This document shows positions 1 through 64,000 of a stretch of DNA of 64,000 nucleotides, in pieces. Both the position numbers and the translations under genes were made by a program. Positions within the stretch are counted from its first letter, which is position 1; the number at the start of each line of letters is the position of its first letter. The notes below the pieces were generated by a model that saw nothing but the letters and a program-made list of their open reading frames with translations, did no database searches and was not told where the DNA came from. Source of the DNA: Sphingomonadaceae bacterium (GTDB taxonomy: Bacteria > Pseudomonadota > Alphaproteobacteria > Sphingomonadales > Sphingomonadaceae); NCBI GenBank assembly GCA_019239915.1, contig JAFAZF010000036.1, positions 1-64,000 of the forward strand, in the 5' to 3' direction.

Positions 1-2
1 AG

Positions 3-497
3 CGCGGCGGCGCGGGCGCACGATCGCTCAACATGCTGCTGCAGCAGCGCATCAATCCCCCGACGGAACAGGCGATCGAACGCTTCGGGCACCGCTATGG
101 ACCGGGCGACAAGGTCATGCACATCATCAATGACCGCGAGCGTGACATCTACAATGGCGATCTCGGCGTGGTGACCGCGGTCGATCATGCCGAAGCTGAG
201 CTGCACGCCCGCTTTGGTACGATCGATGCAGCTTTTGATTTCGGCGAGCTCGACGCGCTCCAGCTCGCCTATGCGACGACGATCCACAAATCGCAGGGCT
301 CGGAATATCCCGCCGTCGTCGTGCCGCTGACGATGCAGGCCTACACGATGCTCGGCCGCGAGCTCATCTACACGGCGGTGACTCGCGCGAAGAAACTGCT
401 CGTGCTGGTCGGCTCCCGCAAGGCGCTCGCCATCGCGGTCAATCGTCGGCAGCCTCGGCGTTGGTCGCTGTTGCACGAGCGGCTTCGCGCTCGTTGA
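3..497 (+). CDS. RecD-like DNA helicase, C-terminal part
   Basis: The reading frame is open from the left window edge, so only the last ~165 residues are present. They match the C-terminal motor domain of an SF1B helicase of the RecD2/TraA type: YATTIHKSQGSEYP is motif V, and the following ELIYTAVTRAKKLLVLVG is motif VI with its arginine finger. These enzymes unwind DNA 5'-3' using ATP. A relaxase gene lies 2 kb downstream, so a role in mobile-element DNA processing is possible, but a chromosomal RecD2 is equally compatible. The ATG at 33 is internal and is not the real start. Confidence 0.8.
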   Translation, partial: RGGAGARSLNMLLQQRINPPTEQAIERFGHRYGPGDKVMHIINDRERDIYNGDLGVVTAVDHAEAELHARFGTIDAAFDFGELDALQLAYATTIHKSQGSEYPAVVVPLTMQAYTMLGRELIYTAVTRAKKLLVLVGSRKALAIAVNRRQPRRWSLLHERLRAR

Positions 498-503
498 GTC
501 AGA

Positions 504-1931
504 TCACGGCTGCCAGAAACCGGCTTTTCTGCCGTGTACCGCCCTGAGCGTTTCGACATAGGCCTGGTGATCGGGGAATGCGCCGTAATCCTCGATGCTG
601 GAGGCGAGGCTCGCACATTCGGCGAGGTGGCGCGCGGCGTGCTTGTATCGGGTCGCCCTCGCTCGGCTTAGTGTGAAATCGATCATCGCGCGCCGGAGCA
701 GCGTCGCGGCGACCGGGTATTTATCCTCGAGCGCGTCCGCGGCGGGAGAGAGCAACTCATAATGGTCGCCATTGAGGTCGGGAGCCTTGCTCAGGACCAG
801 CGTGTTCGCCCGCTTGAGCGCCGGCCACGTGATGAAGAAGGCCAACGCCTGGTGGATATCGACGCTGCCGGCATGCTCCATCGCGCGCTGCTCGGCATCG
901 AAATCCTCGAACGCCGGGACCTTCTTGAGGTAGGCGCGCAAATGGTCGACGCTGAGCGTGCGGGTGAAACAGTCCCAGCGAAAGCTCTGCGCCTCGTCGA
1001 GCCGGCCGAGCGCAATCAGGGCGTCGATTCGCGCCTGCTCCCATTCCGAAGGCGACCAGCCACGGCGCGTGTCGGCGCCTTCGATCGCCACAAGAGCCTC
1101 CTGAGGACGACCTGCTTTTAGCAGGCGGCGCGCAATCGCTGCCGCAACAAGGGGCGATTTGCGCGTTTCCTTTTCCTGCTGGGCGATGTAGCCGTCGACG
1201 TCATCCTGAGCATCGGCGATCTGCTCGAGCGCTAGTCGCACGCCGCTCGCGCGGTGACGCTCTTCGATCTCGTCCTCGTAGATAGCGCCGCGGCCTGAGC
1301 CCCAGCCGATGACCCGCCGTTCATCCTCCGAAGGCTTTGACTGGGGTTCTGCCGCCCAAGCCATGAACAGGGTTTTGAGATGCTTCAGCCCTGGCGCTCC
1401 CAACTGGGGCGCCAGGATCTCGATGAGGCCGTCATATTCGCCATAATGGTTGGTCTGCAGCGCCTCAAAGGCACGGTTCGCAAGGGCGATCGGTTCAACC
1501 CCGGCGCGCTGCGCAAGCGGTCCTAGGCCCGCTACGGCGTCATGGAATAGCTGGCCGACATATCCATTGCTATCGTCGCATCGCGCGAACACGGTTTCGG
1601 CAAGCGCGATGAACCGCCACAGCAGCGCGAGCGCTTCGCCTGGATCATCCTTGCCGATCTGCTCCACGATCGCGCGCCGCTGTTCGCTGAGATCGGCCAC
1701 CAGGGCTTTGGTCTTGTTCCAATCGACGAACGATCGTGCCTTGGCGATCGTGCTCAACCGTTTCGCGATCTCGCGCGCAAGCTCTGCGGTCCCGGCATGT
1801 GCCATCAGCTCCATGCGCAATCGGCGTTTGATCGACGCATCGCCCGCGCCGATCTCGAGGAGCAGTTCCGCGAGCCGACCAGCACCGAGCGCTTGAAGGT
1901 TCTGGGCGTTGAGCGTCTTCTGCGAAGGCAT
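504..1931 (-). CDS. DUF6880 family protein
   Basis: A soluble protein of 475 residues, helical and leucine/alanine-rich, resembling the DUF6880 family often found in sphingomonad accessory regions. The N-terminus MPSQKTLNAQNLQALGAGRL matches the usual family start, so the ATG at 1931 is preferred over the in-frame ATG at 1958. No catalytic motif, signal peptide or membrane segment is visible. It converges on the helicase gene with only 6 bp between stop codons. Function is unknown. Confidence 0.65.
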   Translation of the reverse strand: MPSQKTLNAQNLQALGAGRLAELLLEIGAGDASIKRRLRMELMAHAGTAELAREIAKRLSTIAKARSFVDWNKTKALVADLSEQRRAIVEQIGKDDPGEALALLWRFIALAETVFARCDDSNGYVGQLFHDAVAGLGPLAQRAGVEPIALANRAFEALQTNHYGEYDGLIEILAPQLGAPGLKHLKTLFMAWAAEPQSKPSEDERRVIGWGSGRGAIYEDEIEERHRASGVRLALEQIADAQDDVDGYIAQQEKETRKSPLVAAAIARRLLKAGRPQEALVAIEGADTRRGWSPSEWEQARIDALIALGRLDEAQSFRWDCFTRTLSVDHLRAYLKKVPAFEDFDAEQRAMEHAGSVDIHQALAFFITWPALKRANTLVLSKAPDLNGDHYELLSPAADALEDKYPVAATLLRRAMIDFTLSRARATRYKHAARHLAECASLASSIEDYGAFPDHQAYVETLRAVHGRKAGFWQP

Positions 1932-2159
1932 CACCCCCGATAGGCCCTGCCAGATCATCGGCGCAATGTCGTCTCAACGGCGTGATCGACGGCGGGGGCT
2001 CGGTTCGCGGTGATCGGCATCTGAGCTCCGTCTTTCTGAGGGCCGGAAAAATTTTGGGCCTGTCGATGGAAAAGCAGCGCCGCTGATCTGCTGATCCGGG
2101 CGACGCAACAGCGGGAAGTTCGCAGCGACAAGGAAGGTAGAAGGCATGAAAGAGGGGTG

Positions 2160-2440
2160 GGGCTGCGCAAGAAATGCGGGATAGCAGTGCCGCCGCGGCC
2201 GGAGCTCGGTAGATCCCCGCCATGGCGAGCAGCGCGCAGACCGTTCGGGCCATCTCTGGCAAGCGCGACCCGCACCAGCATCGACGGCTTACGCGCCATC
2301 GTGCGGGCGAGCCAGGATCCGGGCGCCACTCCTTTGCGCGAGGCCCAGCCAGCGGCCGAGCTCGCGCCGACTATAAGTAAACGCCTCAGCGTGCATTCGC
2401 GGATCCGGGATGTGCGGCCCAGCCGTTCCTTCCATCTCAC
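2160..2440 (-). pseudogene. IS110-family transposase, C-terminal remnant
   Basis: Read leftwards, one frame gives KERLGRTSRIRECTLRRLLI, then a segment with SWLARTMARKPSMLVRVALA. The next frame continues as MARTVCALLAMAGIYRAPAA. Together they resemble the last ~90 residues of an IS110-family (IS1111-like) transposase, with a small frameshift near 2262. The N-terminal DEDD domain and the middle are absent. It abuts the relaxase stop codon (2455) and marks the left edge of the mobilisation block. Confidence 0.75.
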
Positions 2441-2454
2441 CATTTACTGAGTTG

Positions 2455-5400
2455 CTAGCGCGAGATCATGTCTCGGTTGAGATCGCGTACATTCCTTTGG
2501 TGCGCGGTGGTGCCGTGAAGCTGGGTGATTTGATCATTCACCTGTCCCTTCCAAGCAGGTTTCAAGGCAAAGGACTCCTTGCTGAGATCGAGGCACTCAA
2601 TCATCAGCTGCCTCGCGAGCCGCGGATCATCCCAGCCACCCCATTGTGCTCGGAACATCTCGGATGCACCGGCGCCGAGCCCAAGCCCGAGATGCGGCGC
2701 GGAGACGAGCCAATCGCGCTTGAGCCTGGCCTGCGCGAGATGATCCACCATCGATGGGCTGAGGCTCTTCCCATCAGCCGTGAGGACATTCAAAGTTCCC
2801 TGCGGCCGCGCCATCGACATTGCCGCACGGCGGCGATCAATGCGGGCAGCGAGCGCACCATCCAGTGCCCCCGCCCCGCCCTCGCCATGATGTTTAATTG
2901 CCGCCAAGAGCGCGGGAAGCGTAGGCTCGCGGACATAGGGAGCCAGCGCGCGGTTAACAGCCGGGGTGGCGTCCGCCGTGATGCCGCAGCGCACGCCCTC
3001 CACTTTGATCCAGCGCGGGTTGTCAGCAAGCAGCACGAGCGCAAGCTGGACGCCAGGCCGAAGGCAGCCGCGATCGTCGCGGAATGGCGGTGGCGCCGCA
3101 CCCGCCCGTTTCGCGGCGAGTTCTCGCGCCGTCTTTGCGACATCAGCGGCGACATCGGCCGGCAGCCGGTGCATGCCGTCGATCGCGCCGCGGCGTGCCT
3201 CGCCGATGTGGTGCAGACGCTTGGTGTCATTGCGCAAGGAGGCGAACAGCGTCGCAGCCCGCTCGGGCGCGTGCGTCGCGGCCGCCAGGCCGCTGGTGGT
3301 TTCTTCGAGCCAATCGGGATTGAGCGCGATGTGAGCGAGGAAGCGGATGAACCGATCCCGCGCACGGGCCCGCTCCTCATCGTCCTGACGACGCGCAATG
3401 GCAGCCGCCCTCTCCTTTTCCGCGCGTTCCTCTTCCTCGACCTTGCGCGCCAGTTGAGCAACGGAGCGATCTCTGCGACCATCAAGCTCCCGGACGATCA
3501 TCATGTCCTGCTGCGGCGCCAAGATCGTCGCACACCGTTTTGCCGGCTTCGGCTCGACGGTAGCGATATTGGCAGTGGCTGCGAGGTTCCGCACGGCAAG
3601 CGGGGGTGGTCTATCCGAGGCGGCAACGTGCGCAAACTGAAGCGGCGCACGCGATTGCGGCTGCACCGATACCGGCGTCGACAGCGTGCGCGCGATCGCT
3701 GAGCTCGCTCGCTCGAGAGGCGCGACGACGCTCAGCAATCGGACCTGATCCTTATTCTCCTCGGCGGGCATCGGGGCAGCGGACAGTTCAGGGCACAGGG
3801 CTTGATTGTGGAGCGGTGCGACAAGTCCCGAGGGCTGCCTCACCGCTTTCCCACCATGCTGCTTCACCGACACGGCCGATGGCCGTCGCGCTTGCGTCCC
3901 GCTCTTGTGTTCCGGTGTAGCGCCGACGCTGAGCTGGCGAAGTTTCGAGTCGTGGGCAACCGAAGGGTGTGGATCATGCTGAAGGGCAGTCAATTCGCGC
4001 AATCCGGGCGGTATTGGCGGCAGAAGGGCGGCAACAATGCTCGGACGACGCGGCACGCTGGAGATCCCCGGCACCGCGTTCAGCGGCTGCGACAGCGTGC
4101 GCGGCTCGGCAGCCCATCGTTCTGCCGCATCCAAGCGAGATGGCGCTACCACAGCGGGCACTCTGGCCCTGCGCGGAGCGTCTGTAATGACCGCCAGCCG
4201 GCGCAGTTCGCAAGAGCGCGACGGGTCGATCTCCAGTGGCCGCGACAGCACAGGCGCGCCGACATCCGCCGGCTCGTGCGCGACGATATGGGAAGGTGAG
4301 GCCGCCACCGAGGTGGCAACCTTCACCGCATCAACATTCGCGACAGTGGCGGGTTGGCGCGCGATGAGCGACTCGGCCGCGACCGCAGCGGCCGGTACAC
4401 TTGGCGACGCCACCCGCGAAGGCGGTCCGCTCTTGAACGCCGGCGGCGCCTCCCTCGGCACGGCAACCGCGACCGCCTCGGGCGCCACCATGGTCGGCAC
4501 GATCGCCGCGGCGACACGTGATTGTGCCAGTCGCAACCGTGCGATGTCGCGCTTGATCGCAGCCTCCTCGCGGTCGAGACGATCGATCGCCTCGCGCGCC
4601 TCGTTCACCGCGATGATGCGCCGATTGCGCTCGTTGGCGGCGACATATTCGCCATTGCGAACCCGCCTGGTCTTGTCGGCGCCAAGATTCTCGGTGGGCT
4701 TGTGCTTGAGACCGCGGCCGGCGTGGCTGAGCGCGGTATATTCGCGATCATGGCCCGCTAGCAGCGACACGGCGGTCATGATCGTCGCGAAATCCTCGCG
4801 CATGAGCCGGAAGGTGTCCGGATTGTCGAGGTCGGTGCGCGGCGCGCGCGCAACCGTCCACTCGTAGCGGCCTGTGCGATGCGCGGGCCGGAAACTGGTG
4901 ACGATGTGGGCGTGATTGTTGCGCTGGTCGCCGTCAGGGTTCGGGCGGTGCAGCGCCGCGACATAGGGCAAGCCGTGCACACCGAGCTCTTCCTCGCACC
5001 AGGTCTTCAAGATCTGCAGGCGCTCAGCGGGCGTTACATCATGCGGTAGCTGGAGGATGATCGTCACCGCGACCTTGGCGTTGGCGCGGGCCGCGCGGTT
5101 GGCGTCTTCGACAACGTCCATGCCGGCCGCCATCTCGTGGCGATCCTCGCCCATGTTGCTGACGACCGCAGCCTCGTCGTCGACATATTCGACCGAGTCC
5201 GGCTTGGTAATGTAATAGACCAGCCGCGAGGCGCAGCCGTGGCGTGCGGTCAGCGCACCCAGATAGGATGCCGACATGAACACGCCGAGCCGTTTGAAAC
5301 GGTCGCGGACGGGAGCCGAGTAACTGGCGAGCGGCACCCGACGCGGCAGATCGAGCTTCGCCTTCTTGACGGCATCGCGCGCCACCCGCTTGCGGTCAGG

Positions 5401-5733
5401 CCGCACCTTGCGGCGGAAGGTTCGCCAGAAGTCGCGGATGTCGCGGTCGTGCTCGGCCTCACGCCGCTCGAACTCACGGCGGATCTTGACGTCGGAGATC
5501 GACTCGATGAAGCGTCGGCGGCGCTCGTGCTGCTCCTGACGTGCGCGCTCGTGGTCATCCTTGCGCTGCTTGACGAAGTCGCGATAGTCGGCGAACACTG
5601 GATCGGCCGGTTTGGGATTGTCGCTCAATACCGCCGGGCGAGGCGCGGTCCTCGGCCGATAGGGAAAGCGACCGCCCTTCCCCTTCTTCCGTTCTGGCTC
5701 GCCAGAACATTTCTCTCGCCGTTCTTTTCCCAC
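2455..5733 (-). CDS. MobA/MobL-type relaxase
   Basis: A 1092-residue protein whose N-terminal third resembles MobA/MobL (MOBQ-type) relaxases, which nick at oriT and pilot DNA during mobilisation. Key signatures are RLVYYITKPDSVEY near residue 170, the metal-binding HxH motif in DQRNNHAHIVTSFRP, and a downstream GRGLKHKPTENLG. Residues 1-130 are highly charged. The middle (about 400-750) is low-complexity, rich in Ala/Pro/Val/Arg, and the last 300 residues are helical. The predicted start is GTG at 5733 with no clear ribosome-binding site. It is transcribed away from a 19-bp inverted repeat and the 5862-8873 operon. No helicase domain is fused. Confidence 0.8.
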   Translation of the reverse strand: MGKERREKCSGEPERKKGKGGRFPYRPRTAPRPAVLSDNPKPADPVFADYRDFVKQRKDDHERARQEQHERRRRFIESISDVKIRREFERREAEHDRDIRDFWRTFRRKVRPDRKRVARDAVKKAKLDLPRRVPLASYSAPVRDRFKRLGVFMSASYLGALTARHGCASRLVYYITKPDSVEYVDDEAAVVSNMGEDRHEMAAGMDVVEDANRAARANAKVAVTIILQLPHDVTPAERLQILKTWCEEELGVHGLPYVAALHRPNPDGDQRNNHAHIVTSFRPAHRTGRYEWTVARAPRTDLDNPDTFRLMREDFATIMTAVSLLAGHDREYTALSHAGRGLKHKPTENLGADKTRRVRNGEYVAANERNRRIIAVNEAREAIDRLDREEAAIKRDIARLRLAQSRVAAAIVPTMVAPEAVAVAVPREAPPAFKSGPPSRVASPSVPAAAVAAESLIARQPATVANVDAVKVATSVAASPSHIVAHEPADVGAPVLSRPLEIDPSRSCELRRLAVITDAPRRARVPAVVAPSRLDAAERWAAEPRTLSQPLNAVPGISSVPRRPSIVAALLPPIPPGLRELTALQHDPHPSVAHDSKLRQLSVGATPEHKSGTQARRPSAVSVKQHGGKAVRQPSGLVAPLHNQALCPELSAAPMPAEENKDQVRLLSVVAPLERASSAIARTLSTPVSVQPQSRAPLQFAHVAASDRPPPLAVRNLAATANIATVEPKPAKRCATILAPQQDMMIVRELDGRRDRSVAQLARKVEEEERAEKERAAAIARRQDDEERARARDRFIRFLAHIALNPDWLEETTSGLAAATHAPERAATLFASLRNDTKRLHHIGEARRGAIDGMHRLPADVAADVAKTARELAAKRAGAAPPPFRDDRGCLRPGVQLALVLLADNPRWIKVEGVRCGITADATPAVNRALAPYVREPTLPALLAAIKHHGEGGAGALDGALAARIDRRRAAMSMARPQGTLNVLTADGKSLSPSMVDHLAQARLKRDWLVSAPHLGLGLGAGASEMFRAQWGGWDDPRLARQLMIECLDLSKESFALKPAWKGQVNDQITQLHGTTAHQRNVRDLNRDMISR

Positions 5734-5760
5734 GTCGGGATTGTCAGCGAAAGAATTGCG

Positions 5761-5818
5761 TTAAACCCGGTTGAATAAGGTCGCGCTGGGCGTGCCGGGC
5801 TTATTCAACCGGGTTTAA
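5761..5818. promoter_or_regulatory. 19-bp perfect inverted repeat in divergent promoter region
   Basis: TTAAACCCGGTTGAATAAG at 5761-5779 is exactly repeated in inverse orientation at 5800-5818, with a 20-bp spacer. It sits between the divergent relaxase gene (start 5733) and the 5862 operon. A nearly identical copy lies upstream of the ParB-like gene (8899-8916). Recurrence at two promoters argues for an operator of an element-encoded regulator. An oriT-associated repeat is the alternative. Confidence 0.7.
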
Positions 5819-5861
5819 TATCGCGGGATGTGATGAGAAGCGATTCCGAAAGGAATTGCTC

Positions 5862-6797
5862 ATGGCTGACAAATCGTCGCCGCGCGGCGGCCCGAAACGT
5901 GCCAAGCGCGACGCTGACACCCGCGCGCTTATCAATCGGCTTGAAAGCCGTGCTGCGTTGATTGCGTCCGAGAAAGCGACGGCGCTCGGCGTCCTCGCCG
6001 CGCCCGGTCTCGTCGAGCCGCATCGCAGCCACCACGCCTATGCGCTCGGCGGCGACCAAGTCGATTGCGAGCTCGCAACGAGCGACGCGCGGGCGATGCG
6101 TGGCCTGATGAGTCTTGGCGCGACCGCACTCGCCGCTCTGCTCGACAGCGTTGCCGCCGCGCAACCGTCGATGCACGTCACGCGGCTGTGGTCGATCCTG
6201 CTCGCCACCGACCGCGACCGGTTCGAGGCGCGTGGCACCGCCGTCGACCGCAATCGGCTGGTCGGTGGCGGCGGCACTGCCGGCGACGAGAAGACGGTGT
6301 TCGAGGCGTCGCTGGCGTCCAGCGGGATCGTCGATGCGCATCGCGATCAGCATGCGTTCGCGCTCGGCTCCGACCTCTTCTACTGCGGGCTCGTTGCGAA
6401 CGACGCGATCCCCATGCTCGGACTGATGAGCACGGGACCAGCCTGCGTCGCGGCAGAACTGCGCCGGCTCGGCCGCGGACAGGCCACGACCTATGTCGGG
6501 CGGCTATGGCGCGAGATCCTCGCCAGGCGTCGCGACGACTATGAGGCGCGCGGCCGCCTCGTCAGCTGGCAGCGACGCTGGGCGCGCTACAATGTCGCGT
6601 TCGAGGCCTGGCGCCAGAGCGGCCGCGCCGACACGGTCGAATGGCGCCCCAAGCCGATGACCGTCGGCCAGCGCCATATGGTGCGCGACACCGCGATCGT
6701 ACTCGGCATTGAGATTCCCGCGGCGATGTCCCGCGGCGCCGCGCACGACTGGCTGATGGCGAACGGTGCCAACGCGCTGTTCAGGAAGGCTTGCTAA
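5862..6797 (+). CDS. unknown protein with internal tandem duplication
   Basis: A 311-residue soluble protein I cannot assign to a family. It contains two ~88-residue repeats, about 35-125 and 145-235. Each has the pattern H-R-x2-H-A-[YF]-A-L-G-x-D, then G-L-M-S, then R-L-W-x2-[IL]-L-A, and ends with the same EARG tetrapeptide. A basic N-terminus (SPRGGPKRAKRDAD) suggests nucleic-acid binding (inference). The ATG at 5862 is preferred because AAAGGA lies 8 bp upstream. It is the first of three co-directional genes spaced by 1 bp and then a 4-bp overlap, so almost certainly one operon. Confidence 0.75.
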   Translation: MADKSSPRGGPKRAKRDADTRALINRLESRAALIASEKATALGVLAAPGLVEPHRSHHAYALGGDQVDCELATSDARAMRGLMSLGATALAALLDSVAAAQPSMHVTRLWSILLATDRDRFEARGTAVDRNRLVGGGGTAGDEKTVFEASLASSGIVDAHRDQHAFALGSDLFYCGLVANDAIPMLGLMSTGPACVAAELRRLGRGQATTYVGRLWREILARRRDDYEARGRLVSWQRRWARYNVAFEAWRQSGRADTVEWRPKPMTVGQRHMVRDTAIVLGIEIPAAMSRGAAHDWLMANGANALFRKAC

Positions 6798-6798
6798 G

Positions 6799-7095
6799 AT
6801 GATCTGGCTGAGCACCATCGATCATCGCGGCCAGGAGGTCACCATCGGCAGCGTCGAGGACATGAACGCGGTCGTCGCCAGCTTTGAAGACAGGCTCGAC
6901 GAGATTGTGGCGATGCTGGAGAGCGGCGACCGCGACACGCGTCGCGCTGGCGCAGCCGTTTACAAGGAGCTCGAGCTTGTTCGTGCTCGCATCGCGGCCG
7001 ACATTAAGAAGGTCGAAGCGATCGCGAACCGCAATGCCGAGGACATCTTCCATCGCGCTCTCGCCAAGGCGATCAGGGAGCGCAAAACGTCATGA
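6799..7095 (+). CDS. small hypothetical protein, middle gene of unknown operon
   Basis: A 98-residue protein starting MIWLSTIDHRGQEVTIGSVE. It is predicted mostly helical and charged, with a possible coiled coil in the second half (KELELVRARIAADIKKVEAI). There is no signal peptide or transmembrane segment. Its ATG lies 1 bp after the stop of the upstream gene, and its stop overlaps the next start (ATGA), so translational coupling is likely. I do not recognise the family. Confidence 0.65.
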   Translation: MIWLSTIDHRGQEVTIGSVEDMNAVVASFEDRLDEIVAMLESGDRDTRRAGAAVYKELELVRARIAADIKKVEAIANRNAEDIFHRALAKAIRERKTS

Positions 7096-8873
7096 CGATA
7101 ATTTACAACGAGCCGGCAAGACCATGGGCGTTCGGGCCGTTCGTCAGCGATGATATCGTCGCCCGGCAGGCCGAGGCGCTGGTCCAACGCTATGATCTGC
7201 GCGAAGCCTTGATGGCCGGCGACCACGCGCGACGCGATCTTACGGGCAGCCCGATCGACGTTCGGCTTCGCGATCAGATCGTCCGGCAGCTCGTGCCATG
7301 GGTCGACTATGCGCCAGACGGCGGCGGCACGACGACCAATAAAGGCTGGCCGATACCACAGGGCGTCAGGCTCGAGGCGCTGTGCTATTCGCCATGGTTG
7401 GACGACCTCAGATCAGATGACGGGTGTGTGGGCGGCAAGAAGCTGTTTGCGCTTCCCGCATCAGACGTGGAGTTCGCGGATCAGTTCTACGTCAGGGCCG
7501 GCATCCAGCCCGCCGACGACCGCGAAGTAGCGGCCACATTCCGTATCAGGCCGCTGGCCGTCGGCGAGATCGCAATGGAGGTACGCGCATCGAACAGTGG
7601 TCCCGCTTTCCCGATGCTGATGTCGCACCACTTCGGCGCGGCCCTCGCGCTGGACAACAGGCTCGGCGCGCCGCACGCGCTGCTCAAAGCAAGCGGCTTC
7701 ACCGGTCCGGCGATCCTGGCGTTCAAACGGCTCAACGAGCTTGCGCGTTGCGGCATGATCGTGCGCGAGGTGGAGCGGTACGCGCATCTGCTCGCGCCCG
7801 AGTTCCGCGCGATGCTCGAACGTGCAAACGATCCCGCCTTCATCGAAACGGCACGCAGTCCGCTCCCGCATACCGCCTACTCCGAGGAGATCGCCGCGGC
7901 GCTCGCGAACGATCCGGCGCTGGTGGAGCTTTGTGAATTTATCGCGGTTTCCACCGACGCGCTTGCGAGTTGGCGGAACGCGATCCGAGCCGATCGCGGC
8001 ACCTTCTACGAGGGTTTCCGCGCGATCGGAGCGACGTACCAGGGGCTTCTCGAGGCAGATGTCGCGACGGCGCTGATCTGGTTCCCGGATGTCCGCGCCG
8101 CGATGCTCAGTGCATTTCCAGCCCCGCCCGAGAGCGGCTCAGGCAGTCGGCAGTCCTCGCTCATCAATGACCACATGGGCAAGTGGTATGGACTCTCTAA
8201 CTATTGCAACAATCTCGCCTCGGCGTTGGTCGCGGGCTACGAGGCGAAGCGTTCGGCGGGCCGAGTAAAGGGGGGCCGCATAAAGAAGAGTAGTGACGAA
8301 GTTCGTGAGCTGGACGCGCCGATCGCGTCCAAGCTCGGGAAGGACGGCAAAAACAGAACGGGCACGTTGAACGCCATTAGGAAGGGATCGGCGCTCTCCA
8401 AACTGATGCTCCCGGCGACGCCGCATTCGGGGAGTGCCGCGAGGCCCGATGCAATGCTGTGGGATTGTCCTAATCCCGACGCGGCTTTCTGGACCGACCT
8501 GGTGAGCGGTCAGCCGCAATGGATCGCTGACTTTGGCCTGTCGAAGGCGGAGCGGACAGCGCTCGCGAGCGCCCTCGCGGAGTTTAAGACGCTCGCCGGC
8601 GCGCTCTTCGCGCAAACCTCTTCTGGCGTAATGCCGCTTGCCGGTCGCGTTGTCGCGGACCTCGCAACGGGCGTGAGCGCCGTCACCCTGAATCCCGCGA
8701 TCGCGCGCTCGATGTTGCAGCTGCTCGAGTTCAATGCAAAGGTTAGGGCGCACATCTCGGCGCTGTCGCCGGAACGGCAGATGCGTTTAGCGATCATGCA
8801 GGAAAACTTCCCCGCGAAGATCTTTGGCGCGCGCGTGATCCGCGACATCAAAACCAAAAGCCACCGGTTCTGA
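7092..8873 (+). CDS. large hypothetical protein of unknown operon
   Basis: A 593-residue soluble protein starting MTIIYNEPARPWAFGPFVSD. I recognise no domain: no Walker motifs, nuclease signature, zinc cluster or membrane segment stands out. A basic linker around residues 390-430 (RVKGGRIKKSS) separates two mostly helical halves. The ATG overlaps the upstream stop by 4 bp, so the gene is translationally coupled to the 98-residue protein. Its position between a relaxase and a ParB-like gene suggests an element-maintenance or transfer function (inference only). Confidence 0.7.
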   Translation: MTIIYNEPARPWAFGPFVSDDIVARQAEALVQRYDLREALMAGDHARRDLTGSPIDVRLRDQIVRQLVPWVDYAPDGGGTTTNKGWPIPQGVRLEALCYSPWLDDLRSDDGCVGGKKLFALPASDVEFADQFYVRAGIQPADDREVAATFRIRPLAVGEIAMEVRASNSGPAFPMLMSHHFGAALALDNRLGAPHALLKASGFTGPAILAFKRLNELARCGMIVREVERYAHLLAPEFRAMLERANDPAFIETARSPLPHTAYSEEIAAALANDPALVELCEFIAVSTDALASWRNAIRADRGTFYEGFRAIGATYQGLLEADVATALIWFPDVRAAMLSAFPAPPESGSGSRQSSLINDHMGKWYGLSNYCNNLASALVAGYEAKRSAGRVKGGRIKKSSDEVRELDAPIASKLGKDGKNRTGTLNAIRKGSALSKLMLPATPHSGSAARPDAMLWDCPNPDAAFWTDLVSGQPQWIADFGLSKAERTALASALAEFKTLAGALFAQTSSGVMPLAGRVVADLATGVSAVTLNPAIARSMLQLLEFNAKVRAHISALSPERQMRLAIMQENFPAKIFGARVIRDIKTKSHRF

Positions 8874-8898
8874 AACAATGCTGAGATCCCGCGCAACG

Positions 8899-8916
8899 CT
8901 TATTCAACCGGGTTAA
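8899..8916. promoter_or_regulatory. further copy of the element operator-like site
   Basis: CTTATTCAACCGGGTTAA differs from the right arm of the 5761-5818 repeat only by a missing T in the T-run. It stands alone 46 bp upstream of the ParB-like gene ATG (8962), in the gap between two gene groups. This makes a shared regulator more likely than a structural role. Confidence 0.6.
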
Positions 8917-8961
8917 TCTGCTTCAACGTCCATATGGTGTTCCGGAAAGGAAGTCATCATC

Positions 8962-10272
8962 ATGGCCGACGACAGCAATAAAGACGTGCAACCGGCACTG
9001 GCTCCTGCCGAAGGAAATGGCGAATGCGCCGGCGATGCCTCGGTGCCGAATACCGGGGAGCAGGCGAGCGACGACGGGGCAGCGGCTTCCGAGCCGGCTC
9101 TCATGGGCCTGCCGGAGGTCATCGCACCCGCGACGGGGGCAGCGGTTGCGAGGTCACCATCGGCGAAAAAGGCGCGCGCAAAGACAGTGAACCAGAAGCT
9201 CGGCGCCAACGACGCCGAACCGCCGCTCATGGATCTGCCTGAGCAGCGCGAGCCGGAACGGAAGCCTGTTGCGACCTCGCAACGCACCTCAGAGTCGGAG
9301 ACTCGGGACGACGCGAAGGACGTGGGCTCCTCGCATGATGCGGTCGACGCCACCACCTTCGGTGACCGCATCATCGAATACACCATCATCCAGAGCGAAC
9401 TGCATGGTATCGTGTTGCTCGATCCATTTGCGGTCGAGCCCGAACCGTTCAACGGCCGTGGCCAGGCAATCTTCGTTCCAGATGATAATCGCGATCTGAT
9501 CGACGACATGCGCATCCGCGGCAACACCGTGCCGATTGCTGTCCGCCCGCGCCCAGCTGGCCCGGGGTGGACCTGCCCATCCGGAAGTCGGCGGCTGCGG
9601 TCCGCTCGCGAGATCAGGTCGCAACTGCCGGACTTCCGTGTTCGCGCGATCATCCACCCGAACATGTCGGACGAGGAGGCCTACGCGCTTTGCCTTGCCG
9701 ACAATCGCGGTCGCAACGGGGTGACCGAGTTCCAGCGCGCACGCGAGATCGCCTGGGAATTCGCGCACCTCTTCGCCAGTGATCGCAAGAAATATCTGGC
9801 GGAGCACGCAATCGATCCCAGCGTGCTCACCCGCGCCCTCGACCTCGCCGCCATGCCCGAGGCCATTTTGCGCTGCGCGGACGATCGCGAGCAGCTGCGC
9901 TTCAACTTCGCAGAAAAGGTCTCGCCGCGGCTGAAGGAGAAGGGAGACGGCAAGAAGATACTGGCGCGGGCGACAGCGCTCGACGGCACGCTGCCGCCCG
10001 CCAAGCTGCAGCGCTATTTGCTGACCGGCGAAGCGGAACTCGCCCCGGCCGACAGGCAGGTGAGGCAGTTTGGCAAGGGTCGGAACAAGGTGCGCGCGAG
10101 CTGCGCCAGGGCGGCCGACGGCAGCGCCACCATCAAGGTGCCGGCCGTCAGCCGGCTCACGATCGACGAGCAGGCTGCGCTTGCGGAATTCCTGCGCGAG
10201 GTGCTCGCGGATCTCACCGGCGGCGCTCCCGGACGAAGCGGCGACACCCTGAGCGCCGGAGACATGCTGTGA
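8962..10272 (+). CDS. ParB/RepB-like nuclease-domain protein
   Basis: A 436-residue protein. Residues 1-125 are low-complexity and probably disordered. Residues ~130-230 resemble the ParB/Spo0J N-terminal domain: a plasmid-partition type LLDPFAVEPEPFNGRG, then the SGSRRLRSAREI variant of the ParB GERR box, then EEAYALCLADNRGRNGVTEF. A helical DNA-binding-like region follows to ~360. The ATG is preceded by AAAGGAAG. No parA ATPase gene lies nearby, so it may act as a CTP-dependent DNA-binding or regulatory protein of the element rather than in classical partition. The downstream gene overlaps by 4 bp. Confidence 0.7.
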   Translation: MADDSNKDVQPALAPAEGNGECAGDASVPNTGEQASDDGAAASEPALMGLPEVIAPATGAAVARSPSAKKARAKTVNQKLGANDAEPPLMDLPEQREPERKPVATSQRTSESETRDDAKDVGSSHDAVDATTFGDRIIEYTIIQSELHGIVLLDPFAVEPEPFNGRGQAIFVPDDNRDLIDDMRIRGNTVPIAVRPRPAGPGWTCPSGSRRLRSAREIRSQLPDFRVRAIIHPNMSDEEAYALCLADNRGRNGVTEFQRAREIAWEFAHLFASDRKKYLAEHAIDPSVLTRALDLAAMPEAILRCADDREQLRFNFAEKVSPRLKEKGDGKKILARATALDGTLPPAKLQRYLLTGEAELAPADRQVRQFGKGRNKVRASCARAADGSATIKVPAVSRLTIDEQAALAEFLREVLADLTGGAPGRSGDTLSAGDML

Positions 10273-10586
10273 AGCCGGTGCCCCGCCCCGCAATCCGCGC
10301 CGTATCGTTTAATGACGCTCGCAACGCGCTCGATCCGCTCATCACCGTAGCGCGCGGCGATACCGGCAGCTCGACGCGAGTCGCTGATTTCCTGCTTGCT
10401 TGGTGGAACGGGCCTGAGCTCGGCCACTTCCCGATTATCCACATCGCCAACGTCGATGCCGCGATCGCGGAAGACATGCTCATCATCCTGGCGTTTCTCG
10501 GCCAGCACGGGGTCCGTTACGCGGACTTCTGGGGCCGCCGCGAGGATATAAGCGACCTCATAGATGCGTGGCGCCCGGTCGGCTGA
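10269..10586 (+). CDS. DUF7673-like small protein
   Basis: A 105-residue protein with GDTGSSTRVADFLLAWWNGP and a C-terminal IDAWRP, matching my recollection of the DUF7673 family common on proteobacterial accessory elements. It starts with GTG overlapping the ParB-like stop (GTGA), so the two are translationally coupled. No enzymatic motif is visible and the function is unknown. Confidence 0.65.
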   Translation: MKPVPRPAIRAVSFNDARNALDPLITVARGDTGSSTRVADFLLAWWNGPELGHFPIIHIANVDAAIAEDMLIILAFLGQHGVRYADFWGRREDISDLIDAWRPVG

Positions 10587-10725
10587 GCGGGGCATTCATT
10601 GCTTCAACTCCGTCAGCATTGCCCACCACATCACGGGACTGTTGCGGCAGACTGGGAGCAGAACTTGGCGATATCCATCACGTCAAGGCCCCGACCCACT
10701 CATTATCGGACGGCTCGACTGTCTC

Positions 10726-10745
10726 GACTCTGTAGCAACAGAGTC
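10726..10745. promoter_or_regulatory. short perfect hairpin upstream of methyltransferase gene
   Basis: GACTCTGT-AGCA-ACAGAGTC is an 8-bp perfect dyad, 31 bp before the methyltransferase ATG. No T-run follows on either strand, so an operator or 5'-leader hairpin is more likely than a terminator. Confidence 0.35.
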
Positions 10746-10775
10746 ATCCAACATCGTGTTCATGGCGTGTAGATT

Positions 10776-11666
10776 ATGATCAACCATTCCAACAATATCA
10801 TCTCGTTCGATCATGCTGCGCAGGTCGGCCAATCCACGCCTGTACGGACAAGCGCGACGATGAGCGCGGCGGGCGACGATAATCGTGCTTCGGATATTCG
10901 GCTCGACCAGTACTACACTAGAACCGACGTCGCCGCTAATCTCTACGCGATCTTCCGGGAGCATTTCGAGCCAACGCACTATCAGATGGTCGAGCCGAGC
11001 GCCGGCACGGGATCGTTCCTCAGATTGATGCCATCCGGTAGTCTCGGGTTCGACATCGAGCCGAAATTCCCCGGGATTGAGACCGCCGACTTCCTCAAAG
11101 TTGAAATCAGAAGCCGGCGCCAAGTCGCGGTGGTGGGCAACCCGCCGTTCGGGAAGAATGCCTGCATGGCGGTGCGCTTCTTTAACCATGCCGCTCGCCA
11201 GTCGAGCGTCATCGCGCTGATTTTGCCGCGAACGTTCCGCAAAGCCTCGATCGAAAACCGCCTCAATAATAGATTTCACCTCCTCCGCGAGAAGACGGTT
11301 CCGAACGACGCCTTCCTATTCCGATCGAAACCTTACAATGTTCCTGCGGTCTTCCAGATCTGGGAGCTTCGGAGCGGTCCACGCGAACCGCGGCACGTCG
11401 AAACCAGTCATCCCGATTTCGAGTTTACCACGCCGGGCCGCGCTCATTTCGCCATCCAGCGGGTTGGCGCGCGCGCAGGGCGGCTACATCGCGATCTCAC
11501 CATGAGCCCGTCGTCCCACTATTTCATAAGGGGCGAAGTTCACGACGTCATGGCGCAGCTCGATTTCTCCACCGTCGTGGGCGACGTGAGTGGAAATCCA
11601 AGCCTGTCGAAATCGGAAATTGTGCTGCTCTATCGCGAGTACGTTGCGTCGCACGCTTGCGTGTGA
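10776..11666 (+). CDS. orphan SAM-dependent DNA methyltransferase (N6-A/N4-C type)
   Basis: A 296-residue protein with LDQYYTRTDVA, the SAM-binding motif VEPSAGTGSFL (motif I, near residue 72) and the catalytic GNPPFG (motif IV, near 122). The I-before-IV order and the NPPF core fit amino-methyltransferases of the gamma class (M.TaqI-like). No restriction subunit or specificity gene is adjacent, so it is probably solitary and may protect the mobile element or regulate it. The C-terminus (after ~200) lacks an obvious target-recognition domain I can name. Confidence 0.75.
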   Translation: MINHSNNIISFDHAAQVGQSTPVRTSATMSAAGDDNRASDIRLDQYYTRTDVAANLYAIFREHFEPTHYQMVEPSAGTGSFLRLMPSGSLGFDIEPKFPGIETADFLKVEIRSRRQVAVVGNPPFGKNACMAVRFFNHAARQSSVIALILPRTFRKASIENRLNNRFHLLREKTVPNDAFLFRSKPYNVPAVFQIWELRSGPREPRHVETSHPDFEFTTPGRAHFAIQRVGARAGRLHRDLTMSPSSHYFIRGEVHDVMAQLDFSTVVGDVSGNPSLSKSEIVLLYREYVASHACV

Positions 11667-11729
11667 TCCGTCCGCGACCTCCTGTGCGTCGACCCCGCGC
11701 AGTAAGCGCTTACTTTTGCCGGAAATAGG

Positions 11730-12743
11730 CTAGGCTTCAGCAATTTCGAGCTCTTTGCCGAGACGCGCCGTCTGCTGAAGCACAGCAATACGCTTTGCGA
11801 GACTATCGAGACCAGCCCGATTGAGCATGGCCTCCGCGCCTGTGATAAATGTTTCTGGAAATCCCAAGCAGTCTTCTGACCCGACAGCGCGCGCGACCGC
11901 GGCGAACGCCCAGGCGAACGGAATATCAGTACCGGCCAGACGAAGCCACGCTTTCCAACGCTCCCGAGGAGCGGGATCGCCGATGTAGCGCAGATAGCGC
12001 AAAGATCGCTCTCCGCCGCCGCATCCGCCATCGCCCATCTGCTCTAGAACAGCCAGCGAACGGCTGAAGAAATAATCGGCTTCCACGAGACGGTCGCCCC
12101 GCCGCCGCACGGTCATTGGCCGGACAATGGGCTCAGGCTCGCTATTGCAGCGTGCACCATCGCCAGGCATCCAGCCGTCACGCATCAGCAGCGCGTCGAT
12201 CTCCGCATCTAGCAGCCCAGTGCTGATGTCATGGCTTGTCAGCGTCTCGATCAGGCGCCGGTAGAGCATGCCGACGTCCAGCAATATCCTCGCGGCGCAC
12301 GCGCCATCCTGCGTGTCCAGAGCATCCGCTCTTCCCCGAATGCGGAACTGCCAAAGCATCGAGGGTGCTCGGGCATGTGCTGGGCCGGCGCCGAGCAACG
12401 CCTGGGGCGTGATGACCGCGATCGGATCCGTGCCCCACGATATGGGCTGGCTGACCAGAGAAGGGCGCGCTGCCGCCAGCATCATGCGGATGAGTTCCGG
12501 CCAGCAATCGCCGACAATCTCGACGGCCACGCTGAATTGGACAAAGGCATCCGCCAGCGCGAACCACAGCGCATAGGCATAGGCATCGGCGAGCGAATAT
12601 GCGGATCGCCGGGCCTTTCCGACATGGTGGCCGGGCGGAAAGCCTTTGACGCTCAGGTGCTGAATGCGCGCCCGGACGACTGTCGCGCCGTCGACGCTAT
12701 GGATCTTCGCGAGACCTGCCTCGATCGTTCGAATGGGAAGCAT
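11730..12743 (-). CDS. putative MerR-like DNA-binding protein
   Basis: A 337-residue protein. The N-terminal ~65 residues (MLPIRTIEAGL..., then HLSVKGFPPG and SAYSLADAYAYALWFALADA) resemble a winged-helix MerR-type domain seen in element-borne proteins. The remaining ~270 residues are helical and unassigned. It is transcribed divergently from the 12871 gene, across a perfect 20-bp palindrome lying 8 bp from its own ATG. Autoregulation is therefore plausible (inference). Confidence 0.6.
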   Translation of the reverse strand: MLPIRTIEAGLAKIHSVDGATVVRARIQHLSVKGFPPGHHVGKARRSAYSLADAYAYALWFALADAFVQFSVAVEIVGDCWPELIRMMLAAARPSLVSQPISWGTDPIAVITPQALLGAGPAHARAPSMLWQFRIRGRADALDTQDGACAARILLDVGMLYRRLIETLTSHDISTGLLDAEIDALLMRDGWMPGDGARCNSEPEPIVRPMTVRRRGDRLVEADYFFSRSLAVLEQMGDGGCGGGERSLRYLRYIGDPAPRERWKAWLRLAGTDIPFAWAFAAVARAVGSEDCLGFPETFITGAEAMLNRAGLDSLAKRIAVLQQTARLGKELEIAEA

Positions 12744-12750
12744 TCATCCA

Positions 12751-12803
12751 CCATAACGAGCTCGTTATGGGGTTGCAACTCGGCACCCGCAGTGCCATAA
12801 CGA
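12751..12803. promoter_or_regulatory. 20-bp palindrome plus extra half-site (operator)
   Basis: CCATAACGAGCTCGTTATGG at 12751-12770 is a perfect palindrome. A further CCATAACGA half-site occurs at 12795-12803. Both lie in the divergent promoter region between the putative regulator (start 12743) and the poly-Asp protein (start 12871). This geometry is typical of a dimeric regulator's operator. Confidence 0.65.
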
Positions 12804-12870
12804 TGATGTGATGGTGAAAACCGGTTTCGTGGCAGCGCACTGCCCATGGCCGAGCAAAGGGAGAACGGAA

Positions 12871-13221
12871 ATGGACCTCGTCCCCGTAGAGGCGGTATGT
12901 GAAGACTGCATTGTCAGGATCTACCAGACCGACTTCGACGTTCCCGCCGGCATGCGTGATGCCTTCAGCGCGAAGCTGGACGTGGTATCCGCGCATGGCG
13001 GTGAACCGACCGCGGACGATATTCGCCGATCCTATTCCGACTGTGAGATCATCAGCACGGGGCCCAGCACCAACAGAGGCATGACGATAGTTGCGCTGAG
13101 CGGAACAAAAGTCCTCGTCCTCTACTATCCCGACGATCAGATGCTGATCGAGCTCCACGACGCGGTCGACGATGACGACGATGACGACGACGACGATGAC
13201 GACGATGTGATTGACTACTAA
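12871..13221 (+). CDS. hypothetical protein with poly-aspartate tail
   Basis: A 116-residue protein. The ATG at 12871 is chosen because AAAGGGAGA precedes it by 6-8 bp; the in-frame starts at 12808 and 12811 lack this. The body (MDLVPVEAVCEDCIVRIYQT...) looks like a small alpha/beta domain I cannot name. Residues 100-112 are 13 consecutive Asp encoded by a GAC/GAT run, then VIDY. An acidic tail of this kind could mimic DNA or contact basic proteins (inference). No gene follows; from the stop to 13449 I recognise nothing. Confidence 0.6.
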   Translation: MDLVPVEAVCEDCIVRIYQTDFDVPAGMRDAFSAKLDVVSAHGGEPTADDIRRSYSDCEIISTGPSTNRGMTIVALSGTKVLVLYYPDDQMLIELHDAVDDDDDDDDDDDDDVIDY

Positions 13222-13449
13222 CAGCTCCGCGCGAAGCGCAATTTGATCAGCGCTTTAGTGCTAGCCGCAGGCCCAAAATAGGTGCTCGGGTGAGCGGGCT
13301 CGACAACCGCCTGGAAAAAAGATGGGCACCCACATCAACGTGTCCCGTCGGGTTGATTTCGGCCTGGCGGAGGCGTCGAGCGCGGCGCTGGTCTGCTCCA
13401 GGCATCCGCTCCGCATGACTTCGCCGGAAAGCGTTTTCGCCGGGCGCAG

Positions 13450-13695
13450 CTATCCCGTGGTGACCCTGCGTTCGTGGAACATCAGCCAGTCAATGTTGTG
13501 GACGAGATTGGTGAGGGTAATCTTCGTCTCGGCGCGAGCGATACCGATGGTGCGGATGAAGAGCCCCATCTGGTCCTTCTGACGGCGAACACATGCTCGA
13601 TGCGGGCGCGAACGGCCGACCTGACTGCATTGGCGCGCGCGGTGCGGACCGGCATCGGCCTGCCCTTGAGCTTTTTGCGGTGGATGCGGCTCACC
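13450..13695 (-). pseudogene. IS5-family transposase, C-terminal third
   Basis: Read leftwards from a GTG at 13694 the frame gives VSRIHRKKLKGRPMP, then ARIEHVFAV, typical of the C-terminal part of IS5-group transposases. One frameshift follows; the adjacent frame then carries the IGIARAE-like and NIDWLMFHERRVTTG end, with a stop at 13450. This piece is in the same orientation as the N-terminal piece at 14215-14581. Confidence 0.8.
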
Positions 13696-14222
13696 CAGCC
13701 GGCGATCGACGCGCTGTTCGCCGCCTTCGACGGGCAGCTGCGCGAGCGCGGCTATCTGGCGATGGGAGGTCAGATCGTCGACGCCACACTGGTCGCAGCG
13801 CCAAAGCAGCGCAACAATCCGGCCGAGAAGGAAGCGATAAAAGAGGGCAAGTAAGCTCGGGACATCTGGCCGGAGAACCCGGCCAAGGCGGCGCAGAAGG
13901 ATGTTGATGCACGCTGGACGCTGAAGTTCGCGAAGGCCAGGGCCACGCCCGACGGCAGACCGGGATCGATATCGCGATCCCGAGCTTCGGGTACAAAAGC
14001 AGCATCGCGATCTGCCGGCGCTTCGGCTTCATCCGCCGCGGAAAGGTCACCGACGCCGCCCGCTTCGACGGGCGCATGCTGCGCGATGTCGTCACCAACG
14101 ACAACACCGCCTCGGACGTCTGGGCGGAGCCGCTCAAGGTTCCAGCGATGCACAGCATCGTTGGAATAGCGGCGGAGGGGGATACCGCGTACCGCAGCCG
14201 ATCCAACGAGGCTTGGTTGAAA
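13689..14222 (+). pseudogene. IS5-family transposase, middle third, inverted
   Basis: On the plus strand the frames give AIDALFAAFDGQLRERGYLA, MGGQIVDATLVAAPKQRNN, a stop at 13852-13854, KDVDARWTLKFAKA, then after a frameshift DIAIPSFGYKSSIAICRRFG and GRMLRDVVTNDNTASDVWA. It ends with DTAYRSRSNEAWL. This is the catalytic middle of the same transposase family, with an ~18-residue insertion before DTAYRS. It runs opposite to its N- and C-terminal pieces. Confidence 0.8.
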
Positions 14223-14581
14223 TAATCGCGCCCGCCCGCGTCAGCTTCTCGCGGAACAGTCGGCTCGTGTTTCTCGTCGGGAGTGACGTCACCCAAGTCG
14301 AACCCGAGGAACCACAGCCAACTCAGCCGATCGCGGATCAGGAACTCCATCCGCGCGTCGCTGACAGTGTTCTGCGCTGCGAGGATCAGCACCTCGAGCA
14401 TCGCCACCGGATCATACGGCGGCCGCCCAACCTTGGCGCCGTCGCCGTAAGCCAGCGCCTTCTCCAGAGCCGGGCGGAACACCTCGAAGTCCACCACCCG
14501 TTCCATCGTCTCCAGCGAATCGCCGCAGTCCGACAACCGCTTCAGCTGATCCGATAGCCCGGCTAATCCCGCCTGACGCAT
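14215..14581 (-). pseudogene. IS5-family transposase, N-terminal third
   Basis: The minus-strand frame starting MRQAGLAGLSDQLKRLSDCG continues through VGRPPYDPVAMLEVLILAAQ and SDARMEFLIRDRLSWLWFLG, the conserved N-terminal domain of IS5-group transposases. After a frameshift, RLFREKLTRAGAI follows, and similarity stops at ~14215. There the plus-strand middle segment meets it tail to tail. Coding for an intact transposase is impossible. Confidence 0.8.
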
Positions 14582-14884
14582 CGCCGCCTCCCGTTAGGCG
14601 AATGAATCATCTCCGGCCCGATCTCGCCAGGGTTTTTGGAGGTGCCCAGATGCCAAGCCCGCTCGGCTCACAAGAGCGCAAGGTGGGCGAACGACGACCT
14701 AAAGCTATAGATGGAAATCAATTGAGCGGTCTGCCGAATGATGCGCATCAGCGTTTCCGCTGCTCCTCAATGCCTTCATCGGTCGGCGGATACGCCGCCG
14801 CGCAAGCTGCCATCGCTCGCTTCGTGACGATGCCGCTCCTGGCGAGGTCCTCGATCAGTTCGGGAACGGAGTTAGCTCAAGGTA
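14582..14884. other. IS-rich interval without recognisable gene
   Basis: No convincing gene is seen here. A short minus-strand stretch (about 14755-14875) reads SVPELIEDLARSGIVTKRAM and ends with a stop. It has no start and I do not recognise it. The segment lies between IS5 and IS110/IS3 debris and is probably further transposon wreckage. Confidence 0.4.
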
Positions 14885-14994
14885 GCGCCGCATGATGTCT
14901 GATGCCAACTAGGCACGGCGGCAGCTGGGCGAAGAGCTTCAGCATCCGCCCGCTGGTCAGCCGCTGGCGGATCACCGCCACGCTCTCAGCATCG
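14885..14994 (-). pseudogene. IS110/IS1111-like N-terminal fragment
   Basis: The minus strand encodes VAVIRQRLTSGRMLKLFAQL followed by PPCLVG, like the start of IS1111-subgroup transposases just before their MEACATAHHW motif, which is not preserved. The fragment is about 35 residues and is cut on both sides. Its orientation matches the C-terminal IS110-type remnant at 2160-2440. Confidence 0.45.
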
Positions 14995-15182
14995 ACGCGT
15001 GTCGGCTGGTCGATGCGCGATCACATGCGCACCGAGCTGCCGCTCGCCGCCTTGATGATGGCCGCGCAGCTGCAACGACCGACCGAAGGCCTCATCTGTC
15101 ATTCCGACCGCGGCAGCCAACACGCATCGGAGGCGTACGGCAAGCAACTCCTTGCGATGAAAGCCAAACCATCGAGGTTAGC
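14995..15182 (+). pseudogene. IS3-family transposase (OrfB) fragment
   Basis: The plus strand encodes RVGWSMRDHMRTELPLAALM, then PTEGLICHSDRGSQHASEAY. This is the central rve integrase-core segment of an IS3-family OrfB, including the HSDRGSQ motif with the second catalytic Asp. It is truncated at both ends, about 60 residues, and butts directly against oppositely oriented IS110 sequence. Confidence 0.75.
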
Positions 15183-15500
15183 TCTCCCGCGCGAAGCAGC
15201 TTAGCGAGGCCGATCGCGGCGCGCCGGTTGGTCTTTACCCGGTCACCGGCTCTCCGCGGAATTAGCGATGGCGCGACTGCGTCGCAGGGATAGCCCATGC
15301 CGGTGATCAACCGGTAGAGACCGTAGCCGGTCGGTCCGGCCTCGTAGCAGAAATGCGCGTGCCCGTGATTGGCGGCGATCCGCTGAACCACCCGCCGCAT
15401 TGCGTCCGGCGAGGCGTCAACCTCACCCAGGAACCGCACCTCACCTCCGCGCTCCTCGCGGGGACACGCGGCTGCAGCACGAATCGGCGCACCAGCCGCA
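15172..15500 (-). pseudogene. IS110-family transposase, N-terminal fragment
   Basis: The minus strand encodes EVRFLGEVDASPDAMRRVVQ, FCYEAGPTGYGLYRLITGMG, VAPSLIPRRAGDRVKTNRRA and AKLLRAGELTS, the DEDD RuvC-like N-terminal domain of IS110 transposases. The usual Asp of the TNRRDA motif is Ala here. It ends abruptly at an IS3 fragment, and the C-terminal domain is missing. It lies just downstream of the dioxygenase gene. Confidence 0.8.
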
Positions 15501-15515
15501 GCCGCAACAGAACGA

Positions 15516-16181
15516 TCAACTGGGATCACCCCATTCCCGCAATAGGTTCTGCTGAATACGTTGCAGACGTGTGTAATTCTCGCGCGACATCCGAAGTCCT
15601 TCCAGCGCGGCGACCTCGTTAAGCTCATACAGCCATTCCCGATGCTCGGGATCCGCTATTCGGCTTTCGATAAATGTTATTCCAACGAGCCGGACCCCCC
15701 GCGTCACGGGGGTAACTTCGTGCAATGTAGTCGATGGATACAGCATCAAGGATCCTGGCGGTAAACGCGTCGAGAATTCCGTCCCGCTAAGATTTATGCG
15801 CAAGGCTCCTCCATCATAGACGTCCAAGTCATTTAGAAATATCGTGCAACTTAGATCCGACCTGAGTCTCCGAGAGCTGATAGGCAAGAACGCGGCATCG
15901 CCATGCAAACCGTAGTGCATTCCTACCTTATAGGACGCGATAATTGGCGGAGCGATCACCTTTGGAAAGGCGTAATTATTAAATTCCTCGTTCCGACCCA
16001 GAGCTTGCAACATGATTTGAGCCGCTTGCTGTCCGACCTCAGGATCATGGAGTTGAAGATTATTTTTTAGGGTGTTGTGGGGATTACTGATCCTGCCACT
16101 CACGAAAGGCGCACTTTTGGCGATAGTCTTCAAAGTCGCGAGTTCATTAGCCGAGAGGACATTGTCGATGCGTTTAAACAT
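15516..16181 (-). CDS. PKHD-type Fe(II)/2-oxoglutarate dioxygenase (PiuC/YbiX family)
   Basis: A 221-residue protein, the normal family length. Signatures are the iron-binding H-x-D in MHYGLHGDAAFL, SCTIFLNDLDVYDGGALRI, and the distal His and Arg in TTLHEVTPVTRGVRLVGITF, ending with an NLLREW-like tail. Members are cytoplasmic hydroxylases often encoded beside TonB-dependent receptors and linked to iron/siderophore uptake, as here with the receptor at 16322-19405. The substrate is unknown. The TGCAATGTTGCG sequence just upstream recalls motifs before the receptor gene. The 3' end abuts IS debris but the protein looks complete. Confidence 0.85.
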   Translation of the reverse strand: MFKRIDNVLSANELATLKTIAKSAPFVSGRISNPHNTLKNNLQLHDPEVGQQAAQIMLQALGRNEEFNNYAFPKVIAPPIIASYKVGMHYGLHGDAAFLPISSRRLRSDLSCTIFLNDLDVYDGGALRINLSGTEFSTRLPPGSLMLYPSTTLHEVTPVTRGVRLVGITFIESRIADPEHREWLYELNEVAALEGLRMSRENYTRLQRIQQNLLREWGDPS

Positions 16182-16266
16182 ATGCCCTGCAATGTTGCGA
16201 CTAGACCAATAGTGGTGCTTGCAACCAAACTGCGCACCGCCGGCTAATCATTCGGTGAGATGCAGA

Positions 16267-16302
16267 TAGCACAAAGGCGGCGGCCCCGAAAAGCCGCCGC
16301 CT
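16267..16302 (-). terminator. Rho-independent terminator of the TonB receptor gene
   Basis: On the minus strand a perfect 10-bp stem AGGCGGCGGC/GCCGCCGCCT (16275-16284 with 16293-16302) with an 8-base loop is followed by TTTGTGCT. It lies 20 bp after the receptor stop codon. Confidence 0.75.
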
Positions 16303-16321
16303 GCTGCCGAGTCCGGACCGG

Positions 16322-19300
16322 TCAGAAGTCGACCGACGCTCCCACAAACACGTAGCGTCCGAGGACGTCATACACCTGTGGGAAGGTGTTGCCCGCGCCA
16401 AGCGATTTGGACGGCGTGACCGCCGAGCCCAGGATCGGCGGATCCTTGTCGAAAAGGTTCTCCGCGCCGATCCGCAACGAGACTTTGTTCGCAAGACGAG
16501 CGGTCGCGGTCAAGTCAAAGTAGCTCACGTTTTTGATCCGCTCGTCAACGGGGTAGACCGTGCCACCGATATCCGGGTTGGTTGTATCAACCTTGGTATG
16601 CCCGATGAACCGCCATTGGCCAGAGAGCGACAAGTTCCAAGGTGTCGTCCAGGTCAAGCGAGCTTTGTGGCGCCACCGGGGCGTGGGCGTACCGCAGGTT
16701 GCACCGAAATAGCCCGCGCAATCGAATTTGGACGGACCAATGTTGTTAACAACGAGTTTATCTAGGTAAGTTCCGAAGAGGGAAAATCCGAGCGAGCCCC
16801 ACTTCTGCATTCTATAGGTGTAGTTCGCCGCAAAGTCGATACCTCTCGTGGTTTCTGTTCCAGCGTTCAACGTAGTATCGACTACGTAGCCGTCCTTATT
16901 CAGCCAAAGCGATCCCTGCGCTCCGGCGTCAGTGTTGCGATGAATGAGGTTGCAATACACCGCCTCGCCCGTGAGGCCGCATTCATCAAGGATGTTATCC
17001 TCTCCAAGTCCGGCCGAAATGATTCCGCTGATCCTTATGCGATAGGCATCAATCGAGAGGTTGAAGCCACGGAGGAAGCTCGGCGTTAGAACCATTCCAA
17101 GAGTATAGGTATCGGACTTCTCCGGTTTCAGCGAGCTTGGATCCACAGGACCGCCAATCTGGCCGTAATACTGCTTCGCAGGATTGGGCGCGATGTTGCC
17201 GTATTCAGCCGCAGTCACGCCTTCTCGCGCGCATTGCGCGGCGGTGAACACCGGCGTTGTCCCTTCGCAAGGATCATGCGACCCGTCGAGCGCGATCTGA
17301 TTCGGCGCGAACAGTTCCGAGACATTCGGTGCGCGCACAGCGCGGTTATAGCCGCCTCGGAACCGAATGTCGGACGTCGGCGCATATTCTAGCTGCCCCT
17401 TATAGGAGGACACTGCCCCTTCCGGATTGTAGCTTGAGTATCGGTAACCACCGGTCAGGACCAATTCTTTTATGAATGGTTTGTCGCTTGCGACCGGGAC
17501 GCGCAACTCTGCAAAACCTTCCTTCACGTCGAAGCCACCGCTAAGTGGCTTAACCGCGCTGCCGAACCCCGAAAGATCACCTTCAACTGAAAGCGCATCT
17601 GCAGCCGTTTTGAGCGTCTCCCGGCGATATTCGGCGCCAATGTTGAGCCCTATACCTTCCGTGGACCAAGGCGACTGAACTCCATATTCGCCCCCGAGGA
17701 TGGTTATGGAGCCACCGGCAACCTTTTCAGTAGTTTCACCGGTGATAATCGAAGGCGCCTCAAGATAATTGAGGGCGGCCTGTGTGACACCGGCAGCAAC
17801 ATTGTTTTGAATAGTCGTCGTTCCGGTCCAGATATTGTATGGTACGCAGTTGGTGTCACTGCCACTCAGGACGGACTCACAAACAGGCAACCCGGTAGCC
17901 GGATCGGTAACAACGTTTAGCGCGTTGTTCAGGCGGCTTATGGAAAAGTAATCAGTCGCGTATTCTTTGAGCTGAACATCGCCATATTGGAAAGAGACAT
18001 CATAGCTGATCCCCTTTGCAAGCTCGCCTTTGGAGCCGAGGACGGCGCGATAATCAGTATGGCGGTAGTCATTGATGCGTGGGCCGCCTTCCACATTGCG
18101 ACGGGCGACGTATGCGATACCGCTGGGCGAACCTTGAGCATTCAGAACCGGGTTGCCATTGGCATCAGTCACCAAGTTTGCAGGATCGCCGCAGATCGCG
18201 GCTAGAGCGCTTGCGTTGGCAGCCAAAAGCGGATTGTTGCAATTGACGCTGGAGGTATCCGTGAAGTCGCCACCAGGTGCCGTATGGCTGGCCGACTCAT
18301 CGTCCATGAACATGAACTCGGCGTAGGGCTTGAAGGCGTCCGACACTTCGTAACGCCCGAAGAAGCCGGCCGTGTAGCGCTTGTCGTTGCGCTGAAAATA
18401 ATTCAATGGCGCGTAATTATACGTTCCGTACCCCGGCGTGATGGTTCGCCCTGGCCCGACCTGGAATGTACCGCTATTCACGCCGAATATGTTTGCTGGA
18501 GCAGCAATGGGCGAGCCGCCGCAGGAGCGACCGGCGGCAACACTGAGGCTTTCATCAAGCCCGCATGCCGAATAGTCACGATCTCCTTGGGTAACCGCGG
18601 CTATCTTGCGATAGTTGAAATAGCCCACGATATGGCCACGCCCATCGTCGGTCGCCGCGCCGATCTTGACGCTCATGTTGAAAGTTCTGCCGTCGACGGT
18701 CGGCCCCTTCGGGTCCTCGTAGCCGGCCGCATCGACCAGACCCTGTGCGGTCTTGTTGGCGTTGTTGTGCGGGTAGAGGCTGTATTGGCCATCGACGGAC
18801 ACGCCCGTGAAATCGGTGTCCATGATGAAGTTGACGACACCCGCGACCGCGTCCGAACCGTAAACCGAGCCGGCGCCGCCGGTCAGTACGTCGATGCGCT
18901 TCACCATGATGTCGGGAATGATGTTGATGTCGGCACCGCCGGCGGTGATCGGATCACCGACCTGCAGCCGATGGCCATCGACGAGCACGAGCGTGCGCTG
19001 CGCGCCAAGATTGCGCAGATTGATCGTCGCGGTGCCGTCGGAGGGGTTGTTCGAGAAGCCGCCCTGGTCGGCGAAGACCTGCGGCAGCGAGTTGAGTAGG
19101 TCTTCGATTCGGGTCGTGCCCTGGAGCTTGAGCTCCTGGCTGGTGACGACCGTGACCGGGCTGGTCGAGGTCAGGTTCGGCTGCGGAATGCGCGAGCCGG
19201 TGACGATGATCTCGCCGCCGTTCGTGCTGGCCGGCGACGCGTCGGCCGAAGTGGTCGGCGCGGTCGCGGCGTTGGCGGCGCCCGAGATCGAGCCGGCGGG

Positions 19301-19405
19301 CGCGGTCTGGTCGCTCACCTGCGCGAAAGCTGGCGCGGACGCGACGACGGCGCCGGCGACGATCGTCGAAGCCAGGAGGCGGTGCCGAATATCAATCTTG
19401 CTCAT
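16322..19405 (-). CDS. TonB-dependent outer-membrane receptor
   Basis: A 1027-residue receptor. The ATG at 19405 follows AGGGG and gives a signal peptide (HRLLASTIVAGAVVASAPAF-A). A Thr/Ala/Ser-rich linker precedes the TonB-box-like GGEIIVTGSRI, then the plug domain (TSPVTVVTSQELKLQGTTRI ... GSDAVAGVVNFI) and a long beta-barrel ending RYVFVGASVDF with the terminal Phe. Such receptors import siderophores, sugars or peptides using the proton motive force. The neighbouring PKHD dioxygenase suggests an iron-related or modified ligand, but the specificity cannot be read from sequence. The linker and large size (>1000 residues) are common in sphingomonads. Confidence 0.9.
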   Translation of the reverse strand: MSKIDIRHRLLASTIVAGAVVASAPAFAQVSDQTAPAGSISGAANAATAPTTSADASPASTNGGEIIVTGSRIPQPNLTSTSPVTVVTSQELKLQGTTRIEDLLNSLPQVFADQGGFSNNPSDGTATINLRNLGAQRTLVLVDGHRLQVGDPITAGGADINIIPDIMVKRIDVLTGGAGSVYGSDAVAGVVNFIMDTDFTGVSVDGQYSLYPHNNANKTAQGLVDAAGYEDPKGPTVDGRTFNMSVKIGAATDDGRGHIVGYFNYRKIAAVTQGDRDYSACGLDESLSVAAGRSCGGSPIAAPANIFGVNSGTFQVGPGRTITPGYGTYNYAPLNYFQRNDKRYTAGFFGRYEVSDAFKPYAEFMFMDDESASHTAPGGDFTDTSSVNCNNPLLAANASALAAICGDPANLVTDANGNPVLNAQGSPSGIAYVARRNVEGGPRINDYRHTDYRAVLGSKGELAKGISYDVSFQYGDVQLKEYATDYFSISRLNNALNVVTDPATGLPVCESVLSGSDTNCVPYNIWTGTTTIQNNVAAGVTQAALNYLEAPSIITGETTEKVAGGSITILGGEYGVQSPWSTEGIGLNIGAEYRRETLKTAADALSVEGDLSGFGSAVKPLSGGFDVKEGFAELRVPVASDKPFIKELVLTGGYRYSSYNPEGAVSSYKGQLEYAPTSDIRFRGGYNRAVRAPNVSELFAPNQIALDGSHDPCEGTTPVFTAAQCAREGVTAAEYGNIAPNPAKQYYGQIGGPVDPSSLKPEKSDTYTLGMVLTPSFLRGFNLSIDAYRIRISGIISAGLGEDNILDECGLTGEAVYCNLIHRNTDAGAQGSLWLNKDGYVVDTTLNAGTETTRGIDFAANYTYRMQKWGSLGFSLFGTYLDKLVVNNIGPSKFDCAGYFGATCGTPTPRWRHKARLTWTTPWNLSLSGQWRFIGHTKVDTTNPDIGGTVYPVDERIKNVSYFDLTATARLANKVSLRIGAENLFDKDPPILGSAVTPSKSLGAGNTFPQVYDVLGRYVFVGASVDF

Positions 19406-19517
19406 GATGACCCCTATTCGAGGCCGAGGATTGTGCACGGCCTCCATTGTTGCACTCCCGGATACCAGGCGCGGCTGGTGATCGGATTAATGTCCGATTT
19501 ACGGGGACGACCCTTAA

Positions 19518-19583
19518 TGCTGCAATGTTGAAACAGTCTTTGTTACATTTTGCATCGAGCTGTAGCATTTTCGCAACATTTCC
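19518..19583. promoter_or_regulatory. TGCAATGTTGAAACA / CGCAACAT repeat, copy 1
   Basis: TGCTGCAATGTTGAAACA (19518-19535) is followed 25 bp later by CTGTAGCA-n-CGCAACATT (19560-19580). The same arrangement occurs at 21707-21769 with nearly identical spacing. This copy lies ~115 bp upstream of the TonB receptor start, where a promoter or operator is expected, and also forms one flank of the recombinase pseudogene. Confidence 0.5.
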
Positions 19584-19707
19584 GATGCCGACGCTCCCGA
19601 GGCTGCCGGCCCCCCACGCGGGGCCTCGCTTCGCGCCTTCTGAAAAGAAGGTAGCAGCAGCTATGGAGTGCGATCGTCACCAAAGCCTGAATCGATGATC
19701 AGCGATT

Positions 19708-21502
19708 TCAGTTTGGCGCAGTGTGTTCTTTATCCCAGTCGATCCGAGCCCAGATGGTTGCGAGTTCTCGCCAAGGGACGCTTGCAAACATCAGTCGATC
19801 GAGCTCGGACTTGAGGAATTTGAGATTGATCCCGTCTCCATAGCGCCCACCAGTCGACATGGGCGTGTGCCCGCATAATCGATCAAGAACACTGTCTTGC
19901 ACGCGCTCGGCACGACCTTCATCCTTGAAACGATGGCGAAGGCTGTGAAATACCAGGCGCTCGTCTGTGGAAACGAATCTCCTGATATACCTATTGGCGC
20001 GGCGTGATGCCTCCTTGGTATGCCTCATCAATTTGTCGGGCTGTAGATCCGGGAATAGTCTCGTGATTCCAAGATTACGCAGGCTTGCGAGGTAGCGTTC
20101 CAAGCCAAGATCAGTAAGATATTTGTGGATCGGAATTAGTCGCCGCGAGCTATTGTTCTTCAAGTTTTTTTGGATCTCGCCTGCTGGTGTAGGCGCGCCA
20201 AGGAACTCACGATCATCAACATCGATATACAGGATGTCTCCGTCTCGCTTGATGTCGTCCAACCTCGCCTGCCCCACCTCCTCGAGTCGAGCGCCCGACG
20301 TTAATCCGAGGAGAAAAAGCCAAGCGAGTGTCCTATCGGTTACCGCTCCTCTTCGCGATCGCCAGCCACCGGGCTCACAGAATAGCGGTGCTCCGAACAG
20401 AACCCGAAGCTCGCCATCTTGAAAGCTTCGGCGGCCACCACCGGCGGACAAGTAGCCGGAGATCTTGATCCGCGCCGCAACGTTTTCTGGTATCCAACGC
20501 TCCTGATGAGCGAAACTCATGATCGCCTGGACAGCGCCAATCCGCTTCTTAAGTGTAGCAGCGCTGATCCGCGGGCACTGGCTGTTCTGATGCCGCTTGA
20601 TTCTGTCTCGAAAGCCGAGCACCCGATCCTCTCTCGACATGTTCTTTGGCAACTTCTTGGCTTTCGTCGCGATAGTCAAAGAGCATATCTTTGGTGACGC
20701 TCGTGACAGGAATGTCACCAATAAAGTCAATGAGATCGACGACTGCGACTTTCGCCTCCCGAAGAGATTGCGGTCTTGGATTTCGCTCCTTCTGCCAAGC
20801 GTCAAGCAGTTCGCCGAAGCGCATCTGCGGACGTCGTCGATCTTTCGGAACATAGCGGGCGGGTCCCTCGACCTCACATCGCAGCTCGGCATTATCGCTG
20901 CGAAGCTGAGTGTTGAACGCCTCCATCAAGGCACGCTCGTTGGCAGCGCTGCGAACAACAGCGGCTCCGAGGCCTTTGAATATCCGCTCCAGCAAAAGTG
21001 AAGAGGCCTTCAGCCATTCGCTGGTTGGAAGCTTATCAATCGTTCGCAGCCACACATCACCAATCAACTGATGCCCTGCAAGCGAGCGAAAGTCGGAGGG
21101 ACCCGTGTCGAGGTTCGATGGAAGGAGGCCAGGCGCGCCTGTACCGAACAGATGGTCTGCGGTGTCCTCCAGCCAAAATGCATAGATCAGGCTGGGCCAC
21201 CGAGCGTTTCGTGTCGCCGGCTCCGATAGGAATCTTCTTAATAGAGCGGAGGCCTCTTGGGGCGAGAGCTCTTCGTCAGCGCGATTCTTGATCAGCGCCG
21301 CCCGAGCTTGGTCGAAACGCGCCTCAAGGGCAGCATTAGCCGCAATGAAAAGCCTCGTCGCTTCCCCCGGCTCGCGGGTAGCGAGTGAGACCTTCCACAT
21401 CGCGCGGCCACCGAAGTGGCTTCGAAGGTTCACCGGGATCTGACGGCGCAAATAGAACATGTGGGTTTTTGGATGCCGCCAAGGCTTTGCCATGTTGACC
21501 AT
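19708..21502 (-). pseudogene. frameshifted tyrosine recombinase (integrase)
   Basis: Two overlapping frames make one ~598-residue protein. The first (from 21502) starts MVNMAKPWRHPKTHMFYLRR, a DUF6538-type N-terminus, and runs to MLFDYRDE. The second continues KKLPKNMSREDRVLGF to the C-terminus. Removing one A from the GACGAAAGCC stretch near 20668 would restore the frame. The catalytic domain has the first Arg in TSGARLEEVGQ, HSLRHRFKD (H-x-x-R) and GHTPMSTGGRYGDG with the likely nucleophilic Tyr. It is probably the integrase of a small or lost element. A sequencing error would make it intact. Confidence 0.8.
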
Positions 21503-21706
21503 TTTAGCTGCCGCTGTACCACTCTGCTGTACCAGCGGGTCGTTAAGGCGGTCTAAATCAAGGCTTTTACGGAGCTTAGGCCCACATGGTGACCCCTGTT
21601 AGAGGGCGCGCGGATCCGTCGCGGCCTCTCGGTTTCGATCCCGATCGGCCGCACGCGTGCGCGCCGGCCTTCGGATTAACCGCAGGTGTATGGAAATTCG
21701 GTTAGC

Positions 21707-21769
21707 TGCTGCAATGTTGAAACATGATCTGCAACATTTCCGCGTCCGCCTGTAGCAATTACGCAACAT
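21707..21769. promoter_or_regulatory. TGCAATGTTGAAACA / CGCAACAT repeat, copy 2
   Basis: The first 18 bases are identical to those at 19518, and CTGTAGCA-n-CGCAACAT follows at the same distance (21750-21768). An additional CTGCAACATTTC lies between. It is upstream of the secreted-protein gene at 21831 and beyond the 5' end of the recombinase gene. Either both promoters share a regulator or these are attachment-site copies left by integration. The rest of 21503-21824 shows nothing else I can name. Confidence 0.5.
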
Positions 21770-21830
21770 AGGCTTGTCGCGGCCCGCGCGCTGGGCTTAA
21801 TTCGGCGGGCGAGCAGCAGGGGGAATGGCG

Positions 21831-22358
21831 ATGCGCAGAGGCGTGGCGGTGGTTGCGATCGGGCTGCTCGGCCTCGCGGCGGCGGCCGATGCCGGACCTA
21901 AAGGCACGACCAAGCGGCCCGAGCCCAAGATCCTCACCGATACCTTCACGTGCAGCGGCATCGCCGACGATCATGCCCGGCTCGTCTGCTTCGACCGCGC
22001 CGTCGCCGCGCTCAAGCAGGCCTATGCGGCCGACGACCTGCTCGTCGCCGACCGCGAGAGCGTGCGCAAGGCGAAGCGTTCGCTGTTCGGCCTGTCGCTG
22101 CCCTCGTTCGATCTGTTCGGCGGCGGCGGCGATCGCGAGGACAGCCAGATCGACGTCGCCGTTCAGGCGGCGCGGTTCGAGAGCGACGGCAGCGTCACCG
22201 TCACGCTGGAGAGCGCCGGCACGTGGCGGCAGGTCGACGACAATTCGCTGCCGTCACTGCCGAAACCGGGCGACAAGGTCACCGTCAAGAAGGGCGCGCT
22301 CGGCAGCTACTGGATCAGCTACGGGCGCTACGCCTTCAAGGCGCATCGCGTGAACTGA
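21831..22358 (+). CDS. hypothetical secreted protein
   Basis: A 175-residue protein with an N-terminal signal peptide (MRRGVAVVAIGLLGLAAAAD-A). The ATG at 21831 sits 8 bp after AGGGGG; the ATG at 21825 would be too close. The mature part has FTCSGIADDHARLVCFDRAV, the Cys-x-Asp-x-RLxC(Y/F)D pattern found in several periplasmic proteins of unknown role, including T6SS-associated ones. No T6SS genes are nearby. The C-terminal half looks beta-rich. Function is unknown. Confidence 0.65.
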   Translation: MRRGVAVVAIGLLGLAAAADAGPKGTTKRPEPKILTDTFTCSGIADDHARLVCFDRAVAALKQAYAADDLLVADRESVRKAKRSLFGLSLPSFDLFGGGGDREDSQIDVAVQAARFESDGSVTVTLESAGTWRQVDDNSLPSLPKPGDKVTVKKGALGSYWISYGRYAFKAHRVN

Positions 22359-22380
22359 GGCGCAGCGGGTCGCGCGCCTT

Positions 22381-24249
22381 TCACAACGTGTAGCCCATCG
22401 TCTCGGCCCACGGCGCGAGCAGCGGCAGCACCGGCTTCAGTTCCTCGCGATAGGCCTCCCAGCGACCGCGCGAGCGCCGGTAGATCGGTTGCGCGACCTG
22501 GGCGTAGCTCGGCGTCGCGATATAGCCGCGATCGCGCGCGGCACGCTGATGGTCGAGCATGTCGGCGTTCCAGCTCAGGCCAAGGAAGTTGGCCAGCGGA
22601 CGCAGCTCGGCCTCAACATCTTCGATCATCCGCTCGTAGCGAACGTCGTGCACGTTGAGTGGCAAAACCGTCTTGCACTGCACCCAATATTGCTGCATTG
22701 CATCATAGAGCTTCGCGATGTCCTCCAGCGTCAGGAAGTTCGCGCCGGCGAGATCGGGCCGCATCCGCGTCATGAAGCAGCTCAGCACGACATCGCAGGG
22801 GTGGCGCTCGACGAAGATGTAGCGTGCATCCGGGAACAGCCGGTGCGCCAGCGTAGCACCGGTGCCGCCGAGCGGCGACTTGTCGACGATCAGCCGCCCG
22901 TTCGCGGCGCCGCCCGCCGCCGCGGCAAGCTGACGGTAGCGCACGCGGGCAGCGACGATCGCCGCTTCGTCCATCGTCGCGAGCGCAGCGGTCGAGCCGA
23001 GTTCCTGGGAGAGCGTGGGCAGGATCTCCGGCTCCTCGAGCACCTGGACGTCGCGATGCGCCATCAGCATCGTATCGAGCAGCGTCGTGCCCGAACGCGG
23101 AAATCCGAACATGAAGACGGGCGCGCGCCCGCGATCGGGTGGCGTCGGCGTCCAGCCGGCGTACCAGTTTGGCGTCGTGATCGCGGCGATCCGCGCGATC
23201 CGCGCGCGATATTCGGCGGCAAGGCCGGCGGCGTCGGCGATCTCGGCGCCGGTGATCCGGTTCATCTCGGCGAAAGCGGCGAAGGCGGCGGCGCGATGGC
23301 CGCGGCGGTCCTCGATTTCGCCGATCAGCTGCGCCCGCCCGCCGCCATCCTCGTTCGCCGGCGCCGCGCTTGCGGCGGCCAGCGCGGCATCGAGATCGCC
23401 GCGTCGCAGCAGCAACCGCGCACGCACCAGCGCGGTCTTGGCGGGCGCGACGCCGATCGCGGCGATCCGCGCCAGCACCGCGTCGAGCGCGTCGAGCCGA
23501 TTGGTGCGTTCGAGCAGCGTTGCCAGCGCGAGCAGCGCGGGCACGAAATCCCGATCGAGCGCCAGCGCCGTGCGCAGGCTCGCCTCGGCCTCGTCGGTTC
23601 GTTCGAGCTGCTCCTCGATCCGCGCCGCCAGGACGTGGCCGAGCGGATCGGGCGGGCGCCGACGCAGTTCGGCAAGCGCCGTCTCGCCCTGCCCTGCCGC
23701 GACCTGCGCGTCCGCCAACCGCAGCCGCACTTCCGGGCGGTCGCCGAGCGCGAGCGATCGTCCGAACGCCGCCACCGCACCGACAGGATCGCCGAGCGCC
23801 AACCGTGTCTCGCCGAGATGCGCGAGATCCGCCGCGTCCGCCGCCGCGCCGAGCCGATCGTAGAGAGCCGCCGCCTCGGCGTGCCGCCCCCGTCGCCGCG
23901 CGAGCTCGGCCTGCAGCCGGACCATCTCGACAGCGCCGCCGCCTTCGATCCGCAGCGCCGCGATCGCGGGTTCGGCCTCGTCCAGCATGCCGGCCGCAAG
24001 CAGCGCGCGGGCGAGTTCGAACTTCGGCAGCGGGTCGGCCGGCAACAGCGCCGCCGCCCGCCGCAAATGCGGCAACGCGCCGGGGGCATCGTCGCGGCGC
24101 ATGTGCAGCACCCCCGCGAACATCGCGAGGCCGGGATCGTCGGGCTGCGCCGCGCGCGCCGCCGCCACCGCCGCGATCGCGCCGTCGAGATCGCCCGACC
24201 GCGCGAGGCCGATCGCGCGCTCGGCATCGGGATGAAGCGGCGCGCTCAC
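22381..24249 (-). CDS. TPR-repeat sulfotransferase
   Basis: A 622-residue protein: ~350 residues of TPR-like helical repeats, then a sulfotransferase domain. The 5'-phosphosulfate loop is GFPRSGTTLLDTML, the 3'-phosphate site is YIFVERHPCDVVLSCF, and VDKSPLGGTG lies between. Such proteins transfer sulfate from PAPS to carbohydrates or proteins; the acceptor is unknown. The start chosen is GTG at 24249, which gives VSAPLHPDAERAIGLARSGD, 11 bp after the M23 peptidase stop. An ATG at 24363 would run far into that gene. Bacterial TPR-sulfotransferases are frequent in sphingomonads. Confidence 0.85.
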   Translation of the reverse strand: MSAPLHPDAERAIGLARSGDLDGAIAAVAAARAAQPDDPGLAMFAGVLHMRRDDAPGALPHLRRAAALLPADPLPKFELARALLAAGMLDEAEPAIAALRIEGGGAVEMVRLQAELARRRGRHAEAAALYDRLGAAADAADLAHLGETRLALGDPVGAVAAFGRSLALGDRPEVRLRLADAQVAAGQGETALAELRRRPPDPLGHVLAARIEEQLERTDEAEASLRTALALDRDFVPALLALATLLERTNRLDALDAVLARIAAIGVAPAKTALVRARLLLRRGDLDAALAAASAAPANEDGGGRAQLIGEIEDRRGHRAAAFAAFAEMNRITGAEIADAAGLAAEYRARIARIAAITTPNWYAGWTPTPPDRGRAPVFMFGFPRSGTTLLDTMLMAHRDVQVLEEPEILPTLSQELGSTAALATMDEAAIVAARVRYRQLAAAAGGAANGRLIVDKSPLGGTGATLAHRLFPDARYIFVERHPCDVVLSCFMTRMRPDLAGANFLTLEDIAKLYDAMQQYWVQCKTVLPLNVHDVRYERMIEDVEAELRPLANFLGLSWNADMLDHQRAARDRGYIATPSYAQVAQPIYRRSRGRWEAYREELKPVLPLLAPWAETMGYTL

Positions 24250-24260
24250 GGCTTGCGCCC

Positions 24261-25169
24261 CTAGTCTCCGCTCGCACCCTCGACCGGCAGCGTCTGCCCG
24301 GGCGGCGGACCGCCGATCAGCAGCAGCGGATCGAGCCGCTCGTCGCGCCAGCGCAAGGACCAATGGAGATGCGGACCGGTGGCCCGGCCGGTCATGCCGA
24401 CCAGCCCGATCGGCTGGCCCTGGCGGACCTGGTCGCCGACATGCACGTCGATCCTACTCAGGTGCAGGAAGCTCGAGGACAGCCCCATGCCGTGATCGAT
24501 CATCAGCAGGTTGCCCTCGAGGCTGAACGGGTGATCGGCGGCAAGGATGACGACGCCATCCGCCGGCGCCGCGACCGGCGTTCCGGTCGGCTGCGCGATG
24601 TCGAGGCCCGAATGGAAGCTGCCCTTCTCGCCCTGGTAGATGCGCTGCGATCCGAACAGCCCGCTGATCCGCCCAATCACCGGCCACGCGAAGCGCTGCC
24701 GCCAGCCATCGCTCTCCGGCAGCAGCGCGCGCGCGGCCGCGATCTGATCGAGCTCGAGCTTGCGCTTGGCGAGGAATTCCGGTGTCGGCGTCGTGCCCTT
24801 GGGGATCGGCAGCGCCTCGATATGCCACTGGCGCGGTGCGATCGTCAGCGGATCACGCACCATCGTTCCGTCGCCACGCGTCGCGACGAGCAGCGCGGCC
24901 GGGCCGTGATCGCGGCCGAAGCCGATGAGGAAGCGGCCGTCCGGCGCGAGCCTGATCGGCGCGCCGTCGAGCGTCAGCACGGTAGTGCCGGCGGGCGCGG
25001 TGCCGATGACCATGCCGCCCTGGCTAAGCGGCCCCTGGAGCGCGAAATCGCCTGGCGCCACCGCAGCGCTCGCCGCGCCACCTGCCGGCGATTGGGCGGC
25101 CAGCGCTTCGACGCAGGCGACCAGCGATCCGATCAGCGCGACGCTCGCGAGCGCCTGCCCCAACCTCAC
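24261..25169 (-). CDS. M23-family metallopeptidase, putative lipoprotein
   Basis: A 302-residue envelope protein. The N-terminus ALIGSLVAC fits a lipobox with Cys19, suggesting lipidation. The C-terminal LytM/M23 domain has the zinc ligands in SFHSGLDIAQP (H-x3-D) and GPHLHWSL (HxH). The expected role is peptidoglycan hydrolysis or activation of amidases. The ATG overlaps the stop of the DUF2093 gene by 4 bp, so the two are co-translated. The sulfotransferase gene follows 11 bp downstream. Confidence 0.88.
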   Translation of the reverse strand: MRLGQALASVALIGSLVACVEALAAQSPAGGAASAAVAPGDFALQGPLSQGGMVIGTAPAGTTVLTLDGAPIRLAPDGRFLIGFGRDHGPAALLVATRGDGTMVRDPLTIAPRQWHIEALPIPKGTTPTPEFLAKRKLELDQIAAARALLPESDGWRQRFAWPVIGRISGLFGSQRIYQGEKGSFHSGLDIAQPTGTPVAAPADGVVILAADHPFSLEGNLLMIDHGMGLSSSFLHLSRIDVHVGDQVRQGQPIGLVGMTGRATGPHLHWSLRWRDERLDPLLLIGGPPPGQTLPVEGASGD

Positions 25170-25372
25170 CCGCGTGCCTCGGCCGCCGTCGCGACCTCGG
25201 CCGACACATAGGCCTCCTGCCGCGCGACGCTCCAGTAGCGGAGATGATCGAGCGTGATCTTCTCGCCGGTGACCGCGCAGAGCACGTGATCGCCGGGCAG
25301 CAGCACGCGGAAGCCGTTGGCGAGGTAGCGCAGCCGCGCCGGGCGGCCGCTGTTCGACATCAGCATCGGCAT
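25166..25372 (-). CDS. DUF2093 protein
   Basis: A 68-residue protein with RYLANGFRVLLPGDHVLCAV, TGEKITLDHLRYWSVARQEA and YV, the conserved core of the alphaproteobacterial DUF2093 family, which has no known function. It lies between xseA (27 bp upstream) and the M23 peptidase gene (4-bp overlap) on the same strand, so probably in one transcript. Confidence 0.85.
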   Translation of the reverse strand: MPMLMSNSGRPARLRYLANGFRVLLPGDHVLCAVTGEKITLDHLRYWSVARQEAYVSAEVATAAEARG

Positions 25373-25399
25373 ATCCTCGTCTTCATCCCGCGGTCCCGC

Positions 25400-26851
25400 T
25401 CAGAGCAGCGACGGCTGTTCGGGCGCCGTCTTGGCCGCGGCCGACGCATATTGCGTGCGGCCGCCGCCGTCGACCCTCACCTCGACCTCGCCGTCGGCGA
25501 AATGGAGGCGGAGCGCGCCCGCCGTCTTGGCCGCGTCCGCCTTGGTGACCGTCGTCTCGTCGCGCCGGGTTACGCGGGCATAGCCGAGCGCGAGCGGACG
25601 ATCGGGGTGGAGGCTCGGCAGCAGCCGCGCGAGCGTCTCGAGCTGCCCGCGCGCGCGCCGCACCGCCTCGGCCGCACCGCGATCGAGCTCGCGACCCGCA
25701 CGCTCGACGCGCAGCTGGCCGCGCGCGACCTGCTCGGCGAGCAGCCGCGGCCGCAGCGCGCCGCCGGCATGCGCGAGATCGCCGCGCGCGATCGCCAGCC
25801 GCCGCGACAGCGCACGCGGCAGCCGGTCGGCGAGGTCGTCGAGCTTCTGGCGCTGCGGCCCAAGCAGCGCCTCGCGCGCCGGCAGCCGCCGCGCGACATG
25901 GCCGAAGCGTTCGCGCGCGCGCTCCTGATAGCGGTTGGCGCAGCGCCCCGTCCGCGCGCCCAGTTCGCGGACATAGGCGACGAGCTCGGCGCGCACCGGC
26001 ACCGCCATCTCGGCGGCGGCGCTCGGCGTCGGCGCGCGACGATCGGCGACGAAATCGGCGAGCGTGGTGTCGGTCTCGTGGCCGACGGCAGAGATGGTGG
26101 GAATGCGGCAGGCGGCGATCGCGCGCACCACCGCCTCTTCGTTGAATGCCCACAGATCCTCGATCGAGCCGCCGCCGCGCGCGACGATCAGCAGGTCGGG
26201 CCGCGGCAGCGTGCCGCCCCCGGCGATCGCATCGAAGCCGGCGATCGCCTTCGCCACCTGCGCCGCCGCGCCCTCGCCCTGCACCGCGACCGGCCACAGG
26301 ATCACCCGCGTCGGGCAGCGATCCGCCAGCCGATGCAGGATGTCGCGGATCACCGCGCCGGTCGGTGACGTCACCACGCCGATCGTGCGTGGCAGGAACG
26401 GCAGCGGCACCTTGCGGGCTTCGTCGAACAGCCCCTCGGCGGCGAAGGCGCGCCGGCGCTGGTCGAGCAGCGCCATCAGCGCGCCCTGCCCGGCAAGCTC
26501 GAGCCGATCGATCACGATCTGATATTTGGAGCGGCCGGGATAGGTGGTGAGCTTGCCGGTGGCGATCACCTCGATGCCGTCCTCGGGCCGGAAGCGCATC
26601 GCCGCCGCCGTGCCCTTCCAGATCACGCCGTCGATGCAGGCGCGCTCGTCCTTGAGCGTCAGGTAGCAATGGCCCGACGCGTGACGCTTGAATCCCGAGA
26701 CCTCGCCGCGCACGCGGACATGCCCGAACCGATCCTCAACCGTACGCTTCAACGCGCCGGCAAGCTCCGAGACCGACAATGGCTGCGCGTTGTCGCCCGC
26801 TACCGTCTCGGCTAGGAGCCCGCCGGCGTCGGAAGGAAAAGCTGAAGCCAT
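25400..26851 (-). CDS. xseA: exodeoxyribonuclease VII large subunit
   Basis: A 483-residue protein, normal length. An OB-fold ([49 protein letters not shown]) is followed by the catalytic domain ([48 protein letters not shown]). With XseB it forms the metal-independent exonuclease VII that degrades single-stranded DNA bidirectionally. xseB is not in the window. Its start codon overlaps that of divergent purD (CATG), and no good ribosome-binding site is visible, so the true start may be slightly downstream. Confidence 0.93.
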
Positions 26852-28151
26852 GCCAAAGTCACTCGCTGTCCTGCTGCTGGGCTCGGGAGGCCGTGAACAT
26901 GCGCTCGCCTGGAAGCTCGCGCAATCGCCTAGCCTGGCGAAGCTCTACGCCGCGCCCGGCAATCCCGGCATCGCCGAGGAAGCCGAGATAGTGTCGCTCG
27001 ACGTTACCGACCATGGCGCCGTCGTCACATTCTGCAAGCTGCACGCGATCGATCTCGTCGTGATCGGGCCCGAGGCACCGCTGGTCGACGGCCTCGCCGA
27101 CACGCTGCGGCGCGACGGCATCGCCGTGTTCGGACCGGACAAGGCGCCGGCGCAGCTCGAAGGCTCCAAGGGTTTCACCAAGGATCTCTGCACCAAGGCG
27201 GGCATCCCCACCGCGGCGTACGAACGCCATCATGATCGCGAGGCAGCGCTCGCCGCGCTCGAGCGCTTTGTGCTGCCGGTCGTCGTCAAGGCCGACGGGC
27301 TCGCCGCCGGCAAGGGCGTCGTCATCGCGTGGAGCGAGGCCGAGGCGACCGACGCGATCGAGCACATGTTCGGCGGCGGCTTCGGCGCGGCGGGCGCTGA
27401 GGTCGTAATCGAGGAATATCTCAACGGCGAAGAGGCGAGCTTCTTCGCGCTCACCGACGGCGAGACCGTGCTGCCGTTCGGCTCCGCGCAGGATCACAAG
27501 CGCGCGCACGAAGGCGACATCGGCCCCAACACCGGCGGGATGGGCGCCTACAGCCCCGCGCGCGTGCTCACGCCGCAACTCGAAGCGCGCGTGATGCAGG
27601 AGATCGTACGCCCGACGGTCAAGGCGCTCGCCGATGCCGGCATCCCCTATTCTGGCGTGCTCTATGCCGGGCTGATGCTCACCGAAGAGGGCCCGAAGCT
27701 GATCGAGTACAACGCCCGCTTTGGCGATCCCGAGGCGCAGGTGCTGATGATGCGCTACGAAGGCGATCTCGCCGCGCTGCTCCTCGCAGTGGCCGAGCGG
27801 CGACTCGCGGGCATCGAGCTTCCGCCTTTTTCCAGCGATGTAGCGCTGACCGTTGTCATGGCCGCGGAGGGTTATCCGGGTACGCCGCAGACCGGGGGCG
27901 CGATCACAGGTCTGGCCGAAGCCGACGCCACCGGCGCAAAGGTCTTCCAGGCGGGCACCGCGCGTGACCCGGACGGTGTGCTGATCGCGAGCGGCGGCCG
28001 CGTCCTCGCCGTCACCGCGCGCGGCGCGAGCGTCGTCGAGGCGCAGCGCAACGCCTATGCCGCAATCGCCGCGATCGACTTCCCGACCGGCTTCTACCGT
28101 CGCGACATCGGCTGGCGCGAAGTGGCGCGCGAACTCAACCCCGCGGGATGA
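26850..28151 (+). CDS. purD: phosphoribosylamine-glycine ligase
   Basis: A 433-residue GAR synthetase, second step of de novo purine synthesis (PRA + glycine + ATP). It has the N-terminal [23 protein letters not shown]-grasp residues in [34 protein letters not shown] and [15 protein letters not shown]. The ATG at 26850 is 13 bp after AAGGA and overlaps the xseA start on the other strand. Each gene's promoter must therefore lie inside the other's coding region. Confidence 0.95.
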
Positions 28152-28178
28152 CGTGCGTTCGGCTCTGCTTCCTCATCA

Positions 28179-28292
28179 CGTTCGCCCTGAGTAAGGGCTG
28201 AGCGCAGTCGAAGGCGGCATCGAAGGGTCGCCGCCGCGTGTCCTTCGACGGGCGCCACTTCGACTGCGCTCAGTGGCTGCTCAGGACGAACG
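28179..28292. repeat. dispersed inverted-repeat element, copy A
   Basis: Arms of 35 bp at 28179-28213 and 28258-28292 start with CGTTCG, contain CTGAG and CTGAGCGCAGTCGAAG, and pair with few mismatches around a 44-bp spacer. It lies between purD and the GNAT gene. It is the same family as the copies at 29587, 33191/33525, 55471 and 58550. Confidence 0.75.
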
Positions 28293-28346
28293 GGCAAGAG
28301 TTGGCGCTCTGGTTCAACGCCTGAGGAAGTTAAGTCCCGAGACACC

Positions 28347-28868
28347 ATGAACTGGCACATCCGCCCCGCCTCCCACGCCGACACCGATCGCCTCGCGCTG
28401 ATCGGCGCGGCGACCTTCCTCGAGACCTTCGCCGGGCTGCTCGACGGCGACGCGATCGTCGCCCATTGCCGCCGCGCCCATAGCCCCGAAGCCTATCGCG
28501 ACTATCTTGCGGCAGGCGCGCAGGCCTGGCTCGCGGAGGCCGCGAGCGGCGGCGCCCCGCTCGGCTATGGGCTCGTCGCCGCGCCCGATCTCCCCAGCGT
28601 CGACCGCGAGGGCGGCGATCTCGAGCTGAAGCGGATCTATTCGCTGTCGCGCTGCCACGGCAGCGGCGTCGGCGGCGCGCTCATGCGGCTGGCGGTGGAG
28701 CATGCCGCGAGACAGGGTGCGCCGCGGCTGCTGCTCGGTGTCTATATCGGCAACGCCCGCGCGCTGGCCTTCTACGCCAAGCAGGGTTTCGAGCAGATCG
28801 GCACCCGCCGCTTCCGCGTCGGCGATCAGGACTATGACGACGTCGTCTTGGCGAGGGCGATCGGCTGA
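28347..28868 (+). CDS. GNAT-family N-acetyltransferase
   Basis: A 173-residue single-domain GNAT. The acetyl-CoA binding motif A is ELKRIYSLSRCHGSGVGGAL (R/Q-x2-G-x-G/A variant SRCHGSGVGG), followed by LLLGVYIGNARALAFYAKQG and FEQIGTRRF, the motif B region. The substrate cannot be read from sequence. The closest recollection is acetyltransferases acting on small amines or N-termini. Confidence 0.85.
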   Translation: MNWHIRPASHADTDRLALIGAATFLETFAGLLDGDAIVAHCRRAHSPEAYRDYLAAGAQAWLAEAASGGAPLGYGLVAAPDLPSVDREGGDLELKRIYSLSRCHGSGVGGALMRLAVEHAARQGAPRLLLGVYIGNARALAFYAKQGFEQIGTRRFRVGDQDYDDVVLARAIG

Positions 28869-28949
28869 CGGCGCCGTAGCCGGTGCGCCGCCCCGCTTGC
28901 GCTGGCGGCACGCGCCCGGCATGGCCCCTCGACCAAGCAAGGGGCCCTA

Positions 28950-29483
28950 ATGACAAGCACCGAAATCATCATTGCCGCCATCGTCCTCGTGATCGTCATC
29001 GCGGCGATCCTGCTCGTCGCGCGGCGCAAGCCCGCCGATCGCATCGAAGGCGACGGTGTCGGCGACGAGATCGCCGCGGCGGTCGAGAATATTGCCGGCG
29101 AATTCCTCGGCGTCGATGCGCACCATGATCGCGCCACCGACGGCCTGCCCCCGCCGCCGCCGCATAGCGGCCATCCTTCGACGATCGCGCTCGAGCCGGC
29201 GCCCACCGTCGTGCCCGCCGACGCCGACGAGGCCGGGCTGCCCGACGACGATCTCACCCGGCTGAAGGGGCTCGGCCCCAAGGCGGCAGCGCTGCTCGGC
29301 GAGCTCGGCATCCGCCGTTACGCGCAGCTCGCCGCGCTCGACGCCGCCGGGATCGCGCGGGTCGACGCCGCGATGGGCAACTTCAAGGGCCGCATCACCC
29401 GCGACCGCTGGATCGACCAGGCGCGCTTCCTCGCCGCGGGCGACATCGCCGGCTTCGAGGCGCAGTTCGGCAAGCTGGGCTGA
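28950..29483 (+). CDS. membrane-anchored helix-hairpin-helix protein
   Basis: A 177-residue protein. Residues 5-24 (EIIIAAIVLVIVIAAILLVA) form one transmembrane helix, followed by a ~75-residue proline-rich acidic linker. The C-terminal domain LTRLKGLGPKAAALLGELGI plus RRYAQLAAL is a helix-hairpin-helix fold like that of DUF4332 or L21-fused proteins. It could bind nucleic acid or protein at the inner membrane. Function is unknown. Confidence 0.75.
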   Translation: MTSTEIIIAAIVLVIVIAAILLVARRKPADRIEGDGVGDEIAAAVENIAGEFLGVDAHHDRATDGLPPPPPHSGHPSTIALEPAPTVVPADADEAGLPDDDLTRLKGLGPKAAALLGELGIRRYAQLAALDAAGIARVDAAMGNFKGRITRDRWIDQARFLAAGDIAGFEAQFGKLG

Positions 29484-29586
29484 TTGGGACCGCCACGCGA
29501 GTGCCGGGCAAGGCTACGCTTAGGACTTGACACCAACGGCGTATCTCAGCCTAGCGCTATATTCGATCAGCCTGAAATTGGTTTCG

Positions 29587-29704
29587 TCGTTCCTTCCGAA
29601 CGCAGTCGATGCCCAACGGATGGGGCTTCCCTTCGGCTGACCCAACGGGCCAGCCTGTCCTGAGCGCCTGCCCTGCAGGCAGTCGAAGGGCTCAGGGCGA
29701 ACGG
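29587..29704. repeat. dispersed inverted-repeat element, copy B
   Basis: The right arm (29673-29704) has GCAGTCGAAGGGCTCAGGGC then GAACGG. The left side (from 29587) has CGTTCCTTCCGAACGCAGTC with decay. It sits downstream of the HhH gene and downstream of the convergent flavin oxidoreductase gene. Confidence 0.6.
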
Positions 29705-29731
29705 ATAGTGGAGCTGTAGCGCGAACACGCG

Positions 29732-30967
29732 CTAGCTGCTCGGAAACAGCGCCAGCACCGCCTGCGCGGCGGCGATCCCGCTCGCCCAGGCGCCGTGCGC
29801 GGTCGAGAAGTCGGTCGGCGAGCAGGCCTCGCCGGCGAAGCGCAAGCGACCGTCGAGCGCCGGCGCGGCGAGCGTGGCGCGGGCATCGGCGTGGCCGGGG
29901 AGCGCGTGGCTGTAGGATCCGCGCGCGAGCGGATCGCGGCCCCAGGCCGAGGCGGCGACCGGCCGCAAGCCTCTCGCGAAGTCGCTGCCGAGCAGCGCCG
30001 CCAGTTCGTCGATCGCGAATGCCGCGGCCGCGCCCTCGCCCGCCGCTTCGAGCACGCGCGCGCAGTCGCCCGCCAGGAAGCACTCGATCACGGGATGCCC
30101 GAACGGGCGCAGATAGTAGCTGCCGGTGTTGGTGCGCCAGGGGCTGCCGATCAGGTGCGAATCCGCTTCCAGTACCGCGACGGTGGGCCCCGCGAGGAAC
30201 AGCTTGTCGGCAAGCCCCAGCGGCAGCCGCGCGGCGGCGTCGAGATGATCGTCGAGTCCGCGCCCGAAGCGGATCGCGCCGGCTGCCAGGACTGATGTCG
30301 GAACCGTAATGATCGCCGCCTGCGCGCCGAGCGGGCCGCATGCCGTCGTCAGCGTCAGCATCATGCCCTCGCCGTCGATCGCCGTCACCGCGCAGCCGAG
30401 CCGCGCCGGCAATCCGCTGCCCAGCGTCGCGATCAGCGTGCCGTAGCCCGCCGGCAGCCGCCAGTTCGCGTCCGTTGCCGCGTCGTCATAGGCGAGGTAG
30501 TCGGCGACCGAGACGTCGCGGGACGGTGCGCCGTTGATGTAGCCCGAGAGCGCGTCGATCCAGCCGTTCCAGATGCAGCCGGGAAGCAGCGCGTCGGCCG
30601 CGATGTCGGTCGCCGGCGGAGCGTCGCGCAGCCGATCCGAAAAGGCCGCGAACGCCGCCTGCGCCTCGCGCTGACGCGTCTTGGCAAAGCCGAGCTCGCG
30701 ATACTGTTCACGCCATGCCGAGCGCGTGCGGTCAATCGCGAAATCCGCCTTCGCCGCCTCGCCGACCAGCGGGTTGCGATCGGCCGAGTGCAGCCAGCCG
30801 CAGCCGAGGTCGAGCGCCGCGCCGTCGATCGTCACGCTGTGCGCCCGCCCGCCGAGGCGCTGGCCGGCCTCGAGCAGCAGCACGCTGCGGCCCGCCGCCG
30901 CCACCGTTCGCGCCGCCGCGATGCCGGCCGCGCCGCCGCCGACCACCGCGACGTCGACCCGATCCAT
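29732..30967 (-). CDS. FAD-dependent amine-oxidase-type oxidoreductase
   Basis: A 411-residue flavoprotein. The Rossmann motif VAVVGGGAAGIAAARTVAAA is at residues 6-25, with the GG-motif QRLGGRAHSV, a middle substrate domain, and the C-terminal FAD contact LRFAGEACS then STAHGAWASGIAAA. It is related to flavin monoamine oxidases, but the substrate is not evident. It lies 5 bp after the CNNM/CBS gene on the same strand, suggesting co-transcription. Confidence 0.85.
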   Translation of the reverse strand: MDRVDVAVVGGGAAGIAAARTVAAAGRSVLLLEAGQRLGGRAHSVTIDGAALDLGCGWLHSADRNPLVGEAAKADFAIDRTRSAWREQYRELGFAKTRQREAQAAFAAFSDRLRDAPPATDIAADALLPGCIWNGWIDALSGYINGAPSRDVSVADYLAYDDAATDANWRLPAGYGTLIATLGSGLPARLGCAVTAIDGEGMMLTLTTACGPLGAQAAIITVPTSVLAAGAIRFGRGLDDHLDAAARLPLGLADKLFLAGPTVAVLEADSHLIGSPWRTNTGSYYLRPFGHPVIECFLAGDCARVLEAAGEGAAAAFAIDELAALLGSDFARGLRPVAASAWGRDPLARGSYSHALPGHADARATLAAPALDGRLRFAGEACSPTDFSTAHGAWASGIAAAQAVLALFPSS

Positions 30968-30972
30968 CGCCG

Positions 30973-32280
30973 CTATTCCTCGCCCGCGGGCACGCAGCTC
31001 GCGAGCAGTTTGTCGAGCCGCCGCCCGTCCATGTCGACGATCTCGAACAGCCAGTCGCCGTCGCGGAAGGTCTCGCCGGTCTTGGGCAGATGCTTGAGCA
31101 GCGACAGCGCGAAGCCAGCCGCCGTCGCATAGTCGCGGTCCTCGGGCAGATCGATGCCGAGCCGCTCGGCGAGCAGGTCGGCGGGAGCCGAGCCCGAGAC
31201 GAGGAAGCTGCCGTCGGCACGCTCGACGATCGCGGGATCGTCGTCGGCATCGACATCCGAGGCGAACGCGCCGCCGGCGATCGCCGCGAGCAGGTTGGCC
31301 GGCGTCACGATACCTTCGAAGTGGCCATATTCGTCGTGCACCAGCGCGAGCGGCACCTCGGCCTCGCGCAGCGTCTCGAGCGCGTTCATCGCGTCCATCT
31401 GGTCGGGGACGACCGGCGCCTGCCGCATCAGCGCGCGCAGCTCGAGCGGTCGGCCCTCCAGCGTCGCGACGAGCAGTTCGCGCACGCGCACCACCCCGAC
31501 GATCGCTTCGACCGAGCCTTGGGCAACGGGCAAGCGGCTGTGAGGGCTCTCGGCGATGGCGGCGAGGATCGTCCCCTGATCGGCGGCGACGTCGATCCAG
31601 TCGACCTGGCCGCGCGGCGTCATCACCTCGCGCACCGGCCGGTCGGCGAGCCGCACCACGCCCGAGATGATCGCGCGCTCATTCTCCTCGATGACGCCGG
31701 CGGTCGATGCCTCGGCGACGATCAGGTGCAGCTCCTCGGCGGTCACCTGGTTCTCGCCTTCGCGATTCATGCCGAGCAGCGCGAACACGCCGGCGCTGGT
31801 GCGATCGAGCACCCAGACGATTGGGCCCGCGATCCGCGCCAGCCATATCATCGGCCCCGCCGCGACGACCGCGATCGGCTCGGGGCTGCGCAGCGCGATC
31901 TGCTTGGGAACGAGCTCGCCGAACATGATCGACACGAACGTCGTCAACGCGATCACCACCGGAAAGCCCCAGGAGAAAGGAATGCCGATCAGCGCTAGCC
32001 GCTCGCCGACCGGCCCGCCCAACGCCTCGCCCGAGAAGGCGCCCGAAACGATCGCGATGAGGGTGATGCCGATCTGCACGGTCGAGAGGAAGCGGCCGGG
32101 ATCCTCGCGAAGCTGAATCGCGCTGGCGGCGCCGCGCCGGTGCACGCGCTCCATCGCCGCCAGGCGCGGCCCGCGCGACGAGACGATCGCAAGCTCCGAC
32201 ATCGCGAACAGCCCGTTCAGGATGACGAGCGCGACGATGATCAGCAGGTCGATCCAGGGGAAGGGATGCGGCGCGGGCAT
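30973..32280 (-). CDS. CNNM/CorC-type hemolysin-family membrane protein
   Basis: A 435-residue inner-membrane protein. The DUF21/CNNM transmembrane domain covers ~1-190 (WIDLLIIVALVILNGLFAMS is the first helix; GVFALLGMNREGENQVTAEE ends the domain). Two CBS domains follow (~205-330; VREVMTPRGQVDWIDVAADQ) and a CorC_HlyC C-terminal domain to 430 (ADGSFLVSGSAPADLLAERL). Family members are linked to Mg2+/Co2+ efflux; the hemolysin name is historical. Confidence 0.9.
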   Translation of the reverse strand: MPAPHPFPWIDLLIIVALVILNGLFAMSELAIVSSRGPRLAAMERVHRRGAASAIQLREDPGRFLSTVQIGITLIAIVSGAFSGEALGGPVGERLALIGIPFSWGFPVVIALTTFVSIMFGELVPKQIALRSPEPIAVVAAGPMIWLARIAGPIVWVLDRTSAGVFALLGMNREGENQVTAEELHLIVAEASTAGVIEENERAIISGVVRLADRPVREVMTPRGQVDWIDVAADQGTILAAIAESPHSRLPVAQGSVEAIVGVVRVRELLVATLEGRPLELRALMRQAPVVPDQMDAMNALETLREAEVPLALVHDEYGHFEGIVTPANLLAAIAGGAFASDVDADDDPAIVERADGSFLVSGSAPADLLAERLGIDLPEDRDYATAAGFALSLLKHLPKTGETFRDGDWLFEIVDMDGRRLDKLLASCVPAGEE

Positions 32281-32471
32281 GGCGTCGAGCCCTGCTTAGC
32301 CGGGATGGCGGCCGGCCGACAACCATCGAGGTTGTTCGCCATCACGAGAACAGGGCGAGGCCGCCAAGAAAACTATGCTGCGCTGCACAATTCTTGTCGA
32401 CGATTGCATTTTGGTTAACTACAGAGCGACCGCGACGCCGGCGGGGGCCGTGCGCCACGAAGGGGGAAGGT

Positions 32472-32696
32472 TTGACGTTGCAGGATCTCAAGGACATCTT
32501 TGGCCCATATTCACCCAGCCTATCGCTCCGCTCGGTGGAGGTGATCGCGCAGAATCTGTTGGCCGAACGCGCGCTCACGCCCGAGCACGAAGCCACGGTG
32601 CGCACGTTTTTGAATACCTATGTGCCGATCGCGCAGCGCCATCCGAATGGCCCGACGCTCGGCATGCGCCAGACGATCGCGGAACTGCTCGCCTAG
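32472..32696 (+). CDS. small hypothetical protein
   Basis: A ~74-residue protein, LTLQDLKDIFGPYSPSLSLR then SVEVIAQNLLAERALTPEHE. No ATG is near; TTG at 32472 or, better spaced from the strong GGGGGAAGG (32462-32470), TTG at 32478 may be used. It is helical, soluble and of no recognised family. Its TAG stop overlaps that of the convergent DUF1801 gene (CTAG). Confidence 0.55.
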   Translation: MTLQDLKDIFGPYSPSLSLRSVEVIAQNLLAERALTPEHEATVRTFLNTYVPIAQRHPNGPTLGMRQTIAELLA

Positions 32697-33112
32697 CGCC
32701 GCTTCGCGCGCGGTGAGCGGTTCAGCGCCGCCGCCGCGCGCACCAGCGCCATGAACGCCGCCTCGTCGATCGCATCGCCTTCGCGGATGTCGATCGCACG
32801 GCGGACGTTGCCGTCGAGGCTGGCATTGAACAGTCTGGCGGGATCTTCGAGCGACGCGCCCTTCGCGAAGGTCAGCTTGACGACGGCCTTGTAGCTCTCG
32901 CCCGTGCAGAGGATGCCATGATCCTCCCACACCGGCACGCCGCGCCATTTCCATGTCTCGACGACATCCGGACAGGCCGCGTGGATCAGCGCCCGCACCC
33001 GCGCCAGCATCGCGCCCCGCCAATCACGGAGGTCGGTGATACGGGCGTCGATATGCTGCGCGGCGGACATGGCGCCGGCCGCAGCCGCATCTGAAGCTAA
33101 CTGGCTTGGCAT
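32693..33112 (-). CDS. DUF1801 protein
   Basis: A ~139-residue protein with HIDARITDLRDWRGAMLARV, VETWKWRGVPVWEDHGILCT, SYKAVVKLTFAKGASLEDPA and RLFNASLDGNVRRAIDIREG, the DUF1801 (YdhG-like) signature. Function is unknown. The ATG at 33112 or 33070 is preferred. The longer frame to 33262 would include a translation of the dispersed repeat (AFDKLRPNG), so it is unlikely to be native. Confidence 0.8.
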   Translation of the reverse strand: MPSQLASDAAAAGAMSAAQHIDARITDLRDWRGAMLARVRALIHAACPDVVETWKWRGVPVWEDHGILCTGESYKAVVKLTFAKGASLEDPARLFNASLDGNVRRAIDIREGDAIDEAAFMALVRAAAALNRSPRAKRR

Positions 33113-33183
33113 GTCACCGCTGTAGCCGCTCGCAAAAGGTGTTGCCACAAGAGAGCGGTAGTTATCGCCCCAGTAGCAGACGT

Positions 33184-33504
33184 TCACGTTTCCGTTCGGC
33201 CTGAGCTTGTCGAAGGCCTGCTCTTCTCTTTGGATGAGGCGAGGCGGCTGATCGTCGGCCAATCGCCTCGGATCAAGGCAAGTTTCTTGGCGCGGCTCCA
33301 GCCCTTGAGCCGCCGTTCCATGGCGAGCGCTTCTGCGCGCGTCGGGAAGGTCTCCGACCAGACGAGCGTTACCGGCAGGTGATCATGTGCGAAGCCTGGC
33401 ACCACGCCGGACCGATGCTCCACCAGCCGACGCTCGAGATCGTCGCTATGGCCCACATAGAAGATGCCGCCGCGGCAATGGAGCATGTAGGTCCAGAACA
33501 TCAC
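33184..33504 (-). CDS. GIY-YIG nuclease-domain protein
   Basis: A 106-residue single-domain protein. The GIY-YIG signature is degenerate: WTYMLHCRGGIFYVGHSDDL (GIF...YVG), with ERRLVEHRSG and the C-terminal catalytic-type Glu in EALAMERRLKGWSRAKKLAL. These nucleases cut DNA with a divalent metal. Small stand-alone members are of unknown role. The last ~12 residues (KSRPSTSSGRTET) are encoded by a dispersed repeat arm. A second identical arm lies 21 bp upstream of the ATG, so the gene is bracketed by a perfect inverted repeat. Confidence 0.85.
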   Translation of the reverse strand: MMFWTYMLHCRGGIFYVGHSDDLERRLVEHRSGVVPGFAHDHLPVTLVWSETFPTRAEALAMERRLKGWSRAKKLALIRGDWPTISRLASSKEKSRPSTSSGRTET

Positions 33505-33554
33505 GGTCGATCAAGACCGAAGAACAGGCCTTCGACAAGCTCAGGCCGAACGGA
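33191..33554. repeat. perfect 30-bp inverted repeat bracketing the GIY-YIG gene
   Basis: The 30 bases at 33191-33220 (TCCGTTCGGCCTGAGC... ending AAGGCCTG) are exactly the reverse complement of 33525-33554. The arms belong to the dispersed repeat family and enclose 304 bp that hold nearly all of the nuclease gene. No flanking target-site duplication is visible. From 33555 to 33760 I see only GTGACCTT three times at 33710, 33733 and 33746. Confidence 0.85.
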
Positions 33555-33760
33555 TCGCTTTTGCGAACGGTTGCTTCCCACCACAAACGGACATTCCGCT
33601 TTCCTACAGCGTGCATGCGGGCGCATGATCGCGTCGGCTCTTTCTGATCGTTGGATTCGCGGACGCGGCCATCGGTCTAAAGTCTCAGCCGCTAAGATCA
33701 CGAAACCATGTGACCTTTGGGCACCACGATCCGTGACCTTCCGTTGTGACCTTCGACGCA

Positions 33761-34213
33761 TCAGCGCCGCGCGGCGAAGAAATCGCGCAGCAATATAGCG
33801 GCTTCGCTCTCGCCGATGCCGCAATAGATCTCAGGACGATGATGGCAGGTCGGCTGTGCGAACAGGCGTGGGCCATGCGCGACGGCGCCACCCTTGGGAT
33901 CGGGGGCGGCGTAATAGAGCCTGGCGATGCGGGCGTGGGCGATCGCGCCGGCGCACATCGCGCAGGGTTCGAGCGTCACCCAGAGGTCGCAATCGCGCAG
34001 CCGTTCGGCGCCGAGCGCGGCCGCGGCGGCCCGGATCGCGACGATCTCGGCGTGGGCGGTCGGATCTGCGGTGCCGCGCATCGCGTTCGCGGAGGTCGCG
34101 ATTACCTCATGCCCGCGTGTGATCACGGCGCCGACGGGCACCTCCCCAGCCCGCGCCGCCTCCGCCGCGAGATCGAGCGCGCGCCGCATCGGCTGGGGCA
34201 GCGGGAACGCCAT
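33761..34213 (-). CDS. tadA: tRNA-specific adenosine deaminase
   Basis: A 150-residue cytidine/deoxycytidylate deaminase-fold enzyme. Zinc ligands are H54 and catalytic E56 in TAHAEIVAI and C84/C87 in LEPCAMCAGAI, as in TadA, which converts A34 to inosine in tRNA-Arg(ACG). GEVPVGAVI and PKGGAVAHG are conserved around the active site. Guanine deaminase-type relatives are an alternative, but the PCAMC variant and length favour TadA. Confidence 0.85.
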   Translation of the reverse strand: MAFPLPQPMRRALDLAAEAARAGEVPVGAVITRGHEVIATSANAMRGTADPTAHAEIVAIRAAAAALGAERLRDCDLWVTLEPCAMCAGAIAHARIARLYYAAPDPKGGAVAHGPRLFAQPTCHHRPEIYCGIGESEAAILLRDFFAARR

Positions 34214-34339
34214 GATGCGGCCCTAAGCCGAGATGCGCGCCGGTCAATCTTGGTTCGGGCCGAGCCGGGCACGACCCCGCCCTTCCCAGGGCTGGGAGAG
34301 AGCGTCCGCAGGAAACGATGGGCATACGGGACGGTAAGC

Positions 34340-34537
34340 TCAGGCGCGTGCCAGCTCCGCTCGCGGTCGCAGGATCGCGAACAGCGACCAGAGCACGCCC
34401 GGCAGCCAGCCGAGCAGCGTCAGCACGGTCGCTATCCAGAAGTCGCTGCCCAGCCGCCGCTCGCCGAGAAAGACGCCGAGCGGCGGCAGCAGGATGGCGG
34501 CGACGATCACACCCGGAGTAGCTGTCGATGAGGTCAT
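34340..34537 (-). CDS. YqaE/Pmp3-family membrane protein
   Basis: A 65-residue protein with two hydrophobic helices: VIVAAILLPPLGVFL, with the conserved LPPLGVFL, and WIATVLTLLGWLPGVLWSLF. This is the UPF0057/Pmp3 pattern of small stress-associated inner-membrane proteins that affect membrane potential. It lies 15 bp after the stop of the next upstream gene on the same strand. Confidence 0.85.
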   Translation of the reverse strand: MTSSTATPGVIVAAILLPPLGVFLGERRLGSDFWIATVLTLLGWLPGVLWSLFAILRPRAELARA

Positions 34538-34552
34538 GGGTTCGCTTCCGCC

Positions 34553-34816
34553 TCAGGGCTTGCTGACGTTGACCGTCGGCACGTCGACGTTGGTGGTCTT
34601 CGTGCCGACATCGACCTTCGGCACCTCGACGGTCTTCGGCTTGGTGCCGATGTCGACCTTTGCGGTGCTGACTGCGAAGGCCGGCGCCTGGCCGCCCGAA
34701 ACCTGGATCGTCGGCAGCTGCGCGGTCCGCGTCTGGCTGATGTCGATGAAGCCGAACAGGAAGGCGACGATCAGCCCGATCACCACGATCGCCAATATGG
34801 CGAGCAACGCCCGCAT
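34553..34816 (-). CDS. small membrane-anchored protein with Val/Lys repeats
   Basis: An 87-residue protein. Residues 2-24 (RALLAILAIVVIGLIVAFLF) are a membrane anchor or uncleaved signal. The rest is periplasmic, with short repeating units such as VDIGTKPKTVEVP and VDVGTKTTNVDVP, likely beta-forming. The ATG at 34816 is preferred because CCGGAG-like sequence precedes it. It is probably co-transcribed with the YqaE gene. Function is unknown. Confidence 0.7.
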   Translation of the reverse strand: MRALLAILAIVVIGLIVAFLFGFIDISQTRTAQLPTIQVSGGQAPAFAVSTAKVDIGTKPKTVEVPKVDVGTKTTNVDVPTVNVSKP

Positions 34817-34880
34817 CGTCCGGCTCCTCTCCAGCGTTATGGTATGTGAACGCGCCGGTACCGTAACGGTTGCAGCGCGG

Positions 34881-35165
34881 TCAGGCGGCCGGCACCACCT
34901 GCCGCCAGGCGGAGACGCGAACCTTTGCGAAGAGGCCCGCCTTGGCATAGGGATCGCTGTCGGCGAAGGCCTGCGCGGCACCGAGCGCGGCGAACTCAGC
35001 GACGATCAGCGAGCCGACCGGCTTGCCGTCGGGTCCGTCGAGCGGCCCGGCGACGCGGACCTGGGCCTGGATGGCGTGGAGATGATCGAGATGCGCCGGC
35101 CGCGTCTCGGCGCGAAGCGCGCCGGCGTCAGGCTTGTCGAAGGCGATGATGGCGAAGAGAGGCAT
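34881..35165 (-). CDS. YciI-like protein
   Basis: A 94-residue YciI/DGPF-type protein: [49 protein letters not shown], then [12 protein letters not shown]. The conserved His-Asp pair of the family is seen in RPAHLDHL. Members form small alpha/beta dimers with unclear activity. The ATG at 35165 follows GGAG at a good distance. It is divergent from rpmB. Confidence 0.85.
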
Positions 35166-35257
35166 GGGCGAAAGCTCCACGGCGGGTTGACCGAAACGGC
35201 GTTTGCGTCTACCCGCGCCGACTTTCCGGGCAACCAGAATTCCGAAGGTTTGAGATC

Positions 35258-35545
35258 ATGTCGCGCATTTGCGAGCTGACCGGCAAGGGCCGCCAGGTGG
35301 GTCACAACGTTTCCCACGCCAACAACAAGACCAAGCGCACCTTCCTGCCGAATCTGCAGAACGTGACGCTGATCTCGGACGCGCTCGGCCGTTCGATCCG
35401 GCTGCGCGTGTCGACGCACGGGCTGCGGTCGGTCGAGCATAATGGCGGGCTCGACAATTGGCTGGTCAAAGCCTCCGACACCGAGCTCTCGCTCAAGGCG
35501 CGTCGTCTCAAGCGTGAAGTCGCGAAAGCGCGCACCGCCGCCTGA
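35258..35545 (+). CDS. rpmB: 50S ribosomal protein L28
   Basis: A 95-residue protein starting [20 protein letters not shown], with [20 protein letters not shown] and [13 protein letters not shown], the hallmark L28 segments. It is a structural component of the 50S subunit. It stands alone, as usual in Alphaproteobacteria, with its stop 9 bp from the convergent phytase-like gene. Confidence 0.95.
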
Positions 35546-35554
35546 GCGGCGCTG

Positions 35555-36517
35555 CTACAGCTTCGGATCGAACGCGAAGCGCAGCAGCAGGCTGCGCTGC
35601 ACCGGGCTGTAATTGTCGTCTGACGCGATCCAAAGCACGTCGCGGCCGCCTTCACGGGTGATCGCGAGCGCTTCCATGTTGTCGACGGTGAGCGGCGCCG
35701 CGAGATAGGCGATGTTGCGCCCCTGCAGCAGCGCGTCGGGCACGATCTGCGCGGGATCGAACACCGTCAGCGCCGCCTCGATACCGCCCGAGAGGCTGAA
35801 GCGGCGATGCAGCAGCAGAATGTGCCCGCTGGGCAGCTGCACGCCGTCGGTGATCGCAAAGCCCGCCGGCGGGCGGTAGGCGAAGACGATCGGCTTCACG
35901 CCCGGCGCAGTCGGATCGCCGGGAAACAGCAGCCCCATATTGGCGCCGTCGGGCCGCACCGCGCCGGTCTCCTCCATCACCAGGAAGCGGCCGTCGCGCA
36001 GCCGCACGATCGTCTCCGCGCCGAGATTGCCGGGCCATTTCGCCATGTCTCGCGGCGCCGCATGCGCCTCGCCGGCGGCATAGCCGGGCGCGTAGCGCCA
36101 GATCTGGTTGGTGGTCTCGAAACCGACCCAGATGCGGCCGGTCGCTGGATCGATCGCGGAGGATTCCGAATCGCGATCGATCTTGTCGGTGCCGCCGTTC
36201 GGCACCGCGGGCAGCGACTGAATGCCGTCGAGCGCAACGCCGGTGGCATTGGCGCGCAGCCAGAAAACGAAGCTCGTGTCGCTCAGCGCGGCGATGCGGT
36301 CGCCCTGCACCGTCATCGACGAGATGCCGCCGAAGCGGCGATCCTGGCTGCGCAGAACCCAGCCGCCGAGATAGCTGAGTTCGCCGATCCGGACATGTGC
36401 GCGATCATGCGGATCGATCGCGACAGGCGTCGCGGTCAACCGCGGTGGCGGAGCGAGCAGCGCAAGTGCGGGCGGCGCCAGCGCGAGCGCGGCGGCGAGA
36501 AGGGCTAAGCGACGCAT
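35555..36517 (-). CDS. esterase-like phytase-family secreted protein
   Basis: A 320-residue protein with an N-terminal signal peptide (RRLALLAAALALAPPALALL). The beta-rich body has LGGWVLRSQDRRFGGISSMT, ESSAIDPATGRIWVGFETTN and ITDGVQLPSGHILLLHRRFS, the pattern of the family called esterase-like activity of phytase (a beta-propeller fold). It is probably periplasmic; the substrate is not established. Confidence 0.8.
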   Translation of the reverse strand: MRRLALLAAALALAPPALALLAPPPRLTATPVAIDPHDRAHVRIGELSYLGGWVLRSQDRRFGGISSMTVQGDRIAALSDTSFVFWLRANATGVALDGIQSLPAVPNGGTDKIDRDSESSAIDPATGRIWVGFETTNQIWRYAPGYAAGEAHAAPRDMAKWPGNLGAETIVRLRDGRFLVMEETGAVRPDGANMGLLFPGDPTAPGVKPIVFAYRPPAGFAITDGVQLPSGHILLLHRRFSLSGGIEAALTVFDPAQIVPDALLQGRNIAYLAAPLTVDNMEALAITREGGRDVLWIASDDNYSPVQRSLLLRFAFDPKL

Positions 36518-36653
36518 GCCAGCCCTTTAGCCGCTGCGCGACGCGCGCATAGCCATGCTTTCTCGTGAACGGCGGCTGACATGCGTGTTCAGCATCGTCT
36601 CGGTGCGGCTCGGGTACTTAGATCGGTATCAACCGGGTACTAGAGTAGGAGCC

Positions 36654-37034
36654 ATGGCTCGCAAGCTGTTCGCAATCGGCGCATTGGGCACAGCGCTCGC
36701 CGCCGCCTCGCTCGCCACCGCGCCGGCCGAGGCGCATTGGGGCGGCTATTATGGCGGTGCGCCCGCGCAACATCGGGAGGGCGGTTATGGCGACCGCGGC
36801 TATTATGGCGGCCGCGCCGGCTACTACGGCGCCGGCTATGGCTATGACGGTGGCGATCGCGGCGGCTACGGCCGTTATCGCTGCGATCGCGGCACCGGCG
36901 GCACGATCATCGGCGCAATCGCCGGCGGGCTGCTCGGCAACGCGGTCGCAGGCTATCGCGATCGCACTACGGGCACCGTGCTCGGCGCCGGCGCGGGCGC
37001 GCTTATCGGCCGCTCGATCGACCGCGACTGCTGA
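36654..37034 (+). CDS. glycine-zipper 2TM-domain surface protein
   Basis: A 126-residue protein. The ATG at 36654 follows AGGAG. A signal peptide (MARKLFAIGALGTALAAASL...APAEA) precedes a Gly/Tyr/Arg-rich middle. The C-terminal GGTIIGAIAGGLLGNAVAGY and GTVLGAGAGALIGRSID form a glycine zipper like that of 17-kDa surface antigen/Rick_17kDa proteins. Likely envelope-associated. The upstream region may hold its promoter. Confidence 0.8.
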   Translation: MARKLFAIGALGTALAAASLATAPAEAHWGGYYGGAPAQHREGGYGDRGYYGGRAGYYGAGYGYDGGDRGGYGRYRCDRGTGGTIIGAIAGGLLGNAVAGYRDRTTGTVLGAGAGALIGRSIDRDC

Positions 37035-37037
37035 AGC

Positions 37038-38048
37038 TCAGAGGCTGCCGCTCGCTGCGCCAGCCGTGCCGACGCCGCCGAGATGGATATGGACGCCAGC
37101 GGCGTAGCGGCCGTCGCTCGCATCCGCCGCTTTGGCGAGCGGCGCTGCGTCCGCAATCGCATTCGGCTGCGGAGCCGTCGTGTTCGTCGTAGCCGCACTG
37201 ACCTGCTGCGCGCTGCCGCGATGGATCATCACGCCATCGCTGGAGTCGGAAGCGCCGCGGTGGACCGCGATCGTCGCGCCCGCAGCGCGAACAAAGTCGA
37301 CGGCGGCATCGCCGACATCGACAGTCGCGGCGACCGCGCCCGGAACGTCGCGCGGCTCCAGTCCGCTATATTGCTGGCGAAAGTCGAGTGCGCGGTCCCA
37401 CCCGTTGCTCAGGCTGTAGAAGATATGCGCGCCGATCTGCGCGACGCGGTTGAGGCTCGGCGCCCACCACGGTGACACCGCGGTGGTGTGGTAATAGGTC
37501 GCAGCGCCCACCGGTGCATAGACGTCGCCCTCGAGCGCCGCCTGCGCGATCAGCCGCGCCCGCTCCCACGCCTCGGCCTCGCGCGGGCGCAGCAACGAAC
37601 CGTCGCAAGTGAAGGTGAACTGGCAACCCGTGGTGCGGTTCGATCCCTGATAGACGACGCCGCAGACGCTGCTCGGGAACGCGGCGTTGCGGACGCGATT
37701 GAGCACCACCTGCGCAACCGCGCGCTGGCCATCGATGGGTTCGGATCGAGCCTCATAATAGATCGCCGCGGTCAGGCATTCGAGCGCACGACCGGCATTG
37801 TCGCTATCGGTCGGGGTCGCGAATGGCGGCGCTTCGGCGAAATCGGCACTCTGATCGCCCGGGCCAAGTACCAGCGGCTTGAGCAGCGTCGATGGCGGTG
37901 CGGCGGGTTCGACCGGCGTGGGCGCACGCGCAAGCGCGATGCGCGCCTCGCCGGACGCGGCTGAGACGGCGCGGTCGGTCGGATGTTGAGGCGAGCAGGA
38001 GATGGCTGAAGCGAGCAGCACCGCGCTGAATATTGATCGCTTTGACAT
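37038..38048 (-). CDS. SleB-like cell-wall hydrolase, putative lipoprotein
   Basis: A 336-residue protein. The N-terminus AVLLASAISC fits a lipobox. The Hydrolase_2/SleB domain (~85-230) has ECLTAAIYYEARSEPIDGQR, QVVLNRVRNAAFPSSVCGVV, CQFTFTCDG and AATYYHTTAVSPWWAPSLNR, including the Glu of YYEAR that acts in this lytic-transglycosylase-type fold. The C-terminal ~100 residues are low complexity. It converges with the glycine-zipper gene (3 bp apart). Confidence 0.88.
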   Translation of the reverse strand: MSKRSIFSAVLLASAISCSPQHPTDRAVSAASGEARIALARAPTPVEPAAPPSTLLKPLVLGPGDQSADFAEAPPFATPTDSDNAGRALECLTAAIYYEARSEPIDGQRAVAQVVLNRVRNAAFPSSVCGVVYQGSNRTTGCQFTFTCDGSLLRPREAEAWERARLIAQAALEGDVYAPVGAATYYHTTAVSPWWAPSLNRVAQIGAHIFYSLSNGWDRALDFRQQYSGLEPRDVPGAVAATVDVGDAAVDFVRAAGATIAVHRGASDSSDGVMIHRGSAQQVSAATTNTTAPQPNAIADAAPLAKAADASDGRYAAGVHIHLGGVGTAGAASGSL

Positions 38049-38230
38049 GCCGCCTGCTCCCGAAATCGATTGCTTCTAGGAGCATGGCCTTGTCTTTTGG
38101 TTAATCCTCTTCTTCGGCTCCGTTAACACTCTGGCAGATTAGATTTATCGCGCGCTAACCAACCTAGAGCACAATGTCTTGGGAGTTGAAGCTTAGATCT
38201 GCTCGCCGTCATCCGAAGGGGGATTTGAGC

Positions 38231-38392
38231 ATGTCGAAGTTCGTGAAGATGCTGCGCGATTCGCGTGGCGCCACCGCCATCGAATACGGTCTCATTGCGG
38301 CTTTGATCGCCGTCGCCGCGATCGTGGCGATGAAGGGCCTCGGCAACGGCCTCAAGAACACCTTCAACAACGTCGCGAGCAACCTCAGCTAA
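38231..38392 (+). CDS. Flp-family type IVb pilin
   Basis: A 53-residue prepilin: MSKFVKMLRDSRGATAIEYG then LIAALIAVAAIVAMKGLG. The GATAIEYGLIAALIAV stretch is the Flp/Fap cleavage site and hydrophobic spine, with cleavage expected after Gly13. The ATG at 38231 follows AAGGGGG. No cpa/tad assembly genes are in the window. It is followed by a strong terminator. Confidence 0.92.
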   Translation: MSKFVKMLRDSRGATAIEYGLIAALIAVAAIVAMKGLGNGLKNTFNNVASNLS

Positions 38393-38431
38393 GCGGCGCG
38401 CGGCCGGGCGCCGCGCTCGCTCAGGCAACAG

Positions 38432-38464
38432 GAGCGCCCCGGCCCACCGGCCGGGGCGCTCTTT
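38432..38464 (+). terminator. strong Rho-independent terminator
   Basis: A perfect 13-bp GC stem, GAGCGCCCCGGCC with GGCCGGGGCGCTC, a CACC loop and TTT after it. It lies 40 bp after the pilin stop codon. Confidence 0.85.
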
Positions 38465-38497
38465 CGCGTCTCGTCGTCCTGGAAACCGGCAGCCGCG

Positions 38498-38572
38498 TGG
38501 TGGGCGCGACAGGGATTGAACCTGTGACCCCACCCGTGTGAAGGGTGTGCTCTACCGCTGAGCTACGCGCCC
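38498..38572 (-). tRNA. tRNA-Val (CAC)
   Basis: The minus strand folds into a tRNA: acceptor GGGCGCG with CGCGCCC, D-arm GCTCAGCGGTAGAGC, anticodon stem CACCC/GGGTG around loop TTCACAC giving anticodon CAC, and T-arm ACAGGTTCAATCCCTGT. The 3' CCA is encoded at 38498-38500. Length is 75 nt. Confidence 0.93.
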
Positions 38573-38656
38573 ACGCGCTGCCGGGCGGGCCGCTTAGCGC
38601 GGCCCATCGACCCTGTCCAGCAAGAAGCCCCTCCCTTCCCGGGAAGGGGAAGCTTG

Positions 38657-38929
38657 TCAGTTCACCGAATCCTTGAGGAGCTTGCCGGCGCGGAACTTGG
38701 GCTGGCTGGTCGCCTTGATGTTCATCGGCGCGCCGGTGCGCGGGTTACGCCCCGTCGAGGCCTTGCGCTTGCCGACCGAGAAGGTGCCGAAACCGACGAG
38801 ACGCACTTCATTGCCCGACTTCAGCGCCGCCGTGATGCTGTCCAGCACACCCTCGACCGCACGCGTCGCGTCGCTCCGCCCCAGCCCGGTCGTTTCTGCG
38901 ACCGAGGCGATAAGCTCCTGCTTGTTCAT
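38657..38929 (-). CDS. hupB: HU-family DNA-binding protein
   Basis: A 90-residue nucleoid protein starting MNKQELIASVAETTGLGRSD, with the DNA-binding arm GFGTFSVGKRKASTGRNPRT and GAPMNIKA. It bends and compacts DNA as a dimer. It lies 262 bp downstream of lon on the same strand, the common lon-hupB arrangement. A CCCTTCCCGGGAAGGG palindrome lies just past its stop. Confidence 0.95.
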   Translation of the reverse strand: MNKQELIASVAETTGLGRSDATRAVEGVLDSITAALKSGNEVRLVGFGTFSVGKRKASTGRNPRTGAPMNIKATSQPKFRAGKLLKDSVN

Positions 38930-39191
38930 TCTTGGACCCCTTCCAGGATTTCAAATCCATTGCTGTTGCGCGGCGCGGTCAGCACATGACTCGCGCGTGC
39001 GGGAGGCGCACTAAAAGCGCGCTGCAATGGCGTGTCAACGCACGGGCATGGGCGTTTCGCCGCGACGACGCGACGTTCCACCCTGATCCGAGGCCGATGC
39101 TCGGGGTGATCAATGGTCGGGAGAAGATGGAGCGCAGCGCCGCGGACAAGTCTCGCGCGCCGCGTTCCAACCTCCATCGTTACGGCCAGCT

Positions 39192-41600
<2,409 letters not shown>

Positions 41601-41638
41601 GCATACTCCGGCGCCGCGGGTTCTGGCGCGGCAAAGCA

Positions 41639-41667
41639 TATATGGGCGCCGGTAAAGCACCGATCAA
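41639..41667 (-). promoter_or_regulatory. candidate sigma70-type promoter of lon
   Basis: Reading the minus strand, TTGATC (41667-41662), a 17-bp spacer, then CATATA (41644-41639). Transcription would start about 30 bp before the lon ATG. The flanking GCGCCCATAT also resembles a heat-shock -10, so dual control is possible. Confidence 0.45.
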
Positions 41668-41842
41668 TGCAGCGGCCGAAACGGTGCACAGCTATATGCG
41701 CGATGCGGCTGCTCCGGTCGGCCCGCACACGGTCCGCCACACCGTGATGACGGCGGCAGCGCCCACCAGAGTCTGGCGCCATCCTGCTGCAACAGTCCGG
41801 CTCTAATCGCTCGATCGGGGGTCTGTCGGAGCGAGCGGGTTG

Positions 41843-42544
41843 ATGAGCCCAACGACATCGCCGCGTGTGCGCGCGCGGCTCGATCGGCGGCTCACGCTTG
41901 TCGCGGCGCTGCTCTGGCCGGCGACGGCCGGGGCGGCAGGCGGCGCCGACGTCGTCGACGATCCGTTCGTGGAAACGCCGGGCGTCTGCCATATCGAAAG
42001 CTGGTATGTCGCGCCGCTGGACGGCGGCAGTCTCGCGCATCTCGGCATCGGCTGCACGCCGAAAGCGATCCATCGCCTGGAGCTCGATGCCGCCGTCGAG
42101 CGCGTCACCGGCGGCGGCACGACGGAGCTGTTCGAGCCGGGCTTCAAATATACGCTGCTGGTGATCGGCAAGCTTTCGCTCGGAACGGAGTTCACCGCCG
42201 CGCTGGATCGGCGCGGCCGCTTCGGCGGCGCGAGCCTGTTCGTGCCGCTGAGCTACGCGCTCGGCAAATACACGATCGTCAATCTCGATATCGGCGCGCA
42301 GCGCGGCGCGGCGGCGGATGGTGGCCGCGACGCGCTCTACTGGGGCGGCCAGATCGCGCAGGCCTTTGCGCCGCATTTCGCGGCGATCGGCGAAGTCTTC
42401 GGCGACAATCGCCACACGCCCGGGGTCCAGGGCGGACTACGCTGGTCGCCGGGACCGGAGCGCTTCGATTTCGACCTGCGCGCCTCGCACGGTCCGGACC
42501 ACGCCGGAACCGCGCTCACCTTCGGTCTCACCTGGCGGACATGA
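41843..42544 (+). CDS. hypothetical secreted/outer-membrane protein
   Basis: A 233-residue protein. An Arg-rich N-terminus precedes a hydrophobic signal (LTLVAALLWPATAGAAG). The mature part is beta-strand rich with alternating patterns (FKYTLLVIGKLSLGTEFTAA; LFVPLSYALGKYTIVNLDIG; GTALTFGLTWRT at the C-terminus), suggesting a small outer-membrane beta-barrel. It has no recognised family. It lies between lon and clpX, on the opposite strand to both. Confidence 0.65.
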   Translation: MSPTTSPRVRARLDRRLTLVAALLWPATAGAAGGADVVDDPFVETPGVCHIESWYVAPLDGGSLAHLGIGCTPKAIHRLELDAAVERVTGGGTTELFEPGFKYTLLVIGKLSLGTEFTAALDRRGRFGGASLFVPLSYALGKYTIVNLDIGAQRGAAADGGRDALYWGGQIAQAFAPHFAAIGEVFGDNRHTPGVQGGLRWSPGPERFDFDLRASHGPDHAGTALTFGLTWRT

Positions 42545-42663
42545 GCGCGCGCCCTGTTCCCGCGAAAGCAGGAGCCAGGAACCACAAGCGTCGTGCTTGC
42601 GACCTTAAGCTGCATCGAAAGTCGGCGACTGAACGCCGCAGGCGAGACCGCTTTCAGACACAT

Positions 42664-42741
42664 CCCGTGCTCCGGCGAAGCGCTGGACAATGGAGCGCAG
42701 CAATTGCCGCAAGCGCTCCGGCCTGCGCCGGAGCACACGGG
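42664..42741. repeat. imperfect inverted repeat between clpX and a secreted-protein gene
   Basis: CCCGTGCTCCGGCGAAGCGC (from 42664) pairs with a right arm at 42712-42741 that ends GCCGGAGCACACGGG, with a small internal insertion. The 42545-42841 gap otherwise contains no gene I can see. This belongs to a different family from the CTGAGC/TCGAAG elements. Confidence 0.5.
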
Positions 42742-42841
42742 ATTTCGGCACCTCCGCAAATGCGGCAGGCCGGCTCAGTCCAATCGCGTCATACGTTGGG
42801 CTCCTGCTTCCGCACGAGCCCATGGACGCCGTCCGCGCGCT

Positions 42842-44107
42842 TCAAGCCGCCGGCGCTTCCTTGGCCTTCTTGGCGAAGACGCGAATCGGTTCCTTCCGGC
42901 CCTCGACGACGTCCTTGTCGATCATCACCTCGCCGACGCCGTCCATGCCGGGCAGGTCGAACATGGTGTCGAGCAGGATGCCCTCGAGGATCGAGCGCAG
43001 ACCGCGCGCACCGGTCTTGCGATCGATCGCCTTGCGCGCGATCGCGACCAGCGCATCGTCGGTGAAGCCGAGCTTCACGCCCTCCATCTCGAACAGCTTC
43101 TGATACTGCTTCACGAGCGCGTTCTTCGGCTCGGCGAGGATCTTGACCAGCGCCGCCTCGTCGAGGTCCATCAGCGTCGCGATGACCGGCAGGCGGCCGA
43201 CAAACTCGGGGATCAGGCCGAACTTGAGCAGATCCTCGGGCTCGCACTGGCGCAGCACCTCGCCGGTGCGCCGCTCCTCGGGCGCCGCGACATAGGCGCC
43301 GAAGCCGATCGACTTGCCCTGCAGGCGGTCCGCGATGATCTTCTCGAGGCCCGAGAAGGCGCCGCCGCAGATGAACAGGATGTTGGTCGTATCGACCTGC
43401 AGGAATTCCTGCTGCGGATGCTTGCGCCCGCCTTGCGGCGGCACGCTCGCGGTGGTGCCCTCCATCAGCTTGAGCAGCGCCTGCTGGACGCCCTCGCCCG
43501 AGACGTCGCGGGTGATCGAGGGGTTGTCCGCCTTGCGGCTGATCTTGTCGATCTCGTCGATGTAGACGATGCCGCGCTGCGCCCGCTCAACATTATAGTC
43601 CGAGGCCTGGAGCAGCTTCAGGATGATGTTCTCGACGTCCTCACCAACATAGCCGGCCTCGGTCAGCGTCGTCGCGTCGGCCATCGTGAACGGCACGTCG
43701 AGGATGCGCGCAAGCGTCTGCGCGAGCAGCGTCTTGCCGCAGCCGGTCGGGCCGACGAGCAGGATGTTCGACTTGGCGAGCTCGACGTCGGCGCCCTTCG
43801 CGCCGTGATTGAGCCGCTTGTAGTGGTTGTGGACCGCGACCGAGAGCACGCGCTTCGCCTGATCCTGGCCGATGACGTAATCGTCGAGGATCTCGCAGAT
43901 GTCGCGCGGGGTCGGCACGCCGCCGTCGCGCTTCGAAACCAGCGCCGACTTCGTCTCCTCTCGGATGATGTCGTTGCAGAGCTCGACGCACTCGTCGCAG
44001 ATGAACACGGTCGGGCCGGCGATGAGCTTGCGCACCTCGTGCTGCGACTTGCCGCAGAACGAGCAGTAAAGCGTGCTCTTCGAGTCCCCACCGCTCAGCT
44101 TGGTCAT
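42842..44107 (-). CDS. clpX: ATP-dependent protease ATPase subunit ClpX
   Basis: A 421-residue ClpX. The zinc-binding domain has Cys 15, 18, 37 and 40 ([24 protein letters not shown]). The AAA+ domain has Walker [13 protein letters not shown], Walker [11 protein letters not shown], and the pore loop GYVGEDVEN. The IGF-type loop for ClpP docking (KSIGFGAYV) is present. It unfolds substrates for ClpP; in Alphaproteobacteria this includes CtrA. Confidence 0.97.
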
Positions 44108-44361
44108 TTCGTCAATCCCTCTGCCGCCATCGGCGAAGCTACACCACCACTAACCGACGAACACCGCTACCGCTAGCCGCGTTCGCCCCCGGTCAGGCTT
44201 CGGCCAATATGTCTAGTGCGCGAAAGGGAAACAAGACGTCACCGCGAAACGGTTGCGGCCGGGCACGCGCGCGGTCGCCGAGCCGCTCAGACCACAATGA
44301 AACATGTCGCGTGGCAGGTCGATTGCAAAGCCATGGCCAGCCGTTATTCCGTTCTCAGGGA

Positions 44362-45945
44362 ATGGCCAGTGAAGCGAAAGCAGTAATGCGTATGAAGCCG
44401 ATCATCGGCTCGGCCATGCCCCGGACGCTTCGCCGCGCCGATCCGCTGCTGACGCTGCTGGCCTACTTCGATCGCAGGGATCTGAATCGCGGCTGGCACC
44501 TTGCGGCGATGATCATGCTGATGCTCGTCATCTCCTATCCGTTTCGCTGGTCCGGAAACGAGGAGAATTACTTTCCGCTGGCCTATCGCTTCGTCTACCC
44601 CGAGGCGTTCGGCGCCTCCAGTGCGGTGTTCGACGCGAGCCGCAGCAAGTTCGCTGGCTTCTGGATGATCGGCGAGTTGGTCGGGCTCGTGGGCTATGAA
44701 GCCGCGCACCTGATCCTGGCGGTGCTGATCGCGCTCCTGCTCGGCTATGCGCTCTACCGCGTCACCCGCGCCCTCGGCTTATCGGCGCTCGAGGCGCTGT
44801 GCCTGCTGTTCCTGTTCTACGCGTCGGGCCAGGCGTTGATGGGCGGCGAAGGCTTCCTCTCCGGCGTAGAAACCAAGACCTTCGCTTACGCCTTCGGCCT
44901 GCTCGCACTGGCCGACGTGACGGAGGCGCGCTGGCTCCGCGCTACCCTTTGGGCAGCGCTCGCTACCTACATGCACTTTGAGGTGGGCGGGCTCTGGTTC
45001 GCCATCGCCGCCGCGTTCCTACTGCTCGTGCACCGGGATTGGCGCTCTCCGCTTGCGATGTGCGGCCTCTACGCGCTGCTCACGCTGCCGGAACTCGGCG
45101 TCCTGGTGCTGGATCAGCATGTCAGTGCGGCCGCGATGCGACCAACCGGCAGCCCGAGCGCGGACTATATCTACACGGTCATTCGCAACGCACATCACAT
45201 CGCGCCGTTCGCGGCCGTGGACGGCTGGCGCGAGGGGTTGGCGCGCGGGCTCGGCTATGCGGTGCTCATCATGCTCGTCGCCGCACGCGCGGCGCGCAGC
45301 GACCGGCCACGTCTGCGCACGCTCGGCTGGCTGACGATGCTGCTCGCCGCCTATATGTTCGTCGCCGCGGGGCTGAGCTGGCTCGATCGCGACACCGGCG
45401 CGCTCGGCAAATTCTACCTGTTTCGGCCTGCCTCGGCGCTGTTCCTGCTCGCGCTGATCATGGGTTTCGCGCTCTGGCGGGAGATGGCGCGCGGCGCCGA
45501 GTTCGGCCGCCTGCTGCCGATCGCGGCGATCATGGCGGTGATCTTCATTCAGGGTCTGACGCGTCCGCTCAACGGGCAGGAACGACCGCTCGACGCCCGC
45601 GAGCGTGCGATGGTGACGGCCGTCGCAACGAGGACCAGACCCGACGACGTCGTACTGCTCGATCCCGCCACCGACACGCGCGCCGGGCTGTCGCGTCAGC
45701 TCGATCGCCAGACGCTCGTCGTCTGGAAATTCGTGCCGACGGCACCGGCCGACATCTATCGCTGGTGGGACCTGATCAAGCGCCGCAGCGCCACCTTTTC
45801 CGGCGATTGTACGGCGACGCGCGGCCTTGCCGACTATCTCGTCGCGACAGAGCATAGCGTCGCGACCGCCGCGCGCTGCGGCCGCACCGCCTGGTCGAAC
45901 GGATATTACACGCTGATCGCGCTCCCTGCGCGTCGCGCAGCCTGA
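44362..45945 (+). CDS. polytopic membrane protein, glycosyltransferase-like
   Basis: A 527-residue integral membrane protein with about 10-12 hydrophobic segments (for example MIMLMLVISYPFRW, LILAVLIALLLGYALY, LLTLPELGVLVL, LFLLALIMGFALW). The soluble C-terminus has VVLLDPATDTRAGLSRQLDR. I recall similar DUF6798-type proteins, but the assignment is tentative. The ATG at 44362 sits too close to AGGG; ATG 44386 or 44392 is possible. Its end overlaps the convergent 45906 gene by 40 bp. It lies between clpX and clpP. Confidence 0.6.
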   Translation: MASEAKAVMRMKPIIGSAMPRTLRRADPLLTLLAYFDRRDLNRGWHLAAMIMLMLVISYPFRWSGNEENYFPLAYRFVYPEAFGASSAVFDASRSKFAGFWMIGELVGLVGYEAAHLILAVLIALLLGYALYRVTRALGLSALEALCLLFLFYASGQALMGGEGFLSGVETKTFAYAFGLLALADVTEARWLRATLWAALATYMHFEVGGLWFAIAAAFLLLVHRDWRSPLAMCGLYALLTLPELGVLVLDQHVSAAAMRPTGSPSADYIYTVIRNAHHIAPFAAVDGWREGLARGLGYAVLIMLVAARAARSDRPRLRTLGWLTMLLAAYMFVAAGLSWLDRDTGALGKFYLFRPASALFLLALIMGFALWREMARGAEFGRLLPIAAIMAVIFIQGLTRPLNGQERPLDARERAMVTAVATRTRPDDVVLLDPATDTRAGLSRQLDRQTLVVWKFVPTAPADIYRWWDLIKRRSATFSGDCTATRGLADYLVATEHSVATAARCGRTAWSNGYYTLIALPARRAA

Positions 45946-47234
45946 TCGCGCCGCCGCGCGAGACCCTCGACGCCACGCCAGACCGCGCGTGCAGCCAGCA
46001 TTGCCAGCAAGGGATAGAGGATCCAGCAATAGCGCATCACCGGCTGGAAGGCCGAGGTGAGCAGCGTCACGCTGCCGATCGCAATCAGCGGATAGAGTGC
46101 GAGCGGGTCGCGGCCGCCGGCCATGATCGCCAGCTCGATCAGCGCCAAGGCGGTGACCAGCGCCGCCGCGACCGCGCGGGCGACGGCAAAATGCTTCTCA
46201 TGCTCGGCCCTGAACATCCACGGGCGCGGGAACAGCATTTCGGAGAGATGGCGCATCCAGATCCGTGCGACCGCGACCGGGTGCCCGCTCATCCAGCGCA
46301 ACGTTTCCGCTTGAAGCGCGCGCGAATAGGCGAGCTCGCCGCCAAGCGCCCGCAGCCGCGCCCGCGCAGGTGCGCTGAGCAGCGGGTGGATGGCGGCCTG
46401 CCGCTGCTGCATTCCCCCCAGCGGATCGGTGGGAGCCACGGCGGCGGGATAATAGGCCATGGCGAGCTCGAGCCCGAGATTGTCGCGCGTCAGCACCGGA
46501 TGGTCCAGGGCCCGTGCGTTGCGCGCCACCCAAGGTGCGAACAGGATCGCGGTGGCGGCGGCGAGCAGGAGGATAGGCCGCAGCATCGCGACGCGCGCGC
46601 GATCGCGCCAGATGAAGGCGAGCGCGATCACCGACGCCGCGACACCCGTGATCGGATTGACCAGCAGCGCCAGCGCCGGAACGGCAGCGCGCGCCAGCTC
46701 GAAGCCGTGCGCGCGGCGTCCCCGTTCCGCCTCAAGCAGCAGGACGAGCATCGCCAGCAGCAGCAAGGTCGCGACGCCGCCATCCCAGCAGCGCCAGCGC
46801 ACCGCTTCGGTGAAGTCGTGGATGGGTGCGAGGAGCAGGAACGCCAGTCCCCCAGCTGCCGCGCCGCGCGACGTTCCGAGCAGCCACGCAACGCGTGCCG
46901 CGAGCAGGAAACAAGCGATCACCGTCGCTACGCCCAGCAACAGCAGAACGGTCTCGCCGGTCGTGCCGCTGCCGAACAGCGCATAGATGCCCGCCGCGAG
47001 TAGCGGCGTCGGCGGCATCAGATGCGCCGTCGGCCCCCCGCCTATGAAGAAGGCGTCCGCGAAACCACGCCCGGCGGCGAGCGCTCGTGCGACGTTGTCC
47101 GCCTCGGCGTTCGGCGCATTCAGCCAATGCCACCCCTCGCCGAGGCGAAAGGCAACGCCGCAAGCACAGCTCAGCGCGATCAGGCGCCGCGCGCGAACCG
47201 ACCGCCGATCATCGGCGGGCGCCCCGCTCGCCAC
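45906..47234 (-). CDS. polytopic membrane protein, GT39/PMT-like
   Basis: A 442-residue protein, GTG start, about 10 transmembrane segments. The first extracytoplasmic loop contains NAEADNVARALAAGRGFADA and PTPLLAAGIYALFG, reminiscent of the Asp-containing loop 1 of GT39/ArnT-type (GT-C) glycosyltransferases. A C-terminal MRYCWILYPLLAMLAA follows. It probably transfers a polyprenyl-linked sugar at the periplasmic face (inference). It starts 10 bp after the clpP stop on the same strand, so it may ride on clpP transcription. Confidence 0.65.
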   Translation of the reverse strand: MASGAPADDRRSVRARRLIALSCACGVAFRLGEGWHWLNAPNAEADNVARALAAGRGFADAFFIGGGPTAHLMPPTPLLAAGIYALFGSGTTGETVLLLLGVATVIACFLLAARVAWLLGTSRGAAAGGLAFLLLAPIHDFTEAVRWRCWDGGVATLLLLAMLVLLLEAERGRRAHGFELARAAVPALALLVNPITGVAASVIALAFIWRDRARVAMLRPILLLAAATAILFAPWVARNARALDHPVLTRDNLGLELAMAYYPAAVAPTDPLGGMQQRQAAIHPLLSAPARARLRALGGELAYSRALQAETLRWMSGHPVAVARIWMRHLSEMLFPRPWMFRAEHEKHFAVARAVAAALVTALALIELAIMAGGRDPLALYPLIAIGSVTLLTSAFQPVMRYCWILYPLLAMLAARAVWRGVEGLARRRDQAARRAGSAISV

Positions 47235-47244
47235 GCGCCGCCGC

Positions 47245-47883
47245 TCAGGCCGCGGCCTTCTCCTCAGCCGGCGCCGGGCGCTTGTCGAACACCTCGTCGA
47301 TCAGGCCGAACGCCTTGGCCTCGTCGGCCTCGAGGAACTTGTCGCGGTCCATGGCCGCCTCGATCTCCTCGATCGGCTTGCCCGTATATTTTGAGTAGAG
47401 CGAGTTCAGCCGGTGACGCATCCGCAGGATCTCGCGCGCCTGGATCTCGATATCGGCCGCCATGCCCTGGGCGCCGCCCGACGGCTGGTGGATCATGATC
47501 CGGCTGTTGGTGAGCGCAACGCGCATGCCGGGCTCGCCGGCCGAGAGCAGGAAGCTGCCCATCGACGCCGCCTGCCCGATGCAGACCGTGCCGACGCGCG
47601 GGCGGATATATTGCATCGTGTCATGGATCGCGAGCCCGGCGGTGACGACGCCACCCGGGCTGTTGATGTACATGAAGATGTCCTTCTTCGGGTTCTCGGA
47701 CTCGAGGAAGAGCAGCTGGGCGGTGATCAGCGAAGCCATGTGGTCCTCGACCGCGCCGGTCACGAACACGATGCGCTCGCGCAGCAGCCGCGAATAGATG
47801 TCGAAGCTGCGCTCGCCGCGGTTCGACTGTTCGATGACGATGGGGACGAGGCCGGAGACGATGTCCTCGTGATCATGTGCCAT
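47245..47883 (-). CDS. clpP: ATP-dependent Clp protease proteolytic subunit
   Basis: A 212-residue ClpP with catalytic Ser in [11 protein letters not shown], His in [13 protein letters not shown] and Asp downstream in [24 protein letters not shown] lines the substrate channel. It forms the double heptamer that pairs with ClpX or ClpA. The ATG at 47883 gives [20 protein letters not shown], the standard start; a longer frame upstream is not needed. Confidence 0.97.
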
Positions 47884-48037
47884 GGTGGTGGTCGGTCCTT
47901 TTGCCCGTTCGGTCGCGGCCAACATCGGCCTTTGCCGGGAGCACTTCAAGGGGCGTTCGCCGGTCGCGCCGACGCGGCTGTGGACGATAGCGGCAGCCGC
48001 TTGTCGGTCGCCGTCACCGCCCGCTAAGTGCTGGGTC

Positions 48038-48481
48038 ATGACCGTATCGCCCGCCAGCACAGACATTCCCGCTCCCTTCACGCTGCTCGAGCCCTATGGT
48101 CCGTTCCACGAGTTGGTCGGGCCGCTCTACGAGACTCGTCGCAACGGGCGCATCGTGATCGGCATGCGGGTGGCAACCAAGCACCGCAACAAGGGGCCGG
48201 GCATGCATGGCGGCATGTACTTCATGCTCTTCGACACGGCGATGACGCATGCCAGCGCACAGGTGCGCCCCGAAAACGCCATCGCCGTCACCTCGTCCTT
48301 CTCGAGCGAGCTGATCGGCGCGGCCGCGTCGGGCGATTGGATCGAGGCGGAGGTGGAGGTGTTGCGCACGGGCAAGCGTGTCGTGTTCCTCAACACCGTG
48401 ATCCGGCGTGACGGCCCGGACGGGCCGGCACTCGCGCGCGGCAGCGCCACGTTCCAGATCGTCGAGCGTCGCGCAGCCTGA
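48038..48481 (+). CDS. PaaI-family hotdog thioesterase
   Basis: A 147-residue hotdog-fold protein. The PaaI signature [20 protein letters not shown] (H-G-G-x6-D) gives the catalytic region, followed by [20 protein letters not shown] and [20 protein letters not shown]. It hydrolyses an acyl-CoA thioester of unknown acyl group. It is divergent from clpP and convergent with the glycosyltransferase at 48486. Confidence 0.85.
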
Positions 48482-48485
48482 AGGC

Positions 48486-49412
48486 TCAGCGCGGTGCCGG
48501 CAGGCCAAGATAGGCGAGCCGTCGGACCTCGCGGCGGCCGCGCACGACGGTGTCGAGGATCAGCCCGCAGAAGAAGCATAGCACCGCGACGATGGTGAGC
48601 CCGGTCGAGAGCAGCGCCGTCGGCAGGCGCGGCACCAGACCGGTCTGCGCGTAGGTGATGCCGAGCGGAATGGCGAGGATCAGTGCCACCGCGAGCAGCA
48701 ACGCGCCGATGCCGCCGAAGTAGAGCACCGGCCGTTCGACACGGAACAGCGTCAGGATTGTCCGCAGGATCCGCCAGCCGTCGCCATAGGTCGAGAGCTT
48801 GGAAACCGAACCTTCCGGCCGCGCGCCATAAGCGGTGACGAGTTCTGCGACCGGCATACGGAGTTCGAGCGCGTGGACGCTGATCTCGGTCTCGATCTCG
48901 AAGCCGGTCGAGAGGATCGGGAAGCTTTTCACGAAGCGCCGCGAGAACACGCGATAGCCGGAAAGAATGTCGCTGAAGCTGCGGCCGAACAGCCGTGCCA
49001 ACATGCCCGTCAGCAGCCGGTTGCCGAAGCGGTGCCCAGGACGATAGGCGAGCTCGAGCTCGGACCGGCGCGCGCCGACGACCATGTCGAGCTGCTCGTC
49101 GAGCACCATTCGCACCATCTCGGGTGCGGCGGAGGCATCATAGGTCGCGTCGCCGTCGGCGAGCACGTAGATGTCCGCCTCGATGTCGGCGAACATGCGG
49201 CGCACGACCGCGCCCTTGCCCTGCGTCCGCTCGGTGCGGACGACGGCACCCGCCGCACGGGCGGCGGCGACGGTGCCGTCCCTGCTGTTGTTGTCGTAGA
49301 CGTAGATCGCGGCGTCGGGCAGCGCAGCGCGGAAGGCAGCGACCGTCTGCGCGATCGCCGCCTCCTCGTTATAGCAGGGCAGGATGACTGCGACGCGCGG
49401 GGCGGCGCTCAT
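48486..49412 (-). CDS. GT2 glycosyltransferase with C-terminal membrane helices (DPM1/GtrB-like)
   Basis: A 308-residue protein. The N-terminal GT-A domain starts VAVILPCYNEEAAIAQTVAA, with the DxD-type YVLADGDATYD and SGYRVFSRRF. Two C-terminal transmembrane helices follow (YFGGIGALLLAVALILAIPL; STGLTIVAVLCFFCGLILD). This architecture fits polyprenyl-phosphate sugar transferases, which could supply the GT-C-type protein at 45906. It starts 13 bp after the tig stop on the same strand. Confidence 0.85.
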   Translation of the reverse strand: MSAAPRVAVILPCYNEEAAIAQTVAAFRAALPDAAIYVYDNNSRDGTVAAARAAGAVVRTERTQGKGAVVRRMFADIEADIYVLADGDATYDASAAPEMVRMVLDEQLDMVVGARRSELELAYRPGHRFGNRLLTGMLARLFGRSFSDILSGYRVFSRRFVKSFPILSTGFEIETEISVHALELRMPVAELVTAYGARPEGSVSKLSTYGDGWRILRTILTLFRVERPVLYFGGIGALLLAVALILAIPLGITYAQTGLVPRLPTALLSTGLTIVAVLCFFCGLILDTVVRGRREVRRLAYLGLPAPR

Positions 49413-49425
49413 CGCGGCCGCCCGT

Positions 49426-51195
49426 TCAGGCTTCCGCCTTCTTCGTCGCCGGCTTGCGCTTGGGCTTCGGCGCCGCCTCCTCGGCTGCGGCCTCGGGAGC
49501 CGGCGCCTCGGGCTGCGTCTCGCTTGTCACCTTCTTGGCGGCAGCGGGCTTCTTCGCTGCCGGCTTGGCGGCGGGCTCCGCCTCGGCGGCAGCGGCAGGC
49601 TCGGCATCCGCAGCCTTGGCAGCGGCCTTCTTCGGCGTCGGCTTGGCGGCCTTGGTTTCGATCACGGCCTCGTCAGACGACGCCGCCGGCTCCGCGGCAG
49701 CGGCCTTCTTGGCGGCAGGCTTGCGCTTCGCCTTCGCCGCGGGCTCGGCATGGTCATGATCGTGATCATGGTCGCAGTCGGGGCCGTGGACATGGCCCTC
49801 GTCGCCATGATCGTGATGGTCGTGATCATGATCGTGGCTGTGCACGTGCGTGCCCGAGGCGAAGCCGTCGTCGGCCTCGATCGCGGCTTCCAGCTCCTCG
49901 CGAGTGACGCTGCGATCGCTGACTTCCGCCTTGGCGAAGAGGAAGTCGACGACCTTGTCCTCGTAGAGCGGCGCGCGGAGCTGGGCGGCCGCCATCGGAT
50001 CGTTGGTAATATATTGCGCGAAGCGTTCGCGATCCTCCGGGCGATATTGTTGCGCGGCCTGTGCGATCAGCCGCTGCATCTCTTGGCCGCTGACCTCGAC
50101 GCCGTTCGCCTGGCCGATCTCGGAGAGCAGCAATCCGAGCCGCACGCGGCGCTCGGCGATGGCGCGATAATCGTCGCGATCCTTCTCGAGCTCGGCCTTC
50201 GCCGCCTCGACGTCGGCCTCGTGCGTCGCCTCATGTTCGAGCTGACGCCAGATCTGCTGGAACTCGGCCTCGACCATCGTCGGCGGCACCGGGAAGTCGT
50301 GCGCCTCGGCGAGCTGGTCGAGCAGCTTGCGCTTCATGTGCGTGCGCGTCAGGCCGTTCAGCTCCTGCTCGATCTGGCCCTTGAACAACCCCTTGAGCTG
50401 CTCGAGATCCTGCAGCCCCATCGACTTGGCGAACTCGTCGTCGATCTTGGTTTCGCCCGGCACCTTCACCTCGGTAACGGTGACCTCGAAGGTGGCCGGC
50501 TTGCCAGCGAGCTTCTTCTCCGGATAGTCTTTCGGGAAGGTCACATCGAGCGTGCGGCTCTCGCCGACCTTCACGCCCTCGAGCTGCTCCTCGAATCCCG
50601 GAATCAAGCGGCCCGAGCCAAGCTCGACCGACATGCCCGTGCCGGTGCCGCCCTCGAACGCGACGCCGCCGGACGTGCCGGCGAAATCCATCACGACGAG
50701 ATCGCCCTCGACCGCCGGATGGCCTTCCGGGGCGGCCTCGAAATGCTTCTGGCTCTCGGCGAAGCGATGAAGCTGCTCGGACACCGCGGCGTCGTCCGCC
50801 TCGACGGTCAGCCGCTCGAGCTTCAGATCGTCGATCGACGGCGTCGGCACCTGCGGCAGCACCTCGAGGCTGACCGTGACCGCCGCATCCTTGCCCGGCT
50901 CGTAGCTCTCGTCGAGCTCAACCGAGGGCTGCATCGCCGGGCGAAGCTGATGTTCCGAGATCAGCGACTGCACGCTCTGCTGCACCGCCTCCTGCAGCGC
51001 CTCCTGCTGGAGCTGCGCGCCATGCATCTTGCGGACGAGGTTGGCGGGCACCTTGCCGGGACGGAAGCCGGGCATGCGGACCTGCGGCGCCACCGCCTTC
51101 AGCCGCGCATCGACGCGCGCGTCGATATCCTTGGCGGCGATGGTCAGCGTGTAGCCGCGCCGCAGCCCTTCGTTCAACGTCTCGACAGTCTGCAT
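49426..51195 (-). CDS. tig: trigger factor with long His/Asp and Ala/Lys tail
   Basis: A 589-residue trigger factor; typical length is ~430-550. The ribosome-binding signature GFRPGKVP is at 43-50. A FKBP-type PPIase domain follows (VVMDFAGTSGGVAFEGGTGT ... FPKDYPEKKLAGKPATFEVT), then the helical chaperone arms to ~440. Residues ~447-483 are a His/Asp repeat (HSHDHDHDHHDHGDEGHVHG), and 484-589 are Ala/Lys/Pro/Glu-rich. The tail may bind metal or extend the chaperone surface. The tig-clpP-clpX neighbourhood supports the assignment. Confidence 0.95.
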   Translation of the reverse strand: MQTVETLNEGLRRGYTLTIAAKDIDARVDARLKAVAPQVRMPGFRPGKVPANLVRKMHGAQLQQEALQEAVQQSVQSLISEHQLRPAMQPSVELDESYEPGKDAAVTVSLEVLPQVPTPSIDDLKLERLTVEADDAAVSEQLHRFAESQKHFEAAPEGHPAVEGDLVVMDFAGTSGGVAFEGGTGTGMSVELGSGRLIPGFEEQLEGVKVGESRTLDVTFPKDYPEKKLAGKPATFEVTVTEVKVPGETKIDDEFAKSMGLQDLEQLKGLFKGQIEQELNGLTRTHMKRKLLDQLAEAHDFPVPPTMVEAEFQQIWRQLEHEATHEADVEAAKAELEKDRDDYRAIAERRVRLGLLLSEIGQANGVEVSGQEMQRLIAQAAQQYRPEDRERFAQYITNDPMAAAQLRAPLYEDKVVDFLFAKAEVSDRSVTREELEAAIEADDGFASGTHVHSHDHDHDHHDHGDEGHVHGPDCDHDHDHDHAEPAAKAKRKPAAKKAAAAEPAASSDEAVIETKAAKPTPKKAAAKAADAEPAAAAEAEPAAKPAAKKPAAAKKVTSETQPEAPAPEAAAEEAAPKPKRKPATKKAEA

Positions 51196-51245
51196 TTCAG
51201 GGCCTTCTCTAATCTCGCGGAAGGCGCGCCTGCTGCGGGCGGGAC

Positions 51246-51330
51246 TGGTGCGGGCGAAGGGACTCGAACCCCCACATCTTGCGATACTGGAACCTAAATC
51301 CAGCGCGTCTACCAGTTCCGCCACGCCCGC
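51246..51330 (-). tRNA. tRNA-Leu (UAG)
   Basis: The minus strand begins GCGGGCGTGGCGGAACTGG, with acceptor GCGGGCG pairing CGCCCGC, anticodon stem CTGGA/TCCAG around TTTAGGT (anticodon TAG), a long variable arm (TATCGCAAGATG) typical of Leu, and T-arm GGGGGTTCGAGTCCCTT. CCA is encoded at 51246-51248. Length is 85 nt. Confidence 0.93.
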
Positions 51331-51434
51331 CGGGCCGCCGGTCGGCGGGCCATATAGCAGGCGGGGAGCCGAGGGCAAGGTTGCGGACGTGTGACAGCAG
51401 AACTCCCCCTCCCTCGAGGGAGAGGGCTTTCGCG

Positions 51435-52070
51435 TCACCGGATCCCGAGCAGCTTGTGGGTCTGGAGCGAGAGCCGCCATTTCGGTCGTTCATCCACGAA
51501 GCGCATCGCGGCCGCGAGATTTTCGTCGCGCTCTGCACTGTCCATCGGCTGGACGAGGAGGTGCGCAAAGTCCCATCGCTCCAGCGCCACCGGATCGATG
51601 CCGGCTTGCGGCCAGACGAGCTTGAGCTCGTCGCCCGATCGCTGGACGATCTCGGTGCCCGCCTTGGGGCTGACGCAGATCCAGTCGATCCCGGCGGGTG
51701 CGGGCAGCGTCCCGTTGGTCTCGATCGCGATCTCGAAGCCGTATCCGTGGAGCGCGCCGATCAATGCCGCGTCGAGCTGGAGCAACGGCTCGCCGCCGGT
51801 GATGACGACGAAGCGGCGCTCGCGCGACGGCCCCCACAGCGCTGCGACCTTGTTGGCGAGCGCGTCGGCACCGGGATAGCGGCCGCCGTCGGTGCCGTCG
51901 GTGCCGACGAAATCGGTGTCGCAGAACGTGCATGTAGCACCCGCGCGATCGACCTCCCGGCCGGACCACAAGTTGCACCCGGCCATGCGCAGGAAGATCG
52001 CGCGGCGGCCGGCATTCGCCCCCTCGCCCTGCAGCGTCGGGAAGATCTCCTTGACGGCATAGCCCGCCAT
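51435..52070 (-). CDS. queE: 7-carboxy-7-deazaguanine synthase
   Basis: A 211-residue radical SAM enzyme of queuosine/7-deazaguanine synthesis, converting CPH4 to CDG. FPTLQGEGANAGRRAIFLRM starts the family. The iron-sulfur cysteines are spread as GCNLWSGRE...ATCTFCDTDF (the longer first spacing seen in many QueE). VVITGGEPLLQ contacts SAM. Its ATG shares a base with the queC stop (TGATG), so translation is coupled. Confidence 0.92.
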   Translation of the reverse strand: MAGYAVKEIFPTLQGEGANAGRRAIFLRMAGCNLWSGREVDRAGATCTFCDTDFVGTDGTDGGRYPGADALANKVAALWGPSRERRFVVITGGEPLLQLDAALIGALHGYGFEIAIETNGTLPAPAGIDWICVSPKAGTEIVQRSGDELKLVWPQAGIDPVALERWDFAHLLVQPMDSAERDENLAAAMRFVDERPKWRLSLQTHKLLGIR

Positions 52071-52759
52071 CAGGGTCTCGCGGCGTAGCGCGTCGGATCG
52101 GGCAGGCCGGCTTCCTCGAACCCCTTGGCGCGCAGGCGGCAGCTGTCGCAGAGCCCGCAGTGCAACCCGCCAGCCGGATCGTAGCAGGACCAGCTCAGCC
52201 CGGCGTCGAGCCCCAGCCGATCCGCCTCGCGGACGATCTCGGCCTTGGTCATGTCCTGGAGCGGCGCATGGACACGGAACCGGCCTCCCTCGACACCGGC
52301 CTTGGTGGCGAGGTTGGCGAGGCTCTCGAAGGCATCGACGAACTCGGGCCGGCAATCGGGATAGCCCGAATAATCGAGCGCGTTGACGCCGATGAAGAGA
52401 TCGGTCGATCCGCTCGCCTCCGCCCACGCGAGCGCGAGGCTGAGGAAGACGGTGTTGCGCGCGGGCACATAGGTGACCGGGATATCTTCCCCGACGCCGT
52501 CCTTCGGCACTTCGATATCAGCGGCGGTGAGCGCCGATCCGCCGAATGCGGAAAGATCGATCGGCAACACGACGTGCCGCGCCGCGCCGAGCATGGTGGC
52601 GATGCGCCGCGCGGCGGCAAGCTCGACGAGATGGCGCTGATTGTAATTGATCGTGAGCGCGTGCAGCGCGAAGCCCGCCTCCCGCGCCCGCGCCGCCGCG
52701 ACCATCGAATCGAGGCCACCCGAGAGCAGCGCGACCGCGACCGGGTTTTCCTCGCTCAT
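52070..52759 (-). CDS. queC: 7-cyano-7-deazaguanine synthase
   Basis: A 229-residue enzyme making preQ0 from CDG, ammonia and ATP. The PP-loop [20 protein letters not shown] is at the N-terminus. [18 protein letters not shown] follows, and the zinc site is [20 protein letters not shown] with four cysteines. The ATG at 52759 ([15 protein letters not shown]) is preferred over 52795. It forms an operon with queE; queD is not in the window. Confidence 0.94.
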
Positions 52760-52816
52760 GACGCGCGAGCTAATGGCGGCGGTGCGGGGTGACAAGGCTG
52801 GGCCAGCACAGCCTCG

Positions 52817-52844
52817 AAAAGAAGAGCCGCCCGGTGAGCGGCTC
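52817..52844 (-). terminator. Rho-independent terminator of the 52927 gene
   Basis: On the minus strand GAGCCGC-TCACCGG-GCGGCTC is followed by TTCTTTT. It lies 83 bp after the stop of the DUF3617-like gene and 58 bp before queC, insulating the two. Confidence 0.7.
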
Positions 52845-52926
52845 AGGAGGGCATTCAGCCAGCTAGGGAGATGCGCGCCGAAAGACGCGGCGCCTCTCTC
52901 CTGACACGGCGTTCCTAAACCGGCCC

Positions 52927-53463
52927 TTAATGCGTAGCGACGCTCGCGGCGGCGCCGCAGTCGCCAGTCCGCCGCGCGATCGCCGAGAAAGCGAAGGGCG
53001 CATTTTCCGCGATGCCCTGCGTGTCGATTCGCAGATTCTCCGCACCGGTGGCACGCAGCGTCGTGCGGCCCCAGCCCGCGCCGGGGCAGCTATATTGCAC
53101 CGTCGCGGTATCGGCGCTGTTCGCGATCACGAAGCGGCCACAGCCGGTACGGTGATGGCGCAGCTGGATGAGCAGCGCCGGATCGCCGATGCAGAGCCGC
53201 TGCACGGCATCCCCGCCATCGCTCGAGCGCACTTCCCACAAACCCGGACGAAGCATCCCGGCAAGCGCGATCGGCTCGGCCGGTGTCGGCAATGCCGCGG
53301 TCGCCGGCAGTGGCGGCGGCGCGGACGGAGCCGGCGCGGACGACCGCGCCGAGGCCGCAACCGCGATGCCGATCGCCAGCGGCACGGCCAGCATCGCAGC
53401 CGCGCCACGCATGCCCGAACCACGCACCGGTCTGCTCCTCATCATGATGGCCTCCGCGCTCAT
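52927..53463 (-). CDS. DUF3617-like secreted protein
   Basis: A ~178-residue protein. The start is uncertain (ATG 53463, 53445 or 53442). A hydrophobic signal-anchor ([20 protein letters not shown]) precedes a Pro/Ala linker. The C-terminal domain [20 protein letters not shown] with paired cysteines ([31 protein letters not shown]) resembles DUF3617 periplasmic proteins. Function is unknown. Confidence 0.65.
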
Positions 53464-53535
53464 GCCCGGACCATGCCAGCGGCGGTTTTCCACCGCTGTG
53501 ACGTATAGCACGCGGCGCCATTGCGGGCGAGCGTG

Positions 53536-54450
53536 TCAGGCGGCGACGGGCACCGGAATGACGCGCGCGCAGAACGCACAGTCGACGCGGATCATGCCGT
53601 CGGAGTCGGCCATCTCGGCACGCTCGTCGGGCGGAAAGCGGGCGATAACCTCGCGGACATGCTCGGCCGAACAGCGGCAGCCGCGCGACAGCGCGACCAT
53701 CGGCAGCACGCGCACCTCCGGTTCGTCATGGAACAGCCGCCAGACGATTGTCTCAAGATCGAGCGCCTCGTCGGTCAGCTCGTCCGCCTTGATCGTGTCG
53801 GCAAGCGCGCGGACATGCTCCCATTCGGGATGATCGAGCCGGGTGTGCAGCCGCTCCCTGCCCTCCTCGCCCTCGGGCAGATGCTGGATCAGCATGCCGC
53901 CCGCGACATGGCCGGCATCGCCGCGCGCCTCGACCGCGACGCGCACGAGGCTCGGCAGCTGCTCGGACTGGGCAAAATAGCTCTCGACCGCCTGCGCCAG
54001 CCCGGCGCCCTCGAGCGGTACGATGCCCTGGTAGCGCGCGCCCGCGGCCTGGTCGAACGTGATAGCCAGATAGCCCTTGCCGAACAGCGCGAACAGCGAG
54101 GGATCGGCCGGCATCTCGGCGAGCTTTTCGGCATCGTGGCGCAGGTATCCACGCATCTCGCCGCCGCGATAATCGCAGACGAGCAGATCGATCGCGCCGC
54201 CCTGCGTCTGCGCCTGCAGCGTCAGCTGCCCGTCCGCATCCTTCAGTGTCGAACCGAGCAGCGCGGTCACCGTCAGCGCCTCGGCGAGCACGCGCTCGAT
54301 CACCGGCGGATAAGCGTGGTTCGACAGGATCGCGTCGAGTACCGGCCCGAGCCGGACGACGCGCCCGCGCGCGTGGCGCGCGGGGATGGTGAAGCCGAGC
54401 GCCTGATCCTCGTGCCGGATCGGCGCATCCTCGGTAAATCTGCTTGCCAC
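53536..54450 (-). CDS. hslO: redox-regulated chaperone Hsp33
   Basis: A 304-residue Hsp33. The N-terminal domain has ALTVTALLGSTLKDADGQLT and GEMRGYLRHD-type core. The C-terminal zinc switch is SRGCRCSAEHV (C-x-C) and VDCAFCARVIP (C-x2-C). Oxidation of these cysteines activates holdase function. The start is GTG at 54450. It lies 66 bp after argF on the same strand, the usual argD-argF-hslO order in sphingomonads. Confidence 0.94.
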   Translation of the reverse strand: MASRFTEDAPIRHEDQALGFTIPARHARGRVVRLGPVLDAILSNHAYPPVIERVLAEALTVTALLGSTLKDADGQLTLQAQTQGGAIDLLVCDYRGGEMRGYLRHDAEKLAEMPADPSLFALFGKGYLAITFDQAAGARYQGIVPLEGAGLAQAVESYFAQSEQLPSLVRVAVEARGDAGHVAGGMLIQHLPEGEEGRERLHTRLDHPEWEHVRALADTIKADELTDEALDLETIVWRLFHDEPEVRVLPMVALSRGCRCSAEHVREVIARFPPDERAEMADSDGMIRVDCAFCARVIPVPVAA

Positions 54451-54516
54451 GTGATACTCCGCCGCCGCTCACCGGCTATGTCGGCGCTGCGACCTGCCGT
54501 TTCCAGCCCTGGCGGT

Positions 54517-55449
54517 TCAGCCGAGCTTGCCGAAGCACCACAGCAGCACCGACTTCTGCGCGTGCAGCCGGTTCTCGGCCTCGTCCCAGATCGCCGACTG
54601 CGGTCCGTCGATGACCGCGTCGACCACCTCCTCGCCGCGATGCGCGGGAAGGCAGTGGAAAAAGGTGGCGGAAGGCGCCGCGCCGCGCATCAGATCGGGC
54701 GTCACCTGGTAGGGGCCGAGTGCCGCGAGCTTCTCCTGCGCCTGGTCCTGACCCATCGAGATCCAGGTGTCGGTGACGACGATGTCGGCGTCCGCGACGG
54801 CCTCGACCGGATCGCGAACGACCTTGACGTCGCCGCCACGCTGCCCCGCCGTGCCGATCACGGCCTCTGACGGCTCATAGCCTTCGGGGCAGGCGGCCCG
54901 AACCGAAAAGCCCATCAGGCTCGCCGCCTCGGCGATCGAATGGAGGACGTTGTTACCGTCCCCCAGCCATGCCCATTTCGAGCCGGCGAGGCTGCCGCGC
55001 TTCTCGATCACGGTGAGCATGTCCGCCATCACCTGACAAGGATGGCTGTCGTCGGTCAGGCCGTTGATCACCGGGATGGTCGCGTGGTGCGCCATTTCGA
55101 TGAGTTTCTGATGATCGTCCGTGCGGATCATCAGCGCATCGACATAGCGCGAGAGCACGCGCGCGGTATCGGCGATGCTTTCGCCGCGGCCGATCTGCAT
55201 CGAGCCCGCGTCCATCACGATCGTCGTGCCGCCGAGCTGGCGCATCGCCATGTCGAACGACACGCGGGTCCGCGTCGAGTTCTTCTCGAAGATCAGCGCC
55301 AGCGTGTGGCCGGCGAGCGGCGCGTCGGCATCCGGCTTGCCCCTGGGCCAGCCAGCGCGCGCCTGCTTGCGGGCGAGCGCATCGTCGAGCATCGCCTGGA
55401 TCGCGGTCGGCCCAGCATCGGCGAGATCGAGGAAGTGGCGGATGGTCAT
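54517..55449 (-). CDS. argF: ornithine carbamoyltransferase
   Basis: A 310-residue enzyme joining carbamoyl phosphate and ornithine to citrulline in arginine synthesis. Carbamoyl-phosphate loop STRTR is at 58-62, with [10 protein letters not shown] in the middle and [13 protein letters not shown] near the end, as in OTCases. It is separated from upstream argD by a 124-bp gap that contains a dispersed inverted repeat. The start [13 protein letters not shown] at 55449 is the family norm. Confidence 0.95.
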
Positions 55450-55470
55450 TCCTCTTCCTCCGGCCGGGAT

Positions 55471-55553
55471 CCGTTCGTGCCGAGCGCAGTCGAGGCACGC
55501 GCCACGAGCGCAGCACCTGTTTCGCGTCCCTCGACTTCGCTCGGGACGAACGG
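55471..55553. repeat. dispersed inverted-repeat element, copy C (inside argD-argF)
   Basis: The left arm CCGTTCGTGCCGAGCGCAGT with CGAGG (55471-55495) pairs with the right arm at 55527-55553 ending CGGGACGAACGG. It sits between argD and argF, so it would form a hairpin in the shared mRNA. Confidence 0.75.
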
Positions 55554-55573
55554 AGAGAGGTTCATTCTCGGCA

Positions 55574-56764
55574 TCAATCGTCGCTCGGAGGCGCGTAGAG
55601 CCGCGCGGCCTCGGAGAGCTTGGTCGCGAACACCTCGATCTCGTCCTCGCCGATGTTGAGCGGCGGCAGCACACGCACGACATTGTCGCCGGCCGACACC
55701 GTCAGGACATGATGTTCGTCGCGAAGATAGCCGACGAACGCCCTGGAATCGCTCTTGAGCTTGATGCCGAGCATCAGCCCGCGTCCACGCACGCTATCGA
55801 ACAGATGGTCATGGTTCGGGATCATCTGCTCGAGCCGTTGGCGCAGCCGCTCGCCGGTCTTCTGGACCTGCTCGCGGAAGCCCGGCGCGAGGATGACATC
55901 GAGGATCGCCTCGCCCGCAGCCATCGCCAAGGGGTTGCCGCCATAGGTCGAGCCGTGGGTGCCGATCACCATGCCCTTGGCCGCCTCCTCGGAGGCGAGG
56001 CAGGCACCGAGCGGGAAGCCGCCGCCGATCCCCTTGGCGACCGCCATGATGTCCGGACGCACCCCATATTGCTCATGCGCGAAGAAGGTGCCCGAGCGCA
56101 TGTAGCCGCACTGCACCTCGTCGAACACGAGCAGCAGCCGCTTCTCGTCGCAGACCCTGCGCAAGCCCGTGAGAAACGCGTCGCTCGCCGGCTTCAGGCC
56201 GCCTTCGCCCTGGATCGGCTCGACGAGGAAGCCTGCGCTGTTCTCGTCGACGAGCGCGAGCGCGGCATCGAGGTCGTCGAACGGCGCATAGGCGAAGCCG
56301 GGCAGCAGCGGCTCGAAGCCGGAGCGCATCTTGTCCTGGTCGGTCGCCGAGATCGTGCCGAGCGTGCGGCCATGGAAAGCGTTCGAGAAGGTGATCAGCG
56401 TATGCTTCTCGGGGTGGCCGTCGGCATAGTGGTAGCGGCGCGCAGTCTTGATCGCGCACTCGACCGCCTCGGCGCCCGAGTTGGTGAAGAACACCGTGTC
56501 GGCGAAGGTGGCGTCGACGAGCCGCTGCGCGAACTTCTCGCCCTGCGGCGATCCGTAGAGATTGGAGACGTGCATCAGCGTCGCGGCCTGGTCGGCGATC
56601 GCCTTCGTCAGCGCCGGGTGGCCGTGGCCGAGGATGTTGACCGCGATGCCGCTCGCGAAATCGAGATAGCGATCGCCGCCCTCCTCGATGAGGTAGGCGC
56701 CCTCGCCTCGCACCGGCCGGAACCCGCACCGAGGGTAGACCGGCATCAGCGGCGTGATCGCCAT
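55574..56764 (-). CDS. argD: acetylornithine aminotransferase
   Basis: A 396-residue PLP aminotransferase of class [39 protein letters not shown] and [15 protein letters not shown] precede [15 protein letters not shown] and the PLP lysine in [16 protein letters not shown]. It converts N-acetylglutamate semialdehyde to N-acetylornithine, and may also serve in lysine synthesis. The ATG at 56764 is preferred. argF follows 124 bp downstream. Confidence 0.92.
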
Positions 56765-56962
56765 GGCGGAAGCTCCTTCCAGTTCGTGGTTTTCAACGAG
56801 GTTTGGCCCAACGCAAAAAGGCGGCACGTCCGGCCGCCTTCTCGCGAGCGCGCGCTCTATAGGGGAGCAGGTAGCGCGTCAACGAAACTCCCCTCCCCGG
56901 AAGAGAGCATTGCGCCTCCTCGCAAGCCACCGCAAACCCCTCCTCGCAGGGAGTGGCTTTCT

Positions 56963-57802
56963 CTAGGCCTTGATGCGCCAGCCGGTCTTGAGCAGGCAAT
57001 AGCAGAGCAACCCCAGCGCCGCGTTGAGCAGCAGCAGGCCGATGCCGCCCGCCGTGATCGGCAGGTCCGAGACGCCGAGGAAGCCGTAGCGGAAGCCCGA
57101 GATCACGTAGAAGATCGGGTTGGCGTGGCTGATCGTCCGATACCAGGGCGCGAGGTGGTCGGCCGAGTAGAAGGTGCCCGAGAGCAGTGACAGCGGCTGG
57201 ACGATGAAGTTGGTCACCGCCGCGGCATGATCGAACTTCTCCGCCCATAGCGAGGTCAGCACGCCCATGAAGGCGAGCAGCATCGATCCCATCAGCCCGA
57301 AATAGAACACCGCCCACAGCGCATGGGGCATGACGTGGACGCCTGGCCACAGGCACATCGCCAGCCACACCGCGCAACCGACGAAGAAGGCACGCGTCAC
57401 CGCCGCGCCCATCAGCCCGGTCAGCACCTCCAGGCTCGACAAGGGCGGCATCAGATAGTCGACGATCGTGCCCTGCATCTTGCCCGCAAGCAGCGAGAAG
57501 CTGGAATTGGCGAAGGCGTTCTGGATCATTCCCATGATGATCAGGCCGGGCGCGACAAAATCGGCGAACGGCACCTCCTCGCCGCCGACGTGGACCACGG
57601 CGCCGCCACGCCCCATCGCCACCGTGAAGATCACCAGGAACAGCAGCGTCGTCATCGCCGGCGCCCAGATCGTCTGCAGGTGGACCTTGAAGAAGCGGCG
57701 CACCTCCTTCACATAGAGCGTCCGCAATCCAACCCAGTTGAGCATCGCGATCACCGGCGTGCCCGGGGTTGGAAGCGTTATATTGGGTCGCAAGTCGTCC
57801 AT
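56963..57802 (-). CDS. ABC-2 type transporter permease
   Basis: A 279-residue inner-membrane protein with six transmembrane helices. After a cytosolic start (GLRTLYVKEVRRFFKVHLQT) come TIWAPAMTTLLFLVIFTVAM, the large loop, and the conserved ABC-2 core FIVQPLSLLSGTFYSADHLA. This resembles YadH-like export permeases. The partner ATPase is not adjacent in this window. It is divergent from gcrA across 59 bp. Confidence 0.85.
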   Translation of the reverse strand: MDDLRPNITLPTPGTPVIAMLNWVGLRTLYVKEVRRFFKVHLQTIWAPAMTTLLFLVIFTVAMGRGGAVVHVGGEEVPFADFVAPGLIIMGMIQNAFANSSFSLLAGKMQGTIVDYLMPPLSSLEVLTGLMGAAVTRAFFVGCAVWLAMCLWPGVHVMPHALWAVFYFGLMGSMLLAFMGVLTSLWAEKFDHAAAVTNFIVQPLSLLSGTFYSADHLAPWYRTISHANPIFYVISGFRYGFLGVSDLPITAGGIGLLLLNAALGLLCYCLLKTGWRIKA

Positions 57803-57861
57803 GGCAGGCTCGACTAGAGCCCCGATGCCGGGGCCGCAAGCGACGACGAGAAGGAGCATAC

Positions 57862-58530
57862 ATGGCCTGGACCGACGAGCGCATCGAGCTGCTCAAGACG
57901 CTGTGGGGGCGCGGCATGACCGCGAGCCAGATCGCCGAGGAACTCGGCGGGGTCAGCCGCAACGCCGTGATCGGCAAGGCGCATCGCCTCGGCCTCGAAT
58001 CGCGCCCGTCACCGGTTCGCCCCGGCGAGAATGGCGACGACACCGCCGCAGCGCCCGCGCCGGCCGCCGCGCCGCCCGCTGCCACGCCCACGTCGGCGCC
58101 TGCCGCCGCGGCGCCGCCAGCCGCGCCGCAGCCGCCGCGCGAGCGTCCGCAGCCGGTGTTCGCGACGCCGTCGCCGGCCAATCTCCAGGCGCAGCCGATG
58201 CTGCGCTCGATCGGGCCGGGCGGCTTCCAGCGCCAGACGCCGGGCGAGCAGCAGTCACCGATCCCGCCCGCGCCGCCGCGCCGGCTGGTGCCGGCCAAGC
58301 CCTCTGCAGAGATGGCGGACAAGACAAGCCTGCTCGAGCTCAACGACAAGATCTGCAAATGGCCGCTCGGCCATCCCGGCGAGCCCGACTTCCACTTCTG
58401 CGGGAAGACGGTGAACCCGGGCTTCCCCTATTGCCTCGCGCATTGCTCGGTCGCCTATCAGGCGCAGCTGCCCCGCCGCGACCGGCGCCCGCCGCCGCCG
58501 CTCCCGTTCGGCGGCCCGCGGGTGCGCTAA
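57862..58530 (+). CDS. gcrA: GcrA-family cell-cycle regulator
   Basis: A 222-residue alphaproteobacterial regulator that binds sigma70 and GAnTC-methylated promoters. The N-terminal HTH (MAWTDERIELLKTLWGRGMT ... SRNAVIGKAHRLGL, 1-45) is followed by a long Ala/Pro linker (~60-150). The C-terminal sigma-binding domain ICKWPLGHPGEPDFHFCGKT with YCLAHCSVAY ends before a Pro/Arg tail. The ATG at 57862 follows AAGGAG. The linker is longer than in Caulobacter GcrA. Confidence 0.93.
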   Translation: MAWTDERIELLKTLWGRGMTASQIAEELGGVSRNAVIGKAHRLGLESRPSPVRPGENGDDTAAAPAPAAAPPAATPTSAPAAAAPPAAPQPPRERPQPVFATPSPANLQAQPMLRSIGPGGFQRQTPGEQQSPIPPAPPRRLVPAKPSAEMADKTSLLELNDKICKWPLGHPGEPDFHFCGKTVNPGFPYCLAHCSVAYQAQLPRRDRRPPPPLPFGGPRVR

Positions 58531-58549
58531 AGAACGAACTGGGACAAAT

Positions 58550-58634
58550 CCGTTCGTGCTGAGCCTGTCGAAGCACTGTCCTTCTTTCCCGTTCGAGAGG
58601 AAGAACAGCCCTTCGACAGGCTCAGGGCGAATGG
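58550..58634. repeat. dispersed inverted-repeat element, copy D
   Basis: CCGTTCGTGCTGAGCCTGTC with GAAG (58550-58573) pairs with CTTCGACAGGCTCAGGGCGA with ATGG (58611-58634), spacer 37 bp. It sits between the convergent ends of gcrA and the 58654 gene, where it could end transcription of both. Confidence 0.8.
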
Positions 58635-58653
58635 GTTTTTGTGAAAGGCTCGC

Positions 58654-59358
58654 TCAGATGCAGGCCGCGCGGCGCGCCGTGACCGAACGCTCGACCGCGA
58701 GCGAGAAGCGGTCGCGCAGCGCGGCATAAGCGGCGGTGGGCTGCGCAGCGGTGACGCTGATGAAGCCGCAATGCGCCTCGCCGCCGGCGCCGTCGACATG
58801 CCAGTCGATCGCCACCGCGCCGGGTGCCTGTGCCGGCGCCGACGCCTCGCCGGCGATCTTCCAGTCACCGGCGCCAGGCACGTCCTTGGCCACCGAGCGG
58901 TCGAGCGCGGCCTGCGCGTCGGACGCCCAGTGCGCCGCGTCACCATTGCCGGTGATCGCGACCGCGGCGCCCGCCGCGGCAGCGGGCTTCGGCTGCCGCT
59001 CCTCGACACGGGCGATGCTGCCGTCGGAATTTACGTAGATCGTGGCGTCGTCGTTCGCGAGCGCGGCTACGAAGTCGCGCCGCAACGGCTTCATCAGCAC
59101 GAAGTTCGAACGCAGCGCAGCCGCGAGCACGGTGACGATCAGCACGAGCATCAGCCCGGCGCGAAGCCCGTTCGGCATCTGCGTGCGGGTAAGCGCGACG
59201 AGCGCACCGATCGCCGCGCCCAGCGACATCACCAGGATGATCACGCCCGGCGTGCCCATCGGCCCGAACGCCTCGTAGCCGATCGCCAGCGCAACCAGCG
59301 CAGCGCCGCCCGCCGCGACCCTCCCCTGCCAATCGATATCGTCGAACTCGATGACCAA
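58654..59358 (-). CDS. hypothetical membrane protein
   Basis: A 234-residue protein. Three hydrophobic segments in the first 90 residues (GGAALVALAIGYEAFGPMG; VIILVMSLGAAIGALVAL; AGLMLVLIVTVLAAALRSNF) are followed by a soluble domain with NDDATIYVNSDGSIARVEER and Ala-rich stretches. No family is recognised. A role near the divergent parE gene is not implied. Confidence 0.65.
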   Translation of the reverse strand: MVIEFDDIDWQGRVAAGGAALVALAIGYEAFGPMGTPGVIILVMSLGAAIGALVALTRTQMPNGLRAGLMLVLIVTVLAAALRSNFVLMKPLRRDFVAALANDDATIYVNSDGSIARVEERQPKPAAAAGAAVAITGNGDAAHWASDAQAALDRSVAKDVPGAGDWKIAGEASAPAQAPGAVAIDWHVDGAGGEAHCGFISVTAAQPTAAYAALRDRFSLAVERSVTARRAACI

Positions 59359-59492
59359 CGCCGCCTCCCTGATACGAAGGTCATGCTACGCGGGCGCCTT
59401 TCAGGCTCGGTGCACGCCGTTGCGAACAACTATCCACAATATGCGTAATTGCGGCCCTTTGCCCTCGCCGGACCGTCGCGCTAGATTCGGCC

Positions 59493-61496
59493 ATGGCCGA
59501 TACCGACAAGAAGGATGGCGACGATCTCTTCGCCTCCGCCCGCTCGACATCCTCGGGCGACTATGACGCTTCCGCGATCGAGGTACTCGAAGGGCTTGAG
59601 CCGGTGCGCCGCCGGCCGGGCATGTATATCGGCGGCGTCGACGAGCGCGCGCTCCACCATCTCGTCGCCGAGGTGCTCGACAACGCGATGGACGAGGCGG
59701 TGGCGGGGCACGCCACCCGCATCGAGGTCTCGCTGCAGGCCGGCAACCGCATCACGGTGATCGACAATGGTCGCGGCATGCCGGTCGATCCGCACCCGAA
59801 ATTCCCCGGCAAGAGCGCGCTCGAAGTCATCTTGACGATGCTGCATTCGGGCGGGAAGTTCTCCGACAAGGCCTATGCCACGTCCGGCGGTCTGCATGGT
59901 GTCGGCATCTCGGTGGTGAACGCGCTGTCGTCCGAGACGGCGATCGAGGTCGCGCGCAACAAGGAGCTTTATCGTCAGCGCTTCTCCAAGGGCCATCCGC
60001 TCGGGCCGCTCGAGAAGCTCGGCGCGGCGCCGAACCGGCGCGGCACCAGCGTCTCCTTCGTGCCCGATACCGAGATCTTCGGCGAAGGCGCGCGTTTCCG
60101 TCCCGGCCGGCTTTATCGGCTCACCCGCTCCAAGGCCTATCTGTTCGCGGGCGTCGAGATACGCTGGCGTTGCGATCCCTCGCTGATCGATGACGTGACG
60201 CCAGCGGAGGCGACCTTCCAGTTCCCCGGCGGCCTCGCCGATCACCTCCGCGAGCAGCTCGCCGGCCGCGAATGTGCGACCGCCGACTTCTTCGCGGGCA
60301 AGCAGGATTTCCCCAACGGCCAGGGTTCGGTCGAGTGGGCGGTGGCGTGGCCGCTCTGGTCGGAAGGCAGCTTCTCCTATTATTGCAACACCATCCCGAC
60401 ACCCGATGGCGGCACGCATGAGCAGGGTTTGCGTGCTACGCTGGTCAAGGGCGTGCGCGCCTTCGCCGATCTCGTCGGCAACAAGCGCGCCAAGGACATC
60501 GCGCCCGAGGACGTGATGACCGGCGCCGAGCTGATGCTGTCGGTGTTCATCCGCGATCCGCAGTTCCAGAGCCAGACCAAGGACCGGCTGACCTCGCCCG
60601 ATGCCGCCCGCCTCGTCGAGACCGCGGTCCGCGACCATTTCGATCATTTCCTGTCGACCAACATGGAGCGCGGCAAGGCACTGCTCGGCCTGATCCTCGA
60701 CCGGATGGACGACCGCTTGCGGCGCAGGGCCGAGCGCGACGTCAAGCGCAAGACCGCGACGTCGGCGCGCAAGCTTCGCCTGCCCGGCAAGCTTACCGAT
60801 TGCGCGGCGGACTCGCCTGCCGGCACCGAACTGTTCATCGTCGAGGGCGACAGCGCCGGCGGCTCCGCCAAGCAGGCGCGCGACCGCAAGACCCAGGCGG
60901 TGCTGCCGATCCGCGGCAAGATCCTCAATGTCGCGTCCGCCAATTCCGCGAAGATCGGCGCCAACCAGGAGATCGCCGACCTCATCCAGGCGCTCGGCTG
61001 CGGGGTGCGCGATCGCTGCGACGCCTCGACGCTACGCTACGAGCGGATCGTGATCATGACCTACGCCGACGTCGACGGCGCGCATATCGCGACGTTGCTG
61101 ATGACCTTCTTCTTCCAGGAGATGCCGGACATCGTCCGGCACGGCCATGTCTATCTCGCGCAGCCGCCGCTCTATCGCCTCACCGCCGGTGCCAAGAGCC
61201 TCTACGCCCGCGACGACGCGCACCGCGCCGAGATCGAGGCGGGCCCGTTCAAGGGCCGCAAGGTCGAGGTCGCCCGCTTCAAGGGGCTCGGCGAGATGAA
61301 CCCGCAGCAGCTTCGCGAGACGACGATGGACCCCAAGACGCGGACCCTGCTGCGCGTCACGCTGCCTGCCGAACACGAGGAGCGCGCGAGCGTGCGCGAT
61401 CTCGTCGACCGGCTCATGGGCCGCAATCCGGAGCACCGCTTCCAGTTCATCCAGCATCACGCGGCCGAGGTCGAGGCGGACGCGATCGACGCCTAG
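59493..61496 (+). CDS. parE: DNA topoisomerase IV subunit B
   Basis: A 667-residue GHKL ATPase subunit that with ParC decatenates chromosomes. The N-terminus has EVLEGLEPVRRRPGMYIGGV, ATP-site NAMDEAVAGHA and VIDNGRGMPVD, and YATSGGLHGVGISVVNALS. The TOPRIM domain has EGDSAGGSAKQARDR and the metal-binding DVDGAHIATLL. The signature spacing favours ParE over GyrB. parC is not in the window. Confidence 0.94.
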   Translation: MADTDKKDGDDLFASARSTSSGDYDASAIEVLEGLEPVRRRPGMYIGGVDERALHHLVAEVLDNAMDEAVAGHATRIEVSLQAGNRITVIDNGRGMPVDPHPKFPGKSALEVILTMLHSGGKFSDKAYATSGGLHGVGISVVNALSSETAIEVARNKELYRQRFSKGHPLGPLEKLGAAPNRRGTSVSFVPDTEIFGEGARFRPGRLYRLTRSKAYLFAGVEIRWRCDPSLIDDVTPAEATFQFPGGLADHLREQLAGRECATADFFAGKQDFPNGQGSVEWAVAWPLWSEGSFSYYCNTIPTPDGGTHEQGLRATLVKGVRAFADLVGNKRAKDIAPEDVMTGAELMLSVFIRDPQFQSQTKDRLTSPDAARLVETAVRDHFDHFLSTNMERGKALLGLILDRMDDRLRRRAERDVKRKTATSARKLRLPGKLTDCAADSPAGTELFIVEGDSAGGSAKQARDRKTQAVLPIRGKILNVASANSAKIGANQEIADLIQALGCGVRDRCDASTLRYERIVIMTYADVDGAHIATLLMTFFFQEMPDIVRHGHVYLAQPPLYRLTAGAKSLYARDDAHRAEIEAGPFKGRKVEVARFKGLGEMNPQQLRETTMDPKTRTLLRVTLPAEHEERASVRDLVDRLMGRNPEHRFQFIQHHAAEVEADAIDA

Positions 61497-61560
61497 GCGG
61501 CTGTCATCGCGTTCGGGCGGTTGCGCGACAAGCGATCTTGCGGCATAGCGCCGCGCATCG

Positions 61561-61583
61561 GGCGGGAGCGTCGGCTTCCCGCC
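61561..61583 (+). terminator. weak candidate terminator after parE
   Basis: GGCGGGA (61561-61567) pairs with TCCCGCC (61577-61583) and is followed by CGTTTG. It is short, without a clean T-run, and could instead be part of the rpsF leader. Confidence 0.3.
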
Positions 61584-61609
61584 CGTTTGCATTGCACGAC
61601 AGCCGGAGG

Positions 61610-61630
61610 GGCGCCGCATGGGGCGGCGCC
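61610..61630 (+). promoter_or_regulatory. GC hairpin in the rpsF leader
   Basis: GGCGCCGC (61610-61617) pairs with GCGGCGCC (61623-61630) around a 5-base loop, 26 bp before the rpsF ATG. It overlaps the region where S6:S18 autoregulatory leaders occur in other bacteria. I cannot confirm the conserved bulged motif. Confidence 0.3.
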
Positions 61631-61655
61631 AGCGATCGGCAGGAGACAGAGAAAC

Positions 61656-62099
61656 ATGGCTCTTTACGAGCATGTGTTCCTTGCGCGCCAGGATCTGGCG
61701 CAGGCGCAAGTGGACGCTTTGGCGGAAACCGCCACCAAGATCGTACAGGAAGGCCAGGGCAAGGTCGTGAAGACCGAGACCTGGGGCCTTCGCAACATCG
61801 CCTATCGGATCGCGAAGAACCGCAAGGCGCATTACGTCATGCTCGAAATCGACGCGCCGGCCGGCGTGATCGCCGAGCTCGAGCGCCAGACCTCGATCAA
61901 CGAGGACGTGATCCGATACATGACCGTCCGCGTCGAGGAGCATGAAGCCGGTCCGTCGGCGATGATGCGCCGCTCGGAGCGGGACCGCGAGCGCGGCCGT
62001 GACCGCGGCGATCGCGAGCGTGGCGATCGTGACCGCGGCGACCGCGGCGACCGTGGCCCCCGTCGCGACGACCGCGACGCCGCCGGCATGGGAGCTTAA
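61656..62099 (+). CDS. rpsF: 30S ribosomal protein S6 with charged repeat tail
   Basis: A 147-residue S6. Residues 1-95 are the classic fold ([57 protein letters not shown]). From ~108 to 143 follows an Arg/Asp/Gly repeat ([20 protein letters not shown]) ending AAGMGA. AGGAGA precedes the ATG at 61656. First gene of rpsF-rpsR-rplI. The extended charged tail is longer than the family core. Confidence 0.95.
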
Positions 62100-62102
62100 C
62101 CG

Positions 62103-62327
62103 ATGGCCCGCCCCTTCTTCCGCCGCCGCAAGTCCTGCCCCTTCTCGGCCAAGGACGCGCCCCGGATCGATTATAAGGACGTGCGCCTGCTCCAGGGCTT
62201 CGTGTCCGAGCGCGGCAAGATCGTGCCGAGCCGCATCACCGCGGTTTCCGCCAAGAAGCAGCGCGAGCTCGCCCAGGCGATCAAGCGCGCGCGCCATCTG
62301 GGCTTGCTGCCCTACATCGTGAAATAA
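62103..62327 (+). CDS. rpsR: 30S ribosomal protein S18
   Basis: A 74-residue S18: [60 protein letters not shown] and [12 protein letters not shown] are all canonical. It binds S6 in the 30S platform. It starts 3 bp after the rpsF stop. Confidence 0.97.
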
Positions 62328-62340
62328 GGAGGGCTCGGAC

Positions 62341-62931
62341 ATGGACGTGATCCTGCTCGAGCGCGTCGAGAAGCTCGGCGCCATCGGCGACGTCGTCTCC
62401 GTCAAGGACGGCTTCGCGCGCAACTATCTCCTGCCCCGCAAGAAGGCGCTTCGCGCCAACGACGCGAACAAGAAGGTCTTCGAGGCCAATCGCGCGCAGA
62501 TCGAGGCGGATAACGCCAAGCGCCGCGCCGATGCCGAGAAGGATTCGAAGACGGTCGACGGCAAGACCATCATCCTCATCCGCCAGGCTTCGAACACCGG
62601 CCAGCTCTATGGCTCGGTCTCGGCCCGGGACCTCGTCGAGGCGCTCGAATCGGACGGCGCCAAGGCCACCAAGAGCCAGATCGTCCTCGGTAAGCCGATC
62701 AAGGCGCTTGGCCTGCACGAGGTGAAGATCGCGCTTCACCCGGAGGTGTCGGTCACCGTCACCGTCAACGTCGCGCGTTCGCCTGAGGAAGCGGAACTAC
62801 AGGCCCAGGGAGTCGATGTGACCGCCGACCTGTTCGAGCGCGAGGAAGCGGGCTTCACCGAAGCCTATGATCCGAACCTCGAGCCGGGCGAGATCGCGGC
62901 CGAACCCGCGGCGGACGCGGACCCGGCCTGA
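62341..62931 (+). CDS. rplI: 50S ribosomal protein L9
   Basis: A 196-residue L9. The N-terminal RNA-binding domain MDVILLERVEKLGAIGDVVS then KDGFARNYLLPRKKALRA is canonical, followed by the connecting helix and the C-terminal domain (LYGSVSARDLVEALES). The last ~45 residues are an acidic Ala/Glu/Pro-rich tail (GEIAAEPAADADPA), longer than the ~150-residue family norm. It lies 13 bp after rpsR. Confidence 0.96.
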   Translation: MDVILLERVEKLGAIGDVVSVKDGFARNYLLPRKKALRANDANKKVFEANRAQIEADNAKRRADAEKDSKTVDGKTIILIRQASNTGQLYGSVSARDLVEALESDGAKATKSQIVLGKPIKALGLHEVKIALHPEVSVTVTVNVARSPEEAELQAQGVDVTADLFEREEAGFTEAYDPNLEPGEIAAEPAADADPA

Positions 62932-62999
62932 ACTGCGTAGCCGGGCCCTGTGCTCGGCTTCGCTCGCTTTTTAGACTATCCCGTCATCCGGAGCTGGGT

Positions 63000-63043
63000 C
63001 CGGGGTTCCGCCACCCTCGAAATCGGGATGAGCGGAACCCCGG
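63000..63043. repeat. inverted repeat between rplI and PAS gene
   Basis: CCGGGGTTCCGC (63000-63011) is perfectly repeated as GCGGAACCCCGG (63032-63043), flanked by weaker outer arms CCGTCATCCGG and CCGGGGTGATG. It resembles the CGTCATCCCGG-type intergenic repeats of Alphaproteobacteria and lies between convergent genes. Confidence 0.6.
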
Positions 63044-63101
63044 CTAAGCGCCGGGGTGATGCGCGTTCTAGGGTCGCGATCGGCGCTGGATCGCCTTTCG
63101 T

Positions 63102-64000
63102 TCAGCCTTCCTCCGCGGTGAGCAGCAGCACCGCGCCGGTGATGCCGAAGCCCTCCCGGATCGGCGCGAGCGCCATGCAGATCCGGAGCTCGTTCCCGCC
63201 GTTGACGAGCATCGTCGTGTGCACGGTGCGCGCCTCGCCGCGTGCGAGCACCGATTCAAGCTCCTCCTGCACAAGCGCCCGCTGGTTGAGCACGAGCAGG
63301 TCAGTGATCCGCACCCCCTTCAGCCGATCGGGCGTGAAACCGGCGAGCTTGGCCAGGCCGGGCTCGACATGTTCGAAGGTCGCGCGCAGCGTCAGCCGAC
63401 CGACGCCGACGCGGCCGTGTGCCTCGCGCGCCGCCTGCAGCGCGATCCGCTCCTGCGCCTCATGCTCGGAGCGCACCTCGTTGGTGACGTTGCGGAACAT
63501 CACCGCGACCCCTTCGGGCAGGGGGAAGATACGTGCCCGCCAATGCTGGCCGCGCCCGAAATCGGGCGGCATATCGAGCGCCATCGGCTCGCCGCCCTGG
63601 GCTACGCGCCGCATCGCATCGCCAAGCGGGCCGTCCGCGATGCGCGGATAGAGCACCTCGATCGAATGGCCGAGCAGCGCGGAAGCCGGGCTGCCGAAAT
63701 GGACAACGGCCTCCGCATTCACCCGCGTGAAGCAGAGATCGCGATCGAGGATCATCACGCTGCCGCCGACCTGCTCGATCAGCATGTCGAAGCGGATGCG
63801 ATCCTCGCCATCATCGCCGCGAGACTGCGAACCCCGGCCGACGCCACTCTCGCCGGCGGTCAATTCCTCGAAGGCTTCGACGCTGAGCATCACGACACGC
63901 GGCCGGCCATGATGGGTGACGACCAGCGGCCCCTGGCTCACCTTGTCCTGCCACATGCCAAAATTGCGCGTGATGTCCGCAGCGGAAACGAAACGCGGCG
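63102..64000 (-). CDS. Phd/YefM-like antitoxin domain fused to PAS domains (start truncated)
   Basis: The frame is open to the right edge, so the N-terminus lies beyond the window. The visible start FVSAADITRNFGMWQDKVSQ then GPLVVTHHGRPRVVMLSVEA matches the dimerisation/DNA-binding domain of Phd/YefM antitoxins. Two PAS-like domains follow (MLIEQVGGSVMILDRDLCFT; FEHVEPGLAKLAGFTPDRLK), ending TGAVLLLTAEEG. No toxin gene follows downstream. The ATG at 63956 is internal to the antitoxin-like motif and not the start. The likely role is PAS-sensed transcriptional control (inference). Confidence 0.75.
   Translation of the reverse strand, partial: PRFVSAADITRNFGMWQDKVSQGPLVVTHHGRPRVVMLSVEAFEELTAGESGVGRGSQSRGDDGEDRIRFDMLIEQVGGSVMILDRDLCFTRVNAEAVVHFGSPASALLGHSIEVLYPRIADGPLGDAMRRVAQGGEPMALDMPPDFGRGQHWRARIFPLPEGVAVMFRNVTNEVRSEHEAQERIALQAAREAHGRVGVGRLTLRATFEHVEPGLAKLAGFTPDRLKGVRITDLLVLNQRALVQEELESVLARGEARTVHTTMLVNGGNELRICMALAPIREGFGITGAVLLLTAEEG

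Follow-up and report, generated by a model that had tools for sequence, protein, structure and literature searches.

A 2025 paper on the Ssn nucleases reportedly describes GIY-YIG enzymes, from Neisseria and from many further bacteria, each cutting single-stranded DNA at dispersed sequences of its own, and the NTS repeats of Neisseria are presumably of the dRS3/CGTC-1 type. Bacterial genomes commonly contain REP-like palindromes. Those tagged with CGTC have been described as short tagged hairpins, dispersed and mostly arranged as inverted dimers, with a CGTC (or TGTC/CCTC) tag and an 8–9 bp stem (Di Nocera et al. 2013, PMC3733652). The portions of that paper considered here equate the Neisseria repeat dRS3 with CGTC-1, associate no dedicated transposase with the CGTC repeats and leave the mover of this superfamily as an open question; the string ‘GIY’ is absent from its text (PMC3733652). 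A search of open-literature titles and abstracts (including PMC12306157, PMC12707154 and PMC10319059, in the portions available) returned no link between GIY-YIG proteins and such repeats. Six sequence words were searched in the open literature: four from the CCGTTCG hairpin arms described below gave no occurrence, and a dRS3-like word was found in one Neisseria paper.

We analysed a 64,000-nt stretch of a Sphingomonadaceae assembly, referred to as the window, in which an intact, single-domain GIY-YIG nuclease gene is enclosed by inverted hairpin arms (Table 1). The arms are exact reverse complements over 30 bp, and the inverted repeat lengthens to 45 nt at 89% identity, heading the list of the window's 179 inverted pairs (≥18 nt, within 1.5 kb). 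GIY-YIG is the sole Pfam match of the enclosed frame (E 5e-14); the left arm encodes most of the last 11 nuclease residues (RPSTSSGRTET), and the right arm precedes the GTG start by 20 bp. Coordinates, Pfam match and arm placement agree with a preliminary description made from the sequence alone, which had reported a perfect 30-bp inverted repeat around a 106-residue GIY-YIG gene, with one arm encoding the C-terminus of the protein and the other preceding its start.

Table 1. Positions of the GIY-YIG unit and of related arm sequences in the window.
Feature	Position	Strand	Remarks
GIY-YIG nuclease gene, 106 aa	33184..33504	-	GTG at 33504, ATG at 33501; Pfam match
Left arm, tag first	33191..33235	+	CCGTTCG tag, hairpin and subterminal CTGCTCTTC; perfect part 33191-33220
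Right arm, inverse orientation, tag outermost	33510..33554	-	Perfect part 33525-33554
Repeated unit	33176..33585	.	Matches C59:11407-11817 (95%) and C24:14404-14838 (93%, vs 33161-33596)
Gene-less tags-outward dimer	28179..28292	.	
Single degenerate arm-like sequence (site of the pair previously placed at 29587)	29682..29704	.	
Gene-less tags-outward dimer, 3-nt loop variant	55470..55554	.	
Gene-less tags-outward dimer, same arm family	58546..58638	.	

The left arm forms a hairpin with a GGCCT..AGGCC stem, a tandem GA and a TT loop. Across 155 distinct arms of this CCGTTCG-tagged type (hereafter T), the five outer stem pairs are Watson–Crick in 97, 96, 88, 89 and 73% of cases, as against 65, 79, 53, 34 and 62% after partner shuffling. 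Several pair types are represented, the next two positions are unpaired and the tag CCGTTC is likewise unpaired; the tandem GA is descriptive only, because the inner motif and the type of the first pair were preset in the search.

Arms of this family are dispersed through the window's genome, where the core CTTCGACNNGCTCAG occurs 169 times with at most one mismatch, compared with 20 occurrences of the reversed pattern. Among 98 listed exact copies of the core, neighbours less than 1 kb apart comprise 31 tags-outward pairs and one tags-inward pair. The members of 29 tags-outward pairs are 39–57 bp apart, whereas the other two pairs, at 328–329 bp, are both GIY-YIG units; a further unit, on contig C59, is absent from the 31 because one of its arms has a mismatch. 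Within the window, three of the four stand-alone pairs claimed in the preliminary description stand as dimers with CCGTTCG tags outermost, but the pair at 29587 does not: no inverted repeat of ≥14 nt was found at that site, which holds a degenerate remnant. The three dimers fold better than shuffled sequences (z −6.9 to −8.2), and single window arms fold no better (z −0.4 and −0.5).

Eight GIY-YIG matches were found in the window's genome, one of them within a 655-aa UvrC-like frame. The unit itself is present three times, on contigs C26 (the window), C59 and C24, with 93–95% identity over 410–437 bp, the same arms and unrelated flanks; the C24 copy of the nuclease gene is interrupted, and the copies share ~15–42 bp per side outside the tags. 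The genes neighbouring the window unit, DUF1801 and tadA, are located on different contigs in the four relatives where both matched, and no DUF1801 match was listed in five other relatives compared at this locus. A second dispersed repeat (window positions 33572–33754, ~180 bp) adjoins the unit; it contains the inverted pair AAGGTCAC...GTGACCTT, and partial copies, 72–86% identical, lie on eleven other contigs. Next to the C59 and C24 units there is also a short stretch (31–42 bp) related to this repeat. The repeat may be a preferred landing site for the unit; a regular-expression search for intact second-repeat targets over the DNA examined gave 11 matches, none of them target-like.

The association between GIY-YIG genes and flanking repeats was quantified in a family sample of 59 genomes, nearly one per genus, with a repeat called by local alignment of one 300-bp flank against the reverse complement of the other (score ≥18). 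The sampled family is taken to be that of the sphingomonads, since some of its loci coincide with those of named records, as L074 does with L156. The family set comprises 110 listed non-UvrC-like rows, 108 of which entered the main analyses (72 from 20-kb stretches, 29 loci and 7 from the window's genome); two rows from genome G007 lie outside this count and outside the protein tree and were scored later, one with arms and one without. An inverted repeat between the flanks was found at 84 of the 108 loci (85/110 with the G007 rows, with no repeat at threshold in the other 25/110 listed loci), versus 6 of 2810 control positions with matching geometry taken from the 20-kb stretches. Tags face outward on both sides at 83 of the 108 loci, on one side at 9 and on neither at 16. 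When 150-bp flanks of gene ends were compared, a repeat surrounded 57/72 GIY-YIG genes, with ends set approximately by adding 60 bp to the domain, versus 2/263 ORFs of 80–160 aa and 2/708 longer ORFs from the same stretches; this comparison with other genes, proposed as a check in the preliminary description, favours a specific link. UvrC, which carries the same domain, showed no flanking repeat at any of eight loci. T units L010–L013, L018 and L029 carry an extra inverted arm, located ~50–95 bp outside the gene's 3′-end arm.

At the phylum level, 150 genomes contributed at least 69 loci, several from one genome or genus; 29 came from a search (L268 and L291 belonging to the window's own family) and 40 were taken roughly in list order, and protein classes were set by profile without use of the flanks. 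The repeat-type classes together carry a repeat in 22/32 cases (20/30 outside the family), comprising 16/21 in the CGTC-type class and 6/11 in the T class (4/9 outside the family, with two of the misses being weak members). The YhbQ/UPF0213 class has a flanking repeat in 0/31 cases, its profile having been built from 11 of these 31 rows with their flanks already seen; the corresponding values are 1/6 for unassigned proteins and 0/270 for shifted control windows. Phylum-wide, the flanking-repeat link depends on protein class, and the YhbQ result led us to reject the generalization that all single-domain GIY-YIG genes have arms.

Relatives of the T nuclease in named genomes partially overlap the family set; among the best 80 of 570 retained, 68 reach the repeat threshold, including Chloroflexi and Methylobacter records, and 64 bear T arms tags-outward on both sides. 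One record, titled Bacillus sp. 2B10 (L198), holds a sphingomonad-like T unit and is probably a mislabelled or contaminated assembly. Plasmid and phage records yielded distant relatives only, all below 60% identity (17 and 19 records, respectively). Phages, among them those of Rhizobium and Microcystis, encode GIY-YIG relatives at 34–41% identity.

From genome to genome, a given gene type goes with a given arm type, and the two have diversified together. A protein tree of 108 GIY-YIG domains from the family set contains two deep clades, one with T arms and the other with CGTC-tagged and other arm types; the sole exception, L090, was labelled T by the regular expression, and its arm is truly of CGTC type. 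With ‘no arm’ included as a label, arm types change 29 times on the tree versus 68.7 times after shuffling, with none of 200 shuffles as low; the labels of L002, L120 and L099 (Ca/Cb/E) are doubtful and, like that of L090, were kept as assigned. Types Cd (CATTGCGAG) and Cc (CTGAACTTGTTTCAG) are each confined to one subclade, and within the T clade loop length splits by subclade (9/0 vs 1/15, p 5e-6). Fine branching is not trusted, since the tree rests on few columns and contains many weak forks.

Repeat abundance follows the same partition. Genome-wide counts are higher in genomes with the cognate clade for T (Mann–Whitney p 7e-5), Cc (p 6e-7) and Cd (p 3e-6), while six non-cognate comparisons gave p values of 0.016 to 0.50. 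Exceptions are present, since three genomes in which no T gene was listed have 38–65 T repeats, and fewer than 20 are found in 10 of the 21 genomes that have one; together with the non-cognate values, they indicate that genomes rich in one repeat type tend to be rich in others. Spacing shows a further correspondence: among 150 listed Cc copies, the tags of 56 neighbour pairs point outward and those of 2 point inward, with 50 of the outward pairs at 55–141 bp and six at 356–369 bp, all six of which enclose GIY-YIG genes. Taking the listed Cc copies and those of the window's genome together, all eight wide pairs (~330–370 bp) hold a GIY-YIG gene, whereas gene-less dispersed pairs are tags-outward dimers mostly 40–140 bp apart. 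The recurrence of the same enzyme type with the same repeat type across many bacteria suggests an enzyme that targets its own repeats and probably propagates them.

Evidence bearing on movement comes largely from G001, a congeneric relative assembled as a single contig, in which a CGTC-type unit is present in five full-length copies, ~95–98% identical to L032, at unrelated sites. A further locus, L364 (C1:2918600-2920000), has lost the middle of the gene while keeping both arms and, judged by its sequence, is an apparent intermediate between gene-bearing and gene-less forms. Only one full-length copy has a clear 96-aa gene, three stopping early at 58–81 aa and one carrying indels; with most copies broken, activity in this genome may be past. 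Copy L363 shares only the tag-to-tag segment with the others, which have ~20–35 bp of common sequence outside the tags on each side, so the ends of the unit are not fixed.

The preliminary description had proposed looking for empty sites and movement in relatives, with a mixed outcome: multicopy units occupy unrelated sites, and one interval lacks the unit in five species, but no base-exact empty site was found on comparison of unit copies, second-repeat targets and L363 flanks. That interval, around L032, spans 866 bp in G001 and 180, 434, 436, 929 and 1334 bp in the five relatives, where it contains no match to the unit, an absence established at neighbourhood scale. No target duplication was seen at the unit copies, and no syntenic L363 flank was found in eight other genomes, where the listed rows consist only of the unit or short repeats. 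Units at shared positions in related species, as exemplified by L174/L177, point to vertical inheritance as well. In two Methylococcaceae records (L218 and L220), the T unit is 90% identical over 414 bp with different flanks, hinting that it may have spread between genera.

The dN/dS values of 11 T-type pairs range from 0.01 to 0.24, indicating purifying selection on the T-type gene, and the Y, Y-x-G, R, H and E positions, which we take to be the typical GIY-YIG active-site positions, are invariant or nearly so in the aligned nucleases. The AlphaFold model of the window nuclease is of good confidence outside the tail, which is for the most part encoded by the left arm, and its nearest solved folds are UPF0213 proteins followed by Slx1. 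Given the proximity to Slx1, a nuclease for branched DNA, hairpin-directed cutting by the modelled enzyme is plausible. Two other assignments were considered and set aside: a homing endonuclease, for which group I intron endonuclease models of NCBIfam matched 3/7 scanned proteins weakly, below threshold, and the window protein not at all, and a defence system, for which a PADLOC scan of three proteins gave one weak match in one relative and none for the window protein.

We consider it probable that the enzyme and its cognate hairpins constitute a small mobile element with gene-less derivatives. The minimal mobile unit would be tag-hairpin, GIY-YIG gene and hairpin-tag; the enzyme would recognize its own hairpin and tag and cut at or near the tag, the most likely substrate being single-stranded DNA, for instance the template of the lagging strand. 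The tag-to-tag segment could then be copied elsewhere by repair or replication. GIY-YIG enzymes hydrolyse DNA and are not known to form a covalent intermediate, and joining would therefore probably need host repair or replication. The short dimers could represent non-autonomous derivatives served by the same enzyme in trans, as REPINs are by RAYTs. The GIY-YIG counterpart of REP/RAYT envisaged in the preliminary description gains support from the flanking counts and the multicopy units, with cleavage and copying as its conjectural steps. A broader formulation, to which we give roughly even chances, is that lone ~100-residue GIY-YIG nucleases form a class in which the nuclease is the sole encoded enzyme and mobilises both ~0.4-kb tag-to-tag units and, in trans, gene-less dimers.

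Specificity of an enzyme for a repeat is possible without mobility, and a resident site-specific nuclease, acting as the Neisseria Ssn enzyme is said to, might recognize the dispersed repeats and thereby adjust DNA uptake, recombination or genome maintenance, with the repeats near the gene being autoregulatory and the copies arising by ordinary recombination. Strong purifying selection, unit positions common to some related species and the broken copies in G001 are all compatible with such a role, and the sequence shared past the tags suggests segment duplication. Nevertheless, this account is unlikely in view of the multicopy units at unrelated sites in two genomes, the restriction of L363 to the tag-to-tag segment, the existence of an internal-deletion copy and the two-sided, tags-outward arrangement at 83/108 loci, a layout that regulation does not need.

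We know of no transposition by a lone GIY-YIG enzyme, and another dispersed repeat adjoins the window unit, both of which would fit a different transposase moving the palindromes in trans with the GIY-YIG gene as a passenger. That possibility is very improbable, however, because the GIY-YIG protein tree predicts the arm type and the wide pairs among the listed copies enclose a GIY-YIG gene in 8/8 cases; moreover, the portions considered of the published CGTC survey associate no transposase with these repeats (PMC3733652). The concern raised at the outset that repeats this common may flank a gene by chance draws on the abundance of the arm in the window's genome (169 matches), but is refuted by the control positions (6/2810), shifted windows (0/270), ORFs of both size classes (2/263 and 2/708) and UvrC (0/8), leaving it a negligible probability.

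If the mobile class of lone nucleases is real, it would provide the enzyme lacking so far for both the CGTC REPs and the CCGTTCG superfamily, with each clade using its own hairpin; and if movement occurs, GIY-YIG chemistry would join the known ways of moving bacterial DNA. The present data name a candidate enzyme for each repeat type, including the CCGTTCG tag not found in the literature searched, and even without movement they offer a large collection in which the specificities of nuclease and hairpin are paired.

Compared with described systems, the closest solved structures by both sequence and fold are those of UPF0213/YhbQ and Slx1; however, YhbQ-class genes lack flanking arms (0/31), and the window gene is set apart from YhbQ by the 36-row T clade and the arms, not by profile score. 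Like GIY-YIG homing endonucleases, these are apparently selfish GIY-YIG genes, but the window gene has no intron or DNA-binding tail and has dispersed hairpins at its borders. With inverted repeats at its ends and multiple copies in unrelated places, the window unit recalls an insertion sequence/MITE pair, although it encodes no DDE, HUH, serine or tyrosine transposase according to Pfam. The CGTC REPs correspond to arms carried by the sister GIY-YIG clade, whereas the window arms have a CCGTTCG tag and a 5-bp outer stem followed by tandem GA. The Ssn nucleases reportedly share a single-domain GIY-YIG protein and a cognate sequence dispersed in the host genome, which lowers the novelty of the enzyme–repeat link; the enclosing unit, the CCGTTCG superfamily, co-diversification and the multicopy evidence, with its deletion derivative, are apparently new here. 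REP/RAYT systems and REPINs offer parallels in a small enzyme gene flanked by its presumed repeats, dispersed inverted dimers and co-diversification; the window unit differs from them in having a GIY-YIG fold where they have an HUH tyrosine transposase (IS200/IS605 type), and a CCGTTCG tag in place of GTAG.
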